Assembly (NCBI GenBank): GCA_013697955.1
Contig: JACCVV010000041.1
Location: 1 to 64,000 of the forward strand
Reading direction: 5' to 3'
DNA: 64,000 bases
Source of the DNA: Tatlockia sp.
GTDB lineage: Bacteria; Pseudomonadota; Gammaproteobacteria; Legionellales; Legionellaceae
The translations under genes were made by a program, and so were the position numbers. This document shows positions 1-64,000 of the stretch, piece after piece (position 1 is the first letter of the stretch; each line of letters begins with the position of its first letter). The notes below the pieces were generated by a model. That model did no database searches and was not told the origin of the DNA. It saw only the letters and a program-made list of their open reading frames with translations.

Positions 1-340
<340 letters not shown>

Positions 341-457
341 ATTCCTGTGCTAGTCTAAACTAGCGTCTTTACTACATTCTTTCTCAAGCACTCTAATCTC
401 TAAAGCGCCCACACAGTTTGTCTTCTCTATTCTTAATGAACTCAGCCCCGTAGGCGT

Positions 458-492
458 GCTGCGTATTCTACTCATCCCAGCTCCCTTGTCAA
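458..492 (-). promoter_or_regulatory. rRNA operon promoter
   Basis: Read on the minus strand there is a TTGACA -35 (487-492), a 16-bp spacer and a TAGAAT -10 (465-470), followed by a GC-rich stretch (CGCAGCACGCC) like the discriminator of stringently controlled rRNA promoters. The start would be near 458, leaving a leader of about 118 nt before the 16S gene. The promoter sits just beyond the tyrS stop codon with no obvious terminator between them. Confidence 0.8.
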
Positions 493-521
493 ACACTTTA
501 TGCCATTTTTAATAATTATTT

Positions 522-1727
522 TCAATGTGCTTTGATTAAACGCACTTTGGCAATTCTTCGTTTTCCAACTTGGATTATGTATGTAGGTCCTGCATGAAGT
601 ACTACTGAAGTATCACTAACACGCTCACCATCAATTTTAATTGCTCCCTGCCTTATTAACCTAATAGACTCTGACGTGGTTTTTGTCAAGTCAATCTGCT
701 TAATTAGATGCACTAACTGTATAGATTCGTGACAATTAATAATTTGTTCAGTTAAATCTTCTGGAATTGCTCCTTTTTGGAAGCGATCGATAAAAGCTTG
801 ATTGGCTATTTCAGCTTGGTCTTTATCATGGAAACGGGTGATTATTTCTTTGGCAAAATCTATTTTTATATCTCTTGGATTCTGGCCTTCTGCAACAGCT
901 TTTTTCATCGCTAAAATTTGCTCTCTCGATTTAAAGCTTAATAGATCTATATAGCGCCACATTAACTCATCAGAGATAGACATTAGTTTGCCAAACATAG
1001 AATCAGGGGATTCATTAATTCCCACATAATTATTAAGAGATTTCGACATCTTCTTAACCCCATCGAGTCCTTCTATTAAAGGAGTCATCATCACAACTTG
1101 CGGTTCGTTCCCGTAATGTTTTTGTAGCTCTCGCCCCATTAGAAGATTAAATTTCTGGTCAGTACCACCAATTTCAACATCAGCTTTTAATACAACTGAG
1201 TCATAGCCTTGCACTAAGGGATATAGGAATTCATGAATTGCTATGGGCTGCCCTGAATTATAGCGTTTATTGAAATCATCTCTTTCAAGCATTCTTGCTA
1301 CCGTATGGGTTGAAGCCAATCGTATTAAATCAGCCGAACTCATAGGCCCCATCCACTCCGAATTAAATGATATTTTTGTTCGTTCAGGATCAAGAATTTT
1401 AAAAACCTGTTGTTGATAGGTTTTAGAATTTTCCGCAACCTGCTCTTGGGTAAGTGGCATTCTAGTAACATTTTTTCCTGTTGGATCACCAATCATTGCG
1501 GTAAAATCACCAATTAAAAAAATTATTTGGTGTCCAAACTGTTGAAATTGTCGAAGTTTATTAAGAAGTACTGTATGACCTAAATGTAGATCTGGAGCAG
1601 TAGGATCAAACCCTGCTTTTATAATTAATGGCTTATCTTTGAGCAATTTTTTTTCTAAACCCTCTTCGGGGAGTATTTCTTCGCAACCACGTTGCAATTC
1701 CTCGCACACTGAATCTTCAATTATCAT
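522..1727 (-). CDS. tyrS: tyrosyl-tRNA synthetase
   Basis: Cytoplasmic class I aminoacyl-tRNA synthetase that charges tRNA-Tyr. The 401-aa protein has the HIGH-type motif HLGHT at 48-52, the KMSKS motif at 226-230 and a C-terminal S4-like RNA-binding domain from about 335. Length and motif spacing fit the TyrRS branch (about 400 aa), with no sign of damage. The ATG is followed directly by IIEDSV and lies about 320 bp from the divergent peptidase gene. Its 3' end abuts the rRNA promoter, so tyrS transcripts could run into the rRNA operon. Confidence 0.97.
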
Positions 1728-2050
1728 AACAACAAAACCTTATCTTTAATGATTGACCTAACATCTGACTGCGAGTATCTTAGCCCGGTTGCTCTGTTCT
1801 CGCTAGAGAATAGTCGATTTTATAGGAATTTTATGAACAGTCTCATTCTATATTCGATCAAGATATTTCAGTAAAAAATTGGTAAACTTTCTTATATTAT
1901 TGAGATTTGGCCAAGATGGTTCAATCAAAGGATTGAATTTAGTAGTCAGGGCTTAAAGATAACTGTAATAATAAGTACTAGTTAAGCGAGTAGAATTGAT
2001 GACCTCCGAGATATATAAATCATCTTAGGTGGCAGTAGTAAAGGCGAAAC
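1728..2050. other. divergent intergenic region
   Basis: A 323-bp AT-rich spacer separates tyrS (minus) from the MepM-like gene (plus) and must hold promoters for both. A plausible ribosome-binding site (AAGGCGA) precedes the ATG at 2051. I see no open reading frame of credible length, no hairpin with a T-run and no RNA gene. No clean sigma-70 pair could be assigned with confidence. Confidence 0.5.
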
Positions 2051-3559
2051 ATGGATCAACGACCCAATGTCTCAATAAAAAATTCAAATAAGCCATCTAA
2101 ATTAATGGTTTTAATTGCTTTGGCTATCGCAATTGTCTTGCCTTTCATTCTAGTGAAGTTATTTCCACATAAGCAGAAAGCAAATTATGAAATTGCTCAA
2201 AATTTTTCATCAGAATCGCATATAGAACAACAAATTGCTTCCCCCGTAGATAGCAAACCAGGTTCTCAAACCATTCCAATCTCAGATTCTGCGAAGCGAG
2301 CGGCCATTACCGTAGCCCAGGTGAAAGCTAATGATTCATCCAGTTTAAAACTTGATTTAACTAGTGCAAAATCACTTTCTGCAGCACTTAAGACAGTCCA
2401 AGAAGCTCCTCATTCGCCGACTAAAGCTGCATCAGAGGACGTAAATGTACATAAAACGTTATTAACACGCAGAAATGATTCCTTATCTGCCGTATTTAGC
2501 CGTATTGGCTTAGATCGTCAGCTTTTGCAGACTATTCTTCGTGAAAATCCTCGAATTAAGTCGTTAACCCGCTTACGACCAAATGAACAATTACAATACC
2601 AATTAAAAAACAAAATTCTCGAAAAAATGACTATTCCTTATACTGCTACGCAATCTCTCGTGGTTTATCGGGAAGGCCAGCATTACAAAAGTAGAATTAA
2701 TCCTTATAAGATTACTACTTCGAATCAATATATTACTGCAACGGTTCGAGGTTCTTTGTATACCACTGCTAAACGACATAACATTCCCTATAAACTAATT
2801 CAACAAATGACTGAGATTTTTGCTTGGGATATCAATTTTGCGAAAGACGTGCGGGCAAATGATCAATTTACAATTATATATAAGAGTACTTACGCTAATG
2901 ACAAGTTAATTGGAACTGGGGAGGTAGTCGCTGTAAATTACAAAACTCGCGAAAAAACCTACCAAGCAGTTTTACATAAAAGTCGCTCAGGCCATTCAGA
3001 TTATTACAGTCCAACCGGTTCAAGCTTAAAAAATGCCTTTAATCGTTATCCTATTCGTTTTAGCCATATCAGTTCGACTTTTAGCCTAGGTCGCAATCAC
3101 CCGATACTTCACTATAAAAGACCACATCATGGCATTGATTTAGCAGCGCCTATAGGCACGCCAATTCTCGCTACTGGAGATGGGCGGATTGAAATCATTG
3201 GCCGTCAAAGTGGTTATGGCAACATGATAAAAATAAAACATAATAGTATTTACAGTACTATATATGGACATATGTTAAAATTTCAAAAGGGAATTTATAA
3301 GGGTGCTTTCGTCAAACGCGGTCAAGTAATCGGCTATGTTGGGCAAACGGGCTTAGCTACAGGCCCTCATTGTCATTATGAATTTCATATTAAACACCAA
3401 CCTAAAAACCCTACCACAGTGAATTTGCCAAGAGGAGACTCTGTACCCGCGCGTGAAATGGCGAGCTTTAAAGCTAGTACTAATAATCTATTAGCTTTAC
3501 TTAAATCCTATGAAACAGGTCGATTTGCCAAGGCCAGTAAAAACAGTAAGACAGGTTAA
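2051..3559 (+). CDS. MepM-like M23 murein endopeptidase
   Basis: A membrane-anchored peptidoglycan hydrolase, predicted to cut peptide cross-links in the periplasm. Of 502 aa, residues 18-37 form one N-terminal membrane anchor, 130-270 resemble the OapA/LysM-like region found in E. coli MepM, and 340-460 form the LytM (M23) domain. The zinc motif H359-x3-D363 (HHGID) and the HxH pair H440-C-H442 are intact, with YGH407 between them, so it should be active. MepM of E. coli is 440 aa, so this one has a longer linker (40-130). It is divergent from tyrS and appears monocistronic. Confidence 0.9.
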   Translation: MDQRPNVSIKNSNKPSKLMVLIALAIAIVLPFILVKLFPHKQKANYEIAQNFSSESHIEQQIASPVDSKPGSQTIPISDSAKRAAITVAQVKANDSSSLKLDLTSAKSLSAALKTVQEAPHSPTKAASEDVNVHKTLLTRRNDSLSAVFSRIGLDRQLLQTILRENPRIKSLTRLRPNEQLQYQLKNKILEKMTIPYTATQSLVVYREGQHYKSRINPYKITTSNQYITATVRGSLYTTAKRHNIPYKLIQQMTEIFAWDINFAKDVRANDQFTIIYKSTYANDKLIGTGEVVAVNYKTREKTYQAVLHKSRSGHSDYYSPTGSSLKNAFNRYPIRFSHISSTFSLGRNHPILHYKRPHHGIDLAAPIGTPILATGDGRIEIIGRQSGYGNMIKIKHNSIYSTIYGHMLKFQKGIYKGAFVKRGQVIGYVGQTGLATGPHCHYEFHIKHQPKNPTTVNLPRGDSVPAREMASFKASTNNLLALLKSYETGRFAKASKNSKTG

Positions 3560-3600
3560 TAGATTAGTATTACTTTAATCATATTAATTTTAGTAATTAA

Positions 3601-3832
3601 AATCTTATAGTTGTAAACTGCTGAAATGCATTATCTAACTAGCAAAGATAGAATAAAAGTGATTTTGCCGGTTATTTAACCTACTCAAATAGAAAGCCAT
3701 CAAATCATTATACTTGAATCTGAAAGTGGTAAACTGGTGAAATTAATTATCAACAATCAAAAAAATAGAATAAATCTGATTTTTCCGCTTACTTAAGCTA
3801 CGCAAATAGATATCGACAAATCATTACACTTG
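3601..3832. repeat. degenerate tandem repeat, 2 x 116 bp
   Basis: Two diverged copies lie head to tail, 3601-3716 and 3717-3832, with the same 116-bp period at both ends. Both begin AATCT, share TAAACTG, ATAGAATAAA and AAATCATTA blocks and end CACTTG/TACTTG. The second copy includes the last 12 codons of spmB (3798-3832); the first contains a decayed copy of the same codons. This looks like an old tandem duplication of the spmB 3' end plus downstream DNA. Confidence 0.75.
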
Positions 3833-4331
3833 CGATAACACCAGTAAAATCTGCAAGCAACCCAGCAGGTATAGCATGCCTTGTACGTTTGATTCCTACT
3901 GCACCAAAGTAAATTGCAATAACATAGAAAGTAGTTTCTGTACTACCCATCATAGTGGCTGCTGTTTTAGCAATGAGAGAATTACCCCCATATTGGTGAA
4001 TTAGTTCAGCCATAACTCCCGTTGAGGCAGAACCAGAAAAAGGCCTTATCAAAGCCAGAGGCAAAAGCTCAGTTGGCATTCCTAATATGGACAAAACTGG
4101 CGCTAGAATAGTCTGCATAAGTTCAAAAAATCCTGATGCACGTAGCATTCCAATTCCAACTAACATAGCTATTAAATAAGGGATTATAGTTATCGAGGTT
4201 TCAAAACCCTGCTTAGCTCCCGTTACAAAGGCATCAAAGACATTAATTTTCTTCAAGGCCCCATAAAAAGGAATGCCTACAATGAATGAGAGAAAAACCA
4301 AATTTGAAAATTGATTAGCAAAATTACTCAT
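3798..4331 (-). CDS. spmB: SpmB-family nucleoside-recognition (Gate) membrane protein
   Basis: A polytopic inner-membrane protein of 177 aa with a Gate/nucleoside-recognition type domain. In Bacillus SpmA and SpmB are needed for spore core dehydration; in non-sporulating Gram-negatives the pair is common and its substrate is unknown. It has about four or five hydrophobic segments and a conserved-looking stretch with G-S-A-S-T-G-V near 100. Its ATG overlaps the 3' end of spmA (AATGAGTAA), a sign of coupled translation. Its last codons lie inside a 116-bp tandem repeat, so the C-terminus may have been remodelled. Confidence 0.85.
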   Translation of the reverse strand: MSNFANQFSNLVFLSFIVGIPFYGALKKINVFDAFVTGAKQGFETSITIIPYLIAMLVGIGMLRASGFFELMQTILAPVLSILGMPTELLPLALIRPFSGSASTGVMAELIHQYGGNSLIAKTAATMMGSTETTFYVIAIYFGAVGIKRTRHAIPAGLLADFTGVIASVMICRYLFA

Positions 4332-4932
4332 TGGCCGGAGCCCCTTTTATGCGATAAGCAGGTAACTTTGCTAATTGTTTTACTGCAATAATCGCAACTG
4401 TAGTCGATATTGAGGTCGCAACCAAGGCAGAGAAAATTACAGAACTGGGATGTAAGCTGCCATTTGCTGCCAAAAATGCAATTGCAGTCGCGGGAATCAA
4501 TTGAACGCTAGAGGTATTAATAGCTAAAAAAATACACATCGCATTGCTGGCTTCGTCAGCATGTTTATTTAAACGTTGAAGTTCTTTCATGGCTTGCAAG
4601 CCAAAAGGCGTAGCAGCGTTGGCAAGCCCCAACATATTAGCGGCAATGTTAAGAACCATAGCGCCCATTGCTGGATCATCGACAGGAACTTCGGGGAATA
4701 GCCTGTGCATAACCGGACGTAAAAAGCGAGCAATGCGATTAATGAGCCCGGATTCAGACGCGATGGCCATAATTCCCAGCCACAAAGCCATGATACCTGC
4801 TAAACCCAGAGCTAGCTCAAATCCAAGTTTCGCAGATTCGGTTACCGATTGGACAACCTGATCAAGCCGGCCTTGAATCAATCCCACAACTAGCGAAATA
4901 AAAATCATTCCTAGCCAAATTGCATTTAGCAT
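4324..4932 (-). CDS. spmA: SpmA-family nucleoside-recognition (Gate) membrane protein
   Basis: A 202-aa inner-membrane protein, first gene of a two-gene operon with spmB. It has four to five hydrophobic segments and the family-typical region N-I-A-A-N-M-L-G-L-A-N-A-A-T-P-F-G near 95-112. The start ATG is preceded by CGAGGT at a good distance. The two halves of the Gate domain are encoded separately here, as in Bacillus, rather than fused. The physiological role is not known; transport of a small solute is inferred from the fold only. Confidence 0.85.
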   Translation of the reverse strand: MLNAIWLGMIFISLVVGLIQGRLDQVVQSVTESAKLGFELALGLAGIMALWLGIMAIASESGLINRIARFLRPVMHRLFPEVPVDDPAMGAMVLNIAANMLGLANAATPFGLQAMKELQRLNKHADEASNAMCIFLAINTSSVQLIPATAIAFLAANGSLHPSSVIFSALVATSISTTVAIIAVKQLAKLPAYRIKGAPANE

Positions 4933-4991
4933 GTATACCTCGGAACCCTGATAAATTAATATGTGTAAATATTATAATTAGAGGAAGTCTT

Positions 4992-5975
4992 ATGTGGCTA
5001 GTTTATATTAGGAAACCATTAATGTGGATTGCTTTTCCCTCATTTCTTTTTTTATTATCCCCTTTGTATGCCTCAGACCCTAATATTCAAACAATTTATG
5101 AGGATCTTAATAAATCTCACCCTACAACAACTATGGCAAACAGGCTTGATTTTATTAGCGCTAAATTTTTAGGCAAACCTTACAGTTTAGGGGCTCTTGG
5201 GGAAGGTCCCGATGCGCATTTTGACCAAAAACCCCGATACCGTCTAGATGCTTTTGATTGTGATACATTTGTGACTACTGTCCTTGCCTTGGCCTTGGCA
5301 ATAGATGATCAAAGTTTTGAGCAATGCATTAGCAAGATTCGCTACAAAGAAGGAAAGGTCGACTTTTTAACCCGAAATCATTTTATATCAGCAGACTGGA
5401 ATCCTAATAATCAGAATCAGAAATTTATTAAGGACATCACTAAATCAATCAAAGATCAGAAAGACCGCCCAGTAGCTCAAATTGCTGTCGCTTTAATTGA
5501 TAAACCATCTTGGTACCAGCATTTCTCCCTCAATATTATTCGTCTTAATTCGGCGGATAAAAATGAACAGATGAAGAAACTAGATGAATTGAAATTAGCG
5601 GGTTCAAAATTAGAAAAAATAGAGGCTGAAATTCCATATGTACCTTTGACTGCATTATTTAATGCTAAAGGAAAACCAGATGATTTTCTGTTTAGGCAAA
5701 TACCCCATGGCGCCATTATTGAGATTGTTCGTCCTAACTGGAATTTAAAGAATTCCATCGGTACCAATCTCAATGTCTCTCATCTTGGCTTTGCATTTTG
5801 GAAAGAAGGAATCCTCTTATTTAGACAAGCTTCTTCGCAATTGGGCAAGGTAGTAGAAGTTCCTTTAATTGATTACCTTAAAGACAGCTTAAAAAGCCCA
5901 ACCATTAAAGGAATCAATATTGAAGTCGTGGTACCCAAAGCGCCTTCAAATGAACTCTGCTCCACTTCGGACTAG
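4992..5975 (+). CDS. DUF1460 family secreted amidase-like protein
   Basis: A predicted exported protein (327 aa) of the DUF1460 family, whose solved members have an NlpC/P60-like papain fold related to N-acetylmuramoyl-L-alanine amidases. The ATG at 4992 is chosen because GAGGAAG lies 6-7 bases upstream and it opens directly into a signal peptide (residues 1-26, ending YAS); an upstream in-frame ATG at 4920 would add 24 residues without such a site. The probable catalytic Cys is C90 in AFDCDTF; a histidine further on would be its partner. The stop codon overlaps that of kup in a CTAG palindrome. Confidence 0.72.
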   Translation: MWLVYIRKPLMWIAFPSFLFLLSPLYASDPNIQTIYEDLNKSHPTTTMANRLDFISAKFLGKPYSLGALGEGPDAHFDQKPRYRLDAFDCDTFVTTVLALALAIDDQSFEQCISKIRYKEGKVDFLTRNHFISADWNPNNQNQKFIKDITKSIKDQKDRPVAQIAVALIDKPSWYQHFSLNIIRLNSADKNEQMKKLDELKLAGSKLEKIEAEIPYVPLTALFNAKGKPDDFLFRQIPHGAIIEIVRPNWNLKNSIGTNLNVSHLGFAFWKEGILLFRQASSQLGKVVEVPLIDYLKDSLKSPTIKGINIEVVVPKAPSNELCSTSD

Positions 5976-7852
5976 ATGATACAATAAGTGCCAATTGCAA
6001 TTGTACGATTATAAGGCAATTGGTAAAACTCTATGTTCAAATTGGCTGAATAATTGCGCATTAAAAAAGCAAAAAGTTTCTCTTGTCCATGAAAAAGTAG
6101 GGTTTTCTTTTTCTTTGAGGCAATGACATTCGGTACTTCTACCATATAGGTGGTTAAATCAACACGAACAGGGAAAGGAAGCAAGCCTTTTTCTACCGCC
6201 CTCGCAAGCGCTTTTGGTACAGAAATATTATCCATAAAACCATAAAAAAGAATCATTTCACAAACGCGATTATCTATTTGATTAATTTTTATTCTTTTAT
6301 TTGGATCAACATGAGGTTTGTTACCCACCGTAAAACTTATAATTAGAATTTTTTCAGGAACCGCATGGCTAAGTTTTACAAATCGAAGGAATGATCCTCC
6401 GCTGGTATCGTAGGTATCCGTAATGAAAATAGTAGTAATGCCTATTAATTGTTTCAATTTTGGTGAATCCAATTCGTTTATGATCGCTGAAACCTCATTT
6501 TTTTGAAGATAAATATCTTTCTTTAAATACTGTAGTCCGCGGTTCCAGGTATACATTATAAAGCTTATAAGAAGTGCAAAGCATACAGGCACCCAGCCAC
6601 CAGTTATGAATTTATGGGAGTTCGCACCTAAGAAAGCCAAATCTATTGTCAGGAGAGGAACAAAAACCAAAAAGATACGCCATAATGACCATCCCCAAAC
6701 TTGACGAGCCGCATAAGACACAATGGTGGTAACCATCAGCATGTCCAAGTTAACAGCAATTCCATAAGCATGTGTCAAATTACTTGAACTTTTAAACGTT
6801 ATTACAAGCACTAAAGTACCAATGAGCAATAAAAGGTTCATTTGGGGGATATAGATTTGGCCTATATATTCTTTAGATGTTTGTATTATTGGAATACGAG
6901 GGCATAGACCCAATAAAATAGCTTGTTTCGTCAAAGAAAAAGTAGCCGAAATAACTGCTTGTGACGCAATAATGGTTGCCATTGTTGAAAGAATTAGCAA
7001 TGGAATGAAGAACCAACTAGGAGCCATCAGATAAAAGGGGTTTTCTATGGACTGAGGATGAAAAAGTAAATGAGCCCCCTGTCCAAAATAATTGAGTATT
7101 AGAGAGGGCAGAGCAATTAAAAACCAACTATATCGAATTGGATTTTTTCCAAAATGGCCTATATCTGCATAAAGCGCCTCGCCACCTGTGACTACAAGAA
7201 ATACACCGCCTAATATAAGATATCCCTTTAACCCATGAGTAAATAAATATTCCAAACCATAGTAAGGGTTTATTGCTGCTAAAACCTCGGGATGCTTGAT
7301 TATTTCTTTAATTCCCAAAGCGCCTATGGTTATAAACCATATTAATAAAAGTGGGCCAAAGGTCGCGCCAATTCTTCCAGTTCCGAAGGATTGCATAAAA
7401 AATAAGGCAAAAAGGATAATACAAGACAGAGGAACAATCGCCTCATCTAATTCAGGCGAAATTAATTTTAATCCTTCAATCGCACTTGTGACTGAAATTG
7501 CTGGGGTTAACATTGCGTCACCTAGCAAAAGGCCTGCACTAAAAATAGCCAACATATAAAAAAGGCGTTCATGTTTAGTAGCTTTTTGCTTTAGTAAAGC
7601 CAATAAAGCTAAGGCGCCACCTTCACCTTCATTATCCGCACGAAAGATAATCACTAAGTACTTTATTGAAATAACTATGATTAGCGACCAAAAAATTAAA
7701 GACAATACGCCAAAAATATCGGTTCTATTAAGCGGGAATAGACCTAGGGATTCGCGCAATGCATAGAGTGGACTAGTACCAATATCGCCAAAGACAACAC
7801 CTAGCGCACCAAGAGATAAGGCAAATGGGATTTTCTTCTGGCTTTTATTCAA
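5972..7852 (-). CDS. kup: KUP-type potassium uptake protein
   Basis: Inner-membrane potassium importer, probably proton-coupled, of the KUP/HAK/KT family. The 626 aa match the 622 of E. coli Kup. The N-terminal family signature G-x-V-F-G-D-I-G-T-S-P-L-Y is present at about 19-31, followed by about 12 hydrophobic segments to about 450 and a cytoplasmic C-terminal domain. The start appears to be TTG at 7852, with GGAAG upstream and no ATG nearby. Legionella genomes usually carry several kup copies, so this may be one paralogue. It converges on the DUF1460 gene with shared stop bases. Confidence 0.95.
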   Translation of the reverse strand: MNKSQKKIPFALSLGALGVVFGDIGTSPLYALRESLGLFPLNRTDIFGVLSLIFWSLIIVISIKYLVIIFRADNEGEGGALALLALLKQKATKHERLFYMLAIFSAGLLLGDAMLTPAISVTSAIEGLKLISPELDEAIVPLSCIILFALFFMQSFGTGRIGATFGPLLLIWFITIGALGIKEIIKHPEVLAAINPYYGLEYLFTHGLKGYLILGGVFLVVTGGEALYADIGHFGKNPIRYSWFLIALPSLILNYFGQGAHLLFHPQSIENPFYLMAPSWFFIPLLILSTMATIIASQAVISATFSLTKQAILLGLCPRIPIIQTSKEYIGQIYIPQMNLLLLIGTLVLVITFKSSSNLTHAYGIAVNLDMLMVTTIVSYAARQVWGWSLWRIFLVFVPLLTIDLAFLGANSHKFITGGWVPVCFALLISFIMYTWNRGLQYLKKDIYLQKNEVSAIINELDSPKLKQLIGITTIFITDTYDTSGGSFLRFVKLSHAVPEKILIISFTVGNKPHVDPNKRIKINQIDNRVCEMILFYGFMDNISVPKALARAVEKGLLPFPVRVDLTTYMVEVPNVIASKKKKTLLFHGQEKLFAFLMRNYSANLNIEFYQLPYNRTIAIGTYCII

Positions 7853-8018
7853 AAATCACTTCCGTTTAATTTAAAGATAAAAATACTATAGCTAATCCGC
7901 AGCTAATTGAATAGAATTTGGGCAAATTTGATTCAACATAGTCGATCTTGAACCTGTTGATTGCGTAAAAACTAAGGATGCTTAATAATGGAAAAATTCA
8001 TTAGTAAAAGGAGTGGGA

Positions 8019-8711
8019 ATGGCAGGCAAGAGTTCTCTTGTACACTTAGCCTTTATCAGCTTATTGTCTCTCAGTTTAAGTGGTTGCTTCCGCCCACCTT
8101 ATAATAATTTCAAACCTTATCACCGTGCCAATGACACGTCTGTACCAGGTATTGCAGTTGGAGCTGCTGCTACTATTGCAGCTGGGGGCGCTCCAATTTT
8201 GGCAGGTGCAGCTCTTGGCGGCGCTGTTGGCGCTTCAGTTGGACTTTACAAAGACTCTAAGCCAAGGTTAATTAGAGAATTAAAAAAACTGGATATTCAA
8301 TATATAGAATATGGTGACACGGTAACCTTTGTTGTACCTACCGATAAGTATTTTATGTTTGAAAGCGCTCGTTTCAATGAGCTTTGCTTCCCTGGACTTT
8401 CCGATCTTATTAAATTGATAAAAACCTTTCCTATATGTTGTCGAATTTATGTTGCAGGATTTACCGATAACGTCGGCTCACGATATAGCAAAAGGATGTT
8501 AACCCAAGCTCGAGCGGAAAGAATGGTTGCTTTTTTATGGGCAAATGATATACCTTCCCAGCGTTTGGTGGCTGAGGGTTATGGGGATAAACACCCCGTT
8601 GGCGATAATCGTTTAATACATGGCAGTGCTTTTAACCGTCGTCTTGAAATTCAAGTATTCAAGAATTGTTCAGCACCGGTGTCGTCGCCTTATTTGGCTC
8701 CTATGAAATAG
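8019..8711 (+). CDS. OmpA-family peptidoglycan-binding lipoprotein
   Basis: An outer-membrane lipoprotein of 230 aa. The signal peptide ends in the lipobox LSGC, with Cys23 as the lipidated residue. Then come a short linker, a glycine/alanine-rich hydrophobic segment (about 45-75, a glycine-zipper type region) and an OmpA-like domain (about 110-220) with the usual G-F-T-D-N and R-A-x-R-M-V elements that bind peptidoglycan. The ATG at 8019 fits the AAAAGGAG site better than GTG at 8013. It lies 17 bp upstream of a permease and may share its transcript. It resembles the architecture of IcmN/DotK, but no dot/icm neighbours are present, so I do not assign that name. Confidence 0.85.
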   Translation: MAGKSSLVHLAFISLLSLSLSGCFRPPYNNFKPYHRANDTSVPGIAVGAAATIAAGGAPILAGAALGGAVGASVGLYKDSKPRLIRELKKLDIQYIEYGDTVTFVVPTDKYFMFESARFNELCFPGLSDLIKLIKTFPICCRIYVAGFTDNVGSRYSKRMLTQARAERMVAFLWANDIPSQRLVAEGYGDKHPVGDNRLIHGSAFNRRLEIQVFKNCSAPVSSPYLAPMK

Positions 8712-8728
8712 TGTTTTGAGTCCTTAAA

Positions 8729-9931
8729 ATGAAATCCAGATTTATTGGCGGTATTCTTCTAATTGTAGGCACGTCTATTGGTGGAGGAATGCTTGCCCTT
8801 CCTGCAGCGAATGCTGCAATAGGTTTTTGGCAATCTTCGCTTTTTTTATTGCTTTGTTGGGCAATAATGACTCTTGGAGCATTTTTTATTCTGGAAGCGA
8901 ATCTTTATCTGCCCCCTGGTAGACATATGATATCCATGGCCGCTGCAACCCTCGGCACACCTGGCTTACTTGCTGCTTGGTTAAGTTATTTATTTTTACT
9001 CTATACCTTACTATCGGCTTACATTTCCGGTGGAGCTGATGTTTTCGGCAGCTTATTTGCCAAAATCGGAATCACACTCTCTGAATGGCAAGCGTCTTTG
9101 CTGTTTACTATTTTATTCGGACTTATAGTCTATGGCGGCATTCGCCGGGTCGATTTGTTTAATCGAGGTCTAATGTTCGGTAAACTGGGCATTTATTTTC
9201 TATTAGTATTGTTAATAGCTCCATATGTGAAAGTTGACTATTTTAGTGATGGAAATTATCAATATATTACTGGCTCAGTGATGCTTTTAATTGCTTCCTT
9301 TGGTTTTGCCATCATCGTTCCTAATTTACGCGATTATTTTAATGATGATATTAAAGTATTGAAGAGAGTAATGTTGATTGGCTCTTTGATCCCTTTATTC
9401 TGTTATATAGCTTGGGATGCTGTAATTATAGGCACGTTACCTGCCGACGGTGAAAACGGATTAACAGCTTTAATGAAATCTGAGCATACCACTTCCGCAT
9501 TGGCAGCCTCACTTTCCCACACAGTTCAATCTCCGATTATCAGTACATTGTTTAATTTCTTTACTTCAATTTGCATGCTCACCGCTTTTCTGGGTGTTGC
9601 ACTATGTTTGATAAGCTTTTTGGCAGACGGGCTCAAGATAGAGCAAAAGGGTAAGCATGGTTTTCTACTATTTCTTTTAACTTTCTTACCACCCCTCTTA
9701 GTTGTTCTTTATTATCCAGGAGCCTACATCCATTCTTTAAATTATGCAGGAATTTTTTGTGTTATCTTATTACTACTGTTACCCGCTTTGATGACTGTGT
9801 ATGGAAGAGCCAAGTTCTTGCCTTCATATAAAGTACCTGGCGGGTTTTTTTCACAAGGACTTGTTATTGTTTTTTCAATTCTTTTGCTCTTCAATACCCT
9901 TTGGCAGTTATTAGGCAAGGCATTGACATAA
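8729..9931 (+). CDS. aromatic amino-acid permease (TyrP/HAAAP family), copy 1
   Basis: A 400-aa inner-membrane symporter of the hydroxy/aromatic amino acid permease family, predicted to import tyrosine or tryptophan with protons. The N-terminal motif G-T-S-I-G-G-G-M-L-A-L-P (about 14-25) is typical, followed by about eleven hydrophobic segments. It is closely related to the next gene and the two probably arose by tandem duplication. Aromatic amino acids are carbon and energy sources for Legionella, which fits duplicated importers. Substrate specificity cannot be read from the sequence. Confidence 0.9.
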   Translation: MKSRFIGGILLIVGTSIGGGMLALPAANAAIGFWQSSLFLLLCWAIMTLGAFFILEANLYLPPGRHMISMAAATLGTPGLLAAWLSYLFLLYTLLSAYISGGADVFGSLFAKIGITLSEWQASLLFTILFGLIVYGGIRRVDLFNRGLMFGKLGIYFLLVLLIAPYVKVDYFSDGNYQYITGSVMLLIASFGFAIIVPNLRDYFNDDIKVLKRVMLIGSLIPLFCYIAWDAVIIGTLPADGENGLTALMKSEHTTSALAASLSHTVQSPIISTLFNFFTSICMLTAFLGVALCLISFLADGLKIEQKGKHGFLLFLLTFLPPLLVVLYYPGAYIHSLNYAGIFCVILLLLLPALMTVYGRAKFLPSYKVPGGFFSQGLVIVFSILLLFNTLWQLLGKALT

Positions 9932-9984
9932 AAAGCTAATTTAATTATCATAATGTTTTAATTTTAACCAATTAGGATTACACT

Positions 9985-11163
9985 GTGCCTAACTCAAAAT
10001 TTATAGGTGGTCTTTTATTAATAGTGGGCACATCAATTGGTGGTGGTATGCTAGCGCTTCCGGTGTCAACTGCTGAATTGGGTTTTGGTAATTCAATTTT
10101 TTATCTTATCTTTTGCTGGCTCATTATGACTGTGGGCGCGTTGCTCATTCTTGAAGTTAATCTGCGTTTACCAGCAGGAAGCAGCATGGTTTCTATGGCA
10201 AAATCCACCTTAGGGTTGCCGGGTCAAATCATTGCGTGGATTACGTATCTTCTCCTATTTTACACTTTGCTCGCCGCTTACATTTCGGGTGGCTCAGATG
10301 TGTTGAGTGGTTTGCTGCAACAAGCTAATTTAAACCTGCCGAGCTGGTGCACTTCACTTCTTTTTACGTTGACCTTTAGCTTAATTGTCTATGGGGGAAT
10401 TCGTTCTGTTGATTATGTTAACCGCGGGTTAATGTTCGGGAAATTAGGCATTTACCTGTTATTGATTTTTCTTATTAGCCCTCATATTGATAGATCAATA
10501 CTAAGCGGTGGTTCGCAAAAGGCAATTACGGGAAGCCTTATGGTCTTAATAACTTCCTTTGGATTTGCCTCAATAGTACCTAGTTTAAGGGAATATTTTC
10601 ATGACGATATTCCTAGTCTTCGCAAAGTAATTTTTTTTGGCTCTTTAGTCCCTTTAATCTGCTACATCATATGGGATGCTGTGATAATGGGAGTTGTACA
10701 ACGCGACGGTTTAATAGCGTTGGCCACTAACAGTCATGCTACCAGCGGTTTAATAAAAGCTTTGTCAATGGCTGTTGAAAGCCGATGGATTACCGGCTTT
10801 TTCAGCTTTTTCACTTCAATTTGCATGGTTACCGCTTTTCTTGGTGTGTCAATTGGATTATTTGATTTTCTGGCAGATGGCCTAACTTTGAAGAAATCTG
10901 GTATTCAAGGTAAAACCACTTTGGCACTCACCTTCATTCCCCCTTTGGCGGTAGTGCTAATAAATCCAGGTATTTACCTGCATGCGCTAAGTTATGCAGG
11001 TTTTTGCTGTGTAGTATTATTACTACTACTACCCTCAATTATGGCTTGGAGAGCCCGTAAAATAAATACTGGCGATGAGAATGTCTGGGTAGTACCTGGT
11101 GGCACTGTATTTCTCTGTCTAATAGCCATTATTGCGTTATTTTTACTCGGTGTAGCGATTTAA
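9985..11163 (+). CDS. aromatic amino-acid permease (TyrP/HAAAP family), copy 2
   Basis: The second tandem TyrP-like permease, 392 aa, with the same N-terminal G-T-S-I-G-G-G-M-L-A-L-P motif and topology as its neighbour. The start is GTG at 9985, the codon that aligns with the start of copy 1 (KFIGG against RFIGG); the upstream AGGATT is a weak ribosome-binding site. A 53-bp gap separates the two genes, so cotranscription is likely. The central loop (about 165-185) and the C-terminal 30 residues differ most from copy 1, so the two may differ in affinity or substrate. Confidence 0.9.
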   Translation: MPNSKFIGGLLLIVGTSIGGGMLALPVSTAELGFGNSIFYLIFCWLIMTVGALLILEVNLRLPAGSSMVSMAKSTLGLPGQIIAWITYLLLFYTLLAAYISGGSDVLSGLLQQANLNLPSWCTSLLFTLTFSLIVYGGIRSVDYVNRGLMFGKLGIYLLLIFLISPHIDRSILSGGSQKAITGSLMVLITSFGFASIVPSLREYFHDDIPSLRKVIFFGSLVPLICYIIWDAVIMGVVQRDGLIALATNSHATSGLIKALSMAVESRWITGFFSFFTSICMVTAFLGVSIGLFDFLADGLTLKKSGIQGKTTLALTFIPPLAVVLINPGIYLHALSYAGFCCVVLLLLLPSIMAWRARKINTGDENVWVVPGGTVFLCLIAIIALFLLGVAI

Positions 11164-11240
11164 TCAGTTGATGGACCGTGCTAAATACTTGGTATTTCAT
11201 TATTTGGCAGAATCAATGGATTTATTTAATGAATCAAATT

Positions 11241-12050
11241 ATGAACAAAAAAAGACCATTTTTAAAATGGGCTGGGAACAAATACCATTGTATTGAAACT
11301 ATCTTGAATACATTCCCTGCTGCCAATCGGCTGATTGAACCGTTTACTGGCTCAGGTGCGATTTTTTTAAATTCTAATTTTAAAAATTATCTTTTAGCAG
11401 ACGAAAATAATGATTTGATAACCTTATTCAGATTTCTGCAGGATGAAGGCGAAGATTTTATTAACTATTGTTCCTTATTATTTACTCGTGAAAATAATAA
11501 CAAGGAAAAATATTATGAATTTCGTACCGAATTCAATCAGTGCACTGATCTCAAATTAAGAGCTTCCCTTTTTCTGTATTTAAATCGTCATGGCTATAAT
11601 GGCTTGTGCCGCTATAATAAAAGTGGCATATATAACGTCCCATTTGGACTTTACCGCAATCCTTATTTTCCTCGTCAGGAAATGAATCATTTTCATCAAA
11701 AATCAAAGTCTACCCTATTTATACAATCGGATTTTCGCAAGATTTTTGAAAAAGCAAAAGCCGGTGACCTCATTTATTGTGATCCCCCTTATGTACCCTT
11801 ATCCGATAGTGCAAATTTTGCATCCTATACCAATAAAAAATTTATGGAAAAGGATCAAATTGATTTAGCTTATTTGGCTGAGAAAAGTTCTAAAAAGGGA
11901 ATTGCAGTAGTTATATCTAACCATGACACCGAATTTACTCGTCATTATTACCGAAATAGCGAGATTAAATCCTTCCCAGTAATGCGCTCTATAAGCTGCC
12001 ATGCTAATAAGCGTTTTCCGGTTCAGGAGTTAGTCGCAATTTTTAGGTGA
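11241..12050 (+). CDS. dam: DNA adenine methylase (GATC-type)
   Basis: An S-adenosylmethionine-dependent N6-adenine methyltransferase of the Dam family, expected to modify GATC sites. The start ATG at 11241 is chosen because it gives the family's N-terminus (NKKRPFLKWAGNK, compare E. coli Dam KKNRAFLKWAGGK); two upstream in-frame starts add unrelated residues. The AdoMet-binding region P-F-T-G-S-G is at 34-39 and the catalytic DPPY at 181-184. The 269 aa compare with 278 in E. coli. No paired restriction endonuclease gene is nearby, so an orphan regulatory or mismatch-repair role is more likely than restriction-modification. Confidence 0.93.
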   Translation: MNKKRPFLKWAGNKYHCIETILNTFPAANRLIEPFTGSGAIFLNSNFKNYLLADENNDLITLFRFLQDEGEDFINYCSLLFTRENNNKEKYYEFRTEFNQCTDLKLRASLFLYLNRHGYNGLCRYNKSGIYNVPFGLYRNPYFPRQEMNHFHQKSKSTLFIQSDFRKIFEKAKAGDLIYCDPPYVPLSDSANFASYTNKKFMEKDQIDLAYLAEKSSKKGIAVVISNHDTEFTRHYYRNSEIKSFPVMRSISCHANKRFPVQELVAIFR

Positions 12051-12218
12051 GTGCCGGGTTTATTCACTCGAGCCTAGGTCTATTAGGTATTTTAAGCAAT
12101 ATATACCCTTTTATTGGCTGAATTCCGCTTATAAAACGCTATGGGATTTTACCTTGTAATTTATTTGCTGACCTGACTACATTTTGATTTAGATTTCATT
12201 ACTAAAGAATTCGATGAT

Positions 12219-13487
12219 CTATTGTGCAATCGTGCGAATATCCTTCATAAAAAAGGCAAGTATGGTTACTAATAGAAGTGAAATTGGTAGTACTGAAAGA
12301 GCAATTTGATAATCCACTACGGTGTAAATATGTTCGCCGGCAATAAAACCGCTATCGCCTACAGTATCTAATAGTTTTCCTACTAGGGGTTGAAATATGA
12401 CACCGCCAAGAGTCACTATCATATTTACAGCAGCAAAGACAGTTCCTGATAGTTTTGCTCCACTATTTTCTTTGGCCATAATGAAAACAATAATTTCAGC
12501 CGCTGAGAATACGCCGTAGAAAAAAAGCAGAATATTTAGCCATATATAAGATAAATTATGGGCATATAAAACAATTGAGATACAAATGAAAGCCATCACT
12601 GCGCCAACTACTAAGGGTAAAACTCGACGCCCAGAGGTATCAGAGTAAAATCCAGCAATTGGTGCTCCAACCGCCCAGCCCAGAAACATGGCAGAAATAG
12701 TTCTGGCAGCCTCAACTTTAGTTAAATGATGTGCCTGTTCCAAATAGCTTTTGCCCCATAGTTCGCCAAAAACAGATAAAGAGGTATAGAGGCAAGCACC
12801 CACAAATCCGATAAGCCAAACCTGGGGCGATGACAAAACATGCCAGACATTTTTGAAAAATTCAGGTAAGGGATGACCATCCGGTTTATAAACTTCAGGC
12901 CCATCACGGACAATAATAAATATAAGCACGCTAAGTACTGCACCAATAGTTACCATCAAGTTCAGCACATGATGCCATCCTACTGTTACAGCAATATGAG
13001 TAATTTTTACTTCACCATAAACCAAACCCAACATTCCCAAGGTAGTTATTAAGCCTGCTACTAATGAAAAATAACGTCGAGGTAACCAATGGATTGTCAG
13101 TGACAAGACACCCACAAATGCGAAAGAAGAACCAAATCCAACTAAAAATCGGCCTGATCCTGCTATGAGCATAGAAGTAGTATCGGTAAACATCCAAGAA
13201 CCTACGGTACAACAAAGACAAGCAAAAGTAAGTAAGCGCCGAGGCCCAAAGCGATCCATTAACATGCCAACAGGTAATTGCATGGGAGAATAGGCAAAAT
13301 AATAAAAGGCTGATAATTGGCCAAAGGTCGTTGCGGAAATATGTCCAAAAGCTGCACTAAGCTCGCTTTGTAAAGCGCCAGGAATAATTCTTAATACGAA
13401 TTCGTAACAATAAAAAAATGCACCCACAGCACAAACAAGACTGCCAAAATATAATTGATGTTTAGAGATACGACTAGTTATCTGCAT
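12219..13487 (-). CDS. MFS transporter, Legionella Pht-like (pair A, second gene)
   Basis: A 12-TM major facilitator of 422 aa. The N-terminus has the F-x-Y-C-Y-E-F-V-L-R-x-x-P pattern shared with the other four transporters of this type in the window and with the Legionella Pht transporters, which import amino acids or nucleosides in the phagosome. The motif A-like D-R-F-G-P-R-R follows TM2. Its ATG overlaps the end of the upstream MFS gene by 14 bp, so the two are translationally coupled. The substrate is unknown; naming it to a particular Pht member would need a tree. Confidence 0.85.
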   Translation of the reverse strand: MQITSRISKHQLYFGSLVCAVGAFFYCYEFVLRIIPGALQSELSAAFGHISATTFGQLSAFYYFAYSPMQLPVGMLMDRFGPRRLLTFACLCCTVGSWMFTDTTSMLIAGSGRFLVGFGSSFAFVGVLSLTIHWLPRRYFSLVAGLITTLGMLGLVYGEVKITHIAVTVGWHHVLNLMVTIGAVLSVLIFIIVRDGPEVYKPDGHPLPEFFKNVWHVLSSPQVWLIGFVGACLYTSLSVFGELWGKSYLEQAHHLTKVEAARTISAMFLGWAVGAPIAGFYSDTSGRRVLPLVVGAVMAFICISIVLYAHNLSYIWLNILLFFYGVFSAAEIIVFIMAKENSGAKLSGTVFAAVNMIVTLGGVIFQPLVGKLLDTVGDSGFIAGEHIYTVVDYQIALSVLPISLLLVTILAFFMKDIRTIAQ

Positions 13488-14772
13488 TAGCGTAAGTTTC
13501 TTTCAAAAAGAAGGTTAAAATAGCAGCAATTACAATGCCTATGGGTACTATGGATAAAGCGAATTGGTAGTCTGCTGCCGTATAGAGCTGCTGTAATTTA
13601 TCAATAGGCACAGCATCTATTGGTACATCTTTAATATGCGATGCTAAACTCATATCCAGTAGTTTTCCAACCATTGGTTGCAAAAACATCGCACCTAACA
13701 TAACTATCATATTCGTTGTAGCCATTGCGGTACCGGCAGCTTCAGTAGGACTTAATTCACGGCCTACAGCAAAAACAATACATTGAGCACTATATAAAAG
13801 TCCTAGGAAAAACATTAATATTTCTATTTGAATTTGAGTCAAACCGGGCAGATAAAGAATGATGATCATGATAATTGCGGCACCGCTAGCACCAAAAAAC
13901 ATCGGTAACTTACGGCGTTTCAATTTATCCGAAATATAACCCATTAACGGCGCACCAATTGTAACGCCAAAGAATAATAATGAATTGGCAAAATCAGCTG
14001 CATGAGGTGATAAGCCATGTGCATGTTTTAAATAGGGTATGCCCCATAATTCAGCAAAAACCGTAGTCGGCAAATAGACCAAACAGCCATACATACCATT
14101 TATCCAAATTTGCTTGCTTCGTACGATGATACCCAAATCAATCATTGATTTTTTAAAGTTGGTTACTGTGCCACTTTTTCGTTGATGACTTTTTTTATCG
14201 CGAATACCAAACCAAAGGATGAAGACTAAGCCTAGTCCAAAAAATGCAGTTAAATTAACTGTTTCGCGCCAGCCGATTTTAATCACCAGACTTCCTAATA
14301 GGTTATCGCCAATCATGGCGCCTATCGTTCCCAATGCGGTAGCAAGGCCTGAGACCATGCCAAGCTTGTCTTCTGGCAACCAAATAGTTGCGAGCTTAAG
14401 AACACCGACAAAAGCAAAGGCTGAGCCAAAACCCACCATAAAGCGGCCAAGAGCTGCAATCCAGAATACCGTTGTACCAGCAAAAATAAAGGTCCCAATC
14501 ACACAAATCAAACAAGCAATGGTAATCAATAATCGTGGACCATAACGGTCAAGCAGAACGCCAACCGGTATTTGTAAAGGAACATAGGCATAATAATAAA
14601 AGGCAGAAAGAACGCCAAAACCAGTTGCAGATAAATTGAAGTGTTCCCTTAGCGCATGCTCCATAACACTGGGGGAAATCCTTAAAAAATATTCATAACT
14701 GTAATAAATAGCCCCAAGGCCGCAGATTAACCAGCCCATAAGCATATAATTTCTGGTGTTCGTATTATGCAA
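13474..14772 (-). CDS. MFS transporter, Legionella Pht-like (pair A, first gene)
   Basis: A 432-aa, 12-TM major facilitator with the N-terminal Y-S-Y-E-Y-F-L-R-I-S-P-S-V-M pattern and D-R-Y-G-P-R after TM2. It lies 37 bp downstream of the malic enzyme gene and overlaps the next MFS gene, suggesting one operon: malic enzyme, then two transporters. That context is compatible with uptake of a carbon source feeding central metabolism, but this is only inference. A charged central loop with K-K-S-H-Q-R-K (about 195-205) separates the two six-helix bundles. Confidence 0.85.
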   Translation of the reverse strand: MHNTNTRNYMLMGWLICGLGAIYYSYEYFLRISPSVMEHALREHFNLSATGFGVLSAFYYYAYVPLQIPVGVLLDRYGPRLLITIACLICVIGTFIFAGTTVFWIAALGRFMVGFGSAFAFVGVLKLATIWLPEDKLGMVSGLATALGTIGAMIGDNLLGSLVIKIGWRETVNLTAFFGLGLVFILWFGIRDKKSHQRKSGTVTNFKKSMIDLGIIVRSKQIWINGMYGCLVYLPTTVFAELWGIPYLKHAHGLSPHAADFANSLLFFGVTIGAPLMGYISDKLKRRKLPMFFGASGAAIIMIIILYLPGLTQIQIEILMFFLGLLYSAQCIVFAVGRELSPTEAAGTAMATTNMIVMLGAMFLQPMVGKLLDMSLASHIKDVPIDAVPIDKLQQLYTAADYQFALSIVPIGIVIAAILTFFLKETYANADN

Positions 14773-14809
14773 AACAAACTCCTTACTTAAATTGATTAAA
14801 GAACATCAA

Positions 14810-16042
14810 TTAATAACCTTCACGACTGACGCCACTTGCTCGAGCAGCACAAGCCACTGCAAGGGGCACGCGTTCTTTTAATCTGGGATCGAAAGGTTTG
14901 GGAATAAAATAATCCGGGCCAAAATCCCAATTGGTCACGCCGGGATAGCTGTCTTTAATACTTTGCGGTACAGGTTCCTTTGCCAAGTGGCGAATAGCTT
15001 CAACCGCAGCAATTTGCATTGATTGATTAATACAAGTTGCACGTACATCTAAAGCGCCGCGGAAAATGTATGGAAAGCAGAGAACATTATTGACCTGATT
15101 AGGATAATCAGACCTTCCAGTAGCAATAATTAAATCATCTCTTACTTCACGTGCAAGACTGGGTCTGATTTCGGGATCTGGATTTGAAAGAGCAAAAATT
15201 ACTGGCTTTGGTGCCATTAATTTTAAAAGTTCTGCATTCAAAAGATCGGGTTTTGCAACACCAATAAATACATCAGCGTCTACTAAAGCATCAGCAAGGG
15301 TTCTTTTATCTGTCTTGCGAGCGAATGCAAATTTATAATGATTCAAATCTTCACGACCCGTATGAATAACCCCTTTCGTGTCTAAAAGCAGCATTTTATC
15401 TTTATCTGCGCCCAAGGCAACCAATAAGCGCATGGAGGCGATACCCGCAGCTCCAGCTCCAATGCAGACAATATTTACATCAGAAAGTTTTTTTCCTTGT
15501 AAATCGAGAGCATTTAGTAAACCTGCGGCAACTACAATAGCTGTTCCATGCTGATCATCATGAAAAACAGGAATATTGAGCTGTTCAATCAGAGCCTGTT
15601 CAATTTCAAAGCATTCTGGAGCTTTGATATCTTCTAAATTAATCCCGCCAAAGGTTGGGGAAATTCGTTTTGCAGTCGCTATAAAAGCTTGTGGATCTTC
15701 TGCGTCAATTTCGATATCAAACACATCAATATCAGCGAATCGCTTAAATAATACAGCCTTACCTTCCATAACTGGTTTAGAGGCCAAAGGTCCGACATCT
15801 CCTAGTCCTAAAACTGCTGTTCCATTAGTCATCACAGCTACCAAATTTCCTTTAGCAGTATAGCGATAGACATCTTCCGGGTTTTCAGCAATAGCGAGTA
15901 CGGGTTCCGCAACGCCAGGTGTATAGGCTAATGATAAATCATCTTGTGAATTGGTGGGTTTAGTCACATTAACAGCAAGTTTTCCAGGGATTGGGAATTC
16001 GTGATAATGTAGCGCACGCGATTTTAATACATCTTTATCCAA
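14810..16042 (-). CDS. malic enzyme (NAD(P)-dependent, decarboxylating)
   Basis: Oxidative decarboxylation of malate to pyruvate, cytoplasmic. The 410-aa protein matches the N-terminal catalytic half of MaeB-type enzymes and lacks the phosphotransacetylase-like C-terminal domain of E. coli MaeB. The malic-enzyme signature F-H-D-D-Q-H-G-T-A is at about 159-167 and the nucleotide-binding G-A-G-A-A-G at about 195-200. The start is probably TTG at 16042, since LSLAYTPGVA is positioned correctly from it, though the ribosome-binding site is weak. It lies downstream of the rpmE terminator and upstream of two MFS genes in the same orientation. Confidence 0.93.
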   Translation of the reverse strand: MDKDVLKSRALHYHEFPIPGKLAVNVTKPTNSQDDLSLAYTPGVAEPVLAIAENPEDVYRYTAKGNLVAVMTNGTAVLGLGDVGPLASKPVMEGKAVLFKRFADIDVFDIEIDAEDPQAFIATAKRISPTFGGINLEDIKAPECFEIEQALIEQLNIPVFHDDQHGTAIVVAAGLLNALDLQGKKLSDVNIVCIGAGAAGIASMRLLVALGADKDKMLLLDTKGVIHTGREDLNHYKFAFARKTDKRTLADALVDADVFIGVAKPDLLNAELLKLMAPKPVIFALSNPDPEIRPSLAREVRDDLIIATGRSDYPNQVNNVLCFPYIFRGALDVRATCINQSMQIAAVEAIRHLAKEPVPQSIKDSYPGVTNWDFGPDYFIPKPFDPRLKERVPLAVACAARASGVSREGY

Positions 16043-16114
16043 AATGCTTACTCTCTATTTAAACAACTCGGCAAAAAATCATATAGAAAAACGTTAGAGA
16101 AAAACAGTGATTTT

Positions 16115-16144
16115 GAAAAAAAAAGGCGCATCTTTATTGCGCCT
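16115..16144 (-). terminator. Rho-independent terminator of rpmE
   Basis: Read on the minus strand, a 7-bp perfect stem (AGGCGCA/TGCGCCT) with a 7-nt loop is followed by a run of nine T. It lies about 40 bp beyond the rpmE stop codon and upstream of the malic enzyme gene. Confidence 0.8.
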
Positions 16145-16186
16145 ATAAAGCTGTTTTTATAAATATCCTAACGCTTACTCGTTCTA

Positions 16187-16396
16187 TTACTCGCCACGCT
16201 TCTTATAGCGATCACGGAATTTCTGAACTCGACCACCAGTGTCAACAAGTTTTTGTTTGCCGGTATAGAAAGGATGGCATTGTGAACATACTTCGATACT
16301 TAGAGCTTTAGATAAGGTTGAACCGGTTTCGAAGGTATGTCCGCAACTGCAGGTTACATTGATTTTTTGATATTCTGGATGAATTGAAGCTTTCAT
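16187..16396 (-). CDS. rpmE: 50S ribosomal protein L31 (zinc-binding form)
   Basis: A 69-aa large-subunit ribosomal protein. It starts at the ATG at 16396 (MKASIHPEY, the family N-terminus) with a GAGAGAG site upstream; the longer frame upstream adds unrelated residues. The zinc-ribbon residues are present as C-S-C-G-H (C16, C18) and C-S-Q-C (C37, C40), so this is the C+ form. It has its own promoter and terminator, so it is monocistronic. Confidence 0.95.
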
Positions 16397-16471
16397 AATA
16401 CTGCTCTCTCTTAATAGAGTATCGCCACCTGAACCCTTGCCAGGCACCATACTCATAACAAATGACGCGCA

Positions 16472-16500
16472 ACATTAGCAGAAATATAAGTATAGATCAA
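16472..16500 (-). promoter_or_regulatory. probable rpmE promoter
   Basis: On the minus strand, TTGATC (16495-16500), a 17-bp spacer and TAATGT (16472-16477) form a reasonable sigma-70 promoter about 75 bp upstream of the rpmE start codon. Confidence 0.5.
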
Positions 16501-16602
16501 TTTTTTTAGTTTAGAGAAAGGTCTAATAAGTTCAAATTTTGACTTAAAAAAAATTTATCTTTGCTGAGACCCTGCTTTTCATAGCTCAACTATAATGTGT
16601 CT

Positions 16603-16745
16603 TGGATTGGATTAAATCACACGCCTGTAACACGGGCCAGGTATCCTGATCGAATTTTGCTTATACCTCAAAAGCAAGAATACCGGAGCCCTGGTTTTGT
16701 CTTAACCCCGTTATCTGTTTTAGGTTTAAGCGCTTGTTGTAAAGA
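16603..16745 (+). ncRNA. ssrS: probable 6S RNA
   Basis: The gap between rpmE and the exonuclease genes holds a sequence that resembles gammaproteobacterial 6S RNA, which binds sigma-70 RNA polymerase in stationary phase. GGGCCAGG...CCTGAtCG near 16637-16655 matches the conserved 5' arm of E. coli 6S (GGGCCAG...CCTGAgCCG), and the opposite arm CGGAGCCCTGG follows near 16685-16695. A stem TTGCTT/AAGCAA caps the apical arm and TTAAATC/GGTTTAA can close the base. A TATAAT -10 at 16591-16596 places the start near 16603; no good -35 is visible. The 3' end is uncertain. Confidence 0.6.
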
Positions 16746-16751
16746 GCTACT

Positions 16752-17531
16752 CTAGTCAAGACTGAGATCAAGCTCTACCCAGGCCGGCGCATGATCTGAG
16801 GGCCGTTCCCACTTTCTTGGTTCTTTATCAATTTTGGATTGCTTGCATAATGCATTTAAATTGTCATTCAGCAAAATGTGATCAATTCTCAATCCTCTAT
16901 TTCGTCTAAAGTTAGCAGCACGATAATCCCACCAACTAAATAGTTTTTCTTCCTGAGGAAAATTACGGAAACTATCGTGAAGACCCATGTCGAGCAGATC
17001 TTGAAAAGCCTGGCGCTCAGGTTTACTAACGAAAATACAATCATTCCAAACTACTGGGTCATAGACATCACGGTCATCAGGAGCGATATTGAAATCGCCA
17101 ACAACAACCACTTTGGAATATAAATTTAGTTGTTGCTGAATATAATCTTTCACTTTCGCAAGCCATCTCAATTTATATTCGTATTTTTCGGAAGCCAAAT
17201 CCGAGCCGTTAGGTATGTATAGATTTATTAAGCGTAAATCTCCAATGGTTGCTGCTAAAATTCGTCTTTGCGGATCATCCAGATTGGGGATATCACAAAT
17301 GATTTCAGTTTGGGGGTAGCGACTAATGATTGCAACGCCGTTATAACTTTTTTGCCCCCTATAACACACATGGTAGCCCCGTTCGCTAAAAGCATCTCGC
17401 GGGAAATTCTCATCAATCATTTTAGTTTCCTGTACCGCCAGGATAGAGACACCCGAGGATTCCAGCCAGGTGAATACCTGATCAAGGCGAATTTTTAAGG
17501 AGTTTACATTCCAACTAGCTAATTTAAGCAC
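16752..17531 (-). CDS. exonuclease III family protein, paralogue 1
   Basis: A metal-dependent AP endonuclease/3' exonuclease of the ExoIII/EEP fold, for base-excision repair. The likely start is GTG at 17531 (giving MLKLASWNVNS), because GGAG lies six bases before it; ATG at 17543 is the alternative. Motifs Q-E-T-K (about 34-37), G-D-F-N-I-A (about 145-150) and S-D-H-A-P (near the end) are intact. About 259 aa. It overlaps the stop of paralogue 2 by 8 bp, as in a coupled operon. Two ExoIII-type enzymes with different activities are also found in Neisseria (NApe and NExo). Confidence 0.9.
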   Translation of the reverse strand: MLKLASWNVNSLKIRLDQVFTWLESSGVSILAVQETKMIDENFPRDAFSERGYHVCYRGQKSYNGVAIISRYPQTEIICDIPNLDDPQRRILAATIGDLRLINLYIPNGSDLASEKYEYKLRWLAKVKDYIQQQLNLYSKVVVVGDFNIAPDDRDVYDPVVWNDCIFVSKPERQAFQDLLDMGLHDSFRNFPQEEKLFSWWDYRAANFRRNRGLRIDHILLNDNLNALCKQSKIDKEPRKWERPSDHAPAWVELDLSLD

Positions 17532-18312
17532 ACCAATCTCCATCGTATTCAATAATCAGTGGCGCATGATCAGACCATCTAGCCTCTCGTGAAATGGATA
17601 CTTTTCTCACACTTTCAGTTAAACCCGGCGTAATGACTTGATAGTCAATTCTCCAACCCACGTTGTTATCCCATGCACCACGATTGCGATATGACCACCA
17701 TGTATAGTGTCCTTCTTCAGGATTAATAACCCTAAAAGCATCGACAAACCCCATTTCGCCAAAAAGTTTATCCATCCAGGCTCTTTCTTCTGGTAAAAAC
17801 CCTGAATTCTTTTGATTGGTTTTCCAGTTTTTCAAATCGATTTGCTTGTGAGCGATATTCCAATCGCCGCAAAGGATTAATTCCCGTCCCTGAGTTTTCA
17901 AACACTTAAGATGCTCTGCAAAGCGGTCTAAAAAATCATATTTCACAGCTTGGCGGATCTCTCCGCTTGTTCCTGAGGGCAAATATAAAGAAACTACAGA
18001 GAGTTTTGGATAATCAAACTGTATATAACGGCCTTCATTGTCACAGGTTTCAAAGCCAAGCCCTGTTATAACATTTTGCGGCTTTTGTTTGGCAAAAATA
18101 GCAACACCGCTGTAGCCTTTTTTTAGCGCATCAAAATAACGGCAGAAATAATTTGAAGGATAAAAAATTTCCGCAGCGCCATTTAATTGTGATTCTTGTG
18201 CTTTTGTCTCCTGAAAACAGATTAAATCAGCATCTTGTTCGATGAGCCATTCATAAAAACCATTACGGGCAGCAGCACGAGCGCCATTTGCATTAAAACT
18301 TATTATCTTCAA
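17524..18312 (-). CDS. xthA: exonuclease III family protein, paralogue 2
   Basis: The second ExoIII/EEP enzyme, 262 aa, beginning KIISFNANGARAAA as in the classical XthA/NApe branch. Q-E-T-K (about 35-38), G-D-W-N-I-A (about 149-154) and S-D-H-A-P (about 248-252) supply the metal-binding and catalytic residues. The start is TTG at 18312 with AGGAG at the right distance. It is followed at once by paralogue 1 and preceded by wrbA with a 9-bp gap. Keeping two separate branches of the family in one operon suggests a division of labour between abasic-site cleavage and 3'-end clean-up, which the sequence alone cannot assign. Confidence 0.92.
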   Translation of the reverse strand: MKIISFNANGARAAARNGFYEWLIEQDADLICFQETKAQESQLNGAAEIFYPSNYFCRYFDALKKGYSGVAIFAKQKPQNVITGLGFETCDNEGRYIQFDYPKLSVVSLYLPSGTSGEIRQAVKYDFLDRFAEHLKCLKTQGRELILCGDWNIAHKQIDLKNWKTNQKNSGFLPEERAWMDKLFGEMGFVDAFRVINPEEGHYTWWSYRNRGAWDNNVGWRIDYQVITPGLTESVRKVSISREARWSDHAPLIIEYDGDWCA

Positions 18313-18321
18313 AATTTTCTC

Positions 18322-19252
<931 letters not shown>

Positions 19253-19382
19253 TGGACAATTCTGTTTATTCTAAAAAAGGTTGAGTATACCAAAAAATCT
19301 AAGCTTTAATGTGCTTTAATTAAGGAAGAGCTCAGACCGGCTGCTGAAAAGTAGCGCAGGATTTTAAAAAAAATAGGTTTCT

Positions 19383-20618
19383 ATGGACTGGAAAAAAAAA
19401 TTAATCTCTAAATTCCATGAAGGCACACGGTTTGTGCGCTTTGTCGTTGAGCATTTTATTAATGATGATTGTACTTACCGAGCCTCAGCACTTGCCTTTA
19501 CCAGTTTATTGGCTGTTATTCCCTTAATGACAATTAGTTTTGCGATTTTGTCCTCAATTCCTGTATTTCATGAATTATCTGGTCCTGTTCAGGATTTCAT
19601 TATTGAAAATTTTGTACCGACTACTGGTAAAACAATTCAAGTTTATTTAAAGCAATTCGCCCTGCAAGTGTCCAATTTATCAATCTGGGGAATTGCAATT
19701 TTATTTGTTACTGCCTTATTGGTTATGGTAACAATTGAGCGTGCTATGAACAAAATTTGGCGAGCTCCTTCTTCACGCCACGGTGTCGCTGCCTTTTTAT
19801 TGTATTGGGCTATTTTATCACTGGGGCCAGTATTTTTAGGTCTCAGTTTGGCAGCTAGTTCCTATATTTTCTCCTTACCTTTTATTCATAATTCAACACC
19901 GTCGATATTAATTAGTTGTGTTCCTTTTTTACTTTCATTAATAGGTTTTACTTTTTTATACGTTGTAGTTCCTAACTGTCCTGTTAAATTTACGCATGGT
20001 TTATTGGGCGGACTTTTTGCCGCAATTCTGTTTGAATCGGCCAAGCAAGCCTTTGTCTATTATTTATCGCGTTATAATAGTTATCAGCTTCTTTATGGGG
20101 CCTTTGCGATTGTCCCCATTTTTTTTATATGGATTTATTGGCTTTGGATTATCACTCTTTTGGGCGCAGAAATTTCATATGCTTTTTCCGTACACCATCA
20201 ACGTCGTATTGGTAAACCGCTCGATGGTTTTTCACATGCCTTACTTTGGCTGCATGAGATTTGGCTTCAGCAAAAAGAGGGAAAAGGCGTTTCACTGGAT
20301 GAATTAATCAATTCGACTCATCACCCCTTTGCAATCGATATTAATGAAATGACGAATACGCTAATGTCTAAAGGTTTTATTCATATCACTAATGAAGGCC
20401 TTTTTATGTTGAGTAGAGATCTGAGGGATCTGACTCTTTATGATTTGAGCCAGGAGCTTCCTTATCATTTGCCAACGAGAAACGATATCGAGCATCTTGA
20501 TGACTCGCCTATTAATCATTGGCGAAGAGTATTTAAAAAGAATAATCAGGGTCTGCAAAAATCACTGACTATTAAACTAAGCGAACTGTTTAGCCGAGAA
20601 CAAACACCTGAAAACTAA
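19383..20618 (+). CDS. YihY/BrkB family inner-membrane protein
   Basis: A 411-aa member of UPF0761 (YihY, once wrongly called RNase BN; also the BrkB family). About six hydrophobic segments fill residues 30-270, including the family segment L-A-F-T-S-L-L-A-V-I-P-L (about 38-49). The C-terminal 130 residues are soluble and resemble the winged-helix-like tail found in longer family members. Biochemical function is unknown. The 3' end overlaps the convergent ATP-grasp gene by 29 bp. Confidence 0.88.
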   Translation: MDWKKKLISKFHEGTRFVRFVVEHFINDDCTYRASALAFTSLLAVIPLMTISFAILSSIPVFHELSGPVQDFIIENFVPTTGKTIQVYLKQFALQVSNLSIWGIAILFVTALLVMVTIERAMNKIWRAPSSRHGVAAFLLYWAILSLGPVFLGLSLAASSYIFSLPFIHNSTPSILISCVPFLLSLIGFTFLYVVVPNCPVKFTHGLLGGLFAAILFESAKQAFVYYLSRYNSYQLLYGAFAIVPIFFIWIYWLWIITLLGAEISYAFSVHHQRRIGKPLDGFSHALLWLHEIWLQQKEGKGVSLDELINSTHHPFAIDINEMTNTLMSKGFIHITNEGLFMLSRDLRDLTLYDLSQELPYHLPTRNDIEHLDDSPINHWRRVFKKNNQGLQKSLTIKLSELFSREQTPEN

Positions 20619-21678
20619 GGTAAGCCAAGCCCAGTAAAAGCGCTAATAATAAGCTCTTAATATACAAACCGACTCGTTGATTCTTATAGAGAGCATGTAA
20701 ATAAGACAATGGATGGCGAAAAATAAGGCTACGAATGATTTGTTTACTGACCCAAACAGCAGATCCTTGCATGGGAGATTCGTGAATTCTAATACTGGGG
20801 GCATCATTTGCTTCAATAATGACATCAGTATTTGAAAAGGGCTGGTTAATATCTTTACATTGAATATCAAAACCCACCAGATTTAAGTTTAATTCTTTTG
20901 CTGCTCGAATTAAATATTTTGCATTTTCTATGGCTATTGATTTTTTTCCTAAAGATTTATAAGTCCCACCGCGGGATGCATTACAAGTATAAGCCAGGCT
21001 TAGCCATTCATTTGGTTTTGGGATATAGCTGAGATCAATTCCCAATTCATCAAGCCTTATTTGGCATTCTTCATCCACAACAATCGGCGCTAGCATGTCG
21101 TTAGTCTCAAAACGTTTTTGGTTTGCTAGATCAATTAACTCTTGAAGATTGTGATGGCCATCACCAATAACATGGGCTGGGTGGCGTTCAATTACATCAA
21201 GTATTGTATTGTTTAAAACTAAAACTCTGTAAGCGTTTAAATTGCCATGAAATTCTTCAATTGTAATTTCTTCATATCTGGAAATATTATTTTCCATATA
21301 ATTTTGTAGCTGTTCAATGTTTTTTATATTGCACAAGACATCATTGCCTAAACGGCCTATTTGCGGTTTGGCGACTAAGGGGAATGATAATTCAGCAATT
21401 TTTTCGCATAGCTGGCCTTCTACAAATTCAGATTGCTCAAAGCAGATTGATTTTGGTACCAAAAAACCGTATCTCTCCAATATTTTATTCATGGAAAATT
21501 TATTTCGAGTGAGAATCATACTGCTTGCAATATTGATAGGTGGGGTGCTGCCACAGAAATAGTAATTTTTTTTACCTAAGACTATTCGAAAACCTTGGAT
21601 TTCAGGAAGTTCATCTAATGGCAGTAGATATTGTTTAGCTGAGTTGAAATAACATTGAGCATTTTTTGTCATTGTCAT
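20590..21678 (-). CDS. stand-alone ATP-grasp ligase with C-terminal membrane helix
   Basis: A 362-aa protein with an ATP-grasp domain (about 60-315) most like that of cyanophycin synthetase and GshAB. Visible are the A-domain start R-N-K-F-S-M-N-K-I-L, the ATP-binding F-P-L-V-A-K-P (about 113-119) followed by G-R-L-G-N-D-V, the V-I-G-D-G-H-H-N-L-Q-E-L-I segment (about 187-199, as in CphA) and the metal-binding D-V-I-I-E-A-N-D (about 286-293). A hydrophobic helix (about 338-360) anchors the C-terminus. No Mur-ligase-like domain or cyanophycinase is nearby, so it does not make cyanophycin alone. It is likely an amide- or peptide-bond-forming ligase at the membrane; the substrate is unknown. Confidence 0.75.
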   Translation of the reverse strand: MTMTKNAQCYFNSAKQYLLPLDELPEIQGFRIVLGKKNYYFCGSTPPINIASSMILTRNKFSMNKILERYGFLVPKSICFEQSEFVEGQLCEKIAELSFPLVAKPQIGRLGNDVLCNIKNIEQLQNYMENNISRYEEITIEEFHGNLNAYRVLVLNNTILDVIERHPAHVIGDGHHNLQELIDLANQKRFETNDMLAPIVVDEECQIRLDELGIDLSYIPKPNEWLSLAYTCNASRGGTYKSLGKKSIAIENAKYLIRAAKELNLNLVGFDIQCKDINQPFSNTDVIIEANDAPSIRIHESPMQGSAVWVSKQIIRSLIFRHPLSYLHALYKNQRVGLYIKSLLLALLLGLAYLSFQVFVLG

Positions 21679-21716
21679 CTGAAACCATCCTGGAAAATAC
21701 TGATATATTTAGCTAG

Positions 21717-21745
21717 AGAAAATCTCCCCTAAAGAGAGATTTTCT
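21717..21745 (-). terminator. hairpin after hslU
   Basis: A perfect 10-bp inverted repeat (AGAAAATCTC/GAGATTTTCT, loop of nine) lies just beyond the hslU stop codon and before the ATP-grasp start. It has no strong T-run on the minus strand, so it may be a weak terminator or an mRNA 3' stabiliser. Confidence 0.5.
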
Positions 21746-21754
21746 TTTCGAAAT

Positions 21755-23080
21755 TTATAGAATATAACGTGCTAAGTCTTCATCTTCTACTATCTGGCCC
21801 AAATGAGTATTAACATAAGCCTCATCAACATGAACTTTTTCACCGGATTTATCAGTCGCTTCAAAGGAAACCACTTCCAATAAACGCTCCATTACAGTGT
21901 AAAGACGTCGAGCGCCAATATTTTCTGTGCGCTCATTTACTCTCCAGGCGACCTCAGCAATGCGTCGGATCCCGGTTTCGTCGAAACTTAATTCTAAACC
22001 TTCAGTTCCCATAAGAGCAGTGTATTGTTCAGTCAGCGAAGCCGAGGGTTCGGTTAAAATGCGTACAAAATCTTCAACAGTTAAGGCATTTAATTCGACA
22101 CGAATAGGTAATCGCCCTTGCAATTCAGCAATTAAATCGGAAGGTTTAGCTACATGGAAGGCGCCAGATGCAATAAACAAAATGTGGTCAGATTTAATCA
22201 TCCCGTATTTTGTTGAAACTGTTGTCCCTTCAACCAAGGGTAACAAATCGCGCTGCACGCCTTCGCGAGATATATCGCCGCCACTGCCACTTTCTGCGCG
22301 TCTCGCTACTTTATCGAGTTCATCAATGAAGACAATGCCGTTTTGCTCAACATTTTCGATTGCCCTGATTTTAATATCATCTTCATTAATTAATTTTGCC
22401 GCTTCTTCTTCACGCAAGATTTTTAAGGCTTTGGCAATGGTTAATTTTCTCATTTTAGTTCGGCCAGTACCCACTTGCTGAAACATGGATTGCAGCTGAT
22501 TAGTCATTTCTTCCATGCCGGGGGGCGCCATAATTTCTACACCCATTGATCCTGCTGAAACCTCTATTTCTATTTCATTGTTATCTAGCATGCCTTCGCG
22601 CAATTGCTTGCGAAAAGTCTGTCGAGTTGTCGTTTCTTTTTCATTGCTGTCTAAACTGCCTCGCACTGGTGGCAGTAAGATGTCAAGAATTCTGTCTTCA
22701 GCAGCATCTTCAGCAAGATTTTCAACCTTTTTCATAGCTTGCTCACGCTCGAGTTTCACAGCTGTATCTGCAAGATCGCGAAGAATGGAATCAACGTCCC
22801 TTCCAACATAACCTACTTCGGTAAATTTCGTCGCTTCAACTTTAAGAAAGGGAGCTTGGGCGAGTTTTGCCAAACGTCTTGCAATTTCAGTTTTACCAAC
22901 ACCCGTAGGTCCAATCATCAGAATATTTTTAGGCATAATTTCATTTCGCAGAAATGGATCCTGGATTTTCATACGTCGCCAACGATTACGTAGAGCAATC
23001 GCTACAGCGCGTTTTGCATCATCCTGCCCGATAATGTGCTTATCCAATTCTTGCACAATTTCTCTTGGGGTCATCATCAT
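21755..23080 (-). CDS. hslU: HslU, ATPase of the HslUV protease
   Basis: The AAA+ unfoldase ring that feeds proteins to HslV. It has 441 aa from the ATG at 23080 (E. coli has 443); [17 protein letters not shown] is the family start. Walker A G-P-T-G-V-G-K-T is at 57-64, the intermediate I-domain at about 110-240 and Walker [10 protein letters not shown] further on. The C-terminus ends D-L-A-R-Y-I-L, the tail that inserts into HslV to activate it. It lies 7 bp downstream of hslV in the same operon. Upstream in-frame residues overlap hslV and are not family-like. Confidence 0.97.
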
Positions 23081-23087
23081 ATTTGTT

Positions 23088-23639
23088 TTATTCACAGTCA
23101 CTTTCCAATTCTTCAATGGTTAAATTGTGGTTTGAAAACACACAAAGATCAGCAGCGATATTCAAGCTTTTTTTGACTATTTCGGTTGCAGATAATTTGG
23201 TATTTTGCATTAAAGCGCGTGCAGCTGACTGCGCAAAAGGACCGCCTGAACCAATAGCTATCAAGCCTTCCTCAGGTTCAATCACATCGCCATTCCCTGT
23301 AATAATTAAGGAAGCTTTACTGTCTGCTACAGCTAAAAGTGCTTCGAGACGACGTAAAAATTTGTCAGTACGCCAATCTTTAGCCATTTCCACCGCTGCT
23401 CTTACTAAATTCCCCTGATGCATTTCAAGTTTGCGTTCAAAGCGCTCAAATAAAGTGAATGCGTCAGCAGTTCCCCCTGCAAAACCAGCAAGCACTTGAT
23501 CTTTATAGAGGCGTCTAACTTTACGTGCGTTCGATTTCATTACTATGCTCTGTGCCATAGTAACTTGGCCATCACCACCAATAACAACTTTATTGCCTCT
23601 TCTGACTGATAAGATGGTTGTACCCCGATATTGTTCCAA
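23088..23639 (-). CDS. hslV: HslV, protease subunit of HslUV
   Basis: The threonine protease of the HslUV complex. I place the start at TTG 23639: AGAGGAG lies six bases before it, and it yields the short propeptide MEQYRG ahead of Thr7, the N-terminal nucleophile exposed on processing. Longer readings (start at 23702) add residues without family counterpart. This gives 183 aa, close to the usual 176-182. The T-T-I-L-S-V-R-R-G start, G-G-D-G-Q and [11 protein letters not shown] blocks are all intact. Confidence 0.95.
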
Positions 23640-23742
23640 AATAGGCTCCTCTGAGGGATTGAAGCTCATAAATGGGGATGCACAGTGAAAATTCAATGGC
23701 AATAGTTATGTTTTTAAAAAAATGTTGTTCCAGCAGTAAAAA

Positions 23743-24180
23743 TCATTTAGGTAAGTGGGAACATTTTTCACAAATTCCTCTTAATTCAATTGCCCCTTTT
23801 CCCAAATGGAAAAGATGTTCCTTTGATAATTTTTGCACCAGAGAATGCATCGAATCATCATAGATTTCTTTAACTTGATGACAATCATTGCAGACCATTA
23901 GTACTTCAGAGGAATAATGTTTCTCGGGTTCACAGCATAGCGTGTAGGATTGAATCGATTCAATTTTGTGAATTACACCATAATCTACAAAGTAATCCAG
24001 AACTCGATAAACCGTGGGCGGCTTTGCATTTTTCTTGATTTTTAATAAATTATCTAAAATTTCGTAGGCTTTTAAAGGTTTATTGGTATTCCAAAGAATA
24101 AATAATACGCTTTTTCTCAGGGAGGTTATTTTTAATCCCATCGTTGAACAATAACTGAGGAATGAGGCTGGATAAATCAT
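23743..24180 (-). CDS. zur: Fur-family zinc uptake regulator (Zur-like)
   Basis: A 145-aa metal-responsive repressor. The N-terminal winged helix spans about 1-80 (K-P-P-T-V-Y-R-V-L-D-Y, the recognition helix of Fur proteins), followed by the dimerisation/metal domain with structural Cys pairs C-N-D-C (about 97-100) and C-E-K-C (near 137-140). Zur rather than Fur is inferred from the N-A-K/E-P-P-T-V-Y-R-V-L-D block and the short C-terminus. No znuABC genes adjoin it, so its targets are elsewhere. It sits between deoB and hslV in a same-strand run. Confidence 0.8.
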   Translation of the reverse strand: MIYPASFLSYCSTMGLKITSLRKSVLFILWNTNKPLKAYEILDNLLKIKKNAKPPTVYRVLDYFVDYGVIHKIESIQSYTLCCEPEKHYSSEVLMVCNDCHQVKEIYDDSMHSLVQKLSKEHLFHLGKGAIELRGICEKCSHLPK

Positions 24181-24220
24181 TTATTCCTCCCAGAAATATT
24201 TTTTTGAAATAAAGAAGGTT

Positions 24221-25456
24221 TCACACTGCACTTTCAAGGAAAGAGACACCATTTTGCAACGGAGCTATTTCTAAATGTTCAGCGAGACTTTGTCCCACAT
24301 CCGCAAAACTATCCCGACGGCCAATAAACTGACTTTTTACTTTGGGGCCATAAATTAAAACCGGAATATGTTCTCTAGTGTGATCAGAACCGGGAAAAGT
24401 AGGATCGCAACCGTGATCGGCTGCAATAACCACCAAATCATCGGGATGTAAAAGTTCCAGCAATTCAGGAAGCCGTTTATCAAATTGTTCCAGAGCAACC
24501 GCGTAACCCGGGACATCGCGTCGATGGCCATAAGAGGAATCAAAGTCCACAAAATTCGTAAAAATCAAAGACCCTTCCGGGGCTGTTTGCATGGCAGTGA
24601 GGGTTGCATCGAATAAAGAGTTATTCCCATCGGCCTTAATAACCTGGGTTGGACCTTGATGAGCAAATATATCTGCAATTTTACCAATGGTTATTACTTC
24701 TCGCCCTTCATTTTTTAAAAAATCCAATAGAGTCGGGGCAGGCGGAAGCGTTGCGTAATCACGGCGGTTTCCAGTTCGCACAAAAGCGCCTGGCTTGCCT
24801 ATAAAGGGCCGGGCAATAACTCTGCCGATTTGGTATTCATCAACCAAGTCTCTGGCAATTTCACAAAGTTCATAAAGGCGCTCTAATCCGAAACTTTGTT
24901 CATGGGCTGCAATTTGAAAAACACTATCTGCAGAGGTATAAACAATAGGCAGTCCTGAGTGAATATGTTTTTCGCCAAGTTCATAGATTATTTCAGTACC
25001 TGATGCATGTTTTTCCCCTAAAACTCCTGATAAGTTCCCTTTTTTTATCAATTCGTTGATTAATTTTTTAGGGAAACAATATTCTTTATCGGGAAAATAT
25101 CCCCATTCATAGGTAACTGGAACTCCGGCTAATTCCCAATGGCCGCTTGGCGTATCTTTTCCCAAACTTTGCTCAACTGCATAGCCATAATATCCAAGAG
25201 GTTCATCTAAAGAGGAGAAATCAAGTAAGGCTATGCCAGAGCTAGCTAAGGTTGCATGGTATAACCCAAGCTTTGTAAGATTTGGAAGTTTTAAGGGCCC
25301 TTTACGCAAGCCCGGCGCATCAGCTTTACCTTCCTCACTCGCCTGATGGATATGAGCAAAGGTATTCGCTCCTTCATCGCCATAGCGATGTGCATCAAGA
25401 CTTGCGCCAATTCCTAAAGAATCCATTAATAAAATACAAACTCGCCCTGGCATCAT
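24221..25456 (-). CDS. deoB: phosphopentomutase
   Basis: Interconverts (deoxy)ribose 1-phosphate and 5-phosphate in nucleoside salvage. The 411 aa carry the alkaline-phosphatase-superfamily metal site: D-S-L-G-I-G-A near 12-18, A-D-H-G-C-D near 347-352 and D-H-T-R-E-H near 358-363. The start is preceded by AGAAGGAT. The upstream MFS stop codon ends on the adjacent base, so deoB is almost certainly cotranscribed with the two MFS genes; this suggests that they handle nucleosides or pentoses. Confidence 0.97.
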   Translation of the reverse strand: MMPGRVCILLMDSLGIGASLDAHRYGDEGANTFAHIHQASEEGKADAPGLRKGPLKLPNLTKLGLYHATLASSGIALLDFSSLDEPLGYYGYAVEQSLGKDTPSGHWELAGVPVTYEWGYFPDKEYCFPKKLINELIKKGNLSGVLGEKHASGTEIIYELGEKHIHSGLPIVYTSADSVFQIAAHEQSFGLERLYELCEIARDLVDEYQIGRVIARPFIGKPGAFVRTGNRRDYATLPPAPTLLDFLKNEGREVITIGKIADIFAHQGPTQVIKADGNNSLFDATLTAMQTAPEGSLIFTNFVDFDSSYGHRRDVPGYAVALEQFDKRLPELLELLHPDDLVVIAADHGCDPTFPGSDHTREHIPVLIYGPKVKSQFIGRRDSFADVGQSLAEHLEIAPLQNGVSFLESAV

Positions 25457-26737
25457 TTATCCTTCTATATGTCGGCAGTGGGTTTCTTTTAAACCAAACA
25501 AAGCAATTAAAGCCAGTATTAATCCCAAAGGGAAAATCATCGCAGCATATTGGTAATCGGCAAGTGAATAAACTGGAACACCATTTTGCATCAATACTTC
25601 ACCATGTTGAATTAATAAAACACTAAAGAGATTCTGATAAACAACATAGCCCCCTTGAGTTAAAATGGATATAACGCTGACCGCAGTTGCAGTCATAACC
25701 AAAGAGCTGCTTTCAGCAACCAAAGCATAGCTAATTATTTGAGCAGCGGTGAAAAATCCAAGGAGGAAAAATAAAATCTTCATCATCGGCAAGGATACAG
25801 GAACAAACAACACAGTCAGCATCGTTATCAAAGAAGCTATAACACCGATTTTCATGGGTAAAACACGCAAACCTAGTTTATCCGAACACCAGCCAATAAA
25901 AGGCCCGCCTATGATAGCTCCCAAAAATAACATGGTATTCACCATTGAAGCATCTTCTTTGGAAATTCCCATTTTTTGCACAAGATACAGAGAGCCCATC
26001 ATTGCCCCATAAACAGCAATAGGCATATTCATAAGGCTTGTATAAAGAGCTGCTCTTAAGGTTTGTAAATTAAGATAGGTTTTTTTGGCAGTATCAAAAA
26101 ATTTAACTTTTTGCACCACCCGGTGATCCGCTGTTTTTTCTTTCTCGATAATTCCAAAGTACATAACTACAAGCATAGCAGTACCTAACCAGCCAACCTC
26201 CATTAAGGCTTCACGCCAGCCGACCTGTGCCACTAATCGGGTTAAAGGATATTGGGCCAGCATGCCGCCAGTCATCGCTATGGTCACTATAACCCCGGTT
26301 GCCATTGCCATTTGTTTAGGTGGAAACCAACGGGAAGCAAGCCTTATTGGGCCAAGAAAACAAAAAGCCGAGCCTATACCTGTTACAAAACGACAGGCTA
26401 AAGCAAGATAGAAGGATTGAGCCTGAGCTAAAATAAAGGTTGAAATTACGCAAAGCAGCATGGCAAACATGATTGTTTTTTTAGCGGAGTATCGATCGAG
26501 CACAATGCCTGCAATAAAAAGAAAAATTACATTGGACGCATAATAAATACTAGACAAATAAGCCATTTTGTCAGCTTGAACACGAAAATCACGCATGATG
26601 TCGTCAGCAATTGATGCAAACATGTTGCCTTGAATAAATTCATAAAAGAAAAAAAGCGAGGCACTGATGCAAACCAGCCAAGGTAAAAAATGAGTTCCTG
26701 CTTTTGCTTTATTATTATATTGATCTACCATTTGCAT
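25457..26737 (-). CDS. MFS transporter, Legionella Pht-like (pair B, second gene)
   Basis: A 426-aa, 12-TM major facilitator. The ATG at 26737 is chosen because AAAGGAG lies five bases upstream; the longer reading at 26767 would overlap the previous gene. The N-terminus has the F-F-F-Y-E-F-I-Q-G-N-M-F pattern and D-R-Y-S-A-K follows TM2. It lies in an MFS-MFS-deoB operon. The Legionella PhtC/PhtD pair is a tandem MFS pair linked to thymidine/pyrimidine supply, so a nucleoside substrate is a reasonable guess, resting on context only. Confidence 0.85.
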   Translation of the reverse strand: MQMVDQYNNKAKAGTHFLPWLVCISASLFFFYEFIQGNMFASIADDIMRDFRVQADKMAYLSSIYYASNVIFLFIAGIVLDRYSAKKTIMFAMLLCVISTFILAQAQSFYLALACRFVTGIGSAFCFLGPIRLASRWFPPKQMAMATGVIVTIAMTGGMLAQYPLTRLVAQVGWREALMEVGWLGTAMLVVMYFGIIEKEKTADHRVVQKVKFFDTAKKTYLNLQTLRAALYTSLMNMPIAVYGAMMGSLYLVQKMGISKEDASMVNTMLFLGAIIGGPFIGWCSDKLGLRVLPMKIGVIASLITMLTVLFVPVSLPMMKILFFLLGFFTAAQIISYALVAESSSLVMTATAVSVISILTQGGYVVYQNLFSVLLIQHGEVLMQNGVPVYSLADYQYAAMIFPLGLILALIALFGLKETHCRHIEG

Positions 26738-26748
26738 AAAATCTCCTT

Positions 26749-28020
26749 TTAGCGAAAGCGTTTGCAATAAGTTTCACTTGTTAACAAAACCGCTACTAAG
26801 GCAGCTACTGCGGTAAGAGGAAAAATCCACATTGCGTATTGAAAGTCGGCTATCTTGTAACTTTGATTGGCAAAACCGGCATGATGCTGCATTAGCCATC
26901 CAAAAAGAATCTGCCCTACGCCGCCACCACCCATAATCAATACAGAGGCAATACCAGTTGCTGCACCGGTATTTTCTGCTGAGTTCGATTCAGCGATAAG
27001 GGGATAACTAATTACTTGGGTAGAGGTGAAAAAACCCAAGGCAAAGAACAGAACACTCAATTCAAGTTGCGATAAATTAAGATTTAGCATTAAAGGCAAG
27101 ACAGTAATCAGTGTTGCAAAAGCGCCAATAATCATTATGGGTTTGCGGCGACCCTGACTGTCAGAAAGCCAGCCAACAAGGGGACAACCAATAATTGATC
27201 CTATAAAAATAAGACTAATGAGATTAGAAGCCTCAATTTCGGGTAAATTATGTACAACCTGCAAATAACTTGCCCCCCAAAGCGCGCAAAGCACCATAAT
27301 TGGCAAATTTAAGAAAGAAGTATATAGACCGGCTAACCAATTCTGGCGATTAGTTAGGGATTTATAAAAACCCGGGAAAAAACCGTTGGAGGAACTACTC
27401 CTCTTTGGTTGAGGATCAGGACTGTCTTGAACTATTTTATATATCCACATTAATAAAAGTGCCCCTGCAGCCGCATCAATTAATAAAGAATGCCGCCAAC
27501 CAAAATGTTCATTGAGATGAGCAAAAGGCGTGTGGGCCATCATTCCGCCTAAAAAAGCCATGGTAACCAAGGAACCAATGACCAAGGCTTGACGGCGTGG
27601 AGGGAACCAATGGGAAACTAGAACCACACAGGATAAAAAACAAAAGGCATTACCAATACCAGAAAGAAAATGATAGAAACAGGCTAAAGCAAATGAAGTG
27701 GTTAGTGCAAAGCCTAAAGTGCCCAGAACACAGACCAGCATTGCGCTAAGAATAACCTTTCGGGTAGAAAAACGATCGAGAATAATGCCAGCAGGAAGAA
27801 GAAAGAGAATATCTGCCCAAAGATAGGTGCTCGACATCCAGCTTAGTTGAGTGGCATTTAATTGAAAATCTTCTCGTAAGGGTTGATTAATGACATCGAA
27901 TATATTCAGTTGAAAAAATTCATAGAAGAAAAATAACCCAGCTGACAAACAGACCATCCATGCCGTAAAGTCTCCACGAGGCAATGCCGTCCTTGAATCC
28001 ACTACGATTGAATCCGACAA
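26749..28020 (-). CDS. MFS transporter, Legionella Pht-like (pair B, first gene)
   Basis: The first gene of the MFS-MFS-deoB operon, 423 aa with 12 hydrophobic segments. The start is TTG at 28020 with AGGAGT six to seven bases upstream. N-terminal L-F-F-F-Y-E-F-F-Q-L-N-I-F and D-R-F-S-T-R after TM2 place it in the same family as its partner. Its stop lies 11 bp before the partner's ATG. Substrate unknown; a deoxynucleoside or nucleoside is suggested by deoB. Confidence 0.85.
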   Translation of the reverse strand: MSDSIVVDSRTALPRGDFTAWMVCLSAGLFFFYEFFQLNIFDVINQPLREDFQLNATQLSWMSSTYLWADILFLLPAGIILDRFSTRKVILSAMLVCVLGTLGFALTTSFALACFYHFLSGIGNAFCFLSCVVLVSHWFPPRRQALVIGSLVTMAFLGGMMAHTPFAHLNEHFGWRHSLLIDAAAGALLLMWIYKIVQDSPDPQPKRSSSSNGFFPGFYKSLTNRQNWLAGLYTSFLNLPIMVLCALWGASYLQVVHNLPEIEASNLISLIFIGSIIGCPLVGWLSDSQGRRKPIMIIGAFATLITVLPLMLNLNLSQLELSVLFFALGFFTSTQVISYPLIAESNSAENTGAATGIASVLIMGGGGVGQILFGWLMQHHAGFANQSYKIADFQYAMWIFPLTAVAALVAVLLTSETYCKRFR

Positions 28021-28190
28021 GTATTACTCCTCTGCAAAGGTTGTAAATTTGCGGCGCAGTGTATCAAAAATTACATGAAATTGGTATCTTTATTGAACAA
28101 GAATTTAAATTTAACCATATTTTCCTGCGAATCTTGCTAAATTTACTGATTAACTACCTTTTTGCACGAAAGAAAAACAAAAATCCAATA

Positions 28191-28219
28191 AAAAAAGTCG
28201 GGACAAGCCCGACTTTTTT
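28191..28219 (-). terminator. Rho-independent terminator
   Basis: An AAAAAAGTCGGG/CCCGACTTTTTT inverted repeat with a 5-nt loop lies 12 bp beyond the stop of the Spy-like gene (minus strand). The flanking A- and T-runs make it able to work in both directions. Confidence 0.85.
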
Positions 28220-28231
28220 GATTTTTAAATT

Positions 28232-28816
28232 TTAGTCTTCATGGCATTCTTTAAATTTAGCGATCATTTTTTCCTCAGCATCTTTCATTTTGCTTTGAAA
28301 CTGAGTTTTTTGTTGATCATTGAGGATGCCAAATATTTGTTGCTTAGCAGCCATTTTCGCTTTCATCATATCGCCAATGATTTTGGTTTTTCTATCTACC
28401 AAGGCATCCATAGAACCTTGATCCATTGTTGATGAGCTAGCATGGTTTGCTGTGCCAGAATGGTCGGTTGTACTACCTTGCATTGCTGAACCACTTTGGT
28501 CTGTAGAAGTTCCTTGGGTGGCTACGCTTCCGTGCTCTGATGTGCTGCCTTGAGCTGCGGAACTACCTTGACTTCCTGAGCTAGCTTGTTGATTCATTTG
28601 ATTTGATACTTCTTTCATTTGTTCAACACTGGCTTGCATAGTGGACTTTAATTGCTCCATTATGGGTTTAATTTTTTCTTTCTGAGATGAATCAAGGTTT
28701 AAAGATTCAACCATTTTTTTCATACCTTCTCCACAAATCGAAGAATCAGCAAAAGCTGATTGGCTCAGAGCAAAAGAAAAGGCAAGTGCGGCTATCCCTA
28801 TTATTTTTTTAAACAT
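28232..28816 (-). CDS. Spy/CpxP-like periplasmic protein with a Ser/Gly-rich insert
   Basis: A 194-aa exported protein. A signal peptide (1-23, ending AFA) is followed by two amphipathic helical parts (about 30-75 and 135-190) rich in Lys, Met and Gln, like Spy/CpxP chaperones. The second ends with N-D-Q-Q-K-T-Q-F, a form of the LTxxQ motif. Between them lies a low-complexity insert (about 76-134) of Gln-Gly-Ser and Ser-Thr-Asp units not typical of Spy. One Cys near each end (C28 and C191) could form a disulfide. It has its own terminator. The chaperone role is inferred from resemblance. Confidence 0.6.
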   Translation of the reverse strand: MFKKIIGIAALAFSFALSQSAFADSSICGEGMKKMVESLNLDSSQKEKIKPIMEQLKSTMQASVEQMKEVSNQMNQQASSGSQGSSAAQGSTSEHGSVATQGTSTDQSGSAMQGSTTDHSGTANHASSSTMDQGSMDALVDRKTKIIGDMMKAKMAAKQQIFGILNDQQKTQFQSKMKDAEEKMIAKFKECHED

Positions 28817-28910
28817 GATACTTTCCTTAGTTATTGTTCAATTCAAAGATTAGTATAGACGTCCAAAATCTTTTTGCAGAAAAAACCAGATAATCTGGCA
28901 AACTTTTTTT

Positions 28911-29462
28911 TCAAAGAAGAGGACGCAGCTGTTGAGCCCAATAATTGCCTTTATTTTCATAGAAGGTTTTGGAACCACTTAAATAATCTTCTGTGTTTAT
29001 ATGCAACACTTCCCATTCTTTAGGAATAATTTCCACAATTCCAAAAGAGGATGGAATTGGATCCAGAGTTTTTGGAGCCTCTGATTCTTTGTAGAAATCG
29101 CGCCAATATTGGTCTAAATATTCTTGCCAATACAAAGTTGCCATTGGAGGATTGGATTGATAGGTATGCAAAAGCGCTGAGCCTTCAACAAGAATCTGAG
29201 CTATATCGTGATTCAACAGACAAACACTTATCTCTTTACACTCAACTAACTGAGCCCATTTTTGAGAATTGGTATCCGTTATAAACACGAGGCTGCCTTG
29301 TGGGGTAAAATCGTATAAGACCATTGTTCTAAGTTTTGGCTTTCCGCTCATTAGTGTTGCGACCTGACAAAATAGCTTTTCTCGAGGAAATTGAAACCAC
29401 TCGTTTAAATTAGCTTTAATCATACTAATCAACTCATCAAAATTTATGCTCTGTGTATTCAT
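28911..29462 (-). CDS. pyridoxamine 5'-phosphate oxidase-like flavoprotein
   Basis: A 183-aa cytoplasmic protein with the split-barrel PNPOx fold. The pattern P-K-L-R-T-M-V-L-Y-D-F (about 36-46), the T-D-T-N-S-Q-K-W (about 57-64) FMN-phosphate-binding segment and the I-V-E-I-I-P-K-E-W-E-V-L near the C-terminus are all typical. It is shorter than true PdxH (about 215 aa) and lacks its C-terminal substrate segment, so a general FMN or stress role is as likely. It begins 9 bp after the kinase gene and is probably cotranscribed with it. Confidence 0.8.
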   Translation of the reverse strand: MNTQSINFDELISMIKANLNEWFQFPREKLFCQVATLMSGKPKLRTMVLYDFTPQGSLVFITDTNSQKWAQLVECKEISVCLLNHDIAQILVEGSALLHTYQSNPPMATLYWQEYLDQYWRDFYKESEAPKTLDPIPSSFGIVEIIPKEWEVLHINTEDYLSGSKTFYENKGNYWAQQLRPLL

Positions 29463-29471
29463 AAATGTGCC

Positions 29472-31694
29472 TTAAAGAGTCAAGCTAACCTCAGATTCAC
29501 CTTTTCTCTCAAAAATTTGTTTAAATTGTTCAGTAGCTTCCTTTAGTAACCCCTTTTGGCCTGTCATTAAATCAGAATTCGTTTTTTTATTGATATGATA
29601 TTTAGATTTATGCTGAAAAAAATCGCCATTATAAGAGTTATCAATTTTATTTATTGTTTTCTCTAACTGAGTTGGGGCCTTAATTATATGTTTTACTTTT
29701 TTTGAAAATAATTTGTAATTTTCTTTGATAGATTTCATCCTTTTTGCTTCATCTATCAATAAAATTAGAGAGGAGTCGGTGCTCTTATCAGAAGTGATTT
29801 CATTATGTTTTCCAGCAGGATTTTTCAAAGGTTGAATATCCAACATTTTATTCGCCATTTTTTTCAATTCATAAAGAATATAATTTTCCATATTTTTTTT
29901 GAAATCAGCATAGGTTTCGTATTTATCAGGACTATTTTTGATAGTTTCCAGTTTGAACACATCAGGCAAAAATTTTCGTATTTTCTCAGTCAAAATAATA
30001 GGCTTGTCTTCTTGGGCTTTTCTGCGCTGTAATCTTATATTTTGTTGAAAATTTCGTTCTGAGCTTTTAAGCGCAAAATATTCGTCCAAGGTGGAGGCAA
30101 ATAGATAACTTTGAAAGTAGCGCTTGTAGAAATTTTCTTTTTTCACTGTCAAATCAGAGCCTTGGTCTTCAGCTGCTTCTTCATTGATAAGGGTATGCAA
30201 GTTTTTTTGAATCTCATAAAACTTATTGAGTGGCTTTTGACCCGTTTGGGTAAGTATTTCGCCACAAATTATGGCAAATGCATAAATATCGGTGTAAATA
30301 TCGTAAAAATTCAAGTTTGCATTCGCTAAGTCAAATCCAAGATTTTTAAGGTCCTTCAAATACCATAGTGCAGGATGAATATAGGGATCCGTGCCAGTTA
30401 ATTTTTTATTCTGTTCACCAGTACCGATAAGAATGGCACTTTCATAATCAACAAGCCGAACTTTTTGGACTTTTTCATTTTCAAAGGAAACCTTAATATT
30501 TGTAGGTTTAAGATCTCTGTGCAAAAGTTTATATTTTTGATGGAGTTTTATAAGTTGTTCCATCAAATCAATTATTAATTCAAATTGAGTTTTGAAACTC
30601 AGCTCTTTTTTTTGAGTACAATAATTTGACCAAATATCATCCTGATTCACTTCATGATTCAATGAATAGATCACATCAAGGTAGGTGACGCCCTCTATAT
30701 ATTTCATAAATAAGGCATAGGCTTTTTTATCTGTATTACAAATGCCAAAATACCAACCTATCGTACTAAGGTTTTTAATTTCACGTTTCTGCAAGGTTTT
30801 ATACATTAAATCAGATAAATCATAGAATAATTTTACTGCTATAACTTTACAATTAAGAAGATCATACCCTTTAACTACTGTAGTAAAAGCACCCTTCCCC
30901 TCGATCTGTTTATTATTAATTAAAATTGCTGTTTTATCTTTAGTTACCAAATTTGTTTTAATATCCCGATTAGGCATTGTTACAAGCTGTAAGTTGGGAT
31001 CATTTAATTCAATTTTCTCTGTTTTCCCATCTTTTTTATTTAATGTATATTTTGATTTAGACAAAATTTGGTCAATAATTGACTTATCTAAAGGGATTGT
31101 TTCATAAAAGCGCTGTTCTTTTGAAAGTTCTCTTTTCACGGCATTACTTGTAAACAATCTTGGCGTAGGTAACTTACGATTAGATTGAGAAGTAGGGCTC
31201 TCCTTGGAATTGGAATCCTCTGATCTGTCTTCCTCTGTTTTATCTCTTGGAGGGGAAATAGATAATATATTGGCCGCGAGATTTAACATTTTTACTGCAG
31301 AAGTTGATGAGGTACGAGTTCTCACAGGAGATTGGTTTGATGATCTTTCATTAGGCGCTTCAGAGAGATTACTAAGGTGGGTTGTACTGGTAGATGTTGC
31401 GCTTGTCATAAAGATAGGATTTGAATTGGAATATGAAAAAGAACCGTTTGAAATCGAACCGGAGGAATTTGTGGGGCTATTAGGTGCTGAACTACTAGAG
31501 TGAGTAACTTTATATGCTTGATGGTAGGCTTTAATTGTTGTCGATCTTTCTTCTTTTAATCGTGAAGCTTCCTGTTTATCCATATCAACTAAGATTGCTT
31601 GCCTTTGTTCATGACTCAGGTAGGGATTTTTTTGAATCGTTTCACGCCATTTTTTTAAACTTTCTGATTTAAATTCCATTTTTTTACTTTCCAT
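29472..31694 (-). CDS. eukaryotic-like Ser/Thr protein kinase, candidate effector
   Basis: A 740-aa protein (ATG 31694) with a protein-kinase domain at about 260-500: glycine loop E-G-K-G-A-F-T-T-V-V, catalytic Lys in I-A-V-K (K288), helix-C Glu (about E305), catalytic loop H-R-D-L-K-P-T-N (392-399) and Asp of a D-Y-E in place of DFG (416-418). All key residues are there, so it should be active. N-terminal residues 60-180 are Ser/Asn-rich and probably disordered; the C-terminal 240 residues are helical, Lys-rich and unrecognised. No signal peptide or membrane segment. Such kinases in Legionella are often Dot/Icm effectors (LegK family); that is inference. Low-GC codon use fits a horizontally acquired gene. 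Confidence 0.8.
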   Translation of the reverse strand: MESKKMEFKSESLKKWRETIQKNPYLSHEQRQAILVDMDKQEASRLKEERSTTIKAYHQAYKVTHSSSSAPNSPTNSSGSISNGSFSYSNSNPIFMTSATSTSTTHLSNLSEAPNERSSNQSPVRTRTSSTSAVKMLNLAANILSISPPRDKTEEDRSEDSNSKESPTSQSNRKLPTPRLFTSNAVKRELSKEQRFYETIPLDKSIIDQILSKSKYTLNKKDGKTEKIELNDPNLQLVTMPNRDIKTNLVTKDKTAILINNKQIEGKGAFTTVVKGYDLLNCKVIAVKLFYDLSDLMYKTLQKREIKNLSTIGWYFGICNTDKKAYALFMKYIEGVTYLDVIYSLNHEVNQDDIWSNYCTQKKELSFKTQFELIIDLMEQLIKLHQKYKLLHRDLKPTNIKVSFENEKVQKVRLVDYESAILIGTGEQNKKLTGTDPYIHPALWYLKDLKNLGFDLANANLNFYDIYTDIYAFAIICGEILTQTGQKPLNKFYEIQKNLHTLINEEAAEDQGSDLTVKKENFYKRYFQSYLFASTLDEYFALKSSERNFQQNIRLQRRKAQEDKPIILTEKIRKFLPDVFKLETIKNSPDKYETYADFKKNMENYILYELKKMANKMLDIQPLKNPAGKHNEITSDKSTDSSLILLIDEAKRMKSIKENYKLFSKKVKHIIKAPTQLEKTINKIDNSYNGDFFQHKSKYHINKKTNSDLMTGQKGLLKEATEQFKQIFERKGESEVSLTL

Positions 31695-32063
31695 GACACC
31701 CAAATAAAAATTGAAAAATTAATTTAATTTAACCTGATCATGCATTAATTTGAAGCTGATTATACATGTAAATGTCATTTAATCTATAAATTATGATTTC
31801 TGGCTCTACTACCACATGTATAAAAAAAGGTATCTATGAATAAATTTAACTTGAGTTTTGAAAATGTGTGATATAACCTCATGAATTTTAACATGTTTAA
31901 AAAAAATTCCAGAAATTTTTTGAGCCTACTAAATTTTCTTGGCTTTTCCTCATCATTTTCAAGATCCGGTGATAAGTATTACTTAAGAGCTATAAGAATC
32001 TGTATAATCGAATAGACGCAAATAAAACAATACATACTGTTTTAAAAAGGTTCTTTTTGCATT
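31695..32063. other. divergent intergenic region, AT-rich
   Basis: About 370 bp of very AT-rich sequence between the kinase gene (minus) and the response regulator (plus). A TATAAT -10 at 32003-32008 lies about 55 bp upstream of the response-regulator ATG, with only a weak -35. No RNA gene, repeat or small ORF with a ribosome-binding site could be supported. Confidence 0.5.
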
Positions 32064-32459
32064 ATGAACAAACGTATATTAATAGTTGAGGACGATTTCA
32101 TTGCTGCTAAAGTGGCCGCCTATCATCTCAAACATTCAGGATGCGAGATTGTTATTGTTGAGGATGGCTTATCAGCTCTGGAGTTACTTACGACCCATCA
32201 TGAAGATTATAAAGGCGTATATATGGATATGGGCATTCCCATTATTTCTGGTCCTGATCTTTGCAAGGCAGTGAGAACATTTGAAGCAGAAAATGTCAAT
32301 TTAAAACCAATTCCTATCATTGCAGTAACTGCAAATTATTCTTCTGAAGCTATTAAACTTTATCTTAGCGTAGGAATGCAGGAGGTCATAAATAAACCTT
32401 TAACTAGAGAAAAAATCAAACAGTTTTTAATAAAATGTGAGCTGGATTTTATTCTTTAG
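32064..32459 (+). CDS. single-domain response regulator (CheY-like)
   Basis: A 131-aa receiver domain without output domain. Acidic pocket E-D-D (9-11), phosphoacceptor Asp55 (Y-M-D-M-G-I-P), the switch Thr in A-V-T-A-N and the invariant Lys in V-I-N-K-P-L are all in place. The layout, with M-D-M-G-I-P-I-I-S-G after the phospho-Asp, resembles receiver domains of hybrid kinases more than CheY. Its stop overlaps by 4 bp that of the convergent histidine kinase, so the two probably form a pair, with phosphotransfer directly or through a separate HPt protein. Confidence 0.92.
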   Translation: MNKRILIVEDDFIAAKVAAYHLKHSGCEIVIVEDGLSALELLTTHHEDYKGVYMDMGIPIISGPDLCKAVRTFEAENVNLKPIPIIAVTANYSSEAIKLYLSVGMQEVINKPLTREKIKQFLIKCELDFIL

Positions 32460-33784
32460 GTAACAAAGTTAGAATTATTCTGCACTATTTTCGACCTTTT
32501 AGTTAAATAATGGCTTATAGGTAACTCTAAAGTAAAAACTGAACCCTTTCCTAATTCACTTTTCACTTTTATATGACCACCCAAACTACTTGCATATAGC
32601 CTCGAAATATATAAGCCAGTACCAATTCCTTTGAAATTTGAGGCATAGAGATTTGAGCGCGATAATTTAGTAAATTTTTCAAAAATATAATCAAATTTAT
32701 CAGCTGGAATTCCAATTCCAGTATCCGCTACAGCGATAAAAAAATATCGCTTGTTTTTAGAAACGTGTACAGAAACCTCACCCTTCTCTGTAAAATTTAT
32801 AGCGTTGGAAATTAAGCTGACTAAAATAAGATGTAGTTTAAGCCTGTCAGTTTCTATCATTCCTATCGATTCAAAATCATCATAATTTTGTATTTTTAAT
32901 TTGATTTTCTTTAAATGTAAAAGTGAAGCCATCATCTCAGAAATTTTATAAACCTCTTCCCTTATATTGAATTTCTCAATCATGAATGGCGGGATGTTTT
33001 CATGTTGTAAAGTATTTAGAATTTCATAATGTACTTTTTCCCACTGTTTGCAGGAGGTCAAAATAGGCTCAAGCCATTCGCTGAGCTCAGGATATTTTTC
33101 TGCATATAAAGAGTACAAAATATCCGCAGAACCATGAATTCCCGAGAAAGGCGTTGCTAAATCATGCTGCATGTTGCTAATAAAATCAGACTTGGCGCGA
33201 TAAGCAGCTTCAGCTGCCATTCTTTTTTCTCGCTCTTTAAGTTGATCTTTCCGGTATGAAAATATTGTCCCAAAAAAAAGTATAGCACCGTAGGTAATTA
33301 ATATAATCAGATAATAAGAGGGTAATATTAAAGTATTGCCACTACAAACAAAGGCTAAAACTCCTAGGGAAATGCCCAAACTTAAAATGATAAAAAGAGA
33401 TAGTAAGTCCAACAATAAAATAGATAAAACCAGAATTGTCATCGTATTCATCAACCACGGATAAGACATTTGGTTTTTAAGCAAAAGAAAAGTAAATAGA
33501 AAAGGCAGGCTATATAAAAGTGTCAAATACCAATAAAGCGGTAAAAATTTTTTAAAATTCTGCGGCCAAGTATTTTGAAAAGCTAGAACCACATAGAGAA
33601 AAACAGCAACCAAACGTAGTTCCAAACTCTCATAACCCTGCGTAGCGGAACATTTCCATATTAAATAGTAAAGGGGATAAGTGATTATTCCAAAAATAGC
33701 AAAGGGTAAATAAGAATGGATGTATTTATTTGCATGCGCATTTATTTTTTGATTTATGCTCAGGAAAAATTGTTGTAAAGCCAT
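32456..33784 (-). CDS. six-TM sensor histidine kinase with CqsS/LqsS-like sensor
   Basis: A 442-aa membrane histidine kinase. Residues 25-175 hold about six membrane helices. Two segments, Y-P-L-Y-Y-L-I-W followed by G-Y-E-S-L-E-L-R (about 36-57) and L-P-F-L-F-T-F (about 93-99), match, from memory, the sensor region of Vibrio CqsS and Legionella LqsS, which bind alpha-hydroxyketone autoinducers. The DHp phospho-His is H207 in M-Q-H-D-L-A-T-P-F-S-G; the ATPase domain has N-A-I-N-F-T, D-T-G-I-G-I-P and G-T-G-L-Y. No receiver domain is fused; the small regulator convergent with it is the probable partner. No lqsA/cqsA synthase is in the window. Confidence 0.82.
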   Translation of the reverse strand: MALQQFFLSINQKINAHANKYIHSYLPFAIFGIITYPLYYLIWKCSATQGYESLELRLVAVFLYVVLAFQNTWPQNFKKFLPLYWYLTLLYSLPFLFTFLLLKNQMSYPWLMNTMTILVLSILLLDLLSLFIILSLGISLGVLAFVCSGNTLILPSYYLIILITYGAILFFGTIFSYRKDQLKEREKRMAAEAAYRAKSDFISNMQHDLATPFSGIHGSADILYSLYAEKYPELSEWLEPILTSCKQWEKVHYEILNTLQHENIPPFMIEKFNIREEVYKISEMMASLLHLKKIKLKIQNYDDFESIGMIETDRLKLHLILVSLISNAINFTEKGEVSVHVSKNKRYFFIAVADTGIGIPADKFDYIFEKFTKLSRSNLYASNFKGIGTGLYISRLYASSLGGHIKVKSELGKGSVFTLELPISHYLTKRSKIVQNNSNFVT

Positions 33785-33971
33785 CCAAAAAAATCCTTTT
33801 AAAGTCCTATTTTGTTAATCATATTGGAATTAATCAAGCCTGGAATATATGGAATTTTGCAAGATTTCATATGTAAATATTTTGCTTAGTATAAACGAAA
33901 CCTGTTTATTTTGTATTAGTTTTGCTGATCAAATTTATAGGTTGTTCAAAAAGAAAAATAGCCTAAAAATT

Positions 33972-33996
33972 TTGTCTATACTGTAAATTTAGACAA
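33972..33996. promoter_or_regulatory. dyad upstream of the acetolactate synthase gene
   Basis: TTGTCTA-N11-TAGACAA, a perfect 7-bp inverted repeat, is centred about 33 bp before the ATG at 34017 and includes a TATACT that could be a -10. It may be an operator for the acetolactate synthase/aldehyde dehydrogenase pair; no regulator gene is adjacent. Confidence 0.35.
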
Positions 33997-34016
33997 TCCT
34001 AAACAAGGATTTTAAG

Positions 34017-35663
34017 ATGGTTAAAGGTGCTGAACTTCTCGTTGCTGCTTTGGAAAATGAAGGCGTTGAACATATTTTTGGTATTCCAGGTGAAGAAAAT
34101 CTTGATGTGGTCGAAGCTCTACGAAATTCTTCAATTGAGTTGGTCTTAACACGACATGAGCAAGCAGCCGCTTTTATGGCAGCGACTTATGGCAGATTAA
34201 CCTGCAAACCCGGGGTTTGTATTACAACTCTTGGTCCTGGCGCTCTAAATCTCACAACTGGAGCAGCTTACGCGCTTCTTGGCGCCATGCCGATGATTAT
34301 GATTACAGGACAGAAGAGTATCTTATCCGCCCATCAAGCGCAGTTTCAGATGGTAAATACCGTTGCCACTATGCAACCACTTACCAAATTATCGCGACAA
34401 ATCGTTTCACCGGCCATGATACCAACTTTAGTTCGCGAAGCTTTTCACGTGGCTAAGGAAGAAAGGCCTGGTCCTGTGCATTTAGAATTACCTGAAGATA
34501 TCGCCGCTGAAGAATGTGAACCTATTTTCCTGGTTCCTCCTCACCCAATTGAGTATCCAATTGCCTCTGAACTGGCGCTAAACCGGGCGGCTAAAATGAT
34601 AATTGCCGCTAAGCGGCCTTTAGTGATGTTAGGCGCTGCGGCTGCACGAACCCAGGTTACAGCTGATCTTTCTGAATTCATTTTGCGAACTAAACTGCCT
34701 TTTTTCACAACTCAAATGGGGAAAGGGACGGTTTCTGGAGCTGCGGAATATTATATGGGAACAACCGCACTCTCACAGCGCGATTATGTCCATGAAGCCA
34801 TAGAAAAGGCCGACCTTATTGTAACAATTGGCCATAGTACCATTGAAAAACCACCCTTTATCATGGGGAATTCAAATCTAATAGTAATCCATGTTGGTTA
34901 TCAATCAGCCAAAGTAGAACAGGTTTATTTTCCACAAGCAGAACTAATAGGTGATATGGGGCCTTCTTTAAAACTATTGGCAGATAAAATTGAAGGAAAA
35001 ATTCCCAATGCCCATGCCCTTCTTCCTCTAAGAGATGAAATTTTGAGCAAAATAGGTGAAAGAGCTGAGGAAAACCGATTTATCCCTCAGCGACTGGTTC
35101 ACGATGTACGCCAAGTTATGCCCCATGATGGCATTGTGGCTTTAGACAATGGAATGTACAAAATATGGTTTGCTCGAAATTATAGAACTCAGATGGCAAA
35201 TACCCTCTTACTCGATAATGCTTTAGCCACAATGGGAGCTGGTCTACCTTCTGCAATCATGGCCGCCCTTCTATATCCAAAAAGACGAGTTCTAGCCGTC
35301 TGCGGTGATGGCGGATTCATGATGAATAGTCAGGAGTTAGAAACGGCTGTACGGCTTAAATTAAATTTGGTTGTATTAATTTTGGAAGACAATGCTTTTG
35401 GCATGATTCGTTGGAAACAAGCGGTTGATCATTTTCCCGATTTTGGAATGACTTTTTCAAACCCGGATTTTGTAATCTATGCGAAAGCCTATGGAGCAAA
35501 GGGTGTGAAAGTGGACAAAATTGAAAATTTTAAATCGATTCTGGAAAAGGCTTTTCAGTCTGGCGGCGTTCATTTAATCGTTTTTCCGATTGATTATTCT
35601 GAAAATAAGCGAGTACTCGTCGATGAATTACAAGCGCGTTTTCCTCAGGATAAAAAAGGATAA
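34017..35663 (+). CDS. acetolactate synthase-like ThDP enzyme
   Basis: A thiamine-diphosphate enzyme of 548 aa, of the acetolactate synthase large-subunit type. The catalytic Glu lies in T-R-H-E-Q-A-A-A-F (about 41-49) and the ThDP/Mg motif is G-D-G-G-F-M-M-N-S (about 430-438) with D-N-A-F-G ending it near 463. It stands without ilvN (small subunit) or other ilv genes, so it looks like a catabolic, AlsS-like or related enzyme rather than the biosynthetic IlvB. It begins an operon with an aldehyde dehydrogenase two bases downstream. The ThDP family is broad, so the exact 2-oxo acid substrate is not certain. Confidence 0.85.
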   Translation: MVKGAELLVAALENEGVEHIFGIPGEENLDVVEALRNSSIELVLTRHEQAAAFMAATYGRLTCKPGVCITTLGPGALNLTTGAAYALLGAMPMIMITGQKSILSAHQAQFQMVNTVATMQPLTKLSRQIVSPAMIPTLVREAFHVAKEERPGPVHLELPEDIAAEECEPIFLVPPHPIEYPIASELALNRAAKMIIAAKRPLVMLGAAAARTQVTADLSEFILRTKLPFFTTQMGKGTVSGAAEYYMGTTALSQRDYVHEAIEKADLIVTIGHSTIEKPPFIMGNSNLIVIHVGYQSAKVEQVYFPQAELIGDMGPSLKLLADKIEGKIPNAHALLPLRDEILSKIGERAEENRFIPQRLVHDVRQVMPHDGIVALDNGMYKIWFARNYRTQMANTLLLDNALATMGAGLPSAIMAALLYPKRRVLAVCGDGGFMMNSQELETAVRLKLNLVVLILEDNAFGMIRWKQAVDHFPDFGMTFSNPDFVIYAKAYGAKGVKVDKIENFKSILEKAFQSGGVHLIVFPIDYSENKRVLVDELQARFPQDKKG

Positions 35664-35665
35664 TT

Positions 35666-37054
35666 ATGAAAAACACTTTAGAAGTAGTTAAAGCCTTTGA
35701 TCGAACCTTAATTGCAGAAATTCCTACAGATAATGAAGCAGAACTTGAAAAAAAACTTAAACAAGCAATAGCAAGATTTGAAAATCGCCAAGACTGGCTT
35801 AAACCTTATGAAAGGATAAAACTCCTCAAAAAAGCTGCAGAATTGTTATCAGTAAATCAGGAAAAATTTGTCCAATTAATTACCCAGGAAGGGGGAAAGC
35901 CCTTTAGTGATGCCAAGGTTGAGGTAACTCGTGCAATTGATGGTTTAAATGACGCCGCTGAGGAATTACGCCAGTTTGCCGGCAAAGAAATCCCAATGGG
36001 GCTAACGCCTGCCAGCATAAATCGTTGGGCCTTTACGATAAAAGAACCCCTTGGTGTTGTAGGTGCCATCTCGGCCTTCAACCATCCTCTTAATTTAATT
36101 GTTCACCAAATAGCGCCTGCAATTGCTGTTGGTTGTCCGGCAATTATCAAACCTGCTTCAGCAACTCCTCTATGCTGCCTTGAACTTGTAAAATTGTTAA
36201 ACGAAGCCGGGCTTCCAAACGGCTGGGTTCAGACATTCATTACCAAAGACAATCTTTTGGCTGAAAAGTTTGCAACAGACCCGAGAATAGCTTTTCTCAG
36301 TTTTATCGGGTCAGCAAAAGTAGGCTGGCACTTACGCTCGAAACTAGCTCCCGGCACTCGCTGCGCTTTGGAACATGGAGGGGTTGCACCAGTCATTGTG
36401 GATCAGGATGTAGATCTGGAAGAAACAGTGAAATCTCTCGTTAAAGGCGGCTATTACCACGCCGGACAAGTCTGTGTTTCAGTCCAACGAATTTTTGTAC
36501 ACAAAGAAATTCACATTCCCTTTATGGAAAAATTCGAGAAAGCAGTCAAAGCCCTGTGTGTGGGTGATCCGGAATTGAAAGAAACCGAAGTTGGCCCGCT
36601 CATCCAGCCTGCTGAAACCAACCGGGTACTCAGCTGGATTGAAGAAGCAGTAGCCGGAGGAGCAACATTGTTCGGTGGCGGCCGTGTTTCGCAAACAACT
36701 TTAAAACCTGCAGTGCTTCTCAATCCAGCCGCGGATGCCAAGGTCTCTACGCATGAAATTTTTGGACCCGTGACCTGTATTTATGATTATGAAAATTTGG
36801 AAGAAGCCATAAAAATCGCCAATTCTCTTCCTTTCGCTTTTCAAGCCTCTGTGTTTTCCGAGAATCTGTCGATTGCGCTTAAAGCTGCGGAAAATCTCTG
36901 CGCTTCTACAGTGCTTATCAATGAACACACCGCCTTTCGCACCGATTGGATGCCCTTTGCTGGCTTAAAGCAATCGGGCTATGGCATTGGAGGAATTCCC
37001 TGGACAATGAAGGAAATGACTCTAGAAAAAATGATCATTTTGAAAAAAAATTAA
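35666..37054 (+). CDS. NAD(P)-dependent aldehyde dehydrogenase
   Basis: A 462-aa aldehyde dehydrogenase superfamily enzyme. The nucleotide-binding S-F-I-G-S-A-K-V-G (about 211-219), the general-base Glu in L-E-H-G-G (about 235-239, where most members have E-L-G-G) and the nucleophile Cys in H-A-G-Q-V-C-V-S (near 271) are present. It most resembles short-form members such as succinate-semialdehyde, lactaldehyde or non-phosphorylating GAPDH enzymes. Translational coupling to the ThDP enzyme implies that it oxidises an aldehyde produced in the same pathway, for example by decarboxylation of a 2-oxo acid; this is inferred. Confidence 0.88.
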   Translation: MKNTLEVVKAFDRTLIAEIPTDNEAELEKKLKQAIARFENRQDWLKPYERIKLLKKAAELLSVNQEKFVQLITQEGGKPFSDAKVEVTRAIDGLNDAAEELRQFAGKEIPMGLTPASINRWAFTIKEPLGVVGAISAFNHPLNLIVHQIAPAIAVGCPAIIKPASATPLCCLELVKLLNEAGLPNGWVQTFITKDNLLAEKFATDPRIAFLSFIGSAKVGWHLRSKLAPGTRCALEHGGVAPVIVDQDVDLEETVKSLVKGGYYHAGQVCVSVQRIFVHKEIHIPFMEKFEKAVKALCVGDPELKETEVGPLIQPAETNRVLSWIEEAVAGGATLFGGGRVSQTTLKPAVLLNPAADAKVSTHEIFGPVTCIYDYENLEEAIKIANSLPFAFQASVFSENLSIALKAAENLCASTVLINEHTAFRTDWMPFAGLKQSGYGIGGIPWTMKEMTLEKMIILKKN

Positions 37055-37073
37055 TTCTTTTTTAGCCAGGCTT

Positions 37074-38303
37074 TCAATCCTTGCAAATCAACTCCGGATT
37101 GGCATCTATGATTTTTTTGTAGATAGAAAAAAGTAAATCTTTGATGTGATCACCAGCCGGGGAATCCGGATCATTTTCACCGCCCTTACTATTTAGTGCA
37201 GCCAAAACCGAAATATTGGAGCAGGGTTTCCAGATATACATCATGCGATAGCCCAATGAGCTGCCCTCATAAAACCAGAAACGTTGATTATGCGTGTAGC
37301 CCAGAGCGACACCAAGTCCAAAGGCAGCAGGATCATTTTTATCGACAGTTTTAATCGCCTGGCCATTTTTCATAGAGACAAGGGACTTAAGTTCCTTTAA
37401 AAGCCTACCTCTATTTTTTTCGGAAAATAGTTTGCCTTGATATAACTCATCGACCCATTTAAGCTGGTCAGTGGTATTAGAAACTATCGCGCCAGCAGCG
37501 CCACCCCAAGAGGCATTTACGTTGGTCAAATCATACAAAGTTTTGGTTTTGTAGTCATAATAATAGCCATGGGCCTTTCTTGGTAAAAGCGTTTGGTTAA
37601 TCGTTTTCCAGTTGGGTCCTGCAGCATAAAAGGTAGAGTGTAAATCTAAAGGTTTTAATAATCGTTTTTGTAAAAGATTTGCAAAATTTTCCTGGGTATT
37701 TGCTTCAATAATCAGTGAGGCTAAAACATAATTTGAATTCGAATACTCAAACTTTTTACCACTAACAATGGGTTTATCAGGGTAGGCAAAGGATAACAGG
37801 AATTCAGGCTTATATTCCGCGGTGAGATTATCTTGAAGATAGTCACTAAATTTAGGAGTGGCTGAGTAATTGGGGATGCCGCTGGTCATATTTAGAAGCT
37901 GTTTAATAGTTACATTCTTCCACTTGGGATATTGGGGCAGCCATTTACCAATTGGATCATTGATAGTTAGGAATCCTTCATCTTCCAGTTGCAAAATTAA
38001 TGCGGCGGTATAAGACTTGGTTATAGAGCCAATATCAAACAAGGTATCTTTGCCAATCGGTTGGGCATCCGGTTGCTGGCTTGTTTTGCCTGCAAAGTAA
38101 CTCTGCTGAATCCTTCTGTTCCCTTTAGGATATGAAATACTCACTGCAACACCTGTGCTTGCTTCCCGTTTTCCTTCTTTGGCTAAATACCCGTCTACAA
38201 TGCTTTGTATTGCATTGTTAAGCAGTTCGTTTTCAGCGAAAGCGCAAAAACTTAGGCAGTTTAAAACTAAAGCTATGGTAAGTTTTCCTGAATTAAGAGT
38301 CAT
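37074..38303 (-). CDS. secreted serine hydrolase, beta-lactamase/DD-peptidase family
   Basis: A 409-aa exported protein of the class C beta-lactamase/DD-peptidase family. The ATG at 38303 follows AAAGGAAG and gives a signal peptide (1-23, ending AFA); a longer frame upstream does not. Catalytic S93-I-T-K96 (SxxK) and Y187-S-N189 (YxN) are present; a third K/H-T/S-G-type element near the C-terminus is less clear. Many family members are esterases or D-amino-acid peptidases rather than beta-lactamases, and Legionella carries several. It is convergent with the aldehyde dehydrogenase gene with only 19 bp between stops. Confidence 0.85.
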   Translation of the reverse strand: MTLNSGKLTIALVLNCLSFCAFAENELLNNAIQSIVDGYLAKEGKREASTGVAVSISYPKGNRRIQQSYFAGKTSQQPDAQPIGKDTLFDIGSITKSYTAALILQLEDEGFLTINDPIGKWLPQYPKWKNVTIKQLLNMTSGIPNYSATPKFSDYLQDNLTAEYKPEFLLSFAYPDKPIVSGKKFEYSNSNYVLASLIIEANTQENFANLLQKRLLKPLDLHSTFYAAGPNWKTINQTLLPRKAHGYYYDYKTKTLYDLTNVNASWGGAAGAIVSNTTDQLKWVDELYQGKLFSEKNRGRLLKELKSLVSMKNGQAIKTVDKNDPAAFGLGVALGYTHNQRFWFYEGSSLGYRMMYIWKPCSNISVLAALNSKGGENDPDSPAGDHIKDLLFSIYKKIIDANPELICKD

Positions 38304-38431
38304 ATATTGGCTTCCTTTAACCTTTCCAGGTTTTCTAAAACTGTAGTACATCGAGAAACTCTATCAAATTATTGAGGCGCATACCATCAAATTGAATTTT
38401 ATTTGGTCATGTCTAATTTAAAACTTATTTT

Positions 38432-40702
38432 CTAGCCAGATTTTGTTTTTGATTCTATTTTAAGCCGAGCAAAGCCGACTGATATTTTTCGCCTGTCCAG
38501 AGCAGGAGATGTTGGATTAGGTGGAACAAATTCAATGCGTTTTGTCGTTTCGCCTTTTAAATCAACTGCTAGAGCATAGTCGGTCTTTGATCCTAATTTA
38601 AGGTAATAAACTTGGCTTCCAACAATTATTTTTAAATGGTTTCCAAGATTAGGACCAAAGAGTTTTAGTGACAATTTTAGATTAAAAATATTGGGTAAGG
38701 GTTTGGCAAAATCGAAACGTACACTGGGATTTAAATTTGCATCAGACCATCGTCCTCCCCATTCTTCAATGCCTGATAATCCACGACTCTTGGTAATAAA
38801 GTTAGGTAAGCCACTTCGAGAAAAATCAATTCCTTCATCAATAGCAATTTCGTATGAAGGCCCTGTGGTGGAAACATAATATCCTGCTTGTTCCATAATT
38901 TTTCTGGGGCTTGCTCTGGACAACAAATTTGCTGTTGGATTAAGGCGATAAAAAACAACCTGATCGTCCTCCTTAACCAGTGTTGGCTTTGCGCTTAATA
39001 GTTGATTGAGTTCCTCAATCAACGCTTGAGCATTATCGCTGTACCCCCGCCTATCAATATAAATCCCGGAAAAGCCGAGCCGTTTTATCACCTTAAGTTG
39101 TTTTGCCAAAGGCTCTTTTGCTAAATAGCGGTAAAAATAATCCCCTTCACGCCCTTTAATACTCGCATAGCTCCATCGTAAAGTTTTTGAATTGATGAAA
39201 CCGCCGGCCAAGGCATAATCTGCTAACCTTTCAGAAGGACCATGCTCTGGAAAGCTGATGTAAGGCAGTTGATAAATCGCTGATTCTGGCGGTAATAAGG
39301 ACTCAATCTGGTTAATAAATTTTCTATCCGCAATGAAATTATTTTTTGCGGCAGTTGTTTGAGGGGTAAAAGAAAAGGGGGTTTGGTCAATAAGCCCTAT
39401 GCAAAGAATTGATAAAGCAATTGAATAAAAAAGGAGTTTGTTGCGCTCATATACGCTTTCAAGTTTTTTATTTGTTTGAAGAACTAAAAATAAGGCGGTC
39501 AAAGCTGCAAAAGAAATAAAAATACTAATTCGATTCCAGCCTCTTATTAATGGACTGATATAGAGTGCAAAAAATACATTTAAGCCGCCGACAGACGAAA
39601 TCAGAAAAAAAGCCAATACCAAAATGGAAAGTAGACCTAGACGTAAATCAATTTGCTTGCCAAGTGCTGCAGAAAATAAAGAAAAAAGAAGGACTACTAA
39701 ACCTAAAGAAGCTACAAATCCTAAGGATGAAGAAAAAGCGGTTTCATTATCTGCAAACTGGCTAAGATAGTGTTCTAAAGGTGTTCTCAGTCTCTGAACT
39801 CGATGATTCCATTGAGGAAAAAACAAAGGGGCAAGTTTAAGTGAATACGTTTCGGTTTCATTAAGGGGACGATTGCCAATTTCCTGATTTTGCCCCTTTT
39901 CATAGTTATAAATTAAATTGGGTAATATATTTAAGCCCACCCCAAAGCTGAGCATGCTTGATAGAATAATTGAGGCGTACAAACCCTGAGTTTTTTTAAA
40001 CTTAATACAGGAAGCAAGGCCGCATATAATAAAAGTAATTACACCAAAAAGGGCAAAATAGGCACCAAATGAACTTAATATAATTAATATTCCAAGCAGA
40101 ATTAAAAGTTTCCTACTCGTTTTTAAAGGCCAAATTGTGGAATCATTAGTAAAAATCTTCCAGCCATAGAAAAAATAAAGGGGAACAACGAAGTACCAGC
40201 TGTAATAAATATGGGCAAATAACCTCCATAAATGAAAAGGAGCAAAGGTAAACAAGATAGCTGCGGTAAATGCATAAATTGGTCTGAATGAAAACGATTT
40301 AAGCACTAAAAAACTAACCAAAAAGCAAAGTGCAAAACCCGTTAATATATATAAATTGAGCGCGCCATAAAAGGTTCCAGTTAAAAGGCCGAACAATTTT
40401 AAAATAACTAAACTGCCATTATCAGAAAGTGGGTAGTCTAAAAAATTGGAACCAAAGGGATAACCGCTTCGTGAATTATTAAAAAGCCACCCTTCTAATA
40501 AGCGCTGGATTTCTAAAGAGATAAAATTTGCATCTTCCCCATAAACAAAGGGATAGTCCAACTGGGGAATAATTCCTGCTTTTCCAGAAAGAAGAAAGCT
40601 GGCATAAAAAAAACAAAACATCGAGCCTATCAATAAGCAGTGCCATTCAGCCTTTGGTAATTGCCAGAAGCTTGCTTTCCTGGAGGTTTTATTTTGATTC
40701 AT
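38432..40702 (-). CDS. large polytopic membrane protein, possible GT-C glycosyltransferase
   Basis: A 756-aa protein with about eleven hydrophobic segments over the first 440 residues, then a soluble C-terminal part of about 310 residues. The first large loop carries Y-G-E-D-A-N-F (about 54-60), an acidic motif where GT-C enzymes hold their catalytic Asp/Glu, and the segment between 60 and 95 is rich in Asn, Ser and Gly. This layout suits enzymes that transfer sugars from a lipid carrier in the periplasm (ArnT/PMT-like or YfhO-like). No sugar-synthesis genes are nearby. The call is tentative. Confidence 0.5.
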   Translation of the reverse strand: MNQNKTSRKASFWQLPKAEWHCLLIGSMFCFFYASFLLSGKAGIIPQLDYPFVYGEDANFISLEIQRLLEGWLFNNSRSGYPFGSNFLDYPLSDNGSLVILKLFGLLTGTFYGALNLYILTGFALCFLVSFLVLKSFSFRPIYAFTAAILFTFAPFHLWRLFAHIYYSWYFVVPLYFFYGWKIFTNDSTIWPLKTSRKLLILLGILIILSSFGAYFALFGVITFIICGLASCIKFKKTQGLYASIILSSMLSFGVGLNILPNLIYNYEKGQNQEIGNRPLNETETYSLKLAPLFFPQWNHRVQRLRTPLEHYLSQFADNETAFSSSLGFVASLGLVVLLFSLFSAALGKQIDLRLGLLSILVLAFFLISSVGGLNVFFALYISPLIRGWNRISIFISFAALTALFLVLQTNKKLESVYERNKLLFYSIALSILCIGLIDQTPFSFTPQTTAAKNNFIADRKFINQIESLLPPESAIYQLPYISFPEHGPSERLADYALAGGFINSKTLRWSYASIKGREGDYFYRYLAKEPLAKQLKVIKRLGFSGIYIDRRGYSDNAQALIEELNQLLSAKPTLVKEDDQVVFYRLNPTANLLSRASPRKIMEQAGYYVSTTGPSYEIAIDEGIDFSRSGLPNFITKSRGLSGIEEWGGRWSDANLNPSVRFDFAKPLPNIFNLKLSLKLFGPNLGNHLKIIVGSQVYYLKLGSKTDYALAVDLKGETTKRIEFVPPNPTSPALDRRKISVGFARLKIESKTKSG

Positions 40703-41164
40703 TCAATACCTTAAAAAATACTTTAAATTTAAAAAACTGGGAAATAGCTACCTTTTCAATCACTCAATAAAGGACAAAAACCAGGAGTTTATCCAAAAAA
40801 AAACAATATTTATACTCATTTGCCAAACCCATTATTGACCAATTTAAATACAATTTAGTTGACTTAAGTACATTAATTGGATAAGATAGCCGACTTGGAT
40901 GGAACATCGCCACAAAGTGTTTTGTTTGTATATTGTCAACTTCAAAAGATACAAACGACTCAAATCAAATTAGAAATTGTCTCTTCCTCAAAAGAGAATT
41001 ATTCAAAGCGATACCCATCTCACTCACAGCAGGCTGTGAAAACGAATTCATTAGGGTTGAAGATAACTAAACCAAGCGATGGTAATCAACCTCATTAAAA
41101 TAAAACTATCAACTCAGAAATGGACAGATTGATTGTTAGTTGGCGTAGAAGAGAGGTTCTTGCA
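40703..41164. other. intergenic region with ABC exporter promoter
   Basis: A 462-bp spacer between divergent genes. It holds a good promoter (40859-40887) and a leader of about 270 nt before the ABC exporter ATG. A 73-codon frame starting at 40877 begins inside the promoter and is unlikely to be translated. I see no riboswitch-like fold or leader peptide that I can support. Confidence 0.5.
40859..40887 (+). promoter_or_regulatory. probable sigma-70 promoter of the ABC exporter
   Basis: TTGACT (40859-40864), a 17-bp spacer and TAAGAT (40882-40887) form a near-consensus promoter, facing the ABC exporter gene. Confidence 0.6.
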
Positions 41165-42925
41165 ATGAATAATAATCTATGGTCCTTTATCTGGCATTTT
41201 CTAAAGCCTTATAAAAGAGCAGTTTTTGCTTATATCGCGATTGCGACGCTTGCAGGATTTTGGAATCCCTTTAATTCCCTTTTGATTAAATCGATGATCA
41301 ATTCCATGGTTTCCTCGCCCACCGGCTCTGTAGCAGGATTAATGTGGCCAGCTATTCTGTTAGTTCTGAACTTTGTCATTTTCGATAACATTACTTGGCG
41401 ATCGCTTGGTTATTTGAATTATAAATACGAGGCTCTAATAAAAAATCATATTATAAGCACCACTTTTGAGCAGGTTCTTGGCTCTTCCCAACAATTTTTC
41501 CATGATAGCCTTTCTGGTCGCATTGCAAGCCAAATTAATATCCTGGCGGATAACATTGAACGCATTCTTCACCGAATTACTGCTGATTTTATTCGGGGCG
41601 CTTCTTTATTAATTATTGCCTTTATTTCTATGTATTCAGTAAATCCCAAATTTTTCTATACCTTGGCAATCTGGTTTATCACTTTCTCAGCCTTTAGCGT
41701 TTATATGTCGAAATATCTGGTTTCGTTATCAAATAGCCATACCGAATCAGAGTCAATCGCCTCTGGCGAGTTGGTAGATAGCATTTCTAATGCTTCAAAT
41801 GTGCGGATTTTTGCACGTCGTTTTTTTGAAGTTTCGCGTCTCGGTTTTGCATTAACCAGTATCAAGGAAAAATTTGAAAAGAAAGAATTATTTCTAGTCA
41901 TTCTACATTCCATCCAAGGGGGCCTCATCGCCATTATGCTTGGATTCATGGTTTATTTTCTTATTCAGTTATATGGACGACATTTAATTTCTGTGGGAGA
42001 TTTTGCTTTGATTTTAGGACTTGGAATGGATGTCGGTCATATTTCCTGGTACACCATGTCTCAGGTCGATGAATTTAATCAGGCCGTTGGAAAGTGCAAG
42101 CAAAGTTTATCCTGCCTGGTTGTTCCGCAAGAGATTTCCGATGTAGAAAATGCTAGCGCTTTAAAAGTAAGCAAGGGCAAGATTGCCTTTTCCAAGGTTA
42201 GATTTAATTATCACGGCACTGAAACTTTGTTTAAAAATAAGTCGGTTAAAATTGAGGCCGGCCAAAAAGTTGGACTTGTTGGCTATTCTGGAAGTGGGAA
42301 GTCGACTTTCGTCAATCTTATATTAAGACTTTACGATGTCAGCGGCGGCCAAATACTTATTGATGGACAGGATATTCGTACTGTTAAGCAAGACAGCTTA
42401 CGCGCAAATATCGCCATGATTCCGCAAGAACCAACTCTTTTTCATCGGTCGTTGCTCGAAAATATTCGCTACAGCCAAATTGATGCCAGTGATGAAGAAG
42501 TGATTGAAGCGGCAAAAAAAGCACATGCCCACGACTTTATTTGTAAATTACCTCTTCAATACCAAACCCCTGTCGGAGAACGTGGAATTAAATTGTCTGG
42601 AGGTCAGCGTCAACGTATTGCTATTGCCCGCGCCATCTTAAAGAATGCACCCATTTTAATTCTCGATGAGGCAACCTCACAGCTCGATTCATTAACCGAA
42701 GCGAATATTCAGGAAAGCTTATGGGATTTGATGCAAGATAAAACAACGTTAGTGGTAGCTCACCGGCTTTCTACACTTTTGCATATGGATCGTATTTTGG
42801 TTTTTGAAGCAGGTCATATCATTGAAGATGGTAGCCATAGCGAGTTGCTGGAGAGCAATGGCTTGTATAAAACCTTATGGAATGCTCAGGTGGGTGGATT
42901 TTTACCTGATAAGAAGAATTCATAA
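41165..42925 (+). CDS. ABC exporter, fused permease-ATPase (MsbA-like)
   Basis: A 586-aa half-transporter that works as a homodimer in the inner membrane. Six membrane helices fill about 20-310; the nucleotide-binding domain follows with Walker A G-Y-S-G-S-G-K-S-T (about 372-380), signature L-S-G-G-Q-R-Q-R (about 477-484), Walker B L-I-L-D-E-A-T-S and the switch His in V-V-A-H-R-L. The ATG at 41165 with AGAGAGG upstream is preferred over one at 41120. The export substrate is unknown; family members move lipids, peptides or drugs. It has its own promoter and a strong terminator. Confidence 0.92.
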   Translation: MNNNLWSFIWHFLKPYKRAVFAYIAIATLAGFWNPFNSLLIKSMINSMVSSPTGSVAGLMWPAILLVLNFVIFDNITWRSLGYLNYKYEALIKNHIISTTFEQVLGSSQQFFHDSLSGRIASQINILADNIERILHRITADFIRGASLLIIAFISMYSVNPKFFYTLAIWFITFSAFSVYMSKYLVSLSNSHTESESIASGELVDSISNASNVRIFARRFFEVSRLGFALTSIKEKFEKKELFLVILHSIQGGLIAIMLGFMVYFLIQLYGRHLISVGDFALILGLGMDVGHISWYTMSQVDEFNQAVGKCKQSLSCLVVPQEISDVENASALKVSKGKIAFSKVRFNYHGTETLFKNKSVKIEAGQKVGLVGYSGSGKSTFVNLILRLYDVSGGQILIDGQDIRTVKQDSLRANIAMIPQEPTLFHRSLLENIRYSQIDASDEEVIEAAKKAHAHDFICKLPLQYQTPVGERGIKLSGGQRQRIAIARAILKNAPILILDEATSQLDSLTEANIQESLWDLMQDKTTLVVAHRLSTLLHMDRILVFEAGHIIEDGSHSELLESNGLYKTLWNAQVGGFLPDKKNS

Positions 42926-42928
42926 AGA

Positions 42929-42962
42929 AGAAAGGAATGGGCTAATGCCCATTCCTTTTTTA
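42929..42962. terminator. bidirectional Rho-independent terminator
   Basis: AAAGGAATGGGC/GCCCATTCCTTT, a perfect 12-bp stem with a TAAT loop, followed by T on the plus strand and A-rich (T on the minus strand) on the other side. It lies between the convergent ABC exporter and the small secreted-protein gene and can serve both. Confidence 0.9.
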
Positions 42963-42967
42963 AAAGA

Positions 42968-43525
42968 TTATGGTCTATACCAAGTCGTTCCGTTTGACCA
43001 TTGAATCACTCTGCCCTGTTTGTTTAAGCGGCCGATGATGTTCAAAGTAGGAAGAACCATTTCACGATTTGCATTAAAGTAACCGCGAGTAGGTTGGCCA
43101 AGCTCATTAATTATTGTGAAGTGAACCCCATCTCTTTCGATTTGAATAGAAGCAGGCTTGCCTTCATGCAACCACGGACCGGCTACAGCTCCTTTGCCAC
43201 CTATTTGAACACGAATTTCATTCCTGGGCATGTTGTTATAACGGGTCCATTGAGTTCCATTAGACCAACCAATAATTGATTTATTTTTATTAATAACTCC
43301 AGTCACATTCCAGCGAGGAACAGAGATAAGACCGGGGCCACGATAATTTCCTTCGGCGCAATCGCCTTGTTCATTACAAAAGAGCATTCCATTATAGTTA
43401 GGTCTTACTGTAGTTGGTTGACCATTATGTTGCCATCGGCCTTCCAGAGAATCTGCATTAGCATACTGAGATGAAACCAGTACTAATAAGGCTGCTATAA
43501 AACTTTTATTTAAATAATTGTACAT
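42968..43525 (-). CDS. secreted protein with two WSNGT repeats
   Basis: A 185-aa protein with a signal peptide (1-24, ending NA before DS). The mature part is two related halves: residues 29-95 (G-R-W-Q-H-N-G ... I-G-W-S-N-G-T-Q-W) and 116-184 (G-P-W-L-H-E-G ... I-Q-W-S-N-G-T-T-W). Each begins with a W-x-H-x-G-x-P-A/T element and ends with I-x-W-S-N-G-T-x-W-x-R, so this is an internal duplication. Half 1 has two Cys (C50, C56) that may pair; half 2 has none. I do not recognise the family. A beta-rich carbohydrate- or wall-binding role is possible but unproven. Confidence 0.7.
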   Translation of the reverse strand: MYNYLNKSFIAALLVLVSSQYANADSLEGRWQHNGQPTTVRPNYNGMLFCNEQGDCAEGNYRGPGLISVPRWNVTGVINKNKSIIGWSNGTQWTRYNNMPRNEIRVQIGGKGAVAGPWLHEGKPASIQIERDGVHFTIINELGQPTRGYFNANREMVLPTLNIIGRLNKQGRVIQWSNGTTWYRP

Positions 43526-43680
43526 ATCTACATCTCCAAAAATTTGACTGAATTAGTCTTTTTACAAAGAACAGATTATTCGACCCCGTTAAGAGTACTA
43601 TTTAAAATCACAATGATCAATAAATTAATATGACGGCTAGCATGCGAGCATCCCTTTAAGTTTTAAAGCTATGTTTAGTC

Positions 43681-44688
43681 TTAATTATCTAAAATAATCC
43701 GATAACGTGCCTTGCCAGCTTGTAGATGTTCCATCGCTTGGTTGACATCCTTCATCGCAAAATGTTCGGTCAAAGGGTGAATTTGATGACGAGCGCAGAA
43801 CTCCAGCATGTCTTCGATGGTTGCTGGACTTCCGAGCGGCGAGCCAGAAACTGAACGCTGTTTCATGATCAGCTGCATCGGTTGAACGGTCATCGGATCA
43901 GGAACTGCCCCAACTGTATGCAAATGGCCTTTGGGTAAAAGGGCATCAAGATAAGCGCCCCAATTAAGACTTGCATTGGCTGTATTTAGAATGAGATGAA
44001 ATTGTCCGGCCAAAGCTTTGACAGCCTTGGCATCTTTAGAATTGACAAAATGATGAGCCCCCATTTTTTTTGCTTCCTTTTCTTTTGACTCAGTGGAAGA
44101 AAAAGCAGTCACTTCGCAGCCCCATTTGTTTAAAAATTGCAAAGCCATATGCCCTAAACCGCCGATACCTATCACGCCAACGCGTTGAGTGGGACGTACA
44201 TCTAATTCAACAATTGGATTAAAAACGGTGATTCCGCCGCAGAATAATGGGCCGGCATCTTTGGCATTCAAATTTTCAGGTAAAGCAAAGGCCCAGGAGG
44301 CATGACATCGGACCAGATCCGCAAAACCACCATGCCTGCCAACGATGGTAGCTTCCCCAGAATCACATAAATTATGAGAACCACTCAGACATTGATGGCA
44401 ATACATACAACTTTTACTATACCAGCCCATCCCTACACGTTGGCCTACTTTCAGATTTTTAACTTCATTACCAACTTTTACTACAACGCCAATTACTTCA
44501 TGCCCGGGCACTAAAGGATAATTTGTCATCCCCCATTCATTATTAATCATCGATAAATCCGAATGGCAAATGCCGCAGGACTCTACCTTAATATCAATTT
44601 CATCTGAAGCTAGTTCATCTAATTCATAGTCAAATGAAGAAAGTTGGCCGGATTTTGCAGTTGCAGCATAGGCGTGAACGGTTGTCAT
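43681..44688 (-). CDS. zinc-dependent alcohol dehydrogenase (YahK/CAD-like)
   Basis: A 335-aa medium-chain dehydrogenase, cinnamyl-alcohol/YahK type, reducing aldehydes with NADPH. The ATG at 44688 starts the family's usual M-T-x-V-H-A-Y-A-A; a longer reading from 44751 adds unmatched residues. Catalytic zinc ligands are C38, H63 and E64 (G-H-E), and the structural zinc Cys are C94, C97, C100 and C108. The nucleotide-binding G-I-G-G-L-G-H is near 172-178. It is divergent from the NRPS gene with about 140 bp between start codons, so coregulation is possible but not shown. Confidence 0.9.
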   Translation of the reverse strand: MTTVHAYAATAKSGQLSSFDYELDELASDEIDIKVESCGICHSDLSMINNEWGMTNYPLVPGHEVIGVVVKVGNEVKNLKVGQRVGMGWYSKSCMYCHQCLSGSHNLCDSGEATIVGRHGGFADLVRCHASWAFALPENLNAKDAGPLFCGGITVFNPIVELDVRPTQRVGVIGIGGLGHMALQFLNKWGCEVTAFSSTESKEKEAKKMGAHHFVNSKDAKAVKALAGQFHLILNTANASLNWGAYLDALLPKGHLHTVGAVPDPMTVQPMQLIMKQRSVSGSPLGSPATIEDMLEFCARHQIHPLTEHFAMKDVNQAMEHLQAGKARYRIILDN

Positions 44689-44828
44689 CAAAATCATCCC
44701 TAAATTTAAGCGCTTAAAAATAAGCTTGGTATAGCATTGATTTTTTGTCAATTTTCAAACTTGACGATGATAAATAAAAGGTATAAACCTTTATAGGTGT
44801 GTCTAAATTAGAAAGGAAGCATTTTAAG

Positions 44829-47800
44829 ATGAGCGGACTTGGCTCGGTAATTGTTCAGATTAGACAACTTTTTGAAAATTCAGCAGATAATTATCCAAAT
44901 AACCTTGCACTTATTTGTGATAATGTCGAATTGAGCTATCAAGAATTAGAATCTCGTAGCAATCAGTTTGCTAATTATTTAATTAGCCAGGGCGTTAATG
45001 AGAACCACAGTATTGGTATTTTATCTGAGCGCTCTTTAGATTGTTATTTATCAATACTGGCAATATTAAAAACAGGCGCCTCTTACGTTCCAATCGAAGC
45101 AGAGTATCCTGATGAGCGAATAAATTATATTTTTTCGGATATGCCCTTTCATTCAGTGATTACTTCAGATAGACAATTTGCTCGCCAGACGAATATTAAT
45201 TTCCCCAAAGTACAGTTATTAAGCCAAATAAAGGCAGAAATTGCGAAACAGTCCACAAGCCGGCCGCCCCTTTCACGCACTTCAGATGATCAATTATGTT
45301 ATGTAATTTATACCTCCGGCTCGACAGGGAAGCCCAAAGGCGTTGAAATTACTCATCGCAATATCTGTCATTACATAGCCGTGGCTAGTGAGCTATATCT
45401 AATGTCTCCCCTAGATAAGGTGTATCAAGGCTTTTCATTAGCCTTTGATGCGTCTATGGAGGAACAATGGATGGCCTTTGCAAATGGTGCAACGCTTATT
45501 GCTTGCACCTCAAAAGACATTCGCTCAGGCGTTGGCTTAGTAGAATTTTTAGACAAACATAAGGTCAGTGTTTTTTCAACAGTTCCCACCTTGTTATCCA
45601 CTCTTCATGATGATTTGCCGTCATTAAGAGTGCTTATTTTAGGCGGCGAAGCCTGTACTGAAAATCTGGTAAACCGTTGGAGCAGACCAGGTCGTCGAAT
45701 TTTCAATACCTATGGACCAACCGAAGCAACAATTATAGCCACCTATTCAGAGTGCCATGCGGAAAAACCAGTCACAATTGGCAAAGCGCTGCCTGGTTAT
45801 GAAATTTTGATAGTCGATGAACAATTTCAGCCCCTACCACAGGGCCAACAAGGGGAATTATGTATTGCAGGCCCAGGTATTGCACGCGGGTATGTCAATC
45901 GTCCTGACCTTACAGCCATAAAATTTATAGCCCATCCCAATGATAATAAACAACGTTTATATCGAACCGGTGATTTGGCTACGATCCTGGAAAATGGCGA
46001 TATTCAGTTTTTAGGCCGGATTGATGATCAGGTTAAACTACGTGGGTTTCGCATTGAGCTTAATGAAATTGAATCCATTATGATGGAACATGACTCAATC
46101 TCTCAGGCCGTTGTCGCCTTACAAGAATTAGAACAGCCAACCCTTGTTGCTTACTTATCTACCAATTCTAAATTTGATTTACCCAGCTTTAAAAGCTTTT
46201 TAAAACGACGATTGCCGCATTATATGCTGCCCTCCCATTATGAAATCGTTACCCACTTTCCCTTATTAGCCAGTGGAAAAATTAATCGCAAAGAACTTCC
46301 TAAACCTGCAAAAGTGGTGAGGGAACCTGTTTCTGATGGCCCTACTACCGAGTTGGAACAGATTATAATCAATATTTGGGAAACTCATTTACAACAGAAA
46401 CACATTTCTATAAATGATGATTTTTTCTATGATTTAGGCGGACATTCTCTGTCAGCAGCGGCTGTTGTTTCAAACTTGAGAACACTTCCTGCTATGCAAC
46501 ATATTTCAATGGTTGATTTGTATCAAAATTCAACCGCAAAAAAATTAGCGGAAAAATTCTCCATCAATGAAGCGCCTTTTAACCAGGAAAATTTAAGAAA
46601 GAAAAACCGAAGCAAGCCCACGATTGGTTATTATTTCTGCTCAATTGGCCAATTTTTCGGTTGTTTACTGCAATATGCTATCAATGCCTGGCAATTGCTG
46701 GCCATTATTATTTTTTATAATTGGATTACTGCAGATACAACGAGCTATTCCATAAAAGCAGTGGAAATATTTCTGGCACTTTTTATTGCCATGCCCGTTG
46801 TTTCGATGGCCTTTGTGATATCAGCCAAGTGGATTCTAGTAGGACGGGTGAAACCGGGAATTTATAAATTATGGGGCGGGTTTTATTTTCGATGGTGGTT
46901 GGCTAAACGTTTGCAGGAAAATGTTTTTTCGCCAAGCTATCTTCTTGGCTCGCCACTTCTACCTTTGTATTACCGCTTATTAGGCGCAAAGATCGGGAAA
47001 AACGCTTATATCGGTTCGGCAAGCCTTGCTAATCTCGATATGTTAACCATGGGCGATAATAGTTCAATTGGCTTTGATGCTCGTCTTACTGCCTATGTAG
47101 TTGAGGACGGCTGGTTAAAGATTGGCTTTATTAAAATTGGTAATAATTGTTTTGTCGGTGCACGCTCCGTTATCGGACTTAATTGCACTATTAAGGATGG
47201 AGCTTGTCTTGATGATATGTCCCTTTTACAAAACGGCAGATCCATTCCCGAAAATCAGTTTTATTCAGGCTCGCCCGCCTCGCCGATTATGAAATCACCA
47301 GAACACATTTCTGCACAATACAAGGGAAATGATAACCCTTCACTACTGAAGAAAGTTACCTTCGGATTTTTACATTATTTTTCGCTTATCTTTACTATGT
47401 CGGTTTATTACATTTGCTATTTGCCTGCACTGATTTTGATTTCTTATTTCCATAGTAATAGCAATTATCTTTTAACCATTTTATTTGCCATTCCTTTAGG
47501 AACCATTATTTTCCTTTGCTCCTATTATCTGAGCATCGGAATCTTAAAAAAAATTCTGATGAATAAAGTAAAACCCGGTATATATCCCCTTCTTAGCCTG
47601 CACTATCTAAGGCAGTGGACGATTGTCAAAATGCTGGATACCGATGAAGTTTCCGTATTGGCAGATACGCTTTATTTCCCCTACATTCTGCGCTTTTTAG
47701 GAGCCAAGATAGGTAAACGGGTGGAAATGGGCGAAACACCACATATTATTCCCGATTTAGTAACTGTTCAGGACGAAGGCTTTACAGCCAGCGCAGTTGC

Positions 47801-48767
47801 GTTAGCCTGGCCAACTATTTTCCAGGGTTCAATCAAATACGCGCCCGTTCAAATTGGTAAACGAGGTTTTGTTGGTAATGATAGTCTGCTACCGCATGGG
47901 GCTAATATCGGCAATAACGGATTGCTAGGCTGCATGTCGACCACACCGCCTGGAAATCAGGCAGCTAATGATCATTCAGCCTGGCTGGGCTCGCCTGCTA
48001 TTTTTCTTCCGAAAAGGGAAATTTCATCAGACTATACCGATAATGAAACCTTCACACCTCCCAAACGCTTAATTCGCATCCGATTTGCGATTGAATTTAT
48101 CAAAATTATATTACCTACAATGTTTGCCTTAACGGGCCTCTTTAATATGCTTTATGTTTTAAATGTATTATTTGGCCATTATTCCTTTCCTTCGATTGTC
48201 GCTCTTTTACCTTTAGCGGAAGTTGTTATTGCCTTTACCATGGTTACTGCAATTGTTGGCTTGAAATGGCTGCTTCTAGGTCGTTTAAAACCGATGACGA
48301 AACCCATTTGGAGTGCTTTTATTTGGAAAAATGATATTGTGAAATATTTATATAGTTATTTCGTCGACTCTTATTTTGTACAATTTGTAATCGGCACACC
48401 CTTTATTTCAATGCTGTATCGTGCCTACGGAGCAAAGATCGGTAAACGTGTATTTATCGATTCCAGTGATTTTGGCGAATTTGATTTGGTAACCATTGGG
48501 GATGATGTTTGTATTAATTATGAAGCTGTAATCCAAACGCATCTTTATGAAGACCGTATTTTCAAAATGTCGACTATTCATATTGCTAGCGAATGTAACA
48601 TCGGAGTCGCTTCCATAGTGCTTTATAGTACGATAATGGGTAAAAATTCAACTCTAGGGGGTTTCTCACTACTCATGAAAGGCGAACACCTCCCTGAAAA
48701 TACTAATTGGCAAGGAATCCCAGCTCAACATATGAAATATAATTTGGAATCGGATGTTATTGCTTAG
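44829..48767 (+). CDS. Pls/PosA-type NRPS with three membrane/LbetaH repeats
   Basis: A 1312-aa membrane NRPS-like enzyme with the plan of epsilon-poly-L-lysine synthetase (Pls, about 1319 aa). Adenylation domain about 10-500 (Y-T-S-G-S-T-G-K-P-K-G; G-K-I-N-R-K-E-L); carrier domain with phosphopantetheine Ser540 in G-G-H-S-L. Then three repeats of about 240 aa, each of membrane helices, a K-x-x-L-x-x-R/K-V/L-K-P element and a left-handed beta-helix starting G-A-K-I-G-K (near 719, 961 and 1202). No condensation or thioesterase domain. Pocket residues read by hand against GrsA give D-A-E-S-I-G-T-I-I-K, near the lysine code D-A-E-S-I-G-S-V-C-K. ATG 44829 is chosen over GTG 44799 because AGGAAG precedes it. 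Product not proven. Confidence 0.85.
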   Translation: MSGLGSVIVQIRQLFENSADNYPNNLALICDNVELSYQELESRSNQFANYLISQGVNENHSIGILSERSLDCYLSILAILKTGASYVPIEAEYPDERINYIFSDMPFHSVITSDRQFARQTNINFPKVQLLSQIKAEIAKQSTSRPPLSRTSDDQLCYVIYTSGSTGKPKGVEITHRNICHYIAVASELYLMSPLDKVYQGFSLAFDASMEEQWMAFANGATLIACTSKDIRSGVGLVEFLDKHKVSVFSTVPTLLSTLHDDLPSLRVLILGGEACTENLVNRWSRPGRRIFNTYGPTEATIIATYSECHAEKPVTIGKALPGYEILIVDEQFQPLPQGQQGELCIAGPGIARGYVNRPDLTAIKFIAHPNDNKQRLYRTGDLATILENGDIQFLGRIDDQVKLRGFRIELNEIESIMMEHDSISQAVVALQELEQPTLVAYLSTNSKFDLPSFKSFLKRRLPHYMLPSHYEIVTHFPLLASGKINRKELPKPAKVVREPVSDGPTTELEQIIINIWETHLQQKHISINDDFFYDLGGHSLSAAAVVSNLRTLPAMQHISMVDLYQNSTAKKLAEKFSINEAPFNQENLRKKNRSKPTIGYYFCSIGQFFGCLLQYAINAWQLLAIIIFYNWITADTTSYSIKAVEIFLALFIAMPVVSMAFVISAKWILVGRVKPGIYKLWGGFYFRWWLAKRLQENVFSPSYLLGSPLLPLYYRLLGAKIGKNAYIGSASLANLDMLTMGDNSSIGFDARLTAYVVEDGWLKIGFIKIGNNCFVGARSVIGLNCTIKDGACLDDMSLLQNGRSIPENQFYSGSPASPIMKSPEHISAQYKGNDNPSLLKKVTFGFLHYFSLIFTMSVYYICYLPALILISYFHSNSNYLLTILFAIPLGTIIFLCSYYLSIGILKKILMNKVKPGIYPLLSLHYLRQWTIVKMLDTDEVSVLADTLYFPYILRFLGAKIGKRVEMGETPHIIPDLVTVQDEGFTASAVALAWPTIFQGSIKYAPVQIGKRGFVGNDSLLPHGANIGNNGLLGCMSTTPPGNQAANDHSAWLGSPAIFLPKREISSDYTDNETFTPPKRLIRIRFAIEFIKIILPTMFALTGLFNMLYVLNVLFGHYSFPSIVALLPLAEVVIAFTMVTAIVGLKWLLLGRLKPMTKPIWSAFIWKNDIVKYLYSYFVDSYFVQFVIGTPFISMLYRAYGAKIGKRVFIDSSDFGEFDLVTIGDDVCINYEAVIQTHLYEDRIFKMSTIHIASECNIGVASIVLYSTIMGKNSTLGGFSLLMKGEHLPENTNWQGIPAQHMKYNLESDVIA

Positions 48768-48980
48768 GGAAAAAACAAAAAAAATATTAAGATGATTTGC
48801 ACAGAAGCATGGAACCCTATCCTATCTTCATTCAGGTAGAATAGATATCGCTATTAACCATGTGCTTAAGCATCTCAGTTCTTCTCCTCAAAAAATAGAG
48901 CCTGATTCCGTTTCGGATTTAATTTGTCACACTAGGGCAATTTTGGTACAATAACGAAATTTTACAACTTGTTGCCTTTA

Positions 48981-50033
48981 ATGAATTATTTTAAAAACAG
49001 TATCTTATTTCTAATATTATACTTCAGTTTAAGTATCACTTATGGCCAAGGCTCCCCAATGAATCAATTGCAGGAAGTTAATCTTCATGGCAGCAAACAA
49101 TGGATTTATATAACCGGTCAGCAGGACGACAATCCTGTTTTATTAGTGTTACATGGCGGCCCCGGCTTTGCGATGCTTCCTCTTTTTCATGAAAAATTAC
49201 CAGAGCTTGAGAAAACGTTCACCGTGGTCAACTGGGATCAACGCGGTGCAGGCAAATCGTATTCGAAGACAATAGCCGCCAATTCAATGACCTTAGACCA
49301 GCTTGTTGAAGACGCTCATGAGCTAACACAAATTCTAAAGAAAAAATTTCATAAAAATCGCATTTTTGTTTTAGGCCATTCTTCCGGGTCCATGATAGGC
49401 GTGCGGCTTATCAAGCGTTATCCAGAAGATTATTCTTCCTATATTGGTGTTGGTCAGGTCGTTAATTTTGCTGAAAATGAAATTGGTAGTTATGATTTTG
49501 CACTACAAGAAGCCATTAAAAATCATAATCGTAAGGCTGAAAAGCAATTAAAGAGCATTGGCAGGCCGGATGAACATGGTATCTATCAATCCAATGACAT
49601 TAACTCCGATGACTATGAGATAACCTCACATTGGGTAGAAGTTTTTGGCGGTTCTTTATTAAACCATTCTGATTTAGATGAGCTCTACGATATAATTTTT
49701 TCTCATTCTGTCTATCAGGGAGAAGATAAAAAAATTCTGAAAGGCTATGAATTTTCCCAAGCTCTTTTTCGCGATCGACAAATGATGGAATTTGATTTGG
49801 TGAAAGAACTCCAAGAGATTAACATACCAGTCTATATATTATCCGGTCGGAATGATTTTGAAACACCAGTGACCCTTATAAAAAAATATTTCGACCAGCT
49901 CAATTTACCTTCCAAAAAATATATCGAATTTGATAACTCCGGACACTTTCCTTTCTATGAGGAACCTAAACAATTTGTCAGCACGATGAATGCCATTCTT
50001 TTAGAAGCAAGCAATCAAAATCTGACCTCTTAG
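48981..50033 (+). CDS. secreted alpha/beta hydrolase (proline iminopeptidase-like)
   Basis: A 350-aa hydrolase with a signal peptide (about 1-22). The oxyanion motif H-G-G-P-G is at 58-62, typical of S33 peptidases, the nucleophile S134 lies in G-H-S-S-G, and the acid and histidine are suggested by S-G-R-N-D and N-S-G-H-F near the C-terminus. Upstream in-frame starts (TTG 48969) add four residues and have no better ribosome site. Family members cleave amino acids from peptide N-termini or act on esters. It lies 213 bp downstream of the NRPS gene on the same strand and could act on its product; this is inference. Confidence 0.8.
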   Translation: MNYFKNSILFLILYFSLSITYGQGSPMNQLQEVNLHGSKQWIYITGQQDDNPVLLVLHGGPGFAMLPLFHEKLPELEKTFTVVNWDQRGAGKSYSKTIAANSMTLDQLVEDAHELTQILKKKFHKNRIFVLGHSSGSMIGVRLIKRYPEDYSSYIGVGQVVNFAENEIGSYDFALQEAIKNHNRKAEKQLKSIGRPDEHGIYQSNDINSDDYEITSHWVEVFGGSLLNHSDLDELYDIIFSHSVYQGEDKKILKGYEFSQALFRDRQMMEFDLVKELQEINIPVYILSGRNDFETPVTLIKKYFDQLNLPSKKYIEFDNSGHFPFYEEPKQFVSTMNAILLEASNQNLTS

Positions 50034-50083
50034 ATTGAGTGGAATTGTAGAATTATGAGATAAATAGAAAATACAAAAAAATT

Positions 50084-50698
50084 CTAGTCTTCATCTCCCG
50101 GCCATCCCTCAATTTTTATGTTGAAATGATTTAATAAAGAAAGGGCATCAGGTAGAGAGAATCTAGCATGGGTAATCAAATTTTCCACAGGATTAATAGA
50201 GTAATTAAGTGCATTTGTGAAATCAGCTTTTTTTAATTTCGTCCGCATAAATAAAGAATTCTGCAAATCCGAACCCACAAAACTTGCATGATTTAAATTA
50301 GCTTCCCTGAAATCAACCTCATGGGCCTTACAGTTTTCAATAATCAAATCAGCAAGCTCCAAACTATAAAAACTCGCATGACTGATGTTGCTTTCATAAA
50401 AATAGAGCGGACTTGTTAATTTAACCAAAGGCCAGCTTAGTTCTGTCCAATTGATACCCACAAGCTTTGAGCCTTTAAATGAAACTTCAGAAAACTGACT
50501 ACCTGGAAATTTACATAGGGAGAGGTCAGAGTCAACAAAATCACAGTCAGAAAATTTAACCTTTTTGAAGGTAGTGTTAGCCCATTTACATTGTTTGAAT
50601 AAGCATTGCTCAAACTCCATTTCTTCAAATAAATTATCATCCAGAACAAAGTCGAGGAAGGTTTGATTCTTGTAGGTTTTTGTTTTAAATGCAGGCAT
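50084..50698 (-). CDS. pentapeptide-repeat protein (Qnr/McbG-like)
   Basis: A 204-aa right-handed beta-helix protein. Residues 20-165 are made of A(D/N)LXX-type pentapeptides with the central Leu/Phe, such as F-S-D-C-D, F-V-D-S-D, L-S-L-C-K and A-N-L-N-H. Length and the C-terminal cap with L-N-Y-x-I-N-P and R-F-S-L-P-x-A-L-S-L-L match the Qnr/McbG group, which mimics DNA and protects gyrase. Chromosomal qnr-like genes are known in several aquatic bacteria. Quinolone protection is not established here. It is convergent with the hydrolase and its ATG overlaps no other gene. Confidence 0.82.
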   Translation of the reverse strand: MPAFKTKTYKNQTFLDFVLDDNLFEEMEFEQCLFKQCKWANTTFKKVKFSDCDFVDSDLSLCKFPGSQFSEVSFKGSKLVGINWTELSWPLVKLTSPLYFYESNISHASFYSLELADLIIENCKAHEVDFREANLNHASFVGSDLQNSLFMRTKLKKADFTNALNYSINPVENLITHARFSLPDALSLLNHFNIKIEGWPGDED

Positions 50699-50761
50699 AA
50701 TCTACTCAAAATTATAAAAAAAACTATAATAGCTGTCTTATCTATCCTATTAAGGAAAATA

Positions 50762-51853
50762 ATGAAAGGGATTTTCAAAAAAGGCTTTACTGCTGTCGTT
50801 TTTACATTAAGCCTTATCCAACCCGTTAATGCCTGCACACGAGCTCTCTTTGTTGGTGAAAATAATAGTGTAATTACCGGCCGCTCTATGGATTGGGTCG
50901 AAGATATGGGTTCCGATTTATGGCTCTTTCCCAGAGGATTAGAGCGAGCTGGCGAGGCCGGACCTCAATCCCTGCAATGGACTTCCAAATACGGATCAAT
51001 TGTTGCTTCAGTCTATGGAATTGCTAGTGCGGATGGCATGAACGAGCAGGGCCTTGTCATGAATATGCTTTATCTGGCTGAAAGCGATTATGGAAATCTG
51101 GAACCTTCACATCCACCCATGGCTATTAGTTTATGGGGACAATATGCCCTGGATAATTTTGCGACAGTTAATGAAGCCGTTATCGCCATGGAGGCTAAAC
51201 CTTTCTATTTGATTCCACCTACCCTACCTAATGGTGAAAAGGGGCAGGTGCATTTGTCCTTGTCTGATTCCAGCGGCGACTCAGCTATTTTTGAATATAT
51301 AAAAGGCAAACTGGTAATACATCATGGTCGAGAATATAAGGTGATGACCAATTCGCCAACTTATTCTAAGCAATTAGCGCTTAATGAATATTGGACAGAA
51401 ATTGGTGGGAATCTATTTTTGCCAGGTACAAGTCGGGCCGCTGATCGATTTGTAAGAACCAGTTTTTACATCAATACGATTCCAAAAACCATTGACAAAG
51501 CTTATATCAAATCGGTTCCAAATCAGTCTTTCGACCATCAGGCAGTCGCGGCCGTTATGTCGGTCATGCGAGCGGTAAGTGTGCCCTTTGGGATTACAGT
51601 ACCCAATCAACCAAACATCGCGTCGACCATTTGGCGAACTGTTTCTGATCAGAAAAATAAAATTTATTATTTTGATTCATCAACTCGCCCCAATACGTTT
51701 TGGATAACTTTTAGTCTACTTAATTTTACTCCCGGTGCACCGATTCAACGATTGGCTTTAGCTGATGGACAAATCTATTCCGGTGAAGTTTCGGGTCTTT
51801 TTAAACCAGCCCACTCCTTTAAATTTATGCCTGCTGTGCAGAGTCCCAACTGA
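50762..51853 (+). CDS. secreted Ntn amide hydrolase (choloylglycine/penicillin V acylase family)
   Basis: A 363-aa N-terminal nucleophile hydrolase that cleaves linear amide bonds. From ATG 50762 (AAGGA upstream) the signal peptide runs to Ala24, so signal-peptide cleavage after VNA frees Cys25 as catalytic N-terminal residue (C-T-R-A-L-F). Other family residues are seen in G-R-S-M-D-W (Arg, Asp) and later Asn and Arg. Family members hydrolyse bile-salt conjugates, penicillin V or N-acyl homoserine lactones; which applies cannot be told. It sits between a secreted alpha/beta hydrolase and a secreted M20 peptidase near the NRPS. Confidence 0.85.
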   Translation: MKGIFKKGFTAVVFTLSLIQPVNACTRALFVGENNSVITGRSMDWVEDMGSDLWLFPRGLERAGEAGPQSLQWTSKYGSIVASVYGIASADGMNEQGLVMNMLYLAESDYGNLEPSHPPMAISLWGQYALDNFATVNEAVIAMEAKPFYLIPPTLPNGEKGQVHLSLSDSSGDSAIFEYIKGKLVIHHGREYKVMTNSPTYSKQLALNEYWTEIGGNLFLPGTSRAADRFVRTSFYINTIPKTIDKAYIKSVPNQSFDHQAVAAVMSVMRAVSVPFGITVPNQPNIASTIWRTVSDQKNKIYYFDSSTRPNTFWITFSLLNFTPGAPIQRLALADGQIYSGEVSGLFKPAHSFKFMPAVQSPN

Positions 51854-51870
51854 ACTTAAATATAGGATCT

Positions 51871-53163
51871 ATGATGCGTAAAATAATCATGTTTATCTTC
51901 CTGTCTACTTTAATGCAGGTGCTCAATGCTGCAAGTTTATCGCCAGTAGAGAAGAAAATCGCTAACCACGTCACTGCCAATCAAGAAGAACAGATCGCTT
52001 TATTGAAAAAATTGGTCAACATCAATAGTGAAACGTCAAATATCAATGGGGTTCATAAGGTTGGTGAACTGTTGCAGGCAGAATTTAATAAACTTGGCTT
52101 TAAGACCTGGTGGATTGAGGAGCCTAATTTTATGCATCGCGCCGGTACATTAATGGCCGAACGTCAGGGATCAACAGGCAAAAAATTATTATTAATCGGC
52201 CATCTCGACACAGTCTTCCCTGCTAACAGAAAACTTCATCATTTTGAGCGTCAGGGACATTTTGCCACAGGACCGGGTGTGCTGGACATGAAAGGCGGCG
52301 ATGTGGTGATGGTTTACGCTTTGAAAGCCTTGAATGAAGTAGGAGCTTTGAATAACGCAACCATCAAAATTGTTTTGACAGGAGACGAAGAAGATTCAGG
52401 TAAGCCCTTAATCATTTCGAGAAAACCCCTTTTTGAAGCGGCTCGCCACTCTGATGTGGCTCTGGATTTTGAACATAGCATTTCCAAAGATACCGCTACT
52501 ATTGCCAGGAGAGGAATTTCCAAGTGGACTGTTGAAACAGAAGGCCAGGAAGGACACTCTTCACAAATATTTCAACCTTCGATGGGTAGTGGCGCTATAT
52601 TTGAATTGGCCAGAATTTTAGATACCCTTCGCAATCAGTTTGCAAAGGAAAATAATTTAACCTTCAATCCAGGTCTTATTTTAGGCGGTAATGAAATCAG
52701 CTTTGATAAAAACCTCACTGAGGGTAAGGCTTCAGGAAAAGATAATGTCATCGCCAAAACTGCTGTAGCCACAGGTGATATTCGGTTTTTATCCTCGATG
52801 CAAAAATCCAAGGCCATGGAAAAAATGAAATCGATAGTCAAGGGAAATTTGCCAGGCACTCAGTCAAACATCGTGTTTCAAACCGGTATCCCAGCAATGC
52901 AGCCATCAGCTGCGAATTTAAACTTGTTGAAAGAATATAGCGCTGTTTCCGAATTATTAGGCTTTGGGAAAGTAAAACCTTTGCCAGTTGGTTTAAGGGG
53001 CGCGGGTGATATTTCCCACATTGCCTCAATAGTAGCTGCAAATCTGGCCGGACTCGGGCCGGTTGGAGTTGGAGCCCATTCAATACAGGAAAAATTAGAT
53101 ATTAACTCGCTCCCGATTCAAACCACTAGAGCTGCGGTGTTGATGTATCGATTAGTACAATAA
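51871..53163 (+). CDS. secreted M20 metallopeptidase (glutamate carboxypeptidase-like)
   Basis: A 430-aa zinc exopeptidase like Pseudomonas CPG2. A signal peptide covers 1-20 (ending LNA). Zinc ligands H111 and D113 (G-H-L-D-T-V), bridging D139 (G-V-L-D-M-K-G-G) and E173-E174 (G-D-E-E-D-S-G) are visible; the dimerisation domain inserts at about 210-325. Enzymes of this type cut C-terminal Glu or other residues from peptides and N-acyl amino acids. The gene follows the Ntn hydrolase by 17 bp on the same strand, so both are probably one transcript. Confidence 0.9.
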   Translation: MMRKIIMFIFLSTLMQVLNAASLSPVEKKIANHVTANQEEQIALLKKLVNINSETSNINGVHKVGELLQAEFNKLGFKTWWIEEPNFMHRAGTLMAERQGSTGKKLLLIGHLDTVFPANRKLHHFERQGHFATGPGVLDMKGGDVVMVYALKALNEVGALNNATIKIVLTGDEEDSGKPLIISRKPLFEAARHSDVALDFEHSISKDTATIARRGISKWTVETEGQEGHSSQIFQPSMGSGAIFELARILDTLRNQFAKENNLTFNPGLILGGNEISFDKNLTEGKASGKDNVIAKTAVATGDIRFLSSMQKSKAMEKMKSIVKGNLPGTQSNIVFQTGIPAMQPSAANLNLLKEYSAVSELLGFGKVKPLPVGLRGAGDISHIASIVAANLAGLGPVGVGAHSIQEKLDINSLPIQTTRAAVLMYRLVQ

Positions 53164-53183
53164 CTCTTAAATAAAGAAAGAAT

Positions 53184-53381
53184 ATGGAACGATTAAATGA
53201 TTTAATAATGGCAATTCTGATGTTAGTTTTGCTTCTTGCTATTAATAATTATGTTATTTTGCCTGGTTTAATTAATTTACTCTTCAATATGATAATGATC
53301 ATTCTAATTGTTCTTTACTTGATGCAAGCCTTAAAAGCAATTGGGTCCGTGCTTCCCTCTCCTAAAATTTTTAAAGTCTAA
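53184..53381 (+). CDS. small two-helix membrane protein
   Basis: A 65-aa protein with two long hydrophobic stretches (about 8-28 and 32-52) and no catalytic residues. It starts 20 bp after the M20 gene stop, with AAAGAAAG before the ATG, so it looks like the last gene of that transcript. I do not recognise it; a short two-helix accessory or toxin-like function is possible. The composition and in-frame context make it more credible than a chance frame. Confidence 0.5.
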   Translation: MERLNDLIMAILMLVLLLAINNYVILPGLINLLFNMIMIILIVLYLMQALKAIGSVLPSPKIFKV

Positions 53382-53389
53382 GATTTAGA

Positions 53390-53414
53390 GAGTCCAATCT
53401 TTTGAATTGGACTC
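53390..53414 (+). terminator. hairpin after the small membrane protein
   Basis: A perfect 9-bp inverted repeat (GAGTCCAAT/ATTGGACTC) with a 7-nt loop lies just beyond the stop at 53381 and before the convergent gene. It lacks a T-run, so Rho-independent termination is uncertain. Confidence 0.4.
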
Positions 53415-53437
53415 ATCACCTAACAGGTGTGGCTTTA

Positions 53438-54472
53438 TCAGTTATTCAACGCGTTTCTTATTTTGCCTGTTCTGGAATCATCATGTGCATTATCAATTGT
53501 ATCAATTAGATCTCCCTCATAACCACGAGAAAAATTCCTGGATTGTCTAAATAGAGAAAAAAAGCTGGAACTGTTTTCAAAACAATATTGGTGGATTGAT
53601 TTAAATAATTTTTGGTTTTCTGAAGTTGGATTGTGATGATGAAGTTGCGCTAGCTCCCAAGCTTTCGCGGTTCTGGAAGTTGGATGTTCCTTAGAATATT
53701 TGACTATTTCATTATAAGAAAGTCGTTTTTTTGGAGTTTTAAAGAAGCTTGTTTGCCCTTCGTAAAGAGCCTCATAAATTTTCCTGAAGGCGCGAAGAAC
53801 ATAAATAGGATTTTGTTTGGAAACAATCGGATCACTATTATTTGAAGTTTCTGGAATATTTTTTCCTTGGGCTAAAGTTGAAAATTTCAAGAATTCTTTT
53901 TTAAATTGCTGATCCTTTGAATTTTCGTTAGAGTCGTAAAGGGGGATTGTAATATCAACCTTTGAAGAGGGATCCACTTCACTGATTGCTTCAACAAACA
54001 ATCGAGCAGCCACTTCAGGTAACCAACCATAAACCCCAATTCCCAGAGGTTGAATAAATAAAGGCCGATTAAGCTTGATAGCATCCAGGATAGCTAGTCT
54101 GACTGCTTGTTTATACTGACTAAGAAATGCAGCTTCCATCTCTTCTTTATTAGCATATTCAACATACTCTAGCCCTTTAACATGCCTAAGCGGAACCGTT
54201 GCAACTCCTCCAATCAACCCATCTTGCTGTGCTATCCGTATATAGGAAGGCATGTTCTCATTGATTTCGTGGTATTTATTTAGAATATCTTGTAGAGAAT
54301 CAGACCAGGATTTTTCACTTGAATCAGCATGTAAATCGTCTTTGAAAAGAGTTTTAAATAATAAAAACCCGGATCCCATATGTTTAACATTAAAACTAGT
54401 AACAGTCCCAGCACAGACTACCAAAGATCCTTTAGGGGGTTTACCATCACTTGAAACGAATTGGATTGACAT
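53438..54472 (-). CDS. unknown protein with a macrodomain-like N-terminal part
   Basis: A 344-aa soluble protein that I do not recognise as a named family. Residues 14-165 have features of a macro (ADP-ribose-binding) domain: V-V-C-A-G-T-V-T-S-F (about 18-27) in place of the usual xNAAN strand, and Q-P-L-G-I-G-V-Y-G-W-L-P-E-V-A-A-R (about 141-157), which is close to the glycine-rich A-L-G-T-G-V-x-G loop and helix of that fold. The C-terminal half is helical and charged. No signal peptide or membrane segment. Legionella often secretes proteins of this kind into host cells; secretion here is speculation. Confidence 0.5.
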   Translation of the reverse strand: MSIQFVSSDGKPPKGSLVVCAGTVTSFNVKHMGSGFLLFKTLFKDDLHADSSEKSWSDSLQDILNKYHEINENMPSYIRIAQQDGLIGGVATVPLRHVKGLEYVEYANKEEMEAAFLSQYKQAVRLAILDAIKLNRPLFIQPLGIGVYGWLPEVAARLFVEAISEVDPSSKVDITIPLYDSNENSKDQQFKKEFLKFSTLAQGKNIPETSNNSDPIVSKQNPIYVLRAFRKIYEALYEGQTSFFKTPKKRLSYNEIVKYSKEHPTSRTAKAWELAQLHHHNPTSENQKLFKSIHQYCFENSSSFFSLFRQSRNFSRGYEGDLIDTIDNAHDDSRTGKIRNALNN

Positions 54473-54776
54473 AATTTTCCTGGAGAATTAGCAAAGGAGC
54501 ATATTCTACCATTTATTGTTGATAAACACCCCATTGAGCCACTTGTAATGAGCAATTTGCAATAGATTTGCTCATTTATTGTTGTTAGTTTAGATTGGCA
54601 ACGATTTCAAATATGCGCAAAATTTAGTACAACCGTCAATTTTAGATCAAACTAAAAAATAAATTGACATAAGTGAATGAATTTTTCTAGACTCTCAAAC
54701 AAGTTGAACAATTTTTTTGAGGTCAGGGTGAAAATATATCCCAGTGTATTAACTTTAATTTTTAGCTCTAAAAATT
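54473..54776. other. divergent intergenic region
   Basis: About 300 bp of AT-rich spacer between divergent genes. TTGACA near 54664 is followed 17 bp later by a poor -10 (CTAGAC), a possible promoter for the gene at 54777. No RNA, repeat or ORF could be supported. Confidence 0.4.
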
Positions 54777-55700
54777 ATGTCTTTTTTTAAAACTATTGCA
54801 GATAGCATTGGAACAGCCTCAGGAGTCGCTTGTCCTCTCTTTGGCATTATAACAGCAAGCCTAAGTTTACAAATTGGCGGGACGATTGCTGTGGTATTAG
54901 GTTCATTATCTATTGGTCTATTTGGATTCGTCGCTGTAGGAATGTTTTATTTTATCTATAAAAAAAATCAAAAAGAGGAATTGGAATTAGCTCAAAAAAC
55001 ATCTTCATATTTAACTGAATTCATCGAAAATTATTGTCAGATTGTAAGAATGAATAATATGAACGACTCAAATGTATTCTCATTCTTGAAACGACGTTCG
55101 CAGCAAAAAGAGGAATACAAATTTCAGCTTAAATTTATTGAATTTATCAAAGTAAATTACCCTGATTTCTTAAAAAATTACCCTTATAGTGAGCATAATT
55201 TTAACAATTCAACAATTAACGAAATAATTGAAGAATTTAATGCTTCAGAATCTCTGAAAAAACTAATAAAACCTCCAACCTGGATAAGCCTTGCCAGCAG
55301 TTTCTTTATTTCATTGGCCGGAGTATTTGGCGCAATTGCGGGGACCAGTGCAGGAATTATGGGAATACTAATCGGACTAGGCATCACCACGGGTTTTGCA
55401 GCCTGTCCACCTATAGGTATCGCAATCCTCGTGTTGGCAACTCTAACCGCACTTTTTGTTGCTATACAATCAATACAAAGCACAGTAGAAAAAAATCAAA
55501 AAACACAAGTGTATAAAAGTTTTAAGCATTTCAACAACGCTTATGAGAATGGATTGAATTTGGATTTTTCCAAAACCAACGATTATCAAGCTAATTTCAA
55601 TACAGTTCGGCCTAAAACTAATTTTGCATTAGCCTCAGCAAATCTTGAACTTGACTCCGATGAGCTTGATATTTATCAAAATCAGTTTTATAAACTTTAA
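54777..55700 (+). CDS. unknown protein with two hydrophobic glycine-rich hairpins
   Basis: A 307-aa protein with no recognised family. Two hydrophobic hairpins (about 15-62 and 170-235), each rich in Gly, Ala and Ile with small-xxx-small steps, flank a charged helical middle (65-165). The C-terminal 70 residues are soluble and end with an acidic block (L-E-L-D-S-D-E-L-D) before a short aromatic tail. Such hairpin membrane proteins with an acidic end are common among Legionella candidate effectors, but this is resemblance only. No clear ribosome-binding site precedes the ATG. Confidence 0.55.
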   Translation: MSFFKTIADSIGTASGVACPLFGIITASLSLQIGGTIAVVLGSLSIGLFGFVAVGMFYFIYKKNQKEELELAQKTSSYLTEFIENYCQIVRMNNMNDSNVFSFLKRRSQQKEEYKFQLKFIEFIKVNYPDFLKNYPYSEHNFNNSTINEIIEEFNASESLKKLIKPPTWISLASSFFISLAGVFGAIAGTSAGIMGILIGLGITTGFAACPPIGIAILVLATLTALFVAIQSIQSTVEKNQKTQVYKSFKHFNNAYENGLNLDFSKTNDYQANFNTVRPKTNFALASANLELDSDELDIYQNQFYKL

Positions 55701-55775
55701 GTAGAATTGATGTTAAATTTTCTCGTAAGGTTAGAAAAGTTGCTTTATTACAAACCTATTTAAAAAAAAAGACCT

Positions 55776-55898
55776 ATGATTAACCATACCCAATTATCAG
55801 ATAAATTATTTTTAGCAAAAATATTTGAAATATTAATAACTCTAGTGTTTTGCACTATGGGGGTTTCTTATGTACAATTTCATTGCCCTTGTAATTAA
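55776..55898 (+). CDS. possible small ORF (40 aa, one membrane helix)
   Basis: ATG at 55776 opens a 40-codon frame with one hydrophobic stretch (about 18-30) and a Cys-rich end (F-H-C-P-C-N). The frame may be chance in AT-rich DNA: the upstream A-run is not a good ribosome-binding site. Listed as a possibility only. Confidence 0.2.
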   Translation: MINHTQLSDKLFLAKIFEILITLVFCTMGVSYVQFHCPCN

Positions 55899-55963
55899 GG
55901 ATATTTGTGCACACAATTGACTCCATTCAAAAAATAAAATTATTCTTAAATAAAATCTTTGAC

Positions 55964-56998
55964 CTAACTTTTTTCTTCTTTTAAGTAAACTACCGTTCTT
56001 TTATTTAAAGGGAGTATAAAGGTTTGATTAGAGTCCTTTTTAGACCTTAATATATATTCGCCAGATCGCCAAAGAAGTATGGCATTACTTACTATGTGAA
56101 GTTCACCCTCTTGGCGACAAATTGGGGTTTTGCTATTCATATTTAAAAATAAACACTCATGACTATCAACTAATAGGTTCACATTATCAATTCCACCAAT
56201 TCCATAGTTCTGTAATACTTTGTAACTAAAATTTCCTGGTCCAGCTAATAGCACTAACAAACTACATGTCGTTAAAGAAGAAAAAAGAATTCTAAATTTT
56301 ATAGAAATTTTTCCTTTGGATGGGAACAAAAAATATCCTGAGCTAATAAAACAGATTAAAAAATTAATAAATAATTCCACTTTGCCCCATAAAGAAAATT
56401 TAGCAACAATAATAAAAGCCAGAGCATGGAAAATAGAACAAGGTAAGGCTGCAACACCCAGATAAAACCAACACGCATACTTATTTTTTTTATCAATTTT
56501 GTCAGCTATTAAAATTAAACTGATTAAAATCAACGGGATCAGAATCATTATCCAATAAATATTAGGAGTGATACTTATAAGCCACACTATTGAGATCCAA
56601 ATTAGAAATGCTATTGCATAGGTAAAGAAATAAATTGCTAATAACATGAAGGCATCGTAATTGCTGAAACTTAACTTACCTTCACTGAAATTTTTAGAAT
56701 AATATTCAGCCTTGTTTTTATCAAAAATATAAGTACATAAATCTTGTTCTTTCAATATTGTAAGCCATAAATAAGGACTAAATGCTAACGGAAAAACAAT
56801 ACCCATGAAAAATAAAAATCCTATAAGTGCCATTAACAATAAAAAATAAATTGCACTGTTTAAATTGTTCACAGGAAAATAATGAATTTTTGTTGAATAA
56901 AAAAATAAAATCATAAATCCAGAAAATAAACTTATGTAGAAAATTGATTTAAGCAAGCTTTCAGCATTTTGGGCATGTTTCGAAATTTTAATTAACAT
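55964..56998 (-). CDS. polytopic membrane protein, unknown
   Basis: A 344-aa protein with about eight hydrophobic helices across residues 15-265 and a soluble end of about 80 residues with three Cys. I do not recognise a family and see no transporter motif. Strong AT bias (Ile, Phe, Lys, Asn rich) differs from the housekeeping genes and suggests acquired DNA. It is isolated on the minus strand at the edge of the decayed region. Confidence 0.6.
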   Translation of the reverse strand: MLIKISKHAQNAESLLKSIFYISLFSGFMILFFYSTKIHYFPVNNLNSAIYFLLLMALIGFLFFMGIVFPLAFSPYLWLTILKEQDLCTYIFDKNKAEYYSKNFSEGKLSFSNYDAFMLLAIYFFTYAIAFLIWISIVWLISITPNIYWIMILIPLILISLILIADKIDKKNKYACWFYLGVAALPCSIFHALAFIIVAKFSLWGKVELFINFLICFISSGYFLFPSKGKISIKFRILFSSLTTCSLLVLLAGPGNFSYKVLQNYGIGGIDNVNLLVDSHECLFLNMNSKTPICRQEGELHIVSNAILLWRSGEYILRSKKDSNQTFILPLNKRTVVYLKEEKS

Positions 56999-57230
56999 TG
57001 GATACTTATCCCATATAATCTAATCAACTTTTTCATTGAAAATTACAGGCTGTGGGTTAAAATTTTGTGATCTTGATAGTTTCCTGTCAGGGTCATACTT
57101 ATTTAGAAGTAATTAAGAAGAAGTGATATTGTTTTGGATTTGGGATGAGCCAAAAATTCTAACCTGGGATAATACAAAAGGTACCAAAATCTGATTATTT
57201 GCTAAATATCTGTAACCCTTTAATTTTATA

Positions 57231-57282
57231 GTCGGGACAGAATGATTTGAACCTCGACTACTAGCACCCCATGCTAGTGCGT
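57231..57282 (-). pseudogene. tRNA-Pro 3' fragment
   Basis: On the minus strand about 52 bases match the anticodon arm, T arm and acceptor 3' side of the intact tRNA-Pro(GGG) at 60193-60269, with only a few mismatches and one deletion; the identical anticodon arm ACTAGCATGGGGTGCTAGT is kept. The 5' half is missing and no CCA follows. It is in the opposite orientation to the intact gene, 3 kb away. Confidence 0.8.
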
Positions 57283-57319
57283 ACTGCTTTCAACTAATAT
57301 CAACTACCATCAAAAACCC

Positions 57320-57430
57320 CTGGATTTTAAAGCTTCAGAATTAGTATGTAAGAAAGAGTTTCTTAAACAATGTTCCCCTGAAGATGCTTACAAAATTGGG
57401 TACCTTTACGGTTCTGAAGAAACAATGTAA
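57320..57430 (+). pseudogene. unidentified gene remnant
   Basis: An open stretch of about 37 codons with protein-like composition (D-F-K-A-S-E-L-V-C, then K-I-G-Y-L-Y-G-S-E-E-T-M, stop) lacks a start codon and upstream domain. It looks like the C-terminus of a lost gene; the family is not recognised. Confidence 0.3.
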
Positions 57431-57943
57431 CTCAATAACTATTTTTTAAAAAGGGTTTGTTTGATAGAACATACCTTTACTAAATTAGCATATCCTATCC
57501 GGATTTGGCTAAAAAGTAAAAGGCAGTCCGAACTCATTTACAACTTTGAATTTATCTTTAGTAATTGATACTTATGTTCAGAAAACGTTTGAACATTTGT
57601 AATATTAGGCAAATTGATATGAGTCAATCTTCTACATCACCTACCATTTCAATTTAATTTATCAGCCATTTTTAATATTCTGCCAATTATCATTTAATGT
57701 AAGCTATTCAAATGTGGGTGAGGTAGAAGACAATTTTTTTATTGACAAACAAAGAATAGTTTCCGACTTATCAGGTGCTTATAACTAAATAAACCGACAC
57801 AGAACTTATTTGCAGCCGCCCACGAAGAATTTATGAGTCAGTTGGTTACAAATTACTTTTTTGTCTAAAAATTAATGCTCATAATCTGATTTAAGTCTTT
57901 TTTGAATTTATAACAACTTGTGTAATATATTTTAGCGTGTGTT

Positions 57944-58828
57944 TTAATCTAGATTTGACTTAAAAAGCTTCCTCATAAACTCTATAAAAACCCGTACTTT
58001 TTGACTCATATATTGATCGGTTGGATAAACCAAATACAATGGTAGTGAAGGTGGTCGATAACAATCTAAAATTGAAACAAGTTCCCCAGTTTGGAGTTTA
58101 TGTTTCACTGTAAATGATGGTAAATAGACTATACCCAACCCACTTACCGCAAGATTGCATAAATCGATGCTACTATTTATACAGGCATTACCAGTAATCA
58201 GAATTTTTTTAACTTTTGCTTTTTCTTGAAACAGCCAAGTGAAATCATAATTATCAACATGATCCAGACAATTATGATGTTTTAAATCATCTGGATGAAT
58301 TGGTGTTCCATTTTTTTCTAAATATTCCGGAGAAGCACAAATTATTTTTTGCCATATTCCTAATTTTTTATAATGAAAACTGGAGTCAGGTAATTCACCA
58401 CAATGCATCACTAAATCAAAGCCATTGCTTAGTAAACCCAATAAATGATTTCCATGCACAATATGAACTTTAAGCCCAGGGAATCTATTTAAAAATTTAT
58501 GCAATTGTGGAGTAACATAAAAATGGCTAATTGATACAGGAAGCCCAATTTTTATAACACCATTAATATCTTTTTTTATGCTTTTTATATTTCTATTGGA
58601 AAGCTCTAAAGATTCTAATAGCGCCCTGACTTCATCATAATAAAGTTGGCCTGCTTCCGTCAGCGTTACAAGACGAGTAGTTCGATTCATTAGACGAACA
58701 TCAAGTTTTCTCTCAAGTCTCGCAAGGCGTCTTGTTGTAATGGATGGGGAAATATGTAATTCAAGTGCAGCTTTTGAAAAGCTTTTATGTTTGGCAACTA
58801 AACAAAAAATCTCTATGTCTTCAAGCAA
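57944..58828 (-). CDS. LysR-family transcriptional regulator
   Basis: A 294-aa LysR regulator. The N-terminal winged helix (1-62) has the usual F-S-K-A-A-L-E-L-H-I-S-P-S-I-T-T-R-R-L pattern; the rest is the periplasmic-binding-like effector domain, of the CrgA/AaeR-type branch by its N-R-T-T-R-L-V-T-L-T-E-A-G. It is divergent from the carboxymuconolactone-decarboxylase-like gene, with a perfect palindrome just upstream of its own start, so it probably controls that gene and itself. Inducer unknown. Confidence 0.92.
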   Translation of the reverse strand: MLEDIEIFCLVAKHKSFSKAALELHISPSITTRRLARLERKLDVRLMNRTTRLVTLTEAGQLYYDEVRALLESLELSNRNIKSIKKDINGVIKIGLPVSISHFYVTPQLHKFLNRFPGLKVHIVHGNHLLGLLSNGFDLVMHCGELPDSSFHYKKLGIWQKIICASPEYLEKNGTPIHPDDLKHHNCLDHVDNYDFTWLFQEKAKVKKILITGNACINSSIDLCNLAVSGLGIVYLPSFTVKHKLQTGELVSILDCYRPPSLPLYLVYPTDQYMSQKVRVFIEFMRKLFKSNLD

Positions 58829-58841
58829 TTCTATTACCCCA

Positions 58842-58864
58842 ATTATTGCATTTAATGCAATAAT
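58842..58864. promoter_or_regulatory. LysR-type operator (perfect palindrome)
   Basis: ATTATTGCATT-T-AATGCAATAAT, a perfect 11-bp inverted repeat with a 1-bp centre, contains the T-N11-A type core. It lies 14 bp before the LysR start codon and 78 bp before the divergent gene, the usual place of a LysR recognition site. A TATAAT at 58907-58912 with a poor -35 would be the activated promoter of the divergent gene. Confidence 0.65.
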
Positions 58865-58941
58865 AAATTGATTTTCTCAAATATTATATATTGAATCATT
58901 ATAAATTATAATGTGTTTGTTATTCATCATTTGGAGAAAAT

Positions 58942-59322
58942 ATGACAACGCAATACGAAAAAGGAATGACCCTTTTAAACAAACTACATGGCGAGCATAC
59001 CGGGAAAGCACTTATGGATAGTGTAGGTGAAATATCTCCAAAATTGACTACCATGGGTATTGAATGGGTATTTGGCGATATTATGCAAGATTCGACACTT
59101 GATTTGAAAACAAGGGAGCTCACGATTATTTCAAGTCTAGTCAGTCAGAATGCTCTGTCAGCACAAATTAAAGCCCATATTGAAGCAGCACTGCATGTTG
59201 GCGCTACCAAAAGAGAAATTATTGCTTTAATTGAGCAGCTGGCTATTTATGCGGGATTTCCTTCTGCAAATAATGCCATGTTGGTTGCAAAAGAAGTGTT
59301 TTCAGAAGCAAAAAATAACTAG
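58942..59322 (+). CDS. carboxymuconolactone decarboxylase-family protein
   Basis: A 126-aa, all-helical protein of the CMD/AhpD family. The L-K-T-R-E-L-T-I-I-S-S-L-V (about 54-66) and H-I-E-A-A-L-H-V-G-A-T-K-R-E-I (about 77-91) segments are typical, and the C-x-x-C redox pair of AhpD is absent, so a peroxidase-partner role is unlikely. GGAG precedes the ATG. It is divergent from a LysR gene with a shared operator region, so it is probably an inducible small detoxification or catabolic protein. No aromatic catabolism genes are nearby. Confidence 0.88.
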   Translation: MTTQYEKGMTLLNKLHGEHTGKALMDSVGEISPKLTTMGIEWVFGDIMQDSTLDLKTRELTIISSLVSQNALSAQIKAHIEAALHVGATKREIIALIEQLAIYAGFPSANNAMLVAKEVFSEAKNN

Positions 59323-59397
59323 CGAAATTCAAATAAAGAAGAAAGGGCATTAAGAACTCACTCTGAAAACATGCCTTACCCCTTACAAACGCTGCTT

Positions 59398-59651
59398 CTA
59401 ATTCATTTTATTAATACATGACCATACCATTTTTTCTGAGTCATATTTACGTAGTAATGCTAAGTATTTTGGTTATACGAAAAATCAATATATGTTTCAT
59501 CTATGACAATTATTGCATTAAAAATATGCGTTAAGAGATGATGTATTTCGTTAAGCTTAAGCTCTGCATCCACTGGATTATTCGGTGAGCACGAGTATAT
59601 AATTTTTGCATTGGAATTTTTTAAGGTTTCGAAGTCGAAGTTTAATTGGTC
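59398..59651 (-). pseudogene. histidinol-phosphate aminotransferase-like fragment
   Basis: Read on the minus strand, about 63 codons carry the pyridoxal-phosphate aminotransferase pattern: I-I-Y-S-C-S-P-N-N-P, then about 30 residues later I-V-I-D-E-T-Y-I-D-F-S. This is the order and spacing seen in HisC (SPNNP and DExY elements). A stop follows at 59460, and a one-base frameshift allows 20 more codons (L-A-L-L-R-K-Y-D-S-E-K). The PLP-lysine region and both ends of the enzyme are absent, so it is a non-functional remnant. Confidence 0.55.
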
Positions 59652-60002
59652 AAAATATTTTCCTAATCAGGCGAGTGAGACGGGCGATACATTAACATTA
59701 TTAAGGCAGCACCTGTCTTATTTTCCGCCGCGAAAATTACCTTCAGTTGAAGAATGCAAATTATCCTTAGCAAGGGGCTCGCGTTAATTGATAAGGTAAT
59801 ACAACCTTTATCTAAGCTGAAAAAGTAATTGATGCATAAACAGCGGGATTTACAATGTATGGAGCGGCAATTTTTGCTGCAAATATGCTGAGAAAAGCAA
59901 TATTGAGGGCTGCTTGTAATAAATTATTTAGTTTCAGCTTGGTTGATACTCATTTTTTAAACGATTGGTTAAATTAATTACAACAACATGAATACAAAAG
60001 AT

Positions 60003-60038
60003 AACGCCAGTGGTTTTTATCCCACTGGCGTTACTTTT
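60003..60038 (+). terminator. Rho-independent terminator without a gene
   Basis: AACGCCAGTGG/CCACTGGCGTT, an 11-bp perfect stem with an 8-nt loop, is followed by TTACTTTTT. It has no intact gene before it on either strand and is probably left over from a lost gene or serves the region upstream of the tRNA. Confidence 0.7.
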
Positions 60039-60192
60039 TATATAGATTACCACTTATTTTTGTTGTGGTTAGAATGTGTCGCTTACTAAAAACAATTCAT
60101 TACAGAAGTGCTCCATCGAAAATGAAATGCCCATCAAAAAATCGACTTAACTTGTCTTTTTAAAAAAGAAAAGTTATTATGCCCAACCAAAT

Positions 60193-60269
60193 CGGGGCGT
60201 AGCGCAGCCTGGTAGCGTACTAGCATGGGGTGCTAGTGGTCGAAGGTTCAAATCCTTCCGTCCCGACCA
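60193..60269 (+). tRNA. tRNA-Pro (anticodon GGG)
   Basis: A 77-nt tRNA with encoded CCA. The acceptor stem CGGGGCG pairs with CGTCCCG (one G-U), the anticodon arm is ACTAGC-ATGGGGT-GCTAGT giving anticodon GGG, and the T arm contains GGTTCAAATCC. Discriminator A and CCA precede a G. It is intact, and a broken copy of its 3' part lies 3 kb upstream in opposite orientation. Confidence 0.97.
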
Positions 60270-60585
60270 GTATATTCAAGGGGTTAGGTTTAAAATTTTA
60301 TCTTTAAGTGATTTCAGTGGGTCTTTGATGGGTACTTTTTACAAAGTCACGGAACTTCTCCATTTCTATGGGTTTTAATTAAGATACACAAAATTAACTC
60401 ATAATATATCTGTAGTTTTCAAAATTTTAAACTAGTAAGTATGCCGCTGGATTATTCTGTTTTGCAATTTTAAAATGTTAATTAATTTGCAAATCATCTC
60501 CATAAAGTTTCAAAATCGGTCTTGCAAAATATTTATCCACCAATAAAATAGGCTCTTTAAAAGCACGATCCGTTTTGAGGTTATA
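60270..60585. other. intergenic region after tRNA-Pro
   Basis: About 315 bp of AT-rich DNA. A short minus-strand coding-like stretch ending just downstream of the tRNA (M-E-K-F-R-D-F-V, stop at about 60303) could be the last codons of a lost gene, such as an integrase, but is too short to identify. No tRNA, terminator or intact ORF was found. Confidence 0.4.
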
Positions 60586-61881
60586 TTGAATAAAATTAGT
60601 GCTCAAAAATCATTGTTTTCTTTGGCTTATCCTTGGATTATCTGGACAATTGCGGCGGGATTTTTCTTTTATAAGTATTTAATCCAAGTCTCGCCATCCG
60701 TTATGACCACTGATTTGATGAAGGCTTTTAATGTTAATGGTGCTGGCTTAGGAAATTTATCTGCTTTTTATTTCTATGCTTATCTAATCATGCAAATCCC
60801 TATTGGGATAATGCTCGATAAATATAGTCCGAGAAAAATTACGACCTGTGCTATCTTCATTTGTGCTATAAGCACCTATATTTTTTCCCAAACTGACAGC
60901 CTTTATACGGCCTGCATTAGCCGTGCATTTATGGGTGGTGCTGCGGCTTTTGCCGCTGTTTCTTGCTTTAAGCTTGCTTCTGTTTGGTTTAGTCCAAAAA
61001 AATTCGCCTTTGTATCCGGATTGTTTATGGCAGCGGCCATGCTTGGAGCTGTTGGTGGTCAGATGCCTTTGTCCCTTCTTATTCAGGAATTTGGATGGCG
61101 AATGGCGCTTCAGATAATCTCTGTAGCTGGTGTTTTTCTGGGTATTCTTTATTTTGCAGTTGTACGCGACAAGCCGGTTACGCTTGCCCAAGCTCACGAT
61201 TCTGATAGTAAAACTTATTCTTTTAAAACGATTTTATGGACTAAACAAACCTGGTTTTTGTCTTTGTACAGTGGACTGGCTTTTGCGCCAGTTTCTGTTT
61301 TTGGTGGCCTTTGGGGAGTTCCCTTTTTAGAGACGGCCTATCAGCTACCTAGAGCTAATGCGGCTTTGGCGGTTTCAGCAATTTTTATCGGATTCGCCTT
61401 TGGTGCGCCGTTTTTAGGCTGGTTATCTGATCACATGGGACGAAGAAAACCAATCCTCTACATCGGAACCTTTAGTGCCTTAATATGCTTAACGCTTGTC
61501 ATTTATGGTACTCATTTTAGCCTGATGACTCTTATAGCTTTGTTATTTTGCTTTGGATTCGGTGCTAGCGGTTTTTTTACCAGTTTTGCGATGATTCGCG
61601 AGTTATTTCCAATTTATTTAGCAGCTACAGTGCTTGGCGTTATGAATACCTTTGATTCAGTTTGCGAAGCACTTTATGAGCCTTTAGTGGGCGCATTTCT
61701 AGATTGGACCTGGGAAGGAAAAATTGTTGATGGTGTTCATCATTTTTCGCTTCAAGGCTTTCATCTTTCTTTGGCCTTACTTCCTATTTCACTGATTTTG
61801 GCACTGATCACCTTAGTCTTTATACAAGAAACTTATTGTCGAACTATGGAGGAAAAAAGAGGTCTCAGCCAAAAGCATTAA
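60586..61881 (+). CDS. MFS transporter, Legionella Pht-like
   Basis: A 431-aa, 12-TM major facilitator. The start is TTG at 60586, with GAGG five bases upstream. N-terminal F-F-Y-K-Y-L-I-Q-V-S-P-S-V-M and D-K-Y-S-P-R after TM2 place it with the four other transporters of this type in the window. It stands alone and its 3' end overlaps the convergent glutaryl-CoA dehydrogenase gene by 17 bp. The substrate is unknown. Confidence 0.85.
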   Translation: MNKISAQKSLFSLAYPWIIWTIAAGFFFYKYLIQVSPSVMTTDLMKAFNVNGAGLGNLSAFYFYAYLIMQIPIGIMLDKYSPRKITTCAIFICAISTYIFSQTDSLYTACISRAFMGGAAAFAAVSCFKLASVWFSPKKFAFVSGLFMAAAMLGAVGGQMPLSLLIQEFGWRMALQIISVAGVFLGILYFAVVRDKPVTLAQAHDSDSKTYSFKTILWTKQTWFLSLYSGLAFAPVSVFGGLWGVPFLETAYQLPRANAALAVSAIFIGFAFGAPFLGWLSDHMGRRKPILYIGTFSALICLTLVIYGTHFSLMTLIALLFCFGFGASGFFTSFAMIRELFPIYLAATVLGVMNTFDSVCEALYEPLVGAFLDWTWEGKIVDGVHHFSLQGFHLSLALLPISLILALITLVFIQETYCRTMEEKRGLSQKH

Positions 61882-63022
61882 TACCTGTTATATGTCGGCC
61901 GAGAACCAGATTATGGACATTATCAGTCCCTTCATAGGTAAAAACTGATTCCAGATTTAACATATGGCGGATGACATGATATTCCAAACTAATACCATTA
62001 GCGCCTAAAAGATTTCGGCAGGATCTCGCGATTTTTAAGGCTTCGCGACAGGCATTTCCTTTGGCAAGAGATATCATTATAGGCGTATCCCGCTTTTCAT
62101 CTTTTAAGCGACCTATTTGAAGATTCATCCATTGAGCTTTTATTATTTCGGTATACATTTCAGCTAAATCCTTTTGAATAAGCTGAAAAGAGGCTAAGGG
62201 TTTGTCAAATTGTTTACGTTCAAGCAAATAGTCTCGAGTTATATCAAAACAGGCCATTGCAGCACCAATCGCACCCCAGGCAATACCATAACGTGCCTGG
62301 CTTAAGCATGAAAGCGGAGCACTTATTCCTTTATCGCTACCCGCTAAATAATTTTCATCAGGTATGAAAACATCATCAAACACCAATTCGCCGGTAATTG
62401 AGGCTCGCAAAGACATTTTTTGTTTAATTTCCGGTGCAGAAAAACCTTTGAAATTCTTTTCGACAATAAATCCACGAATACCTTGATCGGTTTTTGCCCA
62501 AACAATAGCAATATCAGCTATAGAGGCATTGGTAATCCACATTTTTGCACCGTTTAAGCGCCAACCACCATCTACCTTTTTTGCATGGGTTCGCATTGAG
62601 GATGGATCTGAACCAGAATCAGGCTCTGTTAAGCCAAAGCAGCCGATTATATCGCCTGAGGCCATTGGTGGTAAAAAGCGCATTTTTTGCTCTTCATTAC
62701 CATAGCGAAAAATTGGATACATACATAAAGAAGATTGTACCGAAACAAAGCTTCGCAAACCGCTATCGCCGCGTTCAAGCTCCTGACAAACTAAACCGTA
62801 GGAAATATAAGAGGCTTCAGCTCCGCCATATTGAGCAGGTAATGTAAGTCCTAGCAACCCCAATTCTGCAGATTTTTTAATCAAGCTCTTGGGAAATTGC
62901 CCATGTTCAAATGATTCCGCCATTAAAGGGATAACATCTTGTTTGACAAAACGAGCGACGCTATCGCGAATCATACGTTCATCATCGTGTAACTGTTCGT
63001 CAAGATATAGCAAGTCGTCCAC
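61865..63022 (-). CDS. gcdH: glutaryl-CoA dehydrogenase
   Basis: An FAD acyl-CoA dehydrogenase of 385 aa that converts glutaryl-CoA to crotonyl-CoA in lysine, hydroxylysine and tryptophan breakdown. The FAD/substrate segment C-F-G-L-T-E-P-D-S-G-S-D-P (about 126-138), the catalytic base Glu in Y-E-G-T-D-N-V-H (near 365) and R-S-F-V-S-V-Q-S-S-L are typical of GcdH. The start is GTG at 63022 with AAGGAG upstream; the 5' end overlaps the previous gene by 23 bp. The pairing with a 2-oxo acid dehydrogenase suggests 2-oxoadipate oxidation feeding glutaryl-CoA. Confidence 0.92.
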   Translation of the reverse strand: MDDLLYLDEQLHDDERMIRDSVARFVKQDVIPLMAESFEHGQFPKSLIKKSAELGLLGLTLPAQYGGAEASYISYGLVCQELERGDSGLRSFVSVQSSLCMYPIFRYGNEEQKMRFLPPMASGDIIGCFGLTEPDSGSDPSSMRTHAKKVDGGWRLNGAKMWITNASIADIAIVWAKTDQGIRGFIVEKNFKGFSAPEIKQKMSLRASITGELVFDDVFIPDENYLAGSDKGISAPLSCLSQARYGIAWGAIGAAMACFDITRDYLLERKQFDKPLASFQLIQKDLAEMYTEIIKAQWMNLQIGRLKDEKRDTPIMISLAKGNACREALKIARSCRNLLGANGISLEYHVIRHMLNLESVFTYEGTDNVHNLVLGRHITGINAFG

Positions 63023-64000
63023 GCTCTTTCTCCTTTTTTGCAGAATTTAAAGCTATTACTGCCGCAACAATAGAATCACGACTAGGTAATAGGTATTGCC
63101 AGGCTGTGCCTAATGGAATAAAACAATCTTCTCCGGTAAGGCGTTTGATTTTTAATTTATTTTGCGCTTTTTCCATTAGCAAAGTCATTAAACCCTCGCT
63201 AAGTGATCCACTTCGCCGACCTTCATCGACAATTAGCACACGTTTTGCTTTAGCGACTTCGCTTAAAATAGCCTCTTCTGGCAAGGGGCTTAACCAGCGT
63301 AAATCAACTATTTTGACCTTAATTTGATGGTCCTGTTCGAGAATTTTTGCGGCTTGTGTAGATAAATAAAAGCCATTAGCATAGCTCAAAATAAGGGTAT
63401 CACCTTCTCCATGAACGCCTATTTCGCCAAGCTCGATCCGGTTTTCAATAGCAGGATAGTCAAATAGCCAGCCATTGTCGCCGGTCTCGTGTAAGTCTTT
63501 TGTCATATATAAAGCAATAGGCTCAAGAAATACAACCACTCGTCCTTCAGAAGCTAACCGCATACAAGTGCGTAGCATTTTTGCAGCATCAGGACCATTT
63601 GAAGGGCAGGCTACCAAAACTCCAGGTAAATCACGTAATACAGCAATAGAGTTATCATTATGAAAATGACCGCCAAATCCTTTTTGATAAGCAAGAGAGG
63701 CAATGCGGATAAGCATTGGATTTTGATATTGACCATTTGAAAAAAAAGATAAAGTTGAGGCTTCGCCACGCAATTGATCTTCTGCATTGTGTAAATAGGC
63801 TAAAAACTGAATCTCTGGAACAGGTAAAAAACCGTTATGAGCCAAACCAATTGCTGTTCCCAAAATGGTAGTTTCATCCAATAAAGAATCAAAAACTCGT
63901 CGCTGGCCAAAGCGAGCCTGTAAATCAGCCGTGACCCGATAAACACCCCCTTTTTTGCCTACATCTTCACCAAAAATGACCATATTTGGATATTGCATCA
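63000..64000 (-). CDS. 2-oxo acid dehydrogenase E1 beta-type domain (truncated by window edge)
   Basis: At least 332 aa of a transketolase-like E1 beta domain; the true start lies outside the window. G-E-D-V-G near 10-14 is the family's early motif, preceded here only by a few residues, so some 20 or more residues (or a whole E1 alpha part, if fused) are missing. P-E-I-Q-F and K-R-V-L-I-V-D-E-G (about 259-267) fit the family. It probably belongs to a complex making glutaryl-CoA or a similar acyl-CoA, since gcdH follows and overlaps. Pyruvate or branched-chain substrate cannot be ruled out. Confidence 0.85.
   Translation of the reverse strand, partial: MQYPNMVIFGEDVGKKGGVYRVTADLQARFGQRRVFDSLLDETTILGTAIGLAHNGFLPVPEIQFLAYLHNAEDQLRGEASTLSFFSNGQYQNPMLIRIASLAYQKGFGGHFHNDNSIAVLRDLPGVLVACPSNGPDAAKMLRTCMRLASEGRVVVFLEPIALYMTKDLHETGDNGWLFDYPAIENRIELGEIGVHGEGDTLILSYANGFYLSTQAAKILEQDHQIKVKIVDLRWLSPLPEEAILSEVAKAKRVLIVDEGRRSGSLSEGLMTLLMEKAQNKLKIKRLTGEDCFIPLGTAWQYLLPSRDSIVAAVIALNSAKKEKERGRLAIS

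What the first reader, a model, noticed from the sequence alone, without database searches (positions are those of the whole stretch)
44829..48767. Pls/PosA-type NRPS with a lysine-like specificity code
Seen: one adenylation and one carrier domain (Ser540), then three 240-aa repeats of membrane helices plus LbetaH, total 1312 aa, no condensation or thioesterase domain. Pocket residues, aligned by eye to GrsA, read D-A-E-S-I-G-T-I-I-K; the lysine code of bacitracin synthetase is D-A-E-S-I-G-S-V-C-K, and E at the third place suits a cationic side chain. Known: epsilon-poly-L-lysine synthetase has this plan at about 1319 aa. Inference: a cationic homopolymer or similar isopeptide is made at the membrane of an intracellular pathogen group not known for it.
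Basis: partly seen in the sequence, partly recalled or inferred. Interest (0 to 1): 0.85.

Follow-up and report, generated by a model that had tools for sequence, protein, structure and literature searches.

The report
Likely polylysine-making enzyme in Legionellaceae
A single gene in a relative of Legionella encodes a membrane enzyme of a known family that strings one positively charged amino acid, here most likely lysine, into a short polymer, which matters because this group of amoeba-dwelling bacteria is not known to make such polymers.

Summary
The 1312-residue ORF at 44829-48767 is a one-module A-T synthetase with three membrane/beta-helix repeats; it passes NCBIfam's Pls/PosA model (570.6 bits, cut-off 423.1). 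The genome is Legionellaceae: 47 of 143 family genomes carry the domain at E<=1e-60, 45 over the cut-off. Of 45 pockets read, 44 keep the lysine-type pattern, one has Tyr for the first Asp. Outside the pocket the A domain is less like lysine-type enzymes (35%) than like a diaminobutyrate-type one (43%), yet its pocket matches them 8/10 against 3/10; lysine-code rows do not group together (AU p 0.0245). A histidine in the third repeat is present in all 86 rows that reach it: a candidate condensation residue. The gene stands alone, in differing settings, under purifying selection. Best reading: epsilon-oligo/poly-L-lysine synthetase, a new member of a known kind. Ornithine is the main rival. No activity or product is shown.

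The parts
44811..44819 (+). purine-rich ribosome-binding-like stretch before the ATG
   Evidence: read; by eye
44829..48767 (+). Pls/PosA-family synthetase gene, 1312 aa
44871..46280 (+). adenylation domain (AMP-binding and AMP-binding_C, residues 15-484)
   Evidence: TIGR01733 419.6 bits (cut-off 317.4)
45447..45737 (+). stretch with pocket residues 1-9 (D207 A208 E211 S250 I270 G272 T294 I302 I303); the tenth, K484, at 46278-46280
46365..46553 (+). carrier (thiolation) domain, phosphopantetheine site Ser540 at 46446-46448
46626..47354 (+). terminal-domain repeat 1: helix pair plus left-handed beta helix (residues 600-842)
47355..48074 (+). terminal-domain repeat 2 (residues 843-1082)
48075..48752 (+). 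terminal-domain repeat 3 (residues 1083-1308), with the motif QTHLYEDR and H1238 at 48540-48542

Best explanation
A membrane-bound epsilon-oligo/poly-L-lysine synthetase. The A domain makes lysyl-AMP and loads lysine on the phosphopantetheine arm of Ser540, which the genome's one phosphopantetheinyl-transferase match (PF01648) would install. The three-repeat membrane domain then joins lysines repeatedly through the side-chain amine, with the third repeat (H1238) as the likely condensation site, giving a short polycation at or through the inner membrane. Shown here: domain plan, pocket residues, repeats, conservation, selection. Inferred: substrate, isopeptide linkage, polymer length, role of H1238, export, and any biological use (most plausibly against competing microbes or fungi).
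For: TIGR02353 570.6 bits over a 423.1 cut-off and no C or TE domain. The pocket fragment finds PosA (105.6 bits) and S. albulus Pls 7WEW (93.6) in the PDB, the next hit being tyrocidine synthase at 56. Pocket DAESIGTIIK against DAESIGTVV printed for Pls; Ala at position 2 is what the PosA paper ties to lysine (PMC10522769). Of 45 Legionellaceae pockets read, 45 keep A-E-S at positions 2-4 and 44 keep D-A-E-S-[IV]-G-T-[IV]-[IV]-K. Pocket match to the two Pls-type references 8/10 despite 35% identity outside it; the other four references gave PosA 5/10 at 40%, Dab-type 3/10 at 43%, DLED-type 5/10 at 41%, DFEA-type 5/10 at 43%. The pocket sits in two lineages not joined in the tree. All 99 positions conserved in at least 97% of 86 other full-length rows are kept in the window protein. 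dN/dS 0.05-0.10 in the four pairs computed (0.031/0.608, 0.080/1.045, 0.182/1.834, and 0.096/1.81 for the window pair, dS there near saturation). One PF01648 match in the genome.
Against: No product or activity is known. The PosA M218A mutant, with Ala at position 2, still preferred ornithine over lysine (kcat/KM 474 against 27.6; PMC10522769), so Ala alone does not make a lysine enzyme. Positions 8 and 9 are I/I rather than V/V, and position 9 touches the substrate in PosA. It does not group with actinobacterial Pls and lacks their partner peptidase gene. Not all copies need be active: G024 has Tyr for the pocket Asp, G070 has a stop inside and the open frame of G060 is only 1139 aa. The rows used for conservation include 42 of its own family. 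The structure prediction could not be run.
Confidence: 0.7

Rival explanations
1. Same enzyme plan, but the monomer is ornithine (or a mixture), giving delta-poly-ornithine as PosA does.
For: PosA with Ala at position 2 keeps its preference for ornithine (PMC10522769). PosA is the Gram-negative member whose product that paper shows, and the code nearest to PosA's was likewise the bacitracin lysine domain.
Against: Five of ten pocket positions match PosA, eight match Pls. Positions 4, 5 and 9 are S, I, I, not H, N, S, and S313 matters for ornithine in PosA. Homologues in other proteobacterial genomes that look PosA-like keep DMEHNGTV[ST]K.
Confidence: 0.13
2. The carrier-bound lysine is not polymerised but passed to another acceptor (a lipid, polyamine or surface sugar) by the acyltransferase-like terminal domain.
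For: The terminal domain is built of hexapeptide-type repeats. No product is known in this branch. The gene stands alone.
Against: The terminal domain keeps the near-invariant residues of the family, and the characterised members named in PMC10522769 make isopeptide homopolymers.
Confidence: 0.1
3. The monomer is another cationic amino acid such as beta-lysine or arginine.
For: PMC10522769 reports a family member with modest activity on arginine, and a beta-lysine polymer enzyme is known.
Against: Their codes are DSECYGGVTK and DGESISVVNK; the window's is neither. No lysine 2,3-aminomutase was seen by eye among the neighbours listed; only eight window proteins were scanned against NCBIfam.
Confidence: 0.04
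4. A dispensable, decaying gene without present function.
For: Patchy: 4 of 22 genomes of its own genus. G070 has a stop inside and G060 a short frame.
Against: dN/dS 0.05-0.10 in four pairs and conservation of key residues.
Confidence: 0.03

Closest known systems
epsilon-poly-L-lysine synthetase Pls of Streptomyces albulus (A domain PDB 7WEW)
   Same: A-T plus three-repeat membrane domain (PMC8117764); pocket the same at 7 of the 9 printed positions, the other two V to I; no C or TE domain
   Different: About 35% identity outside the pocket to two Pls-type A domains (Embleya, Arthrobacter), not one clade with them, no partner peptidase gene beside it
delta-poly-L-ornithine synthetase PosA of Acinetobacter baumannii (PDB 8G95-8G98)
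   Same: Gammaproteobacterial, solitary gene, same architecture, pocket Asp and Glu kept
   Different: Pocket DMEHNGTVSK; 40% identity in the A domain outside the pocket and 30% in the terminal domain
gamma-poly-diaminobutyrate-type synthetases (here Streptomyces sp. NBC_01527, so typed from its neighbours, not by test)
   Same: Family and architecture; 43% A-domain identity, as high as any of the six references compared
   Different: Pocket DFECLSAVTK, 3 of 10 shared; beside diaminobutyrate-aminotransferase and aspartate-kinase genes

Membership tests
Pls/PosA family (cationic homo-polyamino-acid synthetases, TIGR02353) | Terminal domain over the curated cut-off | tested here: met
   570.6 bits against 423.1, residues 614-1299
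Pls/PosA family (cationic homo-polyamino-acid synthetases, TIGR02353) | One A and one T domain, no condensation or thioesterase domain | tested here: met
   Pfam scan at E<=0.001; Ser540 in GGHSL
Pls/PosA family (cationic homo-polyamino-acid synthetases, TIGR02353) | Six membrane helices in three pairs with three tandem related domains | tested here: met
   hydropathy; repeat-to-repeat profile matches; no 3D model (structure machine busy in nine tries)
Pls/PosA family (cationic homo-polyamino-acid synthetases, TIGR02353) | Pocket Asp and Glu at positions 1 and 3 | tested here: met
   D207, E211
Pls/PosA family (cationic homo-polyamino-acid synthetases, TIGR02353) | Makes an isopeptide homopolymer | not testable with these tools
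   needs biochemistry
epsilon-poly-lysine synthetase (Pls) as a clade | Lysine-type pocket with Ala at position 2 | tested here: met
   DAESIGTIIK against 7WEW DAESIGTVV
epsilon-poly-lysine synthetase (Pls) as a clade | Groups with actinobacterial Pls in a tree | tested here: not met
   two changes of label, one clade AU p 0.0245, group tested after a first tree was seen; the quick C-terminal tree also separates them
epsilon-poly-lysine synthetase (Pls) as a clade | Operon with a PldII-type peptidase gene, as in Streptomyces and Corynebacterium | tested here: not met
   no gene accompanies it across the settings among 43 loci compared; the window's M20 peptidase is the fourth gene downstream and matched none of the other loci
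PosA (delta-poly-ornithine synthetase) | Pocket DMEHNGTVSK | tested here: not met
   5 of 10 positions

The most novel reading that the evidence does not exclude
About a third of Legionellaceae make an epsilon-lysine polycation with an enzyme whose lysine pocket arose separately from that of the soil actinomycetes, carried by a solitary gene found in about a dozen gene settings, and used in life inside or beside amoebae. A single histidine of the third beta-helix repeat does the polymerisation throughout the family.
Probability: 0.3. Interest if true: 0.7.

Novelty: new member of a known kind. Interest (0 to 1): 0.45.

Why it matters
It would give an amoeba-dwelling bacterial family a secreted or membrane-held polycation of the kind used as a food preservative, with a natural set of 45 pockets already read. 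If the separate origin of the lysine pocket holds, it is a natural test of what makes these A domains choose lysine. The conserved His and Glu in the third repeat make the unexplained polymerisation step of the whole family testable in harmless producers.

Tried and rejected
Rejected: that the code is a by-eye misreading (structure-numbered alignment agrees); that this is an ordinary multi-module NRPS (no C or TE domain; the only TIGR02353 match over the cut-off in the genome); that the neighbours form a conserved cluster (in the stretch compared, window flanks match only G135, five genes, and G127, one gene); that the choloylglycine-hydrolase-like and M20 genes downstream are a degradation partner (the first matches only G135, the second none).

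Led nowhere or weak: the search for related loci in genome contigs found only two relatives. PDB alignments with the whole A domain printed only gramicidin synthases until a pocket fragment was used. At E<=0.001 the family search is unspecific (105 of 143 genomes, 13 of 14 control genomes), so I count at the cut-off or 1e-60, where 1 of 14 controls (Corynebacterium glutamicum) rings. The first rpoB tree was wrong because minus-strand loci were not reversed; one search replaces it. There the pls tree keeps the ten g26 rows together but puts the window's gene with G005 of another genus before its own genus-mates G127 and G123, which hints at transfer; G005 has a very long rpoB branch, and the rpoB of G022 falls among g26, so deeper comparison is unresolved. 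Two loci (L078, L085) of the 45 fell out of the neighbour comparison through my motif and length filter. Of the 47 genomes at 1e-60, G003 (contig cut) and G078 (not fetched) gave no pocket; G020 lies below that line. The A-domain quick tree had 51 rows; the careful one used 41 (12 of the 21 Legionellaceae rows, L160 left out), and the lysine-code group was tested after the quick tree had been seen, so its p is not blind.
Full report
What is there. The ORF at 44829-48767 (+) encodes 1312 residues with one adenylation domain, one carrier domain with Ser540, and a terminal domain that passes the NCBIfam model for the Pls/PosA family (570.6 bits, cut-off 423.1). No condensation or thioesterase domain is found. 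Hydropathy gives three helix pairs, and the three repeats of 226-243 residues match each other by profile (99.8-100%).

The pocket. I numbered the pocket on PosA, whose crystal structures name the residues (PMC10522769; I read parts 1-4 of 8, the Discussion and search passages). The fetched A. baumannii protein reproduces D217, M218, E221, H260, N280, T304, V312, S313. The window protein reads D207 A208 E211 S250 I270 G272 T294 I302 I303 K484. A PDB search with the pocket fragment finds PosA first, S. albulus Pls (7WEW) next, then a wide drop (105.6, 93.6, 56 bits). The printed 7WEW alignment gives D-A-E-S-I-G-T-V-V. That paper ties position 2 to chain length: Phe for the shortest monomers, Met for ornithine, Ala for lysine. 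It also shows that PosA with Ala there still prefers ornithine, and that the code nearest to PosA's was the bacitracin lysine domain although its substrate is ornithine. So lysine is likely, not certain.

Where it occurs. 47 of 143 Legionellaceae genomes have the domain at E<=1e-60 and 45 pass the cut-off; 1 of 14 control genomes, Corynebacterium glutamicum, does too. In a class sample 9 of 369 genomes do at 1e-60, three of them Legionellaceae; in a phylum sample 27 of 398, the window's genome included. Pockets were read for the window and 44 other Legionellaceae genes: 20 DAESIGTVIK, 17 DAESIGTIIK with the window, 4 DAESIGTVVK, 2 DAESIGTIVK, 1 DAESVGTVIK, and 1 YAESIGTVVK, which lacks the pocket Asp. 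Two of the 47 genomes (G003, G078) gave no pocket. Among the non-Legionellaceae rows most carry DMEH, DLED or DFE-type codes. DAESIGTVVK was read in one other gammaproteobacterium (G206, with a stop inside the gene), in Embleya and Arthrobacter, and in a scaffold labelled as a phage.

Pocket against the rest. Outside the ten pocket positions the window's A domain is 35% identical to the Embleya and Arthrobacter enzymes (Embleya matches 7WEW at 650 bits), 40% to PosA, 41% to an Azospirillum DLED-type, 43% to a DFEA-type and 43% to an enzyme beside diaminobutyrate-aminotransferase and aspartate-kinase genes. In the pocket it is 8, 8, 5, 5, 5 and 3 of 10. With pocket columns removed, the lysine-code rows need two changes on the tree and holding them as one clade is disfavoured (11.65 log units, AU p 0.0245; tested after seeing the quick tree). 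The C-terminal quick tree also puts Legionellaceae apart. Either the lysine pocket arose twice or it is old and was lost between; the tree is unrooted and cannot decide. Both readings suggest that the pocket is held by selection.

Conservation and mechanism. All 99 positions conserved in at least 97% of 86 other full-length rows (42 Legionellaceae, 44 others) are kept in the window protein. In the third repeat a motif near Q-T-H-L-[YF]-E-D-R carries H1238, present in 86 of 86 rows with a residue there (one of 87 rows has a gap), and E1217 is kept in 86 of 87. The aligned places in repeats 1 and 2 of the window protein are not His. I therefore propose, as inference, that the third repeat holds the condensation site. 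PMC4668381 (passages seen) says all three tandem domains of Pls are essential, which is compatible but shows that the first two matter as well. dN/dS is 0.05-0.10 in four pairs. The carrier domain needs a phosphopantetheinyl transferase: one PF01648 match was found in the genome, in line with the single Sfp-like enzyme reported for 15 Legionella (PMC5126622; outline, one section and passages seen).

Setting. Flanking genes of 43 of 45 loci were clustered. 28 of 43 share one upstream gene and 27 the next; 23 of 43 share two downstream genes. By eye these look like a dienelactone-hydrolase gene upstream and panC/panB downstream (names recalled, not scanned). The 15 loci printed fall into about twelve settings. 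In the stretch compared the window matches only G135 (five genes) and G127 (one gene). No partner gene travels with it across settings, unlike Streptomyces and Corynebacterium Pls, which have a peptidase gene beside them (PMC8117764, Results read). posA of A. baumannii is also solitary (PMC10522769). GC of the gene (39.6%) is close to the window's (38.0%). It was not found in 18 of 22 genomes of its own genus.

What is known. NCBIfam already holds the Pls/PosA model. PMC10522769 describes the family as widespread, with two groups of lysine-code enzymes; its main text has no occurrence of Legionella and its supplement could not be read. Six searches of the open library that name Legionella gave no paper that, from what I saw, reports such an enzyme or polymer there; a seventh, on the polymer family, returned only PMC10522769. 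PMC5126622 lists a prevalent one-module 'cluster F' with A, T and C domains; whether that is this gene I cannot tell.

Verdict. A real, intact, conserved Pls/PosA-type synthetase, most likely for epsilon-oligo/poly-L-lysine: a new member of a known kind in a family not known for it, with a pocket history and a candidate catalytic residue worth testing.

Noticed in passing
L170 (MT835761.1, phage collection): An 'UNVERIFIED Bacteriophage sp.' faecal scaffold carries a full Pls-type gene with the pocket DAESIGTVVK; it groups with Embleya and Arthrobacter in the A-domain trees and looks like a bacterial contig.
   Followed up: partly
G024 (L084, also L041): A relative with Tyr in place of the otherwise constant pocket Asp (YAESIGTVVK), with the rest of the pocket kept.
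   Followed up: no
G070:C1:378072-380122, G206:C1:32428-34491 and G060:C2:113581-115632: Pls-type genes with a stop codon inside (G070, G206) or a short open frame (G060, 1139 aa); described only.
   Followed up: no
window 50663-53163: Choloylglycine-hydrolase-family gene (PF02275) followed by an M20 peptidase gene; the first has a match beside the G135 gene, the second matched none of the compared loci.
   Followed up: partly
window 29472-31703 (-): A 743-aa protein that by eye looks like a eukaryotic-type Ser/Thr kinase; not scanned.
   Followed up: no
G000:C62:66410-82201: Several NRPS-type adenylation matches in long open frames (1321, 1748 and 3169 aa) in the same genome, apart from this gene.
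   Followed up: no
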